DNA from: an uncultured Erysipelotrichaceae bacterium
GTDB lineage: Bacteria; Bacillota_I; Bacilli_A; RF39; UBA660
Direction of reading: 5' to 3'
Assembly: GCA_902768065.1 (NCBI GenBank)
Contig: CACXJP010000009.1
Location: 1-28,908 of the forward strand
DNA: 28,908 nucleotides
Made by a program: the position numbers and the translations under genes. Below are positions 1 through 28,908 of this stretch, one piece after another. The notes under the pieces were generated by a model. It saw nothing but the letters and a program-made list of their open reading frames with translations. It was not told the DNA's origin and ran no database searches. How positions within the stretch are numbered: the first letter of the stretch is position 1; every line of letters begins with the position of its first letter.

Positions 1-194
1 GCTTGTCTTGTTGTTCCTAATTTATCAGCAATTTCCTGAGCAGACATCTTAATATTACCATCTTTATCAAAACGCATATTATATATTTCAAGTTGTTTAG
101 AAGTAAGTATATTCTCAACATGTCTGTAAAAAGTTTTTTTTGAAATTTTCATAGAATAAAAAATATCTGCAATAAAATCTTTTCTTTTTTTCAT
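1..194 (-). CDS. Partial HTH protein, sigma-70 region 4-like
   Basis: The gene starts at ATG 194 on the minus strand and runs off the left edge, so only the first 64 residues are visible. A good AGGGGA ribosome site lies just upstream. The visible part begins MKKRKDFIADIF and contains a stretch reading LTSKQLEIYNMRF, then SAQEIADKLGTTRQ. That resembles the helix-turn-helix of sigma-70 region 4 or a related DNA-binding protein (compare LTxRQxEIxxLR...SxxEIAxxLGxSRQ). The N-terminal half is short and basic and shows no sigma region 2, so this may be a small regulator rather than a full sigma factor. It has its own promoter candidate right behind the terminator of the neighbouring arginase-like gene. 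Its function cannot be assigned without the missing C-terminus. Confidence 0.6.
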   Translation of the reverse strand, partial: MKKRKDFIADIFYSMKISKKTFYRHVENILTSKQLEIYNMRFDKDGNIKMSAQEIADKLGTTRQ

Positions 195-225
195 ACAAAT
201 TCCCCTTTATCAAAAATCAAGCCAT

Positions 226-254
226 ATTATATCAAAAAATACTGAAAAAGTCCA
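226..254 (-). promoter_or_regulatory. Promoter for the HTH gene
   Basis: On the minus strand, TGGACT (249-254) and TATAAT (226-231) are separated by 17 bp. Transcription would begin near 219, about 25 nt before the ATG at 194. The -35 box lies right after the T-tract of the upstream terminator. Confidence 0.5.
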
Positions 255-279
255 CAAAAAAACATATTAGTAATATGTT
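254..279 (-). terminator. Intrinsic terminator of the arginase-like gene
   Basis: On the minus strand AACATATTA and TAATATGTT (arms 271-279 and 261-269) form a perfect stem around one central base. A run of T follows at 262-256. The stem overlaps the gene's TAA stop codon (267-269). Confidence 0.65.
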
Positions 280-1172
280 CTTTGTTCCCATTTTTGTTTT
301 CTTTCAGCAGCAACAATTATCTGAGTAACTATATTTAAGGCAATTTGTTCTGTCTTTCTATCTACATCTCTAAGAGGATTGAATTCAACTAAATCAAAAG
401 ATAGAATATCTTTAATGTGTTTAACTAAGTATGCATTAATCTCCATTGCTTCTTCTTCTGTAAGTCCATCAAATGATGGAGAGGAAACACCAGGAGAAAT
501 ATCTGGATCAATAATATCTATATCAAAAACAACATGAATTCCTTTTGTTTTGTAGTTGGCAATTTTAAATGCTTTATCAAGTACAGCCTCAATACCTTTT
601 TCTCTGATATCATTATCAGTAAATATTGTTACACCGGAATATCTAACATTATCCTTTTCCTTATCATCTTGTTCTCTTCCACCGATGATAACTGTTTTAG
701 AAGGCTGAATTATCTTTCCATCAAAGTAAGATCTTAATTCATTACATTTATATCCATTGACAGCAGCTAATGAAAGTCCGCATATATTACCACTAGTAGT
801 AGATTCAAATGTATGATAATCACAGTGAGCATCAATCCATATCAGTCCAACATCAACATTTGCTTTTGCTGAAGCAAGAGTAGAAGCAATAGAAACAGAA
901 CTATCTCCGCCAATTACAATAGGGAAGCATTCTTCCTTAATTTTATCTACAATCTTTTTATAAAGTTCTTGGTTAAAACTTTCAATTTCATATTCATTTT
1001 TCTTTCTATCTGACAAATTCCTACTTTTTATTATAGATTTATCTGCTTCAACAACTTCGCTTTCACCTTTATAAAAAGTCTTTAAATCATTCATCAATTG
1101 TACAGGACCTAAGCTAGCACCATCAATATGTACACCTAAGTCAGTACATGCACCAAAAACAACTGTTCTCAT
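267..1172 (-). CDS. Arginase-family (ureohydrolase) protein, atypical
   Basis: This 301-residue protein has the length and fold signatures of the arginase/agmatinase/formiminoglutamase family, which hydrolyses guanidino or formimino groups at a two-manganese centre. Visible motifs: GGDSS (88-92), DAHCDYH (114-120), SGNICG (127-132), FDIDIIDP (216-223) and FDLVEFNP (259-266). The metal-binding aspartates of DAHCD (D114, D118), H116, D217 and D219, and the guanidinium-binding E263, are present. Two positions that are normally histidine are not: the GGDHS histidine (a Mn ligand, H101 in human arginase I) is S91, and the SGNxHG histidine (H141) is C131. It may therefore bind a single metal, use another substrate, or be inactive. 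Start ATG 1172 has GGTGAT upstream. RocF-like arginase is the nearest named relative, but activity is not safe to infer. Confidence 0.8.
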   Translation of the reverse strand: MRTVVFGACTDLGVHIDGASLGPVQLMNDLKTFYKGESEVVEADKSIIKSRNLSDRKKNEYEIESFNQELYKKIVDKIKEECFPIVIGGDSSVSIASTLASAKANVDVGLIWIDAHCDYHTFESTTSGNICGLSLAAVNGYKCNELRSYFDGKIIQPSKTVIIGGREQDDKEKDNVRYSGVTIFTDNDIREKGIEAVLDKAFKIANYKTKGIHVVFDIDIIDPDISPGVSSPSFDGLTEEEAMEINAYLVKHIKDILSFDLVEFNPLRDVDRKTEQIALNIVTQIIVAAERKQKWEQRTYY

Positions 1173-1189
1173 ATCTTATCACCATAATA

Positions 1190-1218
1190 ATTTTATCTTA
1201 AAAAAAACAACATATCAA
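1190..1218 (-). promoter_or_regulatory. Promoter of the arginase-like gene
   Basis: On the minus strand TTGATA (1213-1218) and TAAAAT (1190-1195) are 17 bp apart. The expected start is near 1183-1185, giving a leader of about 12 nt that contains the ribosome site. Confidence 0.5.
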
Positions 1219-1256
1219 GGTTATTCCATAATTTTAATGTATAATAAATGAAAATA

Positions 1257-1265
1257 TGATATAAT
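1257..1265 (+). promoter_or_regulatory. Possible extended -10 promoter for the VanZ operon
   Basis: TG-A-TATAAT forms an extended -10 element, but no good -35 box is visible at the expected distance. A 6-bp inverted repeat (TATCCA 1265-1270, TGGATA 1280-1285) lies immediately downstream and could be an operator. It drives rightward transcription into 1325 if real. Confidence 0.35.
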
Positions 1266-1324
1266 ATCCAAGACATTCGTGGATAATAATTATAAATTAT
1301 GATATATTAAAATAAGGTGAGAAG

Positions 1325-1804
1325 ATGTACAAGAAAATAATCAAAATAATCATAGTATTACTGTGTATGATAACAATTTTTTCTTTTTCTTCAGACAATG
1401 AACAACAATCAAATAAAAAGAGTGATGGAGTAATAATAAGATTTACAAGAATTATAGTAGGACATAATCTATCAGAAAAAGAAAAAACAAAATATATAAA
1501 TAAATATGTAGTATTTGTAAGAAAAAGTGCTCATTTTACAATATATTTTATTTTAGGACTAAGTCTTATTTCACTAGTAAGAGAATATAGGCTTTTGGAT
1601 ATAAAAGCAATATTAATTGCGCTTATTATTGCAATACTATATGCATGTAGTGATGAACTGCATCAATTATTTGTAAGTGGTAGATCAGGACAAATAACTG
1701 ACGTATTACTAGATAGTACAGGATCATTTATTGGAATATATATTTATTATTTATTTTATAAGATAAGGAGAAAAAAGTATGAACAAGAAAAAACAGCTAG
1801 CTAA
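1325..1804 (+). CDS. VanZ-like membrane protein
   Basis: This 159-residue protein fits the VanZ-like family of small integral membrane proteins. VanZ itself gives low-level teicoplanin resistance in enterococci, but most family members have no known function. A hydrophobic N-terminal helix covers about residues 4-21, and three further membrane helices about 67-85, 93-110 and 127-147. Family-type features are the SFSSDNEQQS segment after the first helix, KSAHFTIYFILG in the second, and SDELHQLFVSGRSGQITDVLLDS in the loop before the last helix. AAGGTGAG precedes ATG 1325. The last 26 bp overlap the flippase gene in another frame, so the two are translationally coupled. The neighbours suggest a cell-envelope role; that is inference. 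Confidence 0.8.
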   Translation: MYKKIIKIIIVLLCMITIFSFSSDNEQQSNKKSDGVIIRFTRIIVGHNLSEKEKTKYINKYVVFVRKSAHFTIYFILGLSLISLVREYRLLDIKAILIALIIAILYACSDELHQLFVSGRSGQITDVLLDSTGSFIGIYIYYLFYKIRRKKYEQEKTAS

Positions 1805-3185
1805 AAATACAATAATTATCTTTTTTGGTAAAGTATGTACTCAGTTAATATCATTCTTATTACTTCCATTATATACTGCATATCTTGCTACTAGTGAGTA
1901 TGGAATTGTAGATTTAATTCAAACTTATGTAACATTATTAGTACCCATTATTACATTAGAATTAGAGATGAGTATCTTTAGATGGTTAATAGATTCTAGA
2001 GGAAAAGATAAAGAAACAGAAAAATTAATCAGTAATGACTTTTATATTTTATTCTTGAGTCTAGGAATATTTAGTATCTTATTTTTAATAGTAACATCAT
2101 TTGTCCATATACCATTCAGATTTATTATTTTAATTGATATTATTGTCTGTGTTTTATCAGGTAATTTCCTACAAATATCAAGAGGATTAGGAAAGATAAC
2201 GGACTTTTCAATCAGTTGTATACTGACAGGATTAACAACTGTAATTACTAATATAATATTAATTATATTTTGTCATATGCAAGCAGAAGGAATGATAATT
2301 TCAATGGCTCTAGCAAATGGAGTTTGTTCTTTATATCTTTTCTTAAGACTGAAATTATATAAAATGATAGATTTAAAACAAGTCGATCATAAATTATTAA
2401 AAGGAATGTATAAATATTCAATTCCACTAGTACCAAATGGAATAAGTTGGTGGATAGTAAATGTCTCAGATAGAAGTATTATTTCAATTGTCTTAGGAGC
2501 AAGCTTCAATGGACTTTATGCAATTAGTAATAAATTTCCAACAATCATTTCAAGCTTAACTGGTATCTTTAATTTAAGTTGGAGTGAGTCAGCATCTCTT
2601 CATATTAATAGTAAAGATAGAGATGAATTCTTCTCAGATATAACAAATACAATTATTAGATTGTTCTCAACATTAGGAGTTGGAATGTTAGCCTGTATGC
2701 CATTCATTTTCCCAATAATGATTAATTCAAAATATCATGATGCATACTTATATATTCCACCATTAGTAGTTGGAACAATATTCAATGTTGCAATCTGTCT
2801 TTATAGTCAAATATATCTGGCAAAGAAAATGTCCAAGCAAGTTGCATCAACGACAATTTTAGGTGCAGTTATAAATATTTTAATAAATGTAGTGTTTATC
2901 AAATATATTGGTTTATTTGCGGCATCTTTATCAACAATGGTATCCTATATGGTAATGGCTATATATAGACATTTTGATTTAAAAAAGTATGTAAATATTA
3001 AGATAAGTAAAATGTTATTAGTAAAAGTATTCTTAATGTTTACCCTAATTAGTATAAGTTATTATATTAATAATGTTTATTTAAATATTGTAAGCTTAAT
3101 AATAGTTTGTATAGATGCCTATTTTTTAAATAGACAATTACTAAAGGATTCAATAAAAACAGTATTAAGCAAAATAAAAGGATAA
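1779..3185 (+). CDS. Oligosaccharide flippase (MATE/MVF-like, Wzx type)
   Basis: A 468-residue, almost entirely hydrophobic protein with about 12-14 predicted helices. It begins with the pattern typical of polysaccharide-biosynthesis flippases: NTIIIFFGKVCTQLISF, LLPLYTAYL and EYGIVDLIQTY. Such proteins move undecaprenyl-linked glycans across the cytoplasmic membrane. Conserved-looking internal stretches include SIPLVPNGISWWIVNVSDR (about residues 213-231) and a later helix pair with NILINVVFIKYIGL. AAGGAG precedes ATG 1779, which lies inside the VanZ-like gene. No glycosyltransferases lie nearby, so the cargo is unknown. A SpoVB/MurJ-like role is possible, but the sequence looks more like the Wzx/RfbX group. 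Confidence 0.8.
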   Translation: MNKKKQLAKNTIIIFFGKVCTQLISFLLLPLYTAYLATSEYGIVDLIQTYVTLLVPIITLELEMSIFRWLIDSRGKDKETEKLISNDFYILFLSLGIFSILFLIVTSFVHIPFRFIILIDIIVCVLSGNFLQISRGLGKITDFSISCILTGLTTVITNIILIIFCHMQAEGMIISMALANGVCSLYLFLRLKLYKMIDLKQVDHKLLKGMYKYSIPLVPNGISWWIVNVSDRSIISIVLGASFNGLYAISNKFPTIISSLTGIFNLSWSESASLHINSKDRDEFFSDITNTIIRLFSTLGVGMLACMPFIFPIMINSKYHDAYLYIPPLVVGTIFNVAICLYSQIYLAKKMSKQVASTTILGAVINILINVVFIKYIGLFAASLSTMVSYMVMAIYRHFDLKKYVNIKISKMLLVKVFLMFTLISISYYINNVYLNIVSLIIVCIDAYFLNRQLLKDSIKTVLSKIKG

Positions 3186-3189
3186 AAAG

Positions 3190-3219
3190 CATATAATTAC
3201 CTAGGTGATTATATGTTTT
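3190..3219 (+). promoter_or_regulatory. Palindrome covering the sigK ribosome site and start codon
   Basis: Positions 3190-3215 form a 26-bp palindrome with 12 of 13 Watson-Crick pairs and one G-T pair. The left arm starts CATATAATTACC; the right arm holds the ribosome site AGGTGA (3203-3208) and the ATG (3213-3215). Five T residues follow (3216-3220 approximately), so the RNA resembles an intrinsic terminator that would also hide the ribosome site. A protein-binding operator or a sigma-E-like -10 box (CATATAAT, 3190-3197) are alternative readings. Confidence 0.5.
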
Positions 3220-3896
3220 TATTTGATTTAATTAGAAGTTTAATATTATTTAGAGGAAGTTATTCTCAAGATGCATTTCTAGAACCATTATCAGAAAATG
3301 AAGAATTAGAATGCATAAAATTAAAAGATGTTGATAAAAATTCAAGAAATAAACTCATAGAACATAATCTAAGATTAGTAGCTCATATTGCAAAAAAATA
3401 TGATTCTAAATATATCGATAATGATGATTTGATAAGTATAGGAACAATAGGCCTTATTAAAGGGGTAGATACATATAAGGAAAATAGAAATGTAAAAATA
3501 ACTACATACTGTGCAAGATGTATTGATAATGAAATACTAATGTATTTTCGAAAAAACAATAAATATAAGAATGATATATCAATAAATGAGCCAATAGGTT
3601 ATGATAAGGATGGTAACCCTATAGAGATACTTGATGTAATTAAGATGGAAGCTGTTGATTTTTCTGATGATATAGAATTAAAAGATAATATTAATCTATT
3701 AATTAAATATTTAAATGTATTAACAAAAAGAGAAAGAGAAATAATAATAGATAGATATGGCCTTGATAATAAAAAATCTCTTACTCAAAAAAACATTTCA
3801 AAAAGACTTGGAATTAGCAGAAGCTATGTTTCCAGAATAGAAAAAAGAGCATTAACAAAACTATTAAGAGAATTTATAAAAGACAAGAGACTTTAG
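3213..3896 (+). CDS. sigK: Sporulation sigma factor sigma-K-like
   Basis: This 227-residue sigma-70 family protein matches the sigma-K/sigma-E group closely. It shows RNKLIEHNLRLVAHIAKKY (45-63), DLISIGTIGLIKGVDTY (72-88) and the region 2 segment TTYCARCIDNEILMYFR (97-113). It then has DISINEPIGYDKDGNPI (121-137), and a region 4 HTH with RLGISRSYVSRIEKRAL (198-214). In Bacillus, sigma-K drives late mother-cell genes and is made with a membrane-bound pro-sequence. Here a short hydrophobic leader (about residues 1-16) precedes YSQDAFLEPLS, which aligns with the known mature start (YVKNNAFPQPLS) of B. subtilis sigma-K, so processing looks conserved. The gene is intact, with no skin-type interruption. 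It lies 27 bp behind the flippase. Confidence 0.88.
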   Translation: MFLFDLIRSLILFRGSYSQDAFLEPLSENEELECIKLKDVDKNSRNKLIEHNLRLVAHIAKKYDSKYIDNDDLISIGTIGLIKGVDTYKENRNVKITTYCARCIDNEILMYFRKNNKYKNDISINEPIGYDKDGNPIEILDVIKMEAVDFSDDIELKDNINLLIKYLNVLTKREREIIIDRYGLDNKKSLTQKNISKRLGISRSYVSRIEKRALTKLLREFIKDKRL

Positions 3897-3899
3897 TAA

Positions 3900-3928
3900 T
3901 TTACAAAATTAAATTAATAATCTATAAT
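3900..3928 (+). promoter_or_regulatory. Promoter for the polysaccharide deacetylase
   Basis: TTTACA (3900-3905) and TATAAT (3923-3928) are 17 bp apart, five of six and six of six to the housekeeping consensus. Transcription would start near 3935, about 19 nt before ATG 3954. Confidence 0.65.
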
Positions 3929-3953
3929 TAATAATAGAGGTATAGGTGGTATT

Positions 3954-5339
3954 ATGAAATATTATGGAATTAATAGAAACTTTGTGTTTTGGAGTTTCCT
4001 TTTAGTTGTTTTTTTTGGTGGAATAGTATTAGTAAATAATTATTTATTTCCAAAAATTGATTTGAGGGGAGAAGAAACAATAACTCTAAATTATAAAGAT
4101 AAATATAAAGAAAGTGGTTATACTGCCAGTTTCTTAGGAAAAGATATTACTGATGAAGTATCTATAGATGGAAAAGTAAATACTACCAAATTAGGAGACT
4201 ATGATATAACTTATACAGTAGGAAAAGGATTGTTTAAAAGAAAAATAACAAGACATGTTCACGTAAGTGATACTGAAAAACCAAAACTAAGTATAGATAA
4301 AAAAGATATGTATGTGTGCCCTGATGCAAAACCACAAAAAGAAAATGTTAAAGCAACAGATAACTATGATGGCGATTTAACAAAGAAAATAAAAGTGAAA
4401 ATTGGTAAGGACAAAATAACTTATGCTGTAGAAGACTCAAGCAAGAATAAGACAGTAATTACAAAGAAAATAGTATATAAGGATATAGAAAAACCAGTAA
4501 TAACTTTAGAAGGAGAAAGTGAAGTATCACTTCTAGTTGGAGATGAATTTGTAGATTCTGGTTATAAGGCAACAGATAATTGCGATAAAGATGTAAAGGT
4601 TAAAGTTGATGGTAGTGTAAATTCTCAAGCAGAGGGGACATATGAATTAAAATATACCGCAACAGATGCTGCAGGAAACACAGCGACAGTATCAAGAAAA
4701 GTTGTAGTGTTTGATAACAAAGGAGTTATTTATTTAACATTTGATGATGGACCAAACGATGGTACAACAAATGTGATATTAGATATATTAAAAGAAGAAA
4801 AAGTAAAAGCAACCTTCTTTGTTACTTGTAAAGGACCAGATGAATTAATAAAAAGAGAATATGATGAGGGACATACCGTTGCTCTTCATACAGCATCGCA
4901 CGATTATTCAATTGTATATGCATCAGTTGATTCATATTTTAATGATTTAAAAAGAGTCCAAGATAGAGTAAAAAATATAACTGGATATGAATCAAAAATA
5001 ATAAGATTCCCTGGTGGAGCAAGCAATACAATAAGTAGAAGATATTCAAATGGAATAATGTCAACATTAACACAAGAGGTTCTAAATAGGGGATATAAAT
5101 ATTATGATTGGAATATATCTTCAGGAGATGCCGGTAATACAACGGATCCAAATGTAGTATATTCAAACGTTGTAAATAGTTTAAGAACAGATAGAGCTAA
5201 TATGGTTTTAATGCACGATATAAAACCATATACAAGAGATGCTTTAAGAAATATTATAAAATATGGAAAAAGTAATGGCTATAGATTTGAAAAAATAACA
5301 ATGGATACAGAAATGATAACTCAAAGAGTAAATAATTAA
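3954..5339 (+). CDS. Membrane-anchored Ig-domain polysaccharide deacetylase
   Basis: 461 residues. A basic N-terminus and a membrane helix (about 12-30) anchor the protein with its bulk outside. Three Ig-like modules of the DUF5011/HYR type follow (about 36-105, 106-177, 178-252), each with a pattern like GDYDITYTV or GTYELKYTATDAAGN. The C-terminal NodB domain (about 257-455) carries TFDDGP (262-267), HTASH (312-316), RFPGG (351-355), DWN (385-387) and LMHD (419-422). These supply the catalytic Asp/His pair and the D-H-H metal triad of carbohydrate esterase family 4. It probably removes N-acetyl groups from peptidoglycan or another surface glycan, which often raises lysozyme resistance. The Ig modules likely act as a spacer or wall-binding arm. 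Two zinc-ribbon genes follow closely. Confidence 0.88.
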   Translation: MKYYGINRNFVFWSFLLVVFFGGIVLVNNYLFPKIDLRGEETITLNYKDKYKESGYTASFLGKDITDEVSIDGKVNTTKLGDYDITYTVGKGLFKRKITRHVHVSDTEKPKLSIDKKDMYVCPDAKPQKENVKATDNYDGDLTKKIKVKIGKDKITYAVEDSSKNKTVITKKIVYKDIEKPVITLEGESEVSLLVGDEFVDSGYKATDNCDKDVKVKVDGSVNSQAEGTYELKYTATDAAGNTATVSRKVVVFDNKGVIYLTFDDGPNDGTTNVILDILKEEKVKATFFVTCKGPDELIKREYDEGHTVALHTASHDYSIVYASVDSYFNDLKRVQDRVKNITGYESKIIRFPGGASNTISRRYSNGIMSTLTQEVLNRGYKYYDWNISSGDAGNTTDPNVVYSNVVNSLRTDRANMVLMHDIKPYTRDALRNIIKYGKSNGYRFEKITMDTEMITQRVNN

Positions 5340-5348
5340 GGTGAGAAA

Positions 5349-5879
5349 ATGGATGTAAAAGAATTAGTACAAAAAGACAAAACATTTAGTAGTGAATTGT
5401 TTATTTCTAAGGCAAATAATATGGTAAAAAGATTATATAATGCAATTACTTTAAATGAATTAGAACATGTTGATCATTTTATAAGTGATAAAGTATATAA
5501 TGAAATTGAAACACAAATAAAAAAGGCAGCCTCTAAAAACTGTCAAATCATATATGATGAAATAAATGTAAATACAAGCATTTATGACATTAAAGAAGTA
5601 TTAAATTCTTATAAAATATTTGCTGACGTAGAAATACAATGTTTAAGATATACCAAGGAAAAGAATAGTGGAGCTATTGTAGGTGGTGATACTAACAATA
5701 GAATACATATTTCTAAATTGATTATTTTTAAAAAGAAAATAAATAATAGTGAACTAGTTACAAACAGATGCCGTGGATGTGGTACTACATATGACATTAA
5801 TTATAGTGGTATTTGTCCAGTTTGTGGAAGAACATATGATCTTGAAGAAATAGATTATTATATAGATGAAATAAGATAA
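5349..5879 (+). CDS. Tim44-like/zinc-ribbon protein (no membrane segment)
   Basis: 176 residues, no signal peptide and no membrane helix. The N-terminal part has the mixed helix-strand look of a Tim44/NTF2-like domain: helix with NNMVKRLYNAITLNE, then VDHFISDKVYNEIETQI, and later strands ending in SKLIIFKKK. The C-terminus is a zinc ribbon with two CxxC knuckles, CRGCG and CPVCG (about residues 140-161). It starts 9 bp after the deacetylase gene with GGTGAG upstream, and shares its domain plan with the next gene, suggesting a duplicated or paired function. I assign the Tim44-like domain by general pattern only. Confidence 0.55.
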   Translation: MDVKELVQKDKTFSSELFISKANNMVKRLYNAITLNELEHVDHFISDKVYNEIETQIKKAASKNCQIIYDEINVNTSIYDIKEVLNSYKIFADVEIQCLRYTKEKNSGAIVGGDTNNRIHISKLIIFKKKINNSELVTNRCRGCGTTYDINYSGICPVCGRTYDLEEIDYYIDEIR

Positions 5880-5891
5880 AAAGGTGTAGAA

Positions 5892-6797
5892 ATGAAAAAA
5901 ATATATATTGGTTTATTAAGTACAATTGGAATATTTCTTTTTGGAATAGCAATATCAACCATAGCAGGTAATCCTAATGTAGTATTAACTGATTCAGGAT
6001 GGGATACTAGTTATGACAGTGGTTCAAGTTATGACAGTGGTTCAAGTTATGATAGTGGTTCGAGTTATGATAATGATTATAGTTGGGATCATGATTACAA
6101 TAGTTCCAGCAGAACATCTAGTTATAGAACAAGTTCGAGTTCTAGTTCATCTACCGAAGCAATGATAATTTTATTATTTATATTGTTAATCAATATAATT
6201 ATTATAGTGATTATCTCAAATAATAATGGGGGAAAAACAAAAATTAAATCATATGAACCAAAAGTTGGAGATGCAGATATTGAAATTAAAAAGTATTTAC
6301 CTGATATGACTGAGGAACAATTATTAAAGATTTTATATAATAAATTTGTTGATATTCAAGTTGCCTGGATGAATTTTGACTATAATACTTTAAAAAAAGA
6401 CTGCACAAATGAATTGTATAATTCCTATAGATCAGATTTGGAAGTATTAAAACAAAATAATGGTCAAAATATAATGAGAGATTTTGAATGTAACAAGTAT
6501 AATATAAATGGAATAATAAAAGAAAATGACATAATAATAATTAAAATGTTTTTAGATTCATCTTTCTATGATTATGTAATAGATAGTAAAACAGGTAATG
6601 TTACTAGAGGAAACAGTGAAAACAAGATTAATAATAAATATGTATTAAATTTTATTGCTAAAAAAACTGATGAAAATGTTGTATGCCCAAGTTGTGGCGC
6701 TGATGTAGAAAAAGGCTTAACAGAATGTGAATACTGTCATACAATTATAAATCATAACTATGGTGATTTTGTACTTAGTAGTAAGAATAAAATCTAA
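5892..6797 (+). CDS. Membrane Tim44-like/zinc-ribbon protein with Ser/Tyr/Asp repeats
   Basis: 301 residues. A signal-like helix (about 4-24) is followed by a low-complexity exported segment with SYDSGS repeated three times and a Ser-rich stretch (about 35-90). A second helix (about 92-109) leads back to the cytoplasm. There a Tim44-like domain (about 125-250) contains DMTEEQLLKILYNKFVDIQ and WMNFDYNTLKKDCTNELYN. The C-terminus is a zinc ribbon with CPSCG and CEYCH knuckles (about 261-284). This resembles bacterial 'Tim44-like plus zinc ribbon' membrane proteins of unknown role. It starts 12 bp after its soluble neighbour, which carries the same two domains. A partner relationship is likely but unproven. 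Confidence 0.65.
   Translation: MKKIYIGLLSTIGIFLFGIAISTIAGNPNVVLTDSGWDTSYDSGSSYDSGSSYDSGSSYDNDYSWDHDYNSSSRTSSYRTSSSSSSSTEAMIILLFILLINIIIIVIISNNNGGKTKIKSYEPKVGDADIEIKKYLPDMTEEQLLKILYNKFVDIQVAWMNFDYNTLKKDCTNELYNSYRSDLEVLKQNNGQNIMRDFECNKYNINGIIKENDIIIIKMFLDSSFYDYVIDSKTGNVTRGNSENKINNKYVLNFIAKKTDENVVCPSCGADVEKGLTECEYCHTIINHNYGDFVLSSKNKI
6009..6074 (+). repeat. 18-bp tandem repeat encoding SYDSGS
   Basis: Three and a half copies of an 18-bp unit (agttatgacagtggttca) start at 6009, 6027, 6045 and 6063. The first two are identical, the third differs at two bases, and the last is partial. The unit is in frame, so copy number can change without a frameshift. Confidence 0.9.
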
Positions 6798-6798
6798 T

Positions 6799-6827
6799 TA
6801 GACAAACAATCCAAAATAATATATAAT
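6799..6827 (+). promoter_or_regulatory. Promoter of yqeG-yqeH
   Basis: TAGACA (6799-6804) and TATAAT (6822-6827) are 17 bp apart. The start would lie near 6834, leaving a short leader with GTAGGAG before ATG 6848. Confidence 0.7.
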
Positions 6828-6847
6828 AAACGTGTAGGAGTGATTGT

Positions 6848-7366
6848 ATGAGTTATTTTAAACCTACCAAGTATTATAAGAATATATATTCAATAGATTA
6901 CAATAAATTAAAAAAACTAGGCATTAAATGCCTTGTTTTTGACCTTGATAATACATTAGGCTTAATAATAAATAAATCATGTCCAAAAGAATCAATTGAC
7001 TTAGTAAAAAAATTAAAGAAGGATTTTATAGTAGTAGTATGTACGAATAATACGAGAAGAAGACTATCTCCTTATTTAGAGGAATTAGATATAGAAGGAT
7101 ATCCATGGAGTTTTAAACCAACCAGTTTTGGGTTAAGAAAGATAAAAAAGAAATATAGTTTAGAAAAAGAAGAAATATGTATTATAGGAGATCAACTACT
7201 TACTGATGTATTTTCTGGGAAGAACTATAATATTATGACAATACTTGTAGATTCACTGGGAAAAAAAGATTTAAAAGTAACAAAGATAAATAGAATAATA
7301 GAAAATATAATAATAAAGAAATATAATAAAAAGGGTATATTCAAGAGAGGTAATTATTATGAATAA
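6848..7366 (+). CDS. yqeG: YqeG-type HAD phosphatase
   Basis: 172 residues, the usual size for YqeG, a HAD superfamily IIIA phosphatase found next to yqeH in Bacillota. Motif I is VFDLDNTLG (30-38; D32 would be the nucleophile and D34 the general acid). Motif II is CTNNTRRR (about 65-72). The segment KPTSFGLRKI carries the motif III lysine, and GDQLLTDVFSGKN (about 118-130) gives the motif IV acidic residues. The natural substrate is not established. It overlaps yqeH by 8 bp, which supports a shared role in ribosome assembly or its control. Confidence 0.9.
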   Translation: MSYFKPTKYYKNIYSIDYNKLKKLGIKCLVFDLDNTLGLIINKSCPKESIDLVKKLKKDFIVVVCTNNTRRRLSPYLEELDIEGYPWSFKPTSFGLRKIKKKYSLEKEEICIIGDQLLTDVFSGKNYNIMTILVDSLGKKDLKVTKINRIIENIIIKKYNKKGIFKRGNYYE

Positions 7367-8369
7367 TGAAAAGAGATGCAAAGGATGCGGAGTTCTTCTT
7401 CAAGATGAAAATCTTCTTCAAGAAGGATATACAACAAATCTAGAAAATGATTTGTGTCAAAGATGTTTTAGAATGAAAAATTATGGTGAATATCAAGTAA
7501 TAACAAAATCTAATTCTGAATATATAGAGATATTAAAAGAAGTAGGTAAAACAAAAGACTTGGTTATTTACATTACAGATTTATTAAATCTAGAAAAAAA
7601 CATCTCTGAAATAAGAACAATTATTCCAAATAAAATGATACTTGTCTTAAATAAGATGGATGTATTACCAAAATCAGTAAAAGAAGAAAAATTAAAAAGA
7701 TATCTTGCTAATATCGATGTTAACTTCGAAGAGATTATTGTTATTAGTACAGAAAAAAATTATAATATTGATTACCTATTAAAAAGAATAAAGTTTTTTC
7801 AAACAAGTAAAAACGTGTATGTAGTAGGTCATACCAATGCTGGAAAAAGTAGTTTAATAAATAAATTAATTAAAAATTATTCCAATAATCCACAAGAATT
7901 AACAATGAGCCCATTACCATCGACAACGCTTAATATGGTAAATATTGAAATAAATGAACATTTAAATTTAATAGACACACCTGGATTAGTAGATGCAGGA
8001 TCAATTCTAAATCATGTCACACCTGATATGGTAAAAAAAATATCTGCTAAAAAAGAAATAAAACCACGTACATACCAGTTAAGAAAAAATCAGTCAATTA
8101 TTATAGAAGACTTGGTTAGAATTGATTATGTAGAAGGTGATAGAAATAGCTTTACTGTATTTATATCTAATGATTTAAAAGTAAGAAGATTGTTAAACTT
8201 ATTTAACAATGAGGAATTAAAAGATAAAAACAAGATAACTTATAATATGAAATATGATGAAGACTTAGCAATTTCTGGCCTTGGATTTATCAAAATTGTA
8301 AATAAGGGAGTAATAGATGTCTATATTGACAAAGATGTGGATACATTTACAAGAAAAAGTTTAATATAA
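7359..8369 (+). CDS. yqeH: Ribosome biogenesis GTPase YqeH
   Basis: 336 residues, a circularly permuted GTPase needed for 30S subunit assembly in B. subtilis. An N-terminal zinc finger has CxxC pairs at C7/C10 and C33/C36. The G motifs come in permuted order: G4 NKMD (98-101), G5-like VISTEK (128-133), G1 GHTNAGKSS (157-165), G2 threonine in PSTT (187-190) and G3 DTPG (206-209). A C-terminal RNA/protein-binding region follows. The aroE, RNA-binding YhbY and nadD genes that often follow yqeH are absent; the operon ends in a terminator instead. Confidence 0.93.
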   Translation: MNNEKRCKGCGVLLQDENLLQEGYTTNLENDLCQRCFRMKNYGEYQVITKSNSEYIEILKEVGKTKDLVIYITDLLNLEKNISEIRTIIPNKMILVLNKMDVLPKSVKEEKLKRYLANIDVNFEEIIVISTEKNYNIDYLLKRIKFFQTSKNVYVVGHTNAGKSSLINKLIKNYSNNPQELTMSPLPSTTLNMVNIEINEHLNLIDTPGLVDAGSILNHVTPDMVKKISAKKEIKPRTYQLRKNQSIIIEDLVRIDYVEGDRNSFTVFISNDLKVRRLLNLFNNEELKDKNKITYNMKYDEDLAISGLGFIKIVNKGVIDVYIDKDVDTFTRKSLI

Positions 8370-8394
8370 AAAAGTAGTGATAAACTACTTTTTT
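8368..8394. terminator. Bidirectional terminator between yqeH and the convergent gene
   Basis: AAAAAAGTAGT (8368-8378) and ACTACTTTTTT (8384-8394) pair around a 5-nt loop. T-tracts occur on both strands. The minus-strand gene's stop codon (8393-8395) overlaps the hairpin. Confidence 0.85.
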
Positions 8395-8827
8395 ATTTTA
8401 CAAATCTCTTTAATAATTGTAATGCTAAAGTATTCTTTTCTTCTAAAGAAGGTTCTTGTGGAGGAATAATAACTTTTCCGTCTCCGTGTTTTTCTTTTAA
8501 TCTGAAGATGCTATAAGTTCTATCTTTCATTTCTTTATAACCGGCCTCAGCAGAAACATAAAACTCAATGTTTTTATAAAATTCATAAGGTTCAAGTTCC
8601 TTCATATACTCTTCAGAAACATATCCTTCATAGTCTCTTTTTCTAGTTCTAAATGAACATTTCCCATCATTAAACACTAAAGTATCATATCCTCTTTGAG
8701 CAACTTCGTTTGTAAAAAATTCTCTTGTCTCAGGATATGAACCCTCTCCATCTTTATATGTTTCATATACATAAAGAGTTCCATGTTCTGTATAAAGTTC
8801 ATAAAATTTAAATATTTTTTTATCCAT
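8393..8827 (-). CDS. Hypothetical soluble protein, 144 aa
   Basis: I do not recognise this protein. It has 144 residues, no membrane helix or signal peptide, and is rich in Tyr, Glu and Lys. The N-terminal half looks like alternating strands (KIFKFYELYTEHGTLYVYET, then TLVFNDGKCSFRTRKR), and the C-terminus like a helix (SLEEKNTLALQLLKRFVK). The start is well supported by GAGGTGATTAT before ATG 8827. It is convergent with yqeH and divergent from the mraZ cluster, so it is a single-gene unit. The codon usage matches its neighbours. Confidence 0.7.
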   Translation of the reverse strand: MDKKIFKFYELYTEHGTLYVYETYKDGEGSYPETREFFTNEVAQRGYDTLVFNDGKCSFRTRKRDYEGYVSEEYMKELEPYEFYKNIEFYVSAEAGYKEMKDRTYSIFRLKEKHGDGKVIIPPQEPSLEEKNTLALQLLKRFVK

Positions 8828-8994
8828 ATAATCACCTCATATAAATATTATAGTCATTTGATTTCTAATGTAAATATATATTAATTATTATAAAAATTAT
8901 TGATATGAAAATTAACTTGTAAAATTAACGTAAACACATAAAAAAGTAGATATAAAATATTTACTTTTTTTTTGTTTTTTATTAATATATAGTT

Positions 8995-9025
8995 AAGTAG
9001 TGGTTGAAAGTGGTGAAAAGTGGGG
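8995..9025 (+). promoter_or_regulatory. MraZ operator: three 10-bp-spaced GTGG boxes
   Basis: Three boxes, TAGTGG, AAAGTGG and AAAGTGGG, have their TGG at 9001, 9011 and 9021, exactly 10 bp apart. MraZ is known to bind clustered TGGG/AAAGTG-type direct repeats in front of its own operon. The third box also serves as the ribosome site (GGGGGA) for mraZ. A weak promoter candidate (TTACTT near 8961 and TATATA near 8986) would place the transcript start at the first box. Confidence 0.7.
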
Positions 9026-9035
9026 GATTGATAAC

Positions 9036-9473
9036 ATGTTTATAGGAGAGTATCATCATACAATTGATGACAAAGGAAGAATTATTATTCCAGCCAAGTT
9101 TAGAGATGAACTAGGCAGTAACTTTGTTGTTACAAGAGGAATAGAATCTTGCCTTTTTGTTTACCCTAATAAAAACTGGAATCAAATCTGTGAAAAATTA
9201 AATTCACTTCCATTCACCAGAAAAGATGCGAGAATATTTAATCGCTTCTTTATGTCAGGCGCTACAAACGTAGAATTGGATAAACAAGGTCGTATTAATA
9301 TTGCAGCTCCATTAATAAATCATGCAAATTTAACTAAAGATTGTGTTATAATTGGAACTGGTGACCGTCTAGAAATCTGGTCTAAAGAAGATTGGGATAG
9401 TTTCTTCAATTCTAATAAAGACAGTATGTCAGACATAGCCGAGAATTTATTTAACGAAAGTGTGAGTCTATAA
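9036..9473 (+). CDS. mraZ: Transcriptional regulator MraZ
   Basis: 145 residues from ATG 9036, the normal length for MraZ, an AbrB-like ring-forming DNA-binding protein that represses its own dcw operon. The start MFIGEYHHTIDDKGRI is the classic first half; the repeated motif recurs as VELDKQGRINIAAPL in the second half. An in-frame GTG at 9000 would add 12 residues, but it lies inside the operator boxes and leaves the strong GGGGGA site unused, so I prefer 9036. The stop overlaps the rsmH start by one base (TAATG). Arg codons CGC and CGT appear here, unlike most of the window. Confidence 0.93.
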   Translation: MFIGEYHHTIDDKGRIIIPAKFRDELGSNFVVTRGIESCLFVYPNKNWNQICEKLNSLPFTRKDARIFNRFFMSGATNVELDKQGRINIAAPLINHANLTKDCVIIGTGDRLEIWSKEDWDSFFNSNKDSMSDIAENLFNESVSL

Positions 9474-10402
9474 TGGAAAAACATATAAGCGTCTTGCTAG
9501 AAGAATCTATTTCCTCCCTAAATTTAGATGAATCTAGTATTATAGTAGATGCAACTCTAGGCTATGGTGGACATAGTAGTAACATCTTGGAAAGAATAAA
9601 AACGGGGCACTTATTCGCCTTTGACCAGGATAGTGAAGCAATTCGGCATAGTACCGATCGCTTAAAAAAGATCGGTACTAACTTCACTATCATCAAGAGC
9701 AACTTTGTCCATCTCCAAGAAGAATTAAATAACCTTGGAGTCTATAAGATAGATGGGGCGTTGTTTGATTTAGGGGTGTCATCTCCTCAATTAGATGATG
9801 AAGAAAGAGGTTTCTCATTTCATAATGATGCAAAACTTGATATGAGAATGGATAGAGACCAAGAGTTATCTGCATATGAAGTAGTTAATAATTATTCTAA
9901 AGAAGAATTATCAAGAATATTTACTAAATATGGAGAAGATAAATTTGCTAATAATATTGCTAAAAAAATAGTTGAATACAGAGAATCAAAACCAATTGAA
10001 ACAACACTAGAACTTGTAGAAGTAATAAAAACAGCTGTCCCAATGAAGTTTAGAATTGATAAACATCCAGCTAGACAAATATTTCAAGCAATAAGAATAG
10101 AAGTAAATCATGAATTAGATGTAATCGAACCAGCAATTAATAAAGCATTAGATATGTTAAATGTAGGAGGAAGAGTTGCAGTAATTACATTCCATTCACT
10201 AGAAGATAGATTAGTAAAAAACATCTTTAAAGAAAAATGTAAAATTGATGATAGGGTTAAAGGTCTGCCAAATATACCAGAAGAGTATTTACCAGACTTT
10301 AAGTTAATATATAATAAGGCGATAGCGCCAAGTGAAGAAGAAATAAAAAACAATCCAAGAGCAAGAAGTTCAAAACTAAGAGTAATCGAAAGAATAAAAT
10401 AA
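9473..10402 (+). CDS. rsmH: 16S rRNA C1402 N4-methyltransferase RsmH
   Basis: 309 residues, typical of RsmH (MraW), which methylates N4 of C1402 in 16S rRNA using S-adenosylmethionine. The start MEKHISVLLEE is characteristic. SAM-binding motif I is VDATLGYGGHS (25-35), followed by AFDQD (49-53). The family signature FDLGVSSPQLDDEERGFSF spans 98-116, and FHSLEDR lies near residue 240. Translation is coupled to mraZ (TAATG). The first hundred or so codons use C-rich synonyms (CGG, TCC, GGG, GTC) not seen in the rest of the gene, and an 11-bp inverted repeat lies inside the frame at 9649-9680. Confidence 0.96.
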   Translation: MEKHISVLLEESISSLNLDESSIIVDATLGYGGHSSNILERIKTGHLFAFDQDSEAIRHSTDRLKKIGTNFTIIKSNFVHLQEELNNLGVYKIDGALFDLGVSSPQLDDEERGFSFHNDAKLDMRMDRDQELSAYEVVNNYSKEELSRIFTKYGEDKFANNIAKKIVEYRESKPIETTLELVEVIKTAVPMKFRIDKHPARQIFQAIRIEVNHELDVIEPAINKALDMLNVGGRVAVITFHSLEDRLVKNIFKEKCKIDDRVKGLPNIPEEYLPDFKLIYNKAIAPSEEEIKNNPRARSSKLRVIERIK

Positions 10403-10420
10403 AAATAATAGGAGGATAAC

Positions 10421-10720
10421 ATGAAGAAAGTTAAGAAAAAAGTCAAAATATCAAAATTCGAAAAACTAATTTATACATTAGCTATACTTTTGATTGTTAT
10501 AGCTCCAGTATCAATAGTTTTTTCAAAAGCAACCTTAGCAAAAGTAAATTTTGAAGTAGAAAAACAAAAGAAAGAAATAGAAGCTCAAAAGAAAACAAAT
10601 GAATCGCTTGCAATGACAATAGATGAATTAGCATCTTTAACAAAGATTCAAGAGGTTGCACAGCAACAAGGATTGAGTTATAATAATAGTAATATCAAGA
10701 CAGTAGTTGAAGATAGCTAA
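10421..10720 (+). CDS. ftsL: Cell division protein FtsL-like
   Basis: 99 residues with the FtsL plan: a basic cytoplasmic N-terminus, one membrane helix (about 17-37), then a short extracytoplasmic coiled coil (VEKQKKEIEAQKKTNESLAM) ending in a short tail. FtsL joins FtsB and DivIB in the divisome and helps activate septal peptidoglycan synthesis. Sequence identity in this family is low, so the call rests on size, topology and its place between rsmH and the penicillin-binding protein. A strong AGGAGGATAAC site precedes ATG 10421. Confidence 0.85.
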   Translation: MKKVKKKVKISKFEKLIYTLAILLIVIAPVSIVFSKATLAKVNFEVEKQKKEIEAQKKTNESLAMTIDELASLTKIQEVAQQQGLSYNNSNIKTVVEDS

Positions 10721-10746
10721 ACGTATTATTAGGACGTGATTAAAGT

Positions 10747-12897
10747 ATGAAGAAAAAGAAGAGATTAAAAAATAATATTAGATATTCAAAACTAGTAATA
10801 TTTGTATCTCTTCTTTTATTTTGCGTTATGATTGGAAGAGTTATACAACTAGGTACATCAAAAAAAATTGATGGAATAGAACTAAAAAAATTGGCAAGCC
10901 AAAGAACAACAAAAACAGATATTATATCTGCAAATAGGGGGACAATATATTCATCAAATGGAGATACATTAGCTCAAAATGTAGCTTCATATAAGTTAAT
11001 TGCCTACCTAGATAGTAAGCGTACAACAAATAAAAAAAGACCCCAACATGTTGTTGATAAAGAAGATACCGCAGAAAAACTTGCTCCAATCTTGGAAATG
11101 GAAAAAGATGAAGTATTATATTATTTAAATAAAGAAGGAGTCTATCAGACAGAGTTTGGTGCTAAAGGAAAAGCTTTAAATGAATTAACAAAAACAAAAA
11201 TAGATAATTTAAATCTACCAGGTATAGATTTTATTGAAAATTATAAAAGATATTATCCAAAAGGAAACTTTGCTTCATATGTTGTAGGATATGCTAAAAC
11301 AGAAAATGATGAAAATTCTACCATCAAAGGTGAAATGGGAATAGAAAAACAATATGATTCCATCCTTAAAGGAGAAGATGGCTCTATAACTTATCAAAAA
11401 GATCTTAAAGGATATAAAATAGCAAATACACCAGTAGTAAAAAAAGATGCTATTCAAGGAAAAGATATCTATTTAACAATTGATTCTAATATTCAATTCT
11501 TTATAGAACAAGCTATAAATAATTCTCATCAAAGTTATGGCTGGGATTGGTTTACCATAACAATTATGGATGCTAAAACAGGTGCGATTCTTGGTACTTC
11601 ATCAAATCCAAGCTTTGATCCCAATGTTAGAGATGTATCAAATTATCTTGATATATTCTGTCAAACACCATATGAACCGGGATCTACAATGAAAACATTC
11701 ACATATATGGCAGCAATGGAAAATGGAGTTTATGATGGAAATGAATCATATAAATCAGGAATATATGAAACAAGTGATGGAACAGAAATTGGAGATTGGA
11801 ATAGAGCAGGATGGGGTTATATTACCTTTGATAAAGGATATGCTTTATCAAGTAACGTAGGTGTAATTAATATAATTAATAGACATATGAACAGTCTAAT
11901 GTTAAGACAATATTTCAAAAAACTAGGATTTGGTAAAAGAACAGGTATTGAACTTCCAAATGAAAATGCAGGAAAACTAGATTTTAAATACGAAACAGAA
12001 ATATATAATGCAGGATTTGGTCAAGGTATTCTAACAACTCCAGTTCAAAATGTAAAAGCAATGACACCAATTACCAATGATGGTATGCTATTAGAACCAT
12101 ACATAATTTCTAAGATAGTAGATTCAGAAACCGGAGAGGTGACCTTAGAAAATAAAAGAACAGAAATTGAAAGAGTAGCTTCATCAAATACAACTCAAAA
12201 GATGATCCAATTAATGGATGATACAGTAAACGGAATAGGTAATACAGGTAGTGGCTATCGTATTGAAAGTGGAGAATTAATTGGTAAGACAGGAACAGCT
12301 CAGATAGCTAATGAAAGAGGTGGAGGATACATCCAAGGAGAAGAGAATGTAATTTCATCTTTCTCAGGTATTTATCCAAAAAGTAATCCTCAAATAATTA
12401 TTTATGCATCAGTAAAAAAACCAACAAATGGTGCTCAAAAACCAATAAGTAATGCCGTAAAAGAAATAGTATATAATATTTCAAAATATTATGGTAACAA
12501 TGATAGTGAACAACCAACAGTGGAAATAAAAGACTATAAAGTACCTAATTTTTCAAATAAGAAACTAGATTATGTTAAGACTCAGTTAGATACAAATGGA
12601 ATTCATTACATAATATTAGGAGAAGGAGCTAAAGTAATTAAACAATCTCCTGAGACAAACTCAATATTAACAACAAATGATACAATATATCTAATTACAA
12701 ACGATAATAATATAAAAGTACCTAATGTAGTTGGATTGTCATCAAAAGAAGCAAAAGATATTTTGCAAAAATTAGGTATAAAAGTAAAGTTAGATGGTGT
12801 TGGATATGTTACTGAACAATCAGTATCAGAAGGAACAGAAATAACTACTGGATTAGAGATTAATTTAACTCTGGCACCAAAATTTTCTGCAGAGTAG
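10747..12897 (+). CDS. Class B penicillin-binding protein with PASTA domains (PBP2B/SpoVD type)
   Basis: 716 residues. A basic tail and one helix (about 16-35) anchor it. The pedestal domain includes the RGTIYSSNGDTLAQNV segment. The transpeptidase domain carries STMK (S313, K316; S313 is the acylated serine), SSN (368-370) and KTG (514-516). Two PASTA modules close the protein, one starting around VPNFSNKK, the other at VPNVVGLSS, the second ending near TLAPKF. These enzymes cross-link septal or spore-cortex peptidoglycan. Bacilli often carry pbpB and spoVD in tandem here; only one copy is present, and the sequence alone does not tell me which. It directly follows ftsL, consistent with a divisome role. 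The ribosome site is weak (AGGACGTG). Confidence 0.93.
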   Translation: MKKKKRLKNNIRYSKLVIFVSLLLFCVMIGRVIQLGTSKKIDGIELKKLASQRTTKTDIISANRGTIYSSNGDTLAQNVASYKLIAYLDSKRTTNKKRPQHVVDKEDTAEKLAPILEMEKDEVLYYLNKEGVYQTEFGAKGKALNELTKTKIDNLNLPGIDFIENYKRYYPKGNFASYVVGYAKTENDENSTIKGEMGIEKQYDSILKGEDGSITYQKDLKGYKIANTPVVKKDAIQGKDIYLTIDSNIQFFIEQAINNSHQSYGWDWFTITIMDAKTGAILGTSSNPSFDPNVRDVSNYLDIFCQTPYEPGSTMKTFTYMAAMENGVYDGNESYKSGIYETSDGTEIGDWNRAGWGYITFDKGYALSSNVGVINIINRHMNSLMLRQYFKKLGFGKRTGIELPNENAGKLDFKYETEIYNAGFGQGILTTPVQNVKAMTPITNDGMLLEPYIISKIVDSETGEVTLENKRTEIERVASSNTTQKMIQLMDDTVNGIGNTGSGYRIESGELIGKTGTAQIANERGGGYIQGEENVISSFSGIYPKSNPQIIIYASVKKPTNGAQKPISNAVKEIVYNISKYYGNNDSEQPTVEIKDYKVPNFSNKKLDYVKTQLDTNGIHYIILGEGAKVIKQSPETNSILTTNDTIYLITNDNNIKVPNVVGLSSKEAKDILQKLGIKVKLDGVGYVTEQSVSEGTEITTGLEINLTLAPKFSAE

Positions 12898-12906
12898 GTA
12901 ATAATT

Positions 12907-13785
12907 ATGGAAAAGAAGTTAATAATAATAGCAGAAATAGTGTTTGTTGTTATCGCCGTAGGTTATTATACAGTAAAAGAACTAATTCCAGATTTTAAGA
13001 AACAATTTGGATCAAGTGATAGGATAGTAAATCCAGAAAAATGTACTAATATAATTGAAATAAAAATAAATGATGATGTTGATTATATATACTTATTAGA
13101 TAATGAAGAAAAGATATATCATATTATCTTTTTATCACCATCATCATTGGTACTTTATAATAAAAATATTGAAAACAATAACTATGATATTGTAAATAAA
13201 AAGTCAATTGAACAATTTATTAAAAATAATTACTTAAAAACTGATTCTAAAATCAGTGTAACAAGGTATAATAATGATAACTATATAAAATACAAAGACA
13301 GTTTGTTAAGTATATTGAAATACTACAATATAAATACAAATATTATTGAAAATGAAAGTGATTTTGTTGAGATGTCCAAAAAAATAGGAGTAGAGCCCTC
13401 ATCAAAATCTAAAATGATTTCAGAATTAGATTATTATTCAAAAGAGTTAATAAATAATAATTCTAATAATAATTTAAAAAACATAGTTTTGGATAAAGAT
13501 AATTCAAAAAAATTTTCAAATAATGTTTATAAAAAGATTGAAAAATATATTCAATCAAATAATATTGAAAATATGGATATGAAAGATACCAGATTAATCA
13601 TTAGTACTATTCCAGCAGATGATAATGCTAAATATTATCCAAGTATAAATAGTTGGTACTATGTAAAAAACAAAAGAATATATGCATATATTGAATTTGA
13701 AGAGAATTATAAGTATAGCTATTGCTATAAAGGGTCAATAGATAGTGTCTATGAAGGTGAGTGTGAAGTAAATGAAAAAAATTAA
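12907..13785 (+). CDS. Unknown single-pass membrane protein in the dcw cluster
   Basis: I do not recognise this 292-residue protein. A helix at about 5-21 anchors it, with a long Asn/Lys/Tyr/Ile-rich extracytoplasmic part. It has no repeat, no catalytic signature and only three cysteines (C46 near the start, then two close to the C-terminus in YCYKG and GECEV), which could form a disulfide. It begins 10 bp after the PBP gene, with the AGGT site overlapping the PBP stop, and overlaps the next gene by 14 bp. This position normally holds mraY, which it clearly is not: mraY encodes a polytopic transferase. A divisome-accessory role is inferred from location only. Confidence 0.65.
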   Translation: MEKKLIIIAEIVFVVIAVGYYTVKELIPDFKKQFGSSDRIVNPEKCTNIIEIKINDDVDYIYLLDNEEKIYHIIFLSPSSLVLYNKNIENNNYDIVNKKSIEQFIKNNYLKTDSKISVTRYNNDNYIKYKDSLLSILKYYNINTNIIENESDFVEMSKKIGVEPSSKSKMISELDYYSKELINNNSNNNLKNIVLDKDNSKKFSNNVYKKIEKYIQSNNIENMDMKDTRLIISTIPADDNAKYYPSINSWYYVKNKRIYAYIEFEENYKYSYCYKGSIDSVYEGECEVNEKN

Positions 13786-14290
13786 TATTAGAAATAGTCT
13801 TATAATAATATTATCTGTTACTATAGTTTTACTAGCGGTTGGCTTCATAGCAGTATCAGTTAGATATAATAATTTGAAAACAAGAGATAATACATTTAAT
13901 GTTGATTTTGTTAAGGTAAAAAAAGTTACTTCTTCAAAAGGAAGTAATAAAGAACCAAAAGGAGTGCTAGAAATAACAAAAAATAGTAAAATTATTGATA
14001 TGTCATTTGAACTGTTCAGTCCAAAAGATGAATTAGTCTACGATATATATGTAAAGAACACTGGAACAAATGAAATAGAAATTGTTGAACTATTAATGAG
14101 CCCTGACTTTGTTAAAAATAACAAGCAACAGATAGCACCAATTGAAATAACCTTAACAGATATAAGTGGTAAGATACTAGAACCAAATGAAGAAACAACG
14201 GTACGACTTAAAGTATCATATAAGAATAATCAGAACAAGGAAGAAAAGAAAGTAAAAGGACAACTTGGAATAATTAGTACACAGCATTGA
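13772..14290 (+). CDS. Unknown membrane-anchored beta-sandwich protein
   Basis: 172 residues with one N-terminal helix (about 9-29) and an extracytoplasmic domain rich in alternating strands. ELVYDIYVKNTGTNEIEIVELLMSP and NEETTVRLKVSYKN resemble the 'added strand' pattern of Ig-like or CARDB-like folds, where VKNTG turns are common. No enzyme motif is seen. It overlaps the previous gene by 14 bp and is the last gene before a strong terminator, so both belong to the mraZ transcript. The fold guess is tentative. Confidence 0.65.
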   Translation: MKKINIRNSLIIILSVTIVLLAVGFIAVSVRYNNLKTRDNTFNVDFVKVKKVTSSKGSNKEPKGVLEITKNSKIIDMSFELFSPKDELVYDIYVKNTGTNEIEIVELLMSPDFVKNNKQQIAPIEITLTDISGKILEPNEETTVRLKVSYKNNQNKEEKKVKGQLGIISTQH

Positions 14291-14298
14291 TAGTAAAG

Positions 14299-14329
14299 GA
14301 TATATAAGTTTGACTTATATATCTTTTTT
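14299..14329 (+). terminator. Terminator of the mraZ-PBP operon
   Basis: GATATATAAGT (14299-14309) and ACTTATATATC (14313-14323) form a perfect 11-bp stem with a 3-nt loop, followed by six T. The next promoter's -35 box lies in the loop and 3' arm. Confidence 0.92.
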
Positions 14330-14337
14330 GATATAAT
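14310..14337 (+). promoter_or_regulatory. Promoter embedded in the preceding terminator
   Basis: TTGACT (14310-14315) and TATAAT (14332-14337) are 16 bp apart. TTGACT covers the terminator's loop and 3' arm. Transcription would start near 14344, only about 11 nt before ATG 14355, so the leader is little more than the ribosome site GAGGTAG. Confidence 0.75.
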
Positions 14338-14354
14338 TAAAATGAGGTAGTAAG

Positions 14355-15710
14355 ATGAAGAAAAAAATAATAAGGGTACTAACATTTCTTTTTATAGCTA
14401 TTTTAGGTATTGTGCTTATAAAGACAGGGTTATACTTTCAAAAACTATCAAGCCCTAAGCATATATACAAAGAAGGAATAGAAATAGTAAGTGTGAGACT
14501 AGAAGATTTATTTAAAATTGATAATAAGTATCAGTTTGGTGATGATTTTAAAGTAAATGGCTCAATAGATTTTAATATAGCAAGTGAAGAATATAAAAAG
14601 AAATCATTAACTGACATCGATTATAAGAAAAAGAATAATCTAGTAAATAATCTATCAAAAATGGATATTATATATTCTTTTAACCAAAGTAAAAAAGATA
14701 AAAAACAATATCTAACAATAGATGAAAAAATTAATAATGAAAAAGTTCTAAATTATAAATACTTAGTTGAGAATTCAACAAAATACTACTTTGTTGAAAG
14801 CGTCATAAATAACTATATTAATGATGGAAATAATAATTACTTTGAGATTTTTACTGAAGGAGAAACAACTGTATCAAATCTAGATTACATGTATGAATTT
14901 CTAAAGGATGCCTTAGCAGAAGAACTAGGAAAAAATGCAGAATCATATACAAAAACAACAACAATAAATAATAATCAAGAAGAATTAAATCAATTATCTG
15001 TCAGATTAAATAACAAGACAATTAATAGTATTATGAATGGTATCTTACAAGATATCAAGGATGATGAAAGAGCTAACAACATAATGAAAAGTGTTGATAG
15101 TGACTTTTCAAAGAGAAAATTTGATATAGATAAATTAGAAAAAAATGAGAGTTACACAATCAATATATATAGCAGTAAATATTTAAATAAACCCCTAAAA
15201 TATGAAATAGTATATATGAAAGAAGATTCAAAGAAAATTTATTCATATGAAGGAGATTCAAATAAAGGGCTGTTCTATTATTCAGAAAATGATAATATGA
15301 AATATACAGCCGATGTTACTGCTTCAAATAAAGAAATAAGTATTAATGTTTTTGATTATCATCATAATGACGCTGGAAATATAAAAATCAATAGAGATAT
15401 TAATAGTACAATGATGAATGTCTCACTTAATTTAGAAAAAAGTAGTTATGATATAGTATATTCCAAAAAGTATAAAGATTATCTTAGTAATAAATCATAT
15501 ACCGTTGAACAAAGCTTATCAATGAAGATTGTAAAAGACGGTGAAATAAGACTAAATGGTGATGTCAAAAAAGTAGATAAAATAGAAAAGAATGCAGAAA
15601 TAGATGTAGATGTAGATAAAGCAGTTCTAATGTCTAAATTAAATCAAGAACAAAAAGAAAAATATGATAATATAAATGATGATATTAAAAGAAGGTTAGA
15701 AAATGAATGA
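14355..15710 (+). CDS. Unknown membrane-anchored protein, 451 aa
   Basis: I do not recognise this protein. One N-terminal helix (about 7-24) is followed by an extracytoplasmic region of roughly 425 residues, very rich in Asn, Lys, Asp and Tyr. The middle third looks helical (YMYEFLKDALAEELGKNAESY, then SIMNGILQDIKDDERANNIM). The last third alternates strands (SISMKIVKDGEIRLNGDVKK-like pattern), which would suit a two-domain binding protein. There is no lipobox and no catalytic signature. Its end overlaps the guanine deaminase gene by 8 bp, so the two are co-translated. Confidence 0.7.
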   Translation: MKKKIIRVLTFLFIAILGIVLIKTGLYFQKLSSPKHIYKEGIEIVSVRLEDLFKIDNKYQFGDDFKVNGSIDFNIASEEYKKKSLTDIDYKKKNNLVNNLSKMDIIYSFNQSKKDKKQYLTIDEKINNEKVLNYKYLVENSTKYYFVESVINNYINDGNNNYFEIFTEGETTVSNLDYMYEFLKDALAEELGKNAESYTKTTTINNNQEELNQLSVRLNNKTINSIMNGILQDIKDDERANNIMKSVDSDFSKRKFDIDKLEKNESYTINIYSSKYLNKPLKYEIVYMKEDSKKIYSYEGDSNKGLFYYSENDNMKYTADVTASNKEISINVFDYHHNDAGNIKINRDINSTMMNVSLNLEKSSYDIVYSKKYKDYLSNKSYTVEQSLSMKIVKDGEIRLNGDVKKVDKIEKNAEIDVDVDKAVLMSKLNQEQKEKYDNINDDIKRRLENE

Positions 15711-16155
15711 TAGTTTAATTACCCTTGCAGCGAGAGAAGCAAAACAGGGTTCAAAGATTGGTGATGGCGGACCATTTGGTGCAGTTATTACAGATAATAA
15801 AGGAAATATTATTTCTATTAAACATAATACTGTCTTGAAAGATAATGATCCAACAGCCCATGCTGAGGTAAATGCCATTAGAGAAGCATGTAAAATATTA
15901 AATACGCATGATTTGAGTGATTGCACAATATATTCAAGTTGTGAACCATGTCCAATGTGTCTCTCAGCTATAATATGGTCAAATATAAAGAAAGTATATT
16001 ATTCATCGACAAGAACTGATGCTGAAAATATCGGGTTTAGAGATGAAGCTATATATGAGTATTTAGCAGGTACAAACAAAATAATAGAAAAAGAAAGAAT
16101 AAAAAATAAAGAATGTGAAGAGGTTATGAAAAAATACGATAAGGAGATATACTAA
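15703..16155 (+). CDS. guaD: Guanine deaminase-type nucleoside/nucleobase deaminase
   Basis: 150 residues of the cytidine-deaminase-like zinc hydrolase fold, most like B. subtilis GuaD, which converts guanine to xanthine and ammonia. Visible: GGPFGAVI (22-29), DPTAHAEV (49-56; H53 binds zinc, E55 is the proton shuttle), SCEPCPMC (79-86; C83 and C86 bind zinc) and TDAENIGFRD, the segment typical of guanine deaminases. TadA would normally show a different pattern around the RNA-binding face, so GuaD is the better call. No purine catabolism genes lie nearby; its neighbours are membrane proteins. It overlaps genes on both sides, by 8 bp and 1 bp. Confidence 0.85.
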   Translation: MNDSLITLAAREAKQGSKIGDGGPFGAVITDNKGNIISIKHNTVLKDNDPTAHAEVNAIREACKILNTHDLSDCTIYSSCEPCPMCLSAIIWSNIKKVYYSSTRTDAENIGFRDEAIYEYLAGTNKIIEKERIKNKECEEVMKKYDKEIY

Positions 16156-16793
16156 TGGAAAAAGAACAAAACAAAAATAAAAAAAGTAGAACTTCTACCA
16201 CATCAAAAAAAAATACAACTAAGAAAACACAACCTAAAAAAATAACTAATAAAAAGACAACCAAAGTATCAACAAAAAAAACAGTAACAAAAAAAGAACC
16301 AATAGAACAACAAAACCAAACAACAGCAAGCAATAAGATTAGTTACTTATATCTTGCCTTTGTAGCACTTCTAGCAATTGTTGTGTTTCTAGGAGTAAAA
16401 GTATATCAAACATCTAAAATAAAAAGGGTGGAAGAAGCAAATGTTGTTGTTCCATTATTAAAGAAGGATTCATCATATAATATGAGTATAAATCTTGAAG
16501 AACTAAAAAAGAATAAGGAATACTCAATAAAGATATCTAATTTTAGACAAAATACAGTTAATCAAGAAGAAGTAGATTATCAAATTTTAGTATCAAATGA
16601 AAGCAAAGCAATAATAAAAGTAACAAAAGATCAAGATGAGAATAATCTAATAAAGAATCAAGAATCAACAAGAATAGAAGGGGTATCTTTAAAAGCAAAA
16701 GAAAAAAACTATTCTATATATCATTTTAGTGTTATAGAAAACAAAGATAAAATAAAGTCAAATGATAAGATTGATGTCACAATAAAAAGTTGA
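16155..16793 (+). CDS. Membrane protein with Lys/Thr-rich cytoplasmic tail
   Basis: 212 residues. The first 60 are almost only Lys, Thr, Ser, Gln and Asn (for example KKNTTKKTQPKKITNKKTTK), strongly positive and probably disordered. A single helix at about 63-82 follows, then an extracytoplasmic domain of about 125 residues with strand-rich patterns (EYSIKISNFRQ, VDYQILVSNESKAIIKVTK). The positive tail should stay in the cytoplasm and could bind membrane lipid, DNA or RNA. The protein family is not recognised. AAGGAGAT precedes the start, which overlaps the deaminase stop by one base. Confidence 0.68.
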   Translation: MEKEQNKNKKSRTSTTSKKNTTKKTQPKKITNKKTTKVSTKKTVTKKEPIEQQNQTTASNKISYLYLAFVALLAIVVFLGVKVYQTSKIKRVEEANVVVPLLKKDSSYNMSINLEELKKNKEYSIKISNFRQNTVNQEEVDYQILVSNESKAIIKVTKDQDENNLIKNQESTRIEGVSLKAKEKNYSIYHFSVIENKDKIKSNDKIDVTIKS

Positions 16794-16824
16794 TAAAACA
16801 TTAATCTTAAAATTGACTTTTTTT
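16784..16824 (+). terminator. Terminator after the deaminase operon
   Basis: AAAAAGTTGAT (16784-16794) pairs with ATTGACTTTTT (16812-16822) as 11 pairs with two G-U wobbles, followed by T residues. The stem covers the stop codon of the preceding gene and its 3' arm carries the next -35 box. Confidence 0.6.
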
Positions 16825-16841
16825 ATTGTGAATGATAAAAT
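16813..16841 (+). promoter_or_regulatory. Promoter for the DUF1292/giant protein pair
   Basis: TTGACT (16813-16818) and TAAAAT (16836-16841) are 17 bp apart. TTGACT is part of the preceding terminator's 3' arm. A second, weaker pair (TTGTGA 16826, TATAGG 16849) is also possible. Confidence 0.6.
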
Positions 16842-16880
16842 TAAATAGTATAGGACAATATAGAGGATGGAGGGAAAAAG

Positions 16881-17159
16881 ATGGACTTTGAACTAGATTT
16901 AGACAACGAAAAAATCCAAGTGGAAAAAGATGGTAAAATGGTAGAATGTGATGTTCTTTTTACATTTGATAGTGAAGATACTATGAAATCATATATCGGG
17001 TATACTGATCATAGTATTGCTGAAAATGGTAGAAAAAATATCTATGTATCTGCTTATAATCCATTTAATCCTGAAGATAAATTAGAAGATATCACCGATG
17101 AAGCTGAATTAGAAATGGTAAATGATGTTTTAATAAAGATCGACGAAGAAAGCGTATAA
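16881..17159 (+). CDS. DUF1292 family protein (YrzB-like)
   Basis: 92 residues, small and acidic, with the strand-rich core of DUF1292: ECDVLFTFDSEDTMKSYIGYTD, then KNIYVSAYNP and a C-terminal helix ending EMVNDVLIKIDEE. In Bacilli DUF1292 genes usually lie in the yrrK-yrzB cluster near alaS and mltG; here it precedes a giant coiled-coil gene by 17 bp. The function is unknown. GGATGGAGGG provides a strong ribosome site for ATG 16881. Confidence 0.85.
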   Translation: MDFELDLDNEKIQVEKDGKMVECDVLFTFDSEDTMKSYIGYTDHSIAENGRKNIYVSAYNPFNPEDKLEDITDEAELEMVNDVLIKIDEESV

Positions 17160-17176
17160 TTAAGGTGGTGAAGAAG

Positions 17177-20100
17177 ATGAGTGAAAATAAAATAGAAAAT
17201 TCTTATAGTAGCCAAATGAATGATGATTTAAAAAAATATATGGAAAGCATTAATAATATAGAACCAGCAAATGATAATTATAATCTTAATTCATTTGAAA
17301 AAGAGGTAAATGAGCTAGATAAGAAATATAGCATCGATAATTACAATGTTAGAAAAGTACAAAGTGATTTAATAGAAGAAATTATCTCAGCTATCACAAG
17401 ATACCTTGATATAAGCAAAGTAATAGAAGACTACGTTGAAGCAATAAATAAAGAATATGCAGAACTCCAAGCCGTTGTAGAGAAAGAAGCAAAAGAATTG
17501 GATGATGTAGCACTTTCTGAAGAAGAAATCGGAAAAATTAGAGATGATTATCTAAGCAGAAAGATTACAAAGAGCGAAGCAATAGGTAAGCTAAGAAAAA
17601 ATATTGAAGAAGTTAGAAAACAAATTCAAGAATTAAGAGAACAAATAGATCAAGAAAAAAGAGAACTTCAATTTGCTTCAATTGCCGGAATTACGAGAGA
17701 AGAATGTCAGAAATTATTTTCTGAAGAATCAATGAGAGAAATAATTGAAACAGTTTTATCAATAAAAAATACTACAGATTTAGCAGCAACAAGATCTACA
17801 ATTGCTAAAATGATAGCAAAAGCAGAAAAGAAAAATCCACTAGATAATGTTCAAATTTTATCAAGCAATGATGAAAAAGTTGAACAGCAAGAGCCATCTA
17901 GACCAATTAAGATTGCAGAAGACTCTCTAGGAAATATAACAATAAATATTACTATTAGTAGAGAACCAGTTAAGGTAGCAGGTAAAGCTCAAACACCAGA
18001 AAATCCTGGTAAAGCACCTGCAGATATGATAAATAAAAATGAAGAAAATAAGGCGGGAAATGATATTATGGCCAAAGAAGAATTAGAAGAAAATTGGAAA
18101 TTTACAGACAAAGACGGTAAAGATGTTACCAATGAGGTGAAAGTACAAAAGAGCGAAGAAAAACCAAAGAAAAAGAAAACATCAAATGATGCGTTTGGTG
18201 TATATAAAAGATACTCAAATGATTTTGATAAAATATCAGATGAAATAGCAGATATAGAAAAGCAACTTGAGGCAAGTGACGAAAAAGATGAACAATTACT
18301 AAAGTTACTAGAAAAAAAGAAAGCAAAAAAAGAAGAATTACTTGCTAAAATGAAAGCAAAATTACTTGAAGCTCGTGAATTACTTGAAGAAGAAAAGGCA
18401 ACTTTATCTAGAGAAGAAATTAATAGAAGACACGTTGGAAAAGATCCGCTAGGTAAGATGAAACTAATTAATGATGCTCTAGAACCACAACATGGAACTG
18501 TAGAAGGGGACATTACAACATATGCCCTAAGAGGATCAAATGGACTTGCTGATGCATTTACAAGAGCATCTGCAAAGAAAGATGGACAAATAAATGGGAG
18601 CTCATTTAGAAATATGGAACCAGATCCAGGTTTAGAAAATACAACAGGTGGATCTTCAGGAGAAGGTGGAGATGGAGACGATACTGGAACTGGAGATAAT
18701 GGAGATGTTACAATAGATGATACTCCAAGATTACCATCTGGAGAACCTCGTATAGCAATACCAGCATACGCAGAAAGTGCACATGAACATGATGGTGATG
18801 AACCAGGAAATAACGAAGAGGTAGAAGACAAACCTGAAGAAAGAGGATTTAGAGATAGAGTTACAATCTTTAGAGACCTTGATAACGATAAATTATATGT
18901 TAGAAAAGCAGCATTTACAAGATTCTTTGGTTTAGAACAAAATATTGAACAAGTAAGAATTAATGGAGCTCTTTGTTATGAAATAACTGAAGAAGAAGCT
19001 AATTATCTAGAAAGCAATCAAGATAATGAACTATCTCCATATTTCATTCAATATATTGAAGTACAATTAGGAAAGAAAAAGACACTAACACCAACAGGAG
19101 GAAGACCTGGTGGAAATGGAAATAATGGCAACAATGGAAATGGTGATGAGCCATATGGAAATGAGCAAAGACCAGGTCCAAATCCACCACATCCAACAGG
19201 TGAAAATGGAAGTAATGGCAACAATGGAAACGGTGATGAGCCATATGGAAATGAACAAAGGCCAGGACCAAACCTACCACATCCAACAGGCGGAAATGGA
19301 AATAATGGTGGTAATGATGGTGGAGACAACGGAAATAATGGTAACAACGGAAATGGTGATGAACCATTAGGAAATGAGCAAAGACCAGGACCAAACCCAC
19401 CACATCCAACAGGCGGAAATGGAAATAATGGTGGTAATGATGATGGAGACAACGGAAATAATGGCAACAATGGAAATGGTGATGAGCCATATGGAAATGA
19501 GCAAAGACCAGGACCAAATCCACCACATCCAACAGGAGGAACAGGAAACAACGGAAATGGTGATGAACATGGAGACGATGATGGAAACGATAATCAAGAC
19601 GAAGATGATAAAGATAACGACGATGAAAGAGGTTTAAAGGATAGAGTTACAATCTTCAGAGACCTAGATAATAATGGAAAACTTTACATTAGAAAAGCAG
19701 CATTTACAAGATTCTTCGGATTAGAACAAAATATAGAAGAAGTAAGAATAGATGGAGCATTATGTTATGCAATAACAGAAGACGAAGAAAAATACTTACT
19801 AGATAATCAAGATAATGAAATTTCACCATATTTTGTAGTATATAAAGATGTTCATCTAGGAAAGAAAAAACCACCAGTAGAAGAAGAAACAGTAGTAATA
19901 TTCAAAGCAGTAGATGATAATGATCAACTATATGCAACAAAAGAAGTACATGATAAATTTGGATTAGTAACTGAAGGAGATCCAATAGAAATTCAAGGAA
20001 AGCAATGCTATAAAGTATCTCCAGAAAAAAATAAAATTATCAATGACAAAGCTCATCAAAGTGAAAATCCAAAAATAAATGTTATATACAAGCCAGTATA

Positions 20101-21937
20101 TATTAAGAAAAAACAAGAACAACCAAAAGTTGAAATACATTATCAAGAAGTAATTAGAAAATTAACTAAGGATCTTGATATAAAAGCAAAAGATGGAAAA
20201 AGATATAGAGCAAGTAATATTAAAGTGGCTCAATCATTTAAAGATGAATTAAAGTCTGGAAATTATTTATATAATATTCTTCACTTTGCACCAGCAGTTG
20301 TAAAAGCAGGAATTACATTCTTTAGAAGAGTAGCATCTAAAATACTATTAACTAAGAGAGGTAGAGATGTAACTAAAGAAATAAATGCAAGACTAAATGG
20401 CGAATCAGAAAATAAAGAGTGCAACTTAACTGATGAGGATTTAGAAGTACTATGGCAACATTATAAAGGAAGAAATCTTCGTTCAGATATGAACAATCAA
20501 ATTAATCCAATTATCTTAGCAAAATTAAGAGAATATGGATTAAGAAAAGTTGAAGCATTAAATAATGATATTAAACAACATTATTTAGCAGTAATTGCAG
20601 CAACAGATGAAATCGAAAAACTTAAAGAAGAAATAGCAAATACAAAAAATGAAAAGAAAAAAGCAGAATTACAAAACAAATTAAGAGAATTATATAAATT
20701 TGCTGCAGAAAGCGTAAGAATAATTGAAGATAGAAGAAAACAAGCAGATGACTTATTATCAAATGGTGTTCATGGAATAGAAGAAGACTTTAAAGCAGTT
20801 GAGTCTAAGATGAACTACATTGGTTTAAGATTTAGTAAGCAGAATGATTTCGATAATGAATTACAAGATAGACTTGCAGATGCAGGAAAGAGAATCAATA
20901 CTGCAAAAGCATATGGAGATGATGAAGGACTTGTAAAAGCATTTATCGATTATGAAAAAATTTACTATGAAGAAACAGAAGTTAAGAACAGTATTGTTGG
21001 TAAAAGAAGTACAGGAAACAAATGGTATCAACCAATAGCTGAAGCAATGGATTACAGAGATGACCCATTTATTAGAGATTTATTTACAACAATTGCAACA
21101 GTTTCAGCTGCAGTTAGTATTGCAAATGGACTTATAACTCATATACAAAAAGATCAACAATTCCAACAACAAGTAAATAATGACATAAATTCAACAAATG
21201 CAGCTAATCAACAATATCATAATTCAGTACAACATGAAGTACAAAATATTCAAGCACAACGTCAAGCAGAAATTCAAGGTTTACAAGGACAAATGAATAA
21301 GGATGTTAGAGATGCATTTAATACAGGAGAAAGAGGAATACTTGATAAATCTGACTGGAGTTTTAATGGATCATATCGTGCAGATGATGCTATCCTTCAT
21401 GCTCAAGCTCAAAGTTTATATGAATCAGCACAAAATCAAATTCAAAGTGTAGTTTCTCAATTACAATCTGGAGCAATAACTGAGACTCAAGCAATTGAAA
21501 TGTTAGCAAAAGCAGAAGCTAACTTAAGCACAACAGTTAACAATGCATTACAACCATTATATAATGCTTCTAAGGCATATGCTCAAGGACATACATTTGC
21601 ATATGATGCAACACTTGTTCCATCTGACTGGTTTGCTAACCATCCAAATGCGTTTGTAGATTTTGGAAATGCGATTGTAGCGGTTAACCAAAGTGCTGAT
21701 GCATTATCATTACTAAGTCCATCATTTATGCAAACAATTGGATCACTTCCTTCTGATTTAGCAACAACATTAGCAGCAGGAATTTCTTCACTAGCACTTG
21801 TTAAGAATGTTCAAACAACAATGAAGAATAAAACAAGTGGTAAGAACATTGATCATAGAAGAGATGAATTAGGAGAAATGTTTGGAGAACATGTTGTTAA
21901 TAGAGGAGAAGAAGAGCAAAGATCACATACAAAATAA
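17177..21937 (+). CDS. Giant repeat and coiled-coil protein, unknown function
   Basis: 1586 residues from ATG 17177 (AAGGTGGTG at the right distance; the in-frame GTGs at 17165 and 17168 are the ribosome site itself). There is no signal peptide. In order: coiled-coil (about 75-165, EEVRKQIQELREQIDQEKREL); acidic linker; second coiled-coil (about 345-410); Gly/Asp-rich linker; an 80-residue module (about 555-635, ERGFRDRVTIFRDLDNDKLY); Gly/Asn/Pro-rich repeats (about 645-788); a second copy of the module (about 817-893); a divergent third (about 905-975, ETVVIFKAVDDNDQLY); then a helical C-terminal half. That half has hydrophobic patches at about 1029-1058 and 1296-1325, and a Gln-rich coil after 1325. 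It is probably cytoplasmic, perhaps a scaffold that touches the membrane. No known family is recognised. Confidence 0.85.
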   Translation: MSENKIENSYSSQMNDDLKKYMESINNIEPANDNYNLNSFEKEVNELDKKYSIDNYNVRKVQSDLIEEIISAITRYLDISKVIEDYVEAINKEYAELQAVVEKEAKELDDVALSEEEIGKIRDDYLSRKITKSEAIGKLRKNIEEVRKQIQELREQIDQEKRELQFASIAGITREECQKLFSEESMREIIETVLSIKNTTDLAATRSTIAKMIAKAEKKNPLDNVQILSSNDEKVEQQEPSRPIKIAEDSLGNITINITISREPVKVAGKAQTPENPGKAPADMINKNEENKAGNDIMAKEELEENWKFTDKDGKDVTNEVKVQKSEEKPKKKKTSNDAFGVYKRYSNDFDKISDEIADIEKQLEASDEKDEQLLKLLEKKKAKKEELLAKMKAKLLEARELLEEEKATLSREEINRRHVGKDPLGKMKLINDALEPQHGTVEGDITTYALRGSNGLADAFTRASAKKDGQINGSSFRNMEPDPGLENTTGGSSGEGGDGDDTGTGDNGDVTIDDTPRLPSGEPRIAIPAYAESAHEHDGDEPGNNEEVEDKPEERGFRDRVTIFRDLDNDKLYVRKAAFTRFFGLEQNIEQVRINGALCYEITEEEANYLESNQDNELSPYFIQYIEVQLGKKKTLTPTGGRPGGNGNNGNNGNGDEPYGNEQRPGPNPPHPTGENGSNGNNGNGDEPYGNEQRPGPNLPHPTGGNGNNGGNDGGDNGNNGNNGNGDEPLGNEQRPGPNPPHPTGGNGNNGGNDDGDNGNNGNNGNGDEPYGNEQRPGPNPPHPTGGTGNNGNGDEHGDDDGNDNQDEDDKDNDDERGLKDRVTIFRDLDNNGKLYIRKAAFTRFFGLEQNIEEVRIDGALCYAITEDEEKYLLDNQDNEISPYFVVYKDVHLGKKKPPVEEETVVIFKAVDDNDQLYATKEVHDKFGLVTEGDPIEIQGKQCYKVSPEKNKIINDKAHQSENPKINVIYKPVYIKKKQEQPKVEIHYQEVIRKLTKDLDIKAKDGKRYRASNIKVAQSFKDELKSGNYLYNILHFAPAVVKAGITFFRRVASKILLTKRGRDVTKEINARLNGESENKECNLTDEDLEVLWQHYKGRNLRSDMNNQINPIILAKLREYGLRKVEALNNDIKQHYLAVIAATDEIEKLKEEIANTKNEKKKAELQNKLRELYKFAAESVRIIEDRRKQADDLLSNGVHGIEEDFKAVESKMNYIGLRFSKQNDFDNELQDRLADAGKRINTAKAYGDDEGLVKAFIDYEKIYYEETEVKNSIVGKRSTGNKWYQPIAEAMDYRDDPFIRDLFTTIATVSAAVSIANGLITHIQKDQQFQQQVNNDINSTNAANQQYHNSVQHEVQNIQAQRQAEIQGLQGQMNKDVRDAFNTGERGILDKSDWSFNGSYRADDAILHAQAQSLYESAQNQIQSVVSQLQSGAITETQAIEMLAKAEANLSTTVNNALQPLYNASKAYAQGHTFAYDATLVPSDWFANHPNAFVDFGNAIVAVNQSADALSLLSPSFMQTIGSLPSDLATTLAAGISSLALVKNVQTTMKNKTSGKNIDHRRDELGEMFGEHVVNRGEEEQRSHTK
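19110..19540 (+). repeat. In-frame Gly/Asn/Pro repeat array
   Basis: Four imperfect copies encode NGNNGNGDEPYGNEQRPGPN followed by PPHPTG. Reference positions (TGGTGATGA) at 19141, 19231, 19354 and 19477 show spacings of 90, 123 and 123 bp, with a decayed fifth copy about 81 bp on. The last two units have an extra GNNGGNDGGDN block. Confidence 0.9.
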
Positions 21938-21967
21938 AAAGATGTAGTATAAAACTACATTTTTTTT
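21936..21967 (+). terminator. Terminator after the giant gene
   Basis: ATGTAGT (21942-21948) pairs with ACTACAT (21954-21960) around a 5-nt loop. Flanking A and T runs extend the stem and supply the T-tract (21961-21967). It begins at the stop codon. Confidence 0.85.
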
Positions 21968-21976
21968 AAAAAGCAC

Positions 21977-22005
21977 TTGTATTTATTAAAAAAATATGAT
22001 ATATG
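21977..22005 (+). promoter_or_regulatory. Promoter of the ABC exporter operon
   Basis: TTGTAT (21977-21982) and an extended -10, TG-A-TATATG (21997-22005), are 17 bp apart. Transcription would start near 22012, leaving an 88-nt leader before ATG 22100. Confidence 0.5.
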
Positions 22006-22020
22006 TATGAATGACGTTTT

Positions 22021-22075
22021 TGCAATTTAGCTAGATATCATATGGGTCACCATAGTGATATGTGGCTTTTTTGCG
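22021..22075 (+). promoter_or_regulatory. Long leader hairpin, possible attenuator
   Basis: ATATCA-TATGG (22035-22045) pairs with CCATA-TGATAT (22050-22061) with a single bulged G and a GTCA loop. Beyond a G-G mismatch, AGCTA (22029-22033) pairs with TGGCT (22063-22067), and TGCAA with TTGCG outside that. Six T follow the inner stem (22067-22072). It sits between promoter and first gene, so it could terminate the transcript early or release a small RNA. Confidence 0.55.
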
Positions 22076-22099
22076 TTGGGAAGGAGTGTGAAATTAAAA

Positions 22100-23080
22100 A
22101 TGTCATTCATCGAGGTTAGACAGATATCTAAAACCTTTAAACTTGCTAAAAAGAAGAGTGGATTAAAGGAAGCTTTTAAATCTTTTTTCAAAAGAGAATA
22201 TCAGTATATAGAAGCTGTATCAGATATTTCATTTTCTATCGAAAAAGGAGAAATCATAGGTTATATAGGACCCAATGGTGCAGGAAAATCTACAACAATT
22301 AAAATACTTAGTGGAATTCTAAATCCAGATAAAGGAGAATGTATAATTGATGGTATGACTCCATGGAAAGATAGAAAGAAATTCGTCAAAAAAATTGGTG
22401 TTGTCTTTGGACAAAGATCTCAATTATGGTGGGACATACCAACAGAAGATACATTTCTATTATTAAAAGATATTTATGATATTTCAGATGAAGAATATCA
22501 AAAGAATAAAGAAGATTTAATAGAAAGACTAAATTTAAAAGATATCATAAACATTCCGGTCAGACAATTAAGTCTTGGTCAAAGAATGCGCTGTGAGATT
22601 GCGGCATCACTACTACATAATCCAGAAATATTATTTCTAGATGAACCAACAATTGGTTTAGATGCAGTATCAAAACAACTGGTTCGTGACTTTATAAAAA
22701 GACTTAATAAAGAGAAACAAACAACAATAATTTTAACAAGTCATGATACCTCAGATATTACTGCTTTAGCGAAAAGAATAATATTAATTGGTAAAGGTAA
22801 AGTATTATATGATGGTAATCTAAGAGTATTAAAAAACAAATATGATACTGAAAAAAATGTATCAATATCAACAAAAGAAAAATTAGAACTAAAATGTAAA
22901 GGTCTAAAAAGTAAAAAGAAAACAAAAGAAGGATATGATCTAGTAATTGATACAAAAGAAATAAGTATTTCTGAATTACTTAATAAAATATCAAAAAAGA
23001 TAACTATTGAAGATATTGATATTGAAAATGAAGGTATTGATAACTTAATAGTAAAATTATATGAGGATTATAAGATTTGA
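22100..23080 (+). CDS. ABC-2-type exporter ATP-binding subunit
   Basis: 326 residues from ATG 22100. Walker A is GPNGAGKS (57-64), the Q-loop glutamine is in VFGQRSQLWW (101-110), the signature is LSLGQ (157-161), Walker B is ILFLDEP (177-183), and the switch histidine is in LTSHD (about 212-216). The VFGQRSQLWWDIP segment and the C-terminal extension (about 235-326) fit the subgroup that pairs with two PF06182-type (DUF990, 'viologen exporter'-type) permeases. An upstream in-frame GTG at 22055 lies in the leader hairpin, so I reject it. AAGGAG at 22081 is 13 nt from the ATG, slightly long. The stop overlaps the next start. Confidence 0.88.
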   Translation: MSFIEVRQISKTFKLAKKKSGLKEAFKSFFKREYQYIEAVSDISFSIEKGEIIGYIGPNGAGKSTTIKILSGILNPDKGECIIDGMTPWKDRKKFVKKIGVVFGQRSQLWWDIPTEDTFLLLKDIYDISDEEYQKNKEDLIERLNLKDIINIPVRQLSLGQRMRCEIAASLLHNPEILFLDEPTIGLDAVSKQLVRDFIKRLNKEKQTTIILTSHDTSDITALAKRIILIGKGKVLYDGNLRVLKNKYDTEKNVSISTKEKLELKCKGLKSKKKTKEGYDLVIDTKEISISELLNKISKKITIEDIDIENEGIDNLIVKLYEDYKI

Positions 23081-23880
23081 AAGTTTATTTAACTTATTTT
23101 AAATTAAAATTTATTACTGGATTACAATATAGAGCAGCAGCATATGCAGGTATATCAACACAATTCTTTTTTGGTTTTGTATTTATAATGGTATATTTTG
23201 CCTTCTATAAATCAGGAAGTGGTCATCTGCCAATGGAAATGAGTGCTCTTGCTTCATATCTTTGGCTTAACCAAGCATTTTTTGCCCTAGTAACAAACTT
23301 TTATAAGGATAACGAAATATATAATATGATTAAAACAGGTAATATAAGTTATGAACTTATAAGACCCAAAAATCTCTTTTATATGTGGTACTTTAAAATA
23401 TTAGGTCAAAGATATTCCAATGTATTATTAAGAAGTATGCCAATAATAGTAATAACATTATTATTACCAAAACCAATAGGTTTATCTTTACCGGTATCAT
23501 TAAATGCTTTTATATTATCAATAGTATCACTATTTATAGGATCATTATTAATAATAGCTTTATCAACATTATATCCAATAATAACTTTATTTACTATGAA
23601 TGAAAAAGGAGTAGTAAATATCTTTGTAGTAATTGCCGATTTATTATCTGGACTAGTAGTCCCAATTCCTTTTTTTCCACCATTCTTAAAACTAATATCA
23701 AAATTCTTACCGTTCCAATATGTAAGTGATTTACCATTTAGAATATATGTTGGAAATATAAATATACAAAATGGTTTAATAGGTTTAGGTATCCAAGTAA
23801 TATGGATATTTATAATCATTATAATTGGTTATAAATTAATGAATTATAATTTGAAAAGAGTAGTTGTACAAGGAGGATAA
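23077..23880 (+). CDS. ABC-2-type exporter permease 1
   Basis: 267 residues with about six membrane helices. It starts at TTG 23077, overlapping the ATPase stop (TTGA), with GAGGA nine bases upstream; no ATG fits. The pattern YLWLNQAFFALVTNFYKDNEIYNMIKTGNISYELIRPKN is typical of PF06182-like permeases, where a cytoplasmic amphipathic loop follows the second helix. A late VPIPFFPPFLKLISKFLPFQYVSDLPFRIY stretch also fits that family. It works with the ATPase and the next permease to export a substrate I cannot name. Confidence 0.85.
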   Translation: MKVYLTYFKLKFITGLQYRAAAYAGISTQFFFGFVFIMVYFAFYKSGSGHLPMEMSALASYLWLNQAFFALVTNFYKDNEIYNMIKTGNISYELIRPKNLFYMWYFKILGQRYSNVLLRSMPIIVITLLLPKPIGLSLPVSLNAFILSIVSLFIGSLLIIALSTLYPIITLFTMNEKGVVNIFVVIADLLSGLVVPIPFFPPFLKLISKFLPFQYVSDLPFRIYVGNINIQNGLIGLGIQVIWIFIIIIIGYKLMNYNLKRVVVQGG

Positions 23881-24657
23881 ATGAAATGTTATTTGAGAGC
23901 TCTATCACTTCACTTAAAAAGTGAATTAGAGTATAGAACCTCATTTATTTTCTCCTTTATCTCCCAAATAGTAATATTTTTCTCTTACTACTTTGTAATA
24001 TTATCATTATTTTCAAGATTTAATAATATTAAAGGATTTACGTTATATGAAGTATTATTATGTTTTGCAATAATACAATTTGGATATTCATTTAACGAAG
24101 TATTTGCAAGAGGATTAGATAAATTTGATGACTTAATAATACAAGGAGGTTTTGATAGATTATTATTAAGACCAAAAAGTATTATTATTCAAGTCCTTTA
24201 TAATGAAAGTGATTTTGTAAAAACATCTAGATTATTTCATGCATTAATAATCTTAGTAATAGCATTGACTCATTTAAATATAGAATGGAATTTATTGAAG
24301 GTTATTTGCTTATTATTAATGATGTTATCAGCAACAATAATATTCTTTAGTATTTTCTTACTGGCAGCAAGCTACTGTTTTATAACAGTACAAGGCCTAG
24401 AAGTAAGAAATGTCTTCACAGATGGTGGTAAACATATGGCTCAATATCCAATAGGAATATTTAGTAAAGGATTTATCTATTTCTTTACATTTATAATTCC
24501 ATATGCTTTCGTTAACTATTATCCATTATTATATGTATTAGGAAAGAAAAATAATATTCTATATGCATTCTCTCCATTGTTATTATTTATCTATGTAATA
24601 CCATGTATTATAGTATTCTATTTAGGAGTAAAGAGATATTCAAGTGTAGGTTCATAA
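23881..24657 (+). CDS. ABC-2-type exporter permease 2
   Basis: 258 residues, about six helices, same family as the preceding permease and directly adjoining it (TAA then ATG) with CAAGGAGGATAA as ribosome site. Matching family features are IIQFGYSFNEVFARGLDKFDDLIIQGGFDRLLLRPKS, the loop equivalent to 'GNISYELIRPKN' in permease 1, and HMAQYPIGIFSKGFIYFFTFIIPYAFVNYYP near the end. The two permeases would form the heterodimeric channel of the exporter. Confidence 0.87.
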   Translation: MKCYLRALSLHLKSELEYRTSFIFSFISQIVIFFSYYFVILSLFSRFNNIKGFTLYEVLLCFAIIQFGYSFNEVFARGLDKFDDLIIQGGFDRLLLRPKSIIIQVLYNESDFVKTSRLFHALIILVIALTHLNIEWNLLKVICLLLMMLSATIIFFSIFLLAASYCFITVQGLEVRNVFTDGGKHMAQYPIGIFSKGFIYFFTFIIPYAFVNYYPLLYVLGKKNNILYAFSPLLLFIYVIPCIIVFYLGVKRYSSVGS

Positions 24658-24659
24658 AG

Positions 24660-24685
24660 AAAAGACAGTATAAACTGTCTTTTTT
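24660..24685. terminator. Terminator of the exporter operon (possibly bidirectional)
   Basis: AAAAGACAGT (24660-24669) and ACTGTCTTTT (24674-24683) form a perfect stem around ATAA, with a T-run on the plus strand. On the minus strand it also lies just behind the convergent gene's stop, with a shorter T-run. Confidence 0.9.
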
Positions 24686-24691
24686 CTATAA

Positions 24692-25207
24692 TTAAATGCC
24701 ATATGTTTTTGTTATTTGATCAATAAACATATAACTTTTTGGAGGATAATAAGTAAGATGAGTAAATACAATATAGCTAATTAGCACTAAGGAGATTCCC
24801 AATTCTTTTTGATTAGGAATTTCTTTTTTATTTAAAATAATATAACTAATAATGTTAGAAAAAATATAAGTAATAAGCATAATAAATATAGCTATAAAAA
24901 AACTATGAGGTATAAATAAATCTATAAGTAAGTATATAACCAAATAAAATATTATTCCTAAAATAGAAGAAATAGGTATACTAATAAAAAAATTATTAGT
25001 ATCATACCTCTTTTTTTTATAAATAAAATATTCAATTATACTAGATAATAATATACTGGTATAAATAATTTTCATATGTTCCCATATACTTTCATTTACT
25101 GGAGCTATTATACTTGTAAAAAAAGAAGGAAATATATCATATATAAAATGAATAGGAAAAGAAAGTAAAAATGCCAATATAATTATAAAAATCTTTATTT
25201 TTTTCAT
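24692..25207 (-). CDS. DUF6512-like membrane protein
   Basis: 171 residues with about five membrane helices. The segment APVNESIWEHMKI (about 35-47) after the first helix is the hallmark of DUF6512 proteins, found widely in Bacillota with no known role. A late pair of helices includes ISYIVFTHLTYYPPK. The start ATG 25207 has no clear ribosome site upstream (the region is A/T only), which is unusual in this window; a short leader from a TATAAT-like -10 is possible. It is convergent with the ABC operon and divergent from the LysR gene. Confidence 0.75.
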   Translation of the reverse strand: MKKIKIFIIILAFLLSFPIHFIYDIFPSFFTSIIAPVNESIWEHMKIIYTSILLSSIIEYFIYKKKRYDTNNFFISIPISSILGIIFYLVIYLLIDLFIPHSFFIAIFIMLITYIFSNIISYIILNKKEIPNQKELGISLVLISYIVFTHLTYYPPKSYMFIDQITKTYGI

Positions 25208-25251
25208 ACTAAACTATATTAATTATATATAAAATTTATTCATAAATATCA

Positions 25252-25277
25252 TTTATATAAATTGACTTTTATATAAA
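25252..25277 (+). promoter_or_regulatory. Twin palindromic operator around the LysR promoter -35 box
   Basis: TTTATATAAA occurs at 25252-25261 and 25268-25277, each a perfect palindrome, 16 bp centre to centre. The TTGACT -35 box (25262-25267) sits exactly between them. This spacing is suited to a regulator that blocks RNA polymerase, possibly LysR itself. Confidence 0.55.
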
Positions 25278-25290
25278 ACTATAATATAAT
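25262..25290 (+). promoter_or_regulatory. Promoter of the LysR/radical-SAM/NADAR operon
   Basis: TTGACT (25262-25267) and TATAAT (25285-25290) are 17 bp apart, nearly perfect consensus. The start would be near 25297, 13 nt before ATG 25310 with AGGGGAT between. Confidence 0.85.
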
Positions 25291-25309
25291 ATGTCGCGAG
25301 GGGATCAGT

Positions 25310-26203
25310 ATGAATACGGATTATAATTTATATAAGATATTTCTTTATTTATATGAAGAAAAAAGTATCTCGAAAACTGCAAATAAATTGTATGTATCAC
25401 AACCTGCAATCAGTTACAGTTTAAAGGAATTAGAAAATCAATTAGGATATACTTTATTTTATAGAAATAGTAAAGGAATTGAGCCAACTTTAGAAGCTAA
25501 AGAATTATATTCATATATTTCTACAGCATTTAATATATTACAAGATGCTGAAGAACATATAAAGAATTTAAATAATTTAAATATAGGTTGTATAAGAATA
25601 GGTACACCATCACATATTGGAGTATTCTACTTATCAAACTATATAGCTGATTTTAGAAAGATATATCCTGGAATAAAATTCGAAATAGTATGTAAATCCA
25701 CTTCTGATATGGTAGAAATGTTGGAAATGAGAAACTTAGATTTAATAGTAGATACACTACCTATTAATAGTAAGAGAGAAGTAACAAAGGTAACTTTATC
25801 TAAATTACATAACTGTTTTGCTTACAATAAAAATATTATGAAAGATGTTAATATTGAAAAAGTAAGCGATTTAAAGAATTATCCATTAATTTTACCAAGT
25901 GCAACATCTTCAATTAGATTGAAACTTGATGAATATATGGAATCTCAAAATACTAAGTTAATGCCAATTATAGAATCATGGACAACAGAAATGATGATTG
26001 AAATGGTTAGAAAAGGTGTTGGTATTGGATATTTTGTAGAAAGTGTAATTGATACTCAAGATGATAAAGATAACTTTGAAGTAATAAGATTTAATGATGA
26101 TTTACCAGCAGTAGATGTGTGCTGTGTTTATATAAATGACTTTTTAACAACAGCTACAAGAAAATTTGTAGAATTAATAACAAGTAATAAAGTAGGGGAT
26201 TAG
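25310..26203 (+). CDS. LysR-family transcriptional regulator
   Basis: 297 residues, the usual LysR size. The winged HTH covers about 5-62 with ISKTANKLYVSQPAISYSLKELENQLG, then TLFYRNSKGIEPTLEAKELYSY. A linker helix follows, and the effector-binding domain (about 90-290) starts with IRIGTPSHIGVFYLSNYIADFRKIYP. Members usually bind a small metabolite and regulate their own and neighbouring genes. It opens the operon that carries the radical-SAM-like gene (4-bp gap) and the NADAR-DHH fusion, so its signal is probably a substrate or product of those proteins. The ligand is unknown. Confidence 0.92.
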   Translation: MNTDYNLYKIFLYLYEEKSISKTANKLYVSQPAISYSLKELENQLGYTLFYRNSKGIEPTLEAKELYSYISTAFNILQDAEEHIKNLNNLNIGCIRIGTPSHIGVFYLSNYIADFRKIYPGIKFEIVCKSTSDMVEMLEMRNLDLIVDTLPINSKREVTKVTLSKLHNCFAYNKNIMKDVNIEKVSDLKNYPLILPSATSSIRLKLDEYMESQNTKLMPIIESWTTEMMIEMVRKGVGIGYFVESVIDTQDDKDNFEVIRFNDDLPAVDVCCVYINDFLTTATRKFVELITSNKVGD

Positions 26204-26207
26204 TATT

Positions 26208-27836
26208 ATGGAATATTTATTAAGAGATGAATTAGAAATAAGTGAAGAAGATTTAGAAATAAGAAAAAGACTATATGATGTATTTATGGATTTACCAGAA
26301 AACTTTGTATCAAAAATGAGACATTTACAACCACAAGTAGGATGTTTTAATAATTGTAGTTTCTGTAGTAAATTTTCTATATGTAAAAGTGAATACTGGT
26401 CACTAAGATCATTAAGAAATATAATTAGTGCCTTAAAGTATACATCAAATAATTATACAGCAGATGACTTGTTACTAGCATGGGATAGAAAAGAACATAG
26501 AATAGGTGTTATATTCCCATATTTAAATAATGATACTGCTGCATATCCATATTTATATGAATATATTGATTTATGTTATAAAGAATTAGGTGTCAGAACA
26601 AGAATATCTACAGTAGGGTATTCAAGACATAACAAAGTACTAAATGATATGCACAAAAAAATCGCATCAAGTGATTTATTCTATGCCTTGGGTGGTGTAA
26701 GATTATCAATAAGTCAGTATGGAAGAGTTTGGGAAGAACCTAGTAAAAAGAATTCACTAGAAGATTATAGTGAAGATATTGCAAACTTCTTAAGTATTTA
26801 TAAACCTTATTATGATAAATTTGGATCAGGCTCTAGAAAAATGTGTTGTGAAATAAGATTTAACCCATTAGTAGAAAACAGCAAAGTATTAACATTTACT
26901 CATAATAATAAATATGTAATTGCAACAAGTAATTATTTATATATTTCAAAAGAAAAAAATATAGAGTTTGAAGAATCATTTATAAAAGATCCATATGTAC
27001 ACTCTCTAGATTTAACAACAGAAGGAATAAAATTCTTAGAATATAATCTACCATTTAAAGTAGATAGCAAAGATGAATTAATTGAGTATATTGAAAATAA
27101 TAATCTAAAGGCAGAAAAAGAAGTAGAAATATATATGTTTACTAATAAAGATGGAGTGTATTATTCAATTGATCCAAAACTAACTCCAGAAGGTAATTAT
27201 GGAATAAATATATATCCAGAAACAGAAATCAGAGAAAAATCAGGTTATATTATTACTGAAAGATTCTTTATAAATGCTTTATATAATTTTAAAAAATCAA
27301 AAGGACACAGTCTAAGAGATAAATTAACAAATACAACATATGATGATGTAGAAGAAGTAATTAATATCTTAAAAGAATATTCAACATACTATAAAGAAAA
27401 TAGCAAATTAGAAAAAAGTAATTATATTTTAGAACATATAATCCCAGTAATTGAAGTATATGTTAAAGCATTAAGAAAAGCAAATTATTCATCTGATGTT
27501 TTCTTTGATAAGAAATTTACAATTGACACAGGAATTATATGTAATCTAGGAAGAGCAATAAATTTATTTAAAGGCTTGACTAAATTTATAAACGAACCAT
27601 TAACTCCAACACATGAGAGAAACTATGGAAGACACTGTTCTACAATGAAACAAGAAAACTATGTTTGGTTATTAGGATGTGATTTCCATGATAATATCTT
27701 GATTGAAAAACTAGATTTATTTAATACAGCCTCAACAGAAGGACAAGTATCAATTAGAAAAAGAATTAATATTGAAGGTTTCAACAAGAAAATAAGTGAA
27801 GATGAAGAATTCTTATATCCAGGAGCAAAAGAATAA
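26208..27836 (+). CDS. Radical-SAM-like protein of unrecognised family
   Basis: 542 residues, soluble. VGCFNNCSFCS (44-54) has the CX3CX2C arrangement (C46, C50, C53) that holds the 4Fe-4S cluster of radical SAM enzymes, preceded by QPQ; an extra cysteine, C59, follows. Strand-like patterns further on (IGVIFPYLNN, VRTRISTVGYS, FYALGGVRLSISQYG) could be the barrel core and SAM-binding strands; the CCEIRFNP segment (about 217-224) may belong to it as well. The C-terminal 300 residues are an unfamiliar domain with NYGRHCSTMKQENYVWLLGC near the end, containing two more cysteines. The start is 4 bp after lysR, and its stop overlaps the NADAR-DHH start by one base. The substrate is unknown. Confidence 0.65.
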   Translation: MEYLLRDELEISEEDLEIRKRLYDVFMDLPENFVSKMRHLQPQVGCFNNCSFCSKFSICKSEYWSLRSLRNIISALKYTSNNYTADDLLLAWDRKEHRIGVIFPYLNNDTAAYPYLYEYIDLCYKELGVRTRISTVGYSRHNKVLNDMHKKIASSDLFYALGGVRLSISQYGRVWEEPSKKNSLEDYSEDIANFLSIYKPYYDKFGSGSRKMCCEIRFNPLVENSKVLTFTHNNKYVIATSNYLYISKEKNIEFEESFIKDPYVHSLDLTTEGIKFLEYNLPFKVDSKDELIEYIENNNLKAEKEVEIYMFTNKDGVYYSIDPKLTPEGNYGINIYPETEIREKSGYIITERFFINALYNFKKSKGHSLRDKLTNTTYDDVEEVINILKEYSTYYKENSKLEKSNYILEHIIPVIEVYVKALRKANYSSDVFFDKKFTIDTGIICNLGRAINLFKGLTKFINEPLTPTHERNYGRHCSTMKQENYVWLLGCDFHDNILIEKLDLFNTASTEGQVSIRKRINIEGFNKKISEDEEFLYPGAKE

Positions 27837-28908
27837 TGTCAGTTGATTTTTATAAAGAACATGGTCCGCTAGGATACTTAGCAAATTATTCTAATCATGG
27901 TTTTATAAAAGATGGAGTATATTACAAAACTGCAGAGCATTACTATCAAGCAAGTAAATTTGCTGATGAAAAAATAAGACAAAAAATAATTAATAGTCCC
28001 ACTCCAAAAGAAGCATCTATAATTGGGAGAGACAGAAATAATATTAGAAAAAAAGATTGGTCACATCAAAAATTAGATGAAATGTATATGGCAGTTTATC
28101 TAAAATTTAGTCAAAATAAAGATATAAGAAGTAAACTTATAGAAACAAGAAATAAAGAAATAAGAGAAATGACAACTAAAGAATCATATTGGGGAATTGG
28201 ACCAAACTTAGATGGTATAAATCATATTGGAAAAATTCTAATGCGAGTAAGAAAAAAAATAAAAAAAGAATTATTAAAAGAAATGATAAATAATTGTAAA
28301 AATAAAAAAATATATGTAATTGGTCATCATAAACCTGATGCTGATTCTATAATATCTGCTTATATTTTAACAAATATTTTAAAAAGTATGGGAATAGATG
28401 CCGTATTCTCAGTAAGAGATAATAATATAATTGATAATGAACTAATAAGAGATTACTTAAAAGAAGATTATGAAGTAATAGATGATTATCATGATAAAGA
28501 TTTTATTTTAGTAGACCATAATAATTTAGATAGTATTCCAAAAGAAAATGTTATAGGTGCAATTGATCATCATAGAATAACAGGAGAAGTAGAAGATTTA
28601 ATAGAAATAGAATATGCATCTACTGCATTATTAATATATGATTTATTTAAAGATAAATATAAATTCAGTGAAAAAGAAAAAGAACTTATTGCTTTATCAG
28701 TATTAACAGATACTGAGTATCTTACAAGTTCAAGATTTACAGAAGAAGATAAAAAACTATTTGAAGAATTAAAGATTAATTTAGATATTGAAACACTAAA
28801 AAAGAAATATTTTAAAACAACAAATTTTACAAATAGAATAAATGATAATTTACATGAAGACTATAAAGAATATGATTATAATAATCAAAGAATAAATAGA
28901 AGTTTAAT
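27836..28908 (+). CDS. NADAR (YbiA-like) domain fused to a DHH phosphoesterase, partial
   Basis: The frame is open from ATG 27836 to the window edge (357 codons). Residues 1-145 match NADAR/YbiA proteins, N-glycosidases known to act on riboflavin-pathway intermediates and on ADP-ribosylated guanosine: VDFYKEHGPLGYLANYS, YKTAEHYYQASKF (30-42), GRDRN (64-68) and YWGIGPNLDGINHIGKILM (118-136). Residues from about 158 match the DHH domain of family II inorganic pyrophosphatases: GHHKPDADS (163-171), VDHN (226-229), AIDHHR (242-247) and LTDTEYL (290-296). These keep the family's metal ligands (H164, D168, D170, D227, one of H245/H246, D292). Any C-terminal DHHA2 domain lies beyond the edge. It overlaps the radical-SAM-like stop (TAATG). 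Confidence 0.85.
   Translation, partial: MSVDFYKEHGPLGYLANYSNHGFIKDGVYYKTAEHYYQASKFADEKIRQKIINSPTPKEASIIGRDRNNIRKKDWSHQKLDEMYMAVYLKFSQNKDIRSKLIETRNKEIREMTTKESYWGIGPNLDGINHIGKILMRVRKKIKKELLKEMINNCKNKKIYVIGHHKPDADSIISAYILTNILKSMGIDAVFSVRDNNIIDNELIRDYLKEDYEVIDDYHDKDFILVDHNNLDSIPKENVIGAIDHHRITGEVEDLIEIEYASTALLIYDLFKDKYKFSEKEKELIALSVLTDTEYLTSSRFTEEDKKLFEELKINLDIETLKKKYFKTTNFTNRINDNLHEDYKEYDYNNQRINRSL

What the first reader, a model, noticed from the sequence alone, without database searches (positions are those of the whole stretch)
27836..28908. Fusion of a NADAR glycosidase domain to a pyrophosphatase-like DHH domain
A single open frame joins a complete YbiA/NADAR domain (residues 1-145) to a DHH domain with all family II pyrophosphatase metal ligands visible. 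NADAR enzymes cut N-glycosidic bonds to ribose phosphate or ADP-ribose. A DHH metal phosphoesterase could then act on the released phosphate or pyrophosphate product. A one-polypeptide, two-step nucleotide-damage or ADP-ribose clearance enzyme is an attractive inference. I do not know of this domain pair as a described enzyme.
Basis: partly seen in the sequence, partly recalled or inferred. Interest (0 to 1): 0.78.

Follow-up and report, generated by a model that had tools for sequence, protein, structure and literature searches.

The report
Conserved glycosidase–phosphoesterase fusion beside radical-SAM gene
In uncultured Bacilli, a sugar-base bond cutter (NADAR) is fused to a metal phosphate-cutting domain (DHH) and sits in one operon with an undescribed radical-SAM-like enzyme, suggesting a small unknown nucleotide-processing pathway.

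Summary
The fusion is real and widespread. Of 120 listed homologues, 115 are at least 400 aa long with both domains in one frame. NADAR catalytic residues (YbiA type) and all six DHH metal ligands are invariant in 115 of 115. The DHH half is fold-related to family II pyrophosphatases but has lost their pyrophosphate-binding SRKKQ signature, and 15 of 15 carrier genomes have a separate DHHA2 protein. So 'pyrophosphatase' is unlikely. The riboflavin role of YbiA fits poorly: GTP cyclohydrolase II was found in 1 of 15 carriers.

The main new result is the context: the fusion is third in a LysR – radical-SAM-like – NADAR operon. Of 15 genomes with the radical-SAM-like gene, 15 have the LysR and 14 have NADAR next: 11 fused to DHH, two alone, one in frame with the radical-SAM-like protein. 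The three NADAR loci without DHH are followed by CYTH-like and thymidylate-kinase-like genes; none of the 11 fused loci is.

Best reading: a dedicated nucleotide-processing pathway in which NADAR cuts an N-glycosidic bond and DHH a phosphate bond. Substrate unknown. My searches of open papers found no description of this pair or operon.

The parts
25262..25290 (+). promoter-like site (TTGACT-17-TATAAT, 11 of 12) shortly before the LysR start; candidate operon promoter
   Evidence: the region has fewer such sites (27) than shuffles (mean 40.9), so only suggestive
25310..26203 (+). LysR-type regulator, first gene of the operon
   Evidence: HTH_1 1.4e-16, LysR_substrate 1.3e-24; directly upstream of the radical-SAM-like gene in 15 of 15 genomes
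26208..27836 (+). radical-SAM-like protein, 542 aa, C46-x3-C50-x2-C53; unnamed family
   Evidence: weak Pfam Radical_SAM; best second-look fold rows are radical-SAM enzymes
27836..28270 (+). NADAR (YbiA-type) domain, residues 1-145; its start codon overlaps the stop of the gene before by one base
28223..28291 (+). helix 130-152 that bridges NADAR and DHH
28304..28906 (+). DHH domain and start of the C-terminal part, residues 157-357 (cut by the window edge)
28322..28345 (+). metal motif GHHKPDAD (H164, D168, D170)
   Evidence: 115 of 115
28511..28522 (+). metal motif VDHN (D227)
   Evidence: D227 in 115 of 115
28565..28573 (+). DHH signature (D244, H245, H246)
   Evidence: 115 of 115
28709..28711 (+). 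metal ligand D292
   Evidence: 115 of 115

Best explanation
A LysR-regulated accessory operon for an unknown nucleotide or nucleotide-like compound. The radical-SAM-like protein carries out the committed step (inferred). NADAR hydrolyses an N-glycosidic bond to a ribose that carries a 5'-phosphate or pyrophosphate (inferred from an intact YbiA-type site that keeps a phosphate-binding K and R). The fused DHH domain, a two-metal phosphoesterase of pyrophosphatase ancestry that has lost the pyrophosphate-binding signature, then removes or splits the phosphate part (inferred). Where NADAR lacks DHH, a CYTH-like protein plus a thymidylate-kinase-like kinase follow, so the NADAR loci always have a candidate phosphate-handling partner. 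Shown here: the fusion, conserved catalytic residues, loss of SRKKQ, the operon, the co-occurrence and the exclusion pattern. Not shown: any activity or substrate.
For: Fusion in 115 of 120 listed homologues and in 11 held genomes. NADAR E34, K41, R65, E111, W119 in 115 of 115, which I align to E43, K50, R79, E125, W133 of the P. nicotianae NADAR bound to ADP-ribose. DHH ligands in 115 of 115. R295 and K296, called substrate-binding in PMC11210485 (passages), fall on S411 and T412: S in 113, T or S in 113, two gaps each. Operon: LysR 15/15, NADAR next 14/15, fused to DHH 11/14, one frame with the radical-SAM-like protein 1/14. In one genus, fusion or close NADAR (59-77% identity) in 9 of 10 genomes with the radical-SAM-like gene and in 0 of 29 without it (Fisher 5e-8). 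Exact longest-contig length shared by 27 of 120 fusion entries with the radical-SAM list, 0.7 expected. The CYTH-like gene is in 3/3 genomes whose NADAR lacks DHH; among 11 with the fusion there is one weak match (G745, E 2e-5, 30% identity) (Fisher 0.003). One-base overlap of the two genes in 7 of 13 loci measured, window included.
Confidence: 0.5

Rival explanations
1. One reading: a stand-alone two-step clearance enzyme. NADAR releases ADP-ribose or ribose phosphate from a damaged or modified base, and DHH cuts the released pyrophosphate or phosphate. The neighbouring genes are only co-regulated.
For: Both active sites conserved in 115 of 115. The pyrophosphate contacts K50 and R79 of the known NADAR complex are kept. 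A related idea is in print: the phosphatase-like DUF4326 fused to NADAR in viruses (PMC9503650, passages).
Against: The radical-SAM-like gene is tied to NADAR more tightly than DHH is, and NADAR can be in frame with it instead. The pyrophosphate-binding residues are lost.
Confidence: 0.18
2. A YbiA/RibX-like overflow enzyme that destroys reactive early riboflavin intermediates.
For: NCBIfam TIGR02464 (riboflavin intermediates N-glycosidase) at 112 bits for the window fragment and 111.1 for P0001, above its 73.7 cut-off.
Against: GTP cyclohydrolase II, the source of these intermediates, was found in 1 of 15 carrier genomes (G632), while 10 of 14 control genomes ring. Drafts may be incomplete, but 14 misses are hard to explain that way.
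Confidence: 0.05
3. An antitoxin-like reversal of guanine ADP-ribosylation, or a defence function.
For: YbiA-type NADARs can act as antitoxins (YarT-YbiA) and reverse guanosine ADP-ribosylation (PMC11125620, passages). NF053876 anti-phage NADAR at 76 bits, below its 240 cut-off; PADLOC PDC-M42C at 9e-17.
Against: I recognised no ADP-ribosyltransferase among the neighbours listed, but only named reference genes were matched there and the rest was read by eye. In 7 of 15 genomes and the window an ABC permease gene of the window's kind lies among the listed upstream genes, a repeated chromosomal place. No genome-wide search for ADP-ribosyltransferases was run.
Confidence: 0.08
4. House-cleaning for the radical-SAM partner: the N-glycosidase destroys 5'-deoxyadenosine or a side product, and DHH is auxiliary.
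For: Tight coupling of an N-glycosidase with a radical-SAM-like gene. That 5'-deoxyadenosine inhibits such enzymes is recalled.
Against: 5'-Deoxyadenosine has no phosphate, whereas K41 and R65, aligned to phosphate-binding residues, are invariant.
Confidence: 0.07
5. Assembly or annotation artefact.
For: The window frame is cut at the edge, and the loci with record titles are metagenome-assembled.
Against: 115 cluster representatives and 11 held genomes with open frames.
Confidence: 0.01

Closest known systems
NADAR superfamily, YbiA subfamily (E. coli YbiA, PDB 2b3w; P. nicotianae NADAR, PDB 8bau)
   Different: Fused to DHH; third gene of a LysR - radical-SAM-like operon; K75, D86, W89 and R93 equivalents changed
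Family II (manganese) pyrophosphatase, e.g. PDB 1k23, 1wpp
   Different: C-terminal SRKKQ signature lost; shorter chain; DHHA2 recognised in 4 of 49 at E up to 1; NF003877 83.3 bits against a cut-off of 283
NADAR-DUF4326 fusions of DNA viruses
   Same: NADAR in one chain with a domain proposed to process ribose-linked phosphates (PMC9503650, passages)
   Different: DUF4326 is rhodanese-phosphatase-like, not DHH; viral; that text does not hold 'radical SAM' or 'DHH'
DarT1-NADAR and YarT-YbiA toxin-antitoxin pairs
   Same: Same catalytic domain
   Different: No ADP-ribosyltransferase recognised next to the operon; DarT partners have Asp where this family has Glu
Viperin and the vertebrate RSAD2-CMPK2 gene pair (recalled)
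   Different: No PADLOC match for the window protein; tied with other radical-SAM folds; no such kinase seen near the fused loci

Membership tests
NADAR superfamily (PF08719) | profile match above the curated cut-off | tested here: met
   113.1 bits against 35.1; 49 of 49 alignment members match
NADAR, YbiA subfamily | glutamate, not Asp or His, in the last strand | tested here: met
   E111 in 115 of 115, aligned to E125 of 8bau (criterion from PMC11543638 section 12)
YbiA riboflavin-intermediate N-glycosidase | host makes riboflavin intermediates (GTP cyclohydrolase II) | tested here: not met
   found in 1 of 15 carrier genomes; the window's own genome is not held
DHH superfamily (PF01368) | profile match and metal-binding motifs | tested here: met
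   53.5 bits against 28.1; ligands 115 of 115
Family II inorganic pyrophosphatase | C-terminal SRKKQ signature with R295 and K296 | tested here: not met
   SRK falls on T410, S411, T412; at these columns no R or K in 115 rows, one to two gaps each. One 'SRK' elsewhere in P0059
Family II inorganic pyrophosphatase | NF003877 equivalog cut-off (283 bits) | tested here: not met
   83.3 bits for the complete P0001
Family II inorganic pyrophosphatase | hydrolysis of pyrophosphate | not testable with these tools
   needs an enzyme assay
DHH-DHHA1 phosphodiesterases (NrnA, GdpP) | DHHA1 domain | tested here: inconclusive
Radical SAM superfamily (neighbour gene) | C-x3-C-x2-C motif | tested here: met
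   C46, C50, C53 invariant in 43 of 43
Radical SAM superfamily (neighbour gene) | Pfam PF04055 above cut-off, and fold | tested here: inconclusive
DarT-NADAR toxin-antitoxin system | adjacent ADP-ribosyltransferase gene | tested here: inconclusive
   none recognised among neighbours, read mostly by eye; no genome-wide search

The most novel reading that the evidence does not exclude
A new nucleotide-processing system. An undescribed radical-SAM family works on a nucleotide or its derivative under a dedicated LysR regulator, with a NADAR-DHH bifunctional enzyme doing deglycosylation and dephosphorylation. The DHH module is interchangeable with a CYTH-like protein plus a thymidylate-kinase-like kinase, so the pathway makes or recycles a nucleotide-derived metabolite that no described pathway covers.
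Probability: 0.3. Interest if true: 0.75.

Novelty: new variant of a known kind. Interest (0 to 1): 0.55.

Why it matters
NADAR enzymes outside toxin-antitoxin pairs and riboflavin overflow have few known jobs. Here one is tied by an operon, by joining in both directions (to DHH, and in one genome to the radical-SAM-like protein) and by co-occurrence to a defined set of partners, in bacteria that mostly lack GTP cyclohydrolase II. That gives a small, testable system for finding a new NADAR substrate and for assigning an unnamed radical-SAM-like family.

Tried and rejected
Phage, plasmid or viral origin: no place in 50,697 phage or 72,556 plasmid records covers 80% of the query. In viral contigs 85 relatives were found and 80 kept. 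Nearly all match the NADAR part only; I opened 8 of the 10 whose match runs past residue 147, and their frames are 147-193 aa without a DHH motif.

Fusion elsewhere: 288 and 241 genomes of the order and 395 of the class (overlapping even draws) gave no full-length fusion. The 11 fusion genomes came from the radical-SAM profile in family and genus draws; seven were also found directly.

Foldseek on the radical-SAM model found nothing under 1e-3. The PDB sequence search found nothing relevant. A profile search with a broader alignment again gave 372 proteins. Rfam: nothing at E up to 0.1 in 16700-28908.

Standalone DHH neighbours: no common partner seen by eye; Nudix-like genes lie near some.

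History of the DHH/CYTH switch: the radical-SAM tree rejects one clade of G002, G067 and G207 (p-AU 0.016; long branches meet; an earlier tree had been seen). The NADAR tree joins G002 and G067 weakly (84/80). I claim at least two changes. The first tree was an unfinished quick tree.

Literature: NADAR+DHH, 3 papers, one relevant: PMC7824862 passages treat the two as separate phage enzymes. NADAR+radical SAM, 4 papers: passages of two show an author named Nadar, one a phage genome listing both apart, one not opened. NADAR domain+phosphoesterase+fusion, 12 listed of 365. DUF1768+DHH+radical SAM+pyrophosphatase, 10 listed of 197, none holding DUF1768. Nothing on this pair. Most subscription papers are not covered, including the paper that named NADAR (recalled).

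Corrected while checking: I first placed R295 and K296 one residue too late; one search puts them on S411 and T412.

Full report
What is there. The finding's frame starts at 27836 with an ATG that overlaps the stop of the gene before it by one base and runs off the window. Pfam gives NADAR at residues 5-143 and DHH at 158-283, both above cut-off. The protein search found 295 relatives and listed 120. Of these, 115 are at least 400 aa with both domains; five are shorter. P0001, 99% identical to the window, is complete at 427 aa. AlphaFold2 on 49 aligned fusions gave mean pLDDT 92.9 and pTM 0.86, with a helix from 130 to 152 running from one domain into the other.

Linkage. Fusion and radical-SAM entries share an exact longest-contig length in 27 of 120 cases; shifted lists give 0.7. 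In held genomes the gene occurs in 3 of 288 of the order (the same three hold the only NADARs of 53% identity or more there), 5 of 243 of the family, 10 of 39 of one genus and 3 of 15 of another: 15 different genomes. I read all 15 neighbourhoods. LysR lies directly upstream in 15 of 15. NADAR is next in 14 of 15; the exception, G733, has no match to the fusion at E up to 1e-3. It is fused to DHH in 11 of 14, alone in G002 and G067, and in one 728-aa frame with the radical-SAM-like protein in G207. In the first genus, fusion or close NADAR (59-77% identity) occurs in 9 of 10 genomes with the gene and in 0 of 29 without; several of the 29 have NADARs of 33-37% identity.

An exchangeable part. 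The three NADAR loci without DHH are followed by a CYTH-like and a thymidylate-kinase-like gene (in G002 an aminotransferase lies between). None of the 11 fused loci is; in G752 the contig ends about 100 bases after the fusion. A genome-wide search with the CYTH-like protein matched those three strongly, plus weak matches in G745 (E 2e-5) and again in G207. The kinase was not searched genome-wide. Fisher exact gives 0.003, with G733 left out and no correction for kinship. The trees need at least two changes of state. The CYTH label is below cut-offs, and the E-x-E-x-K pattern (recalled) is absent from G067 and G002 and occurs only far from the N-terminus in G207. The pattern shows exchange, not equal chemistry.

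What it is not. GTP cyclohydrolase II was found in 1 of 15 carriers while 10 of 14 controls ring, so the riboflavin role of YbiA is unlikely. No full-length match lies in the phage and plasmid collections. I recognised no toxin partner beside it, but ADP-ribosyltransferases were not searched genome-wide.

Mechanism. Committed reading, confidence 0.5: a nucleotide-processing pathway in which the radical-SAM-like protein acts on a nucleotide-like compound, NADAR cuts an N-glycosidic bond to a phosphorylated ribose, and DHH cuts a phosphate bond. Domains, residues and gene pattern are shown; the chemistry is inferred.

Novelty. Four literature searches showed no description of NADAR-DHH or of NADAR with radical SAM (searches list only the top of their hits). 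The nearest precedent is NADAR fused to the phosphatase-like DUF4326 in viruses (PMC9503650, passages). Both domains are known kinds, so I file it as a new variant of a known kind; the operon and its radical-SAM-like family are the part that may be more.

Noticed in passing
window 26208-27836: 542-aa radical-SAM-like protein of an unnamed family (372 relatives found, no Pfam label on the 120 listed).
   Followed up: yes
L177 1255-3441 (G207): Radical-SAM-like protein and NADAR in a single 728-aa frame, followed by CYTH-like and thymidylate-kinase-like genes.
   Followed up: partly
L001 3734-5182: DHH domain close to the fused kind, joined to a GNAT-like C-terminal part (482 aa), in a run of HAM1-, Nudix-, MazG-, HAD- and HD-like genes (labels by eye).
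   Followed up: partly
L198 (G733) 3514-5804: The only carrier without NADAR has a second LysR-like gene, a Nudix gene and a guanylate-kinase-like gene after the radical-SAM-like gene.
   Followed up: no
window 17165-21937: 1590-aa protein without a Pfam match, with a tandem array (periods 90 and 123 bp, 19109-19599) coding Gly/Asn/Pro-rich repeats; a relative (by eye) lies at the same place in L002.
   Followed up: no
window 24692-25207 (-): DUF6512 protein between the ABC transporter genes and the LysR operon; also there in G740 and G729.
   Followed up: no
L199 1761-3384 (G752); L235 5937-6815 (G753): Radical-SAM-like gene and standalone DHH gene each split into two frames (decay or draft error).
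   Followed up: no
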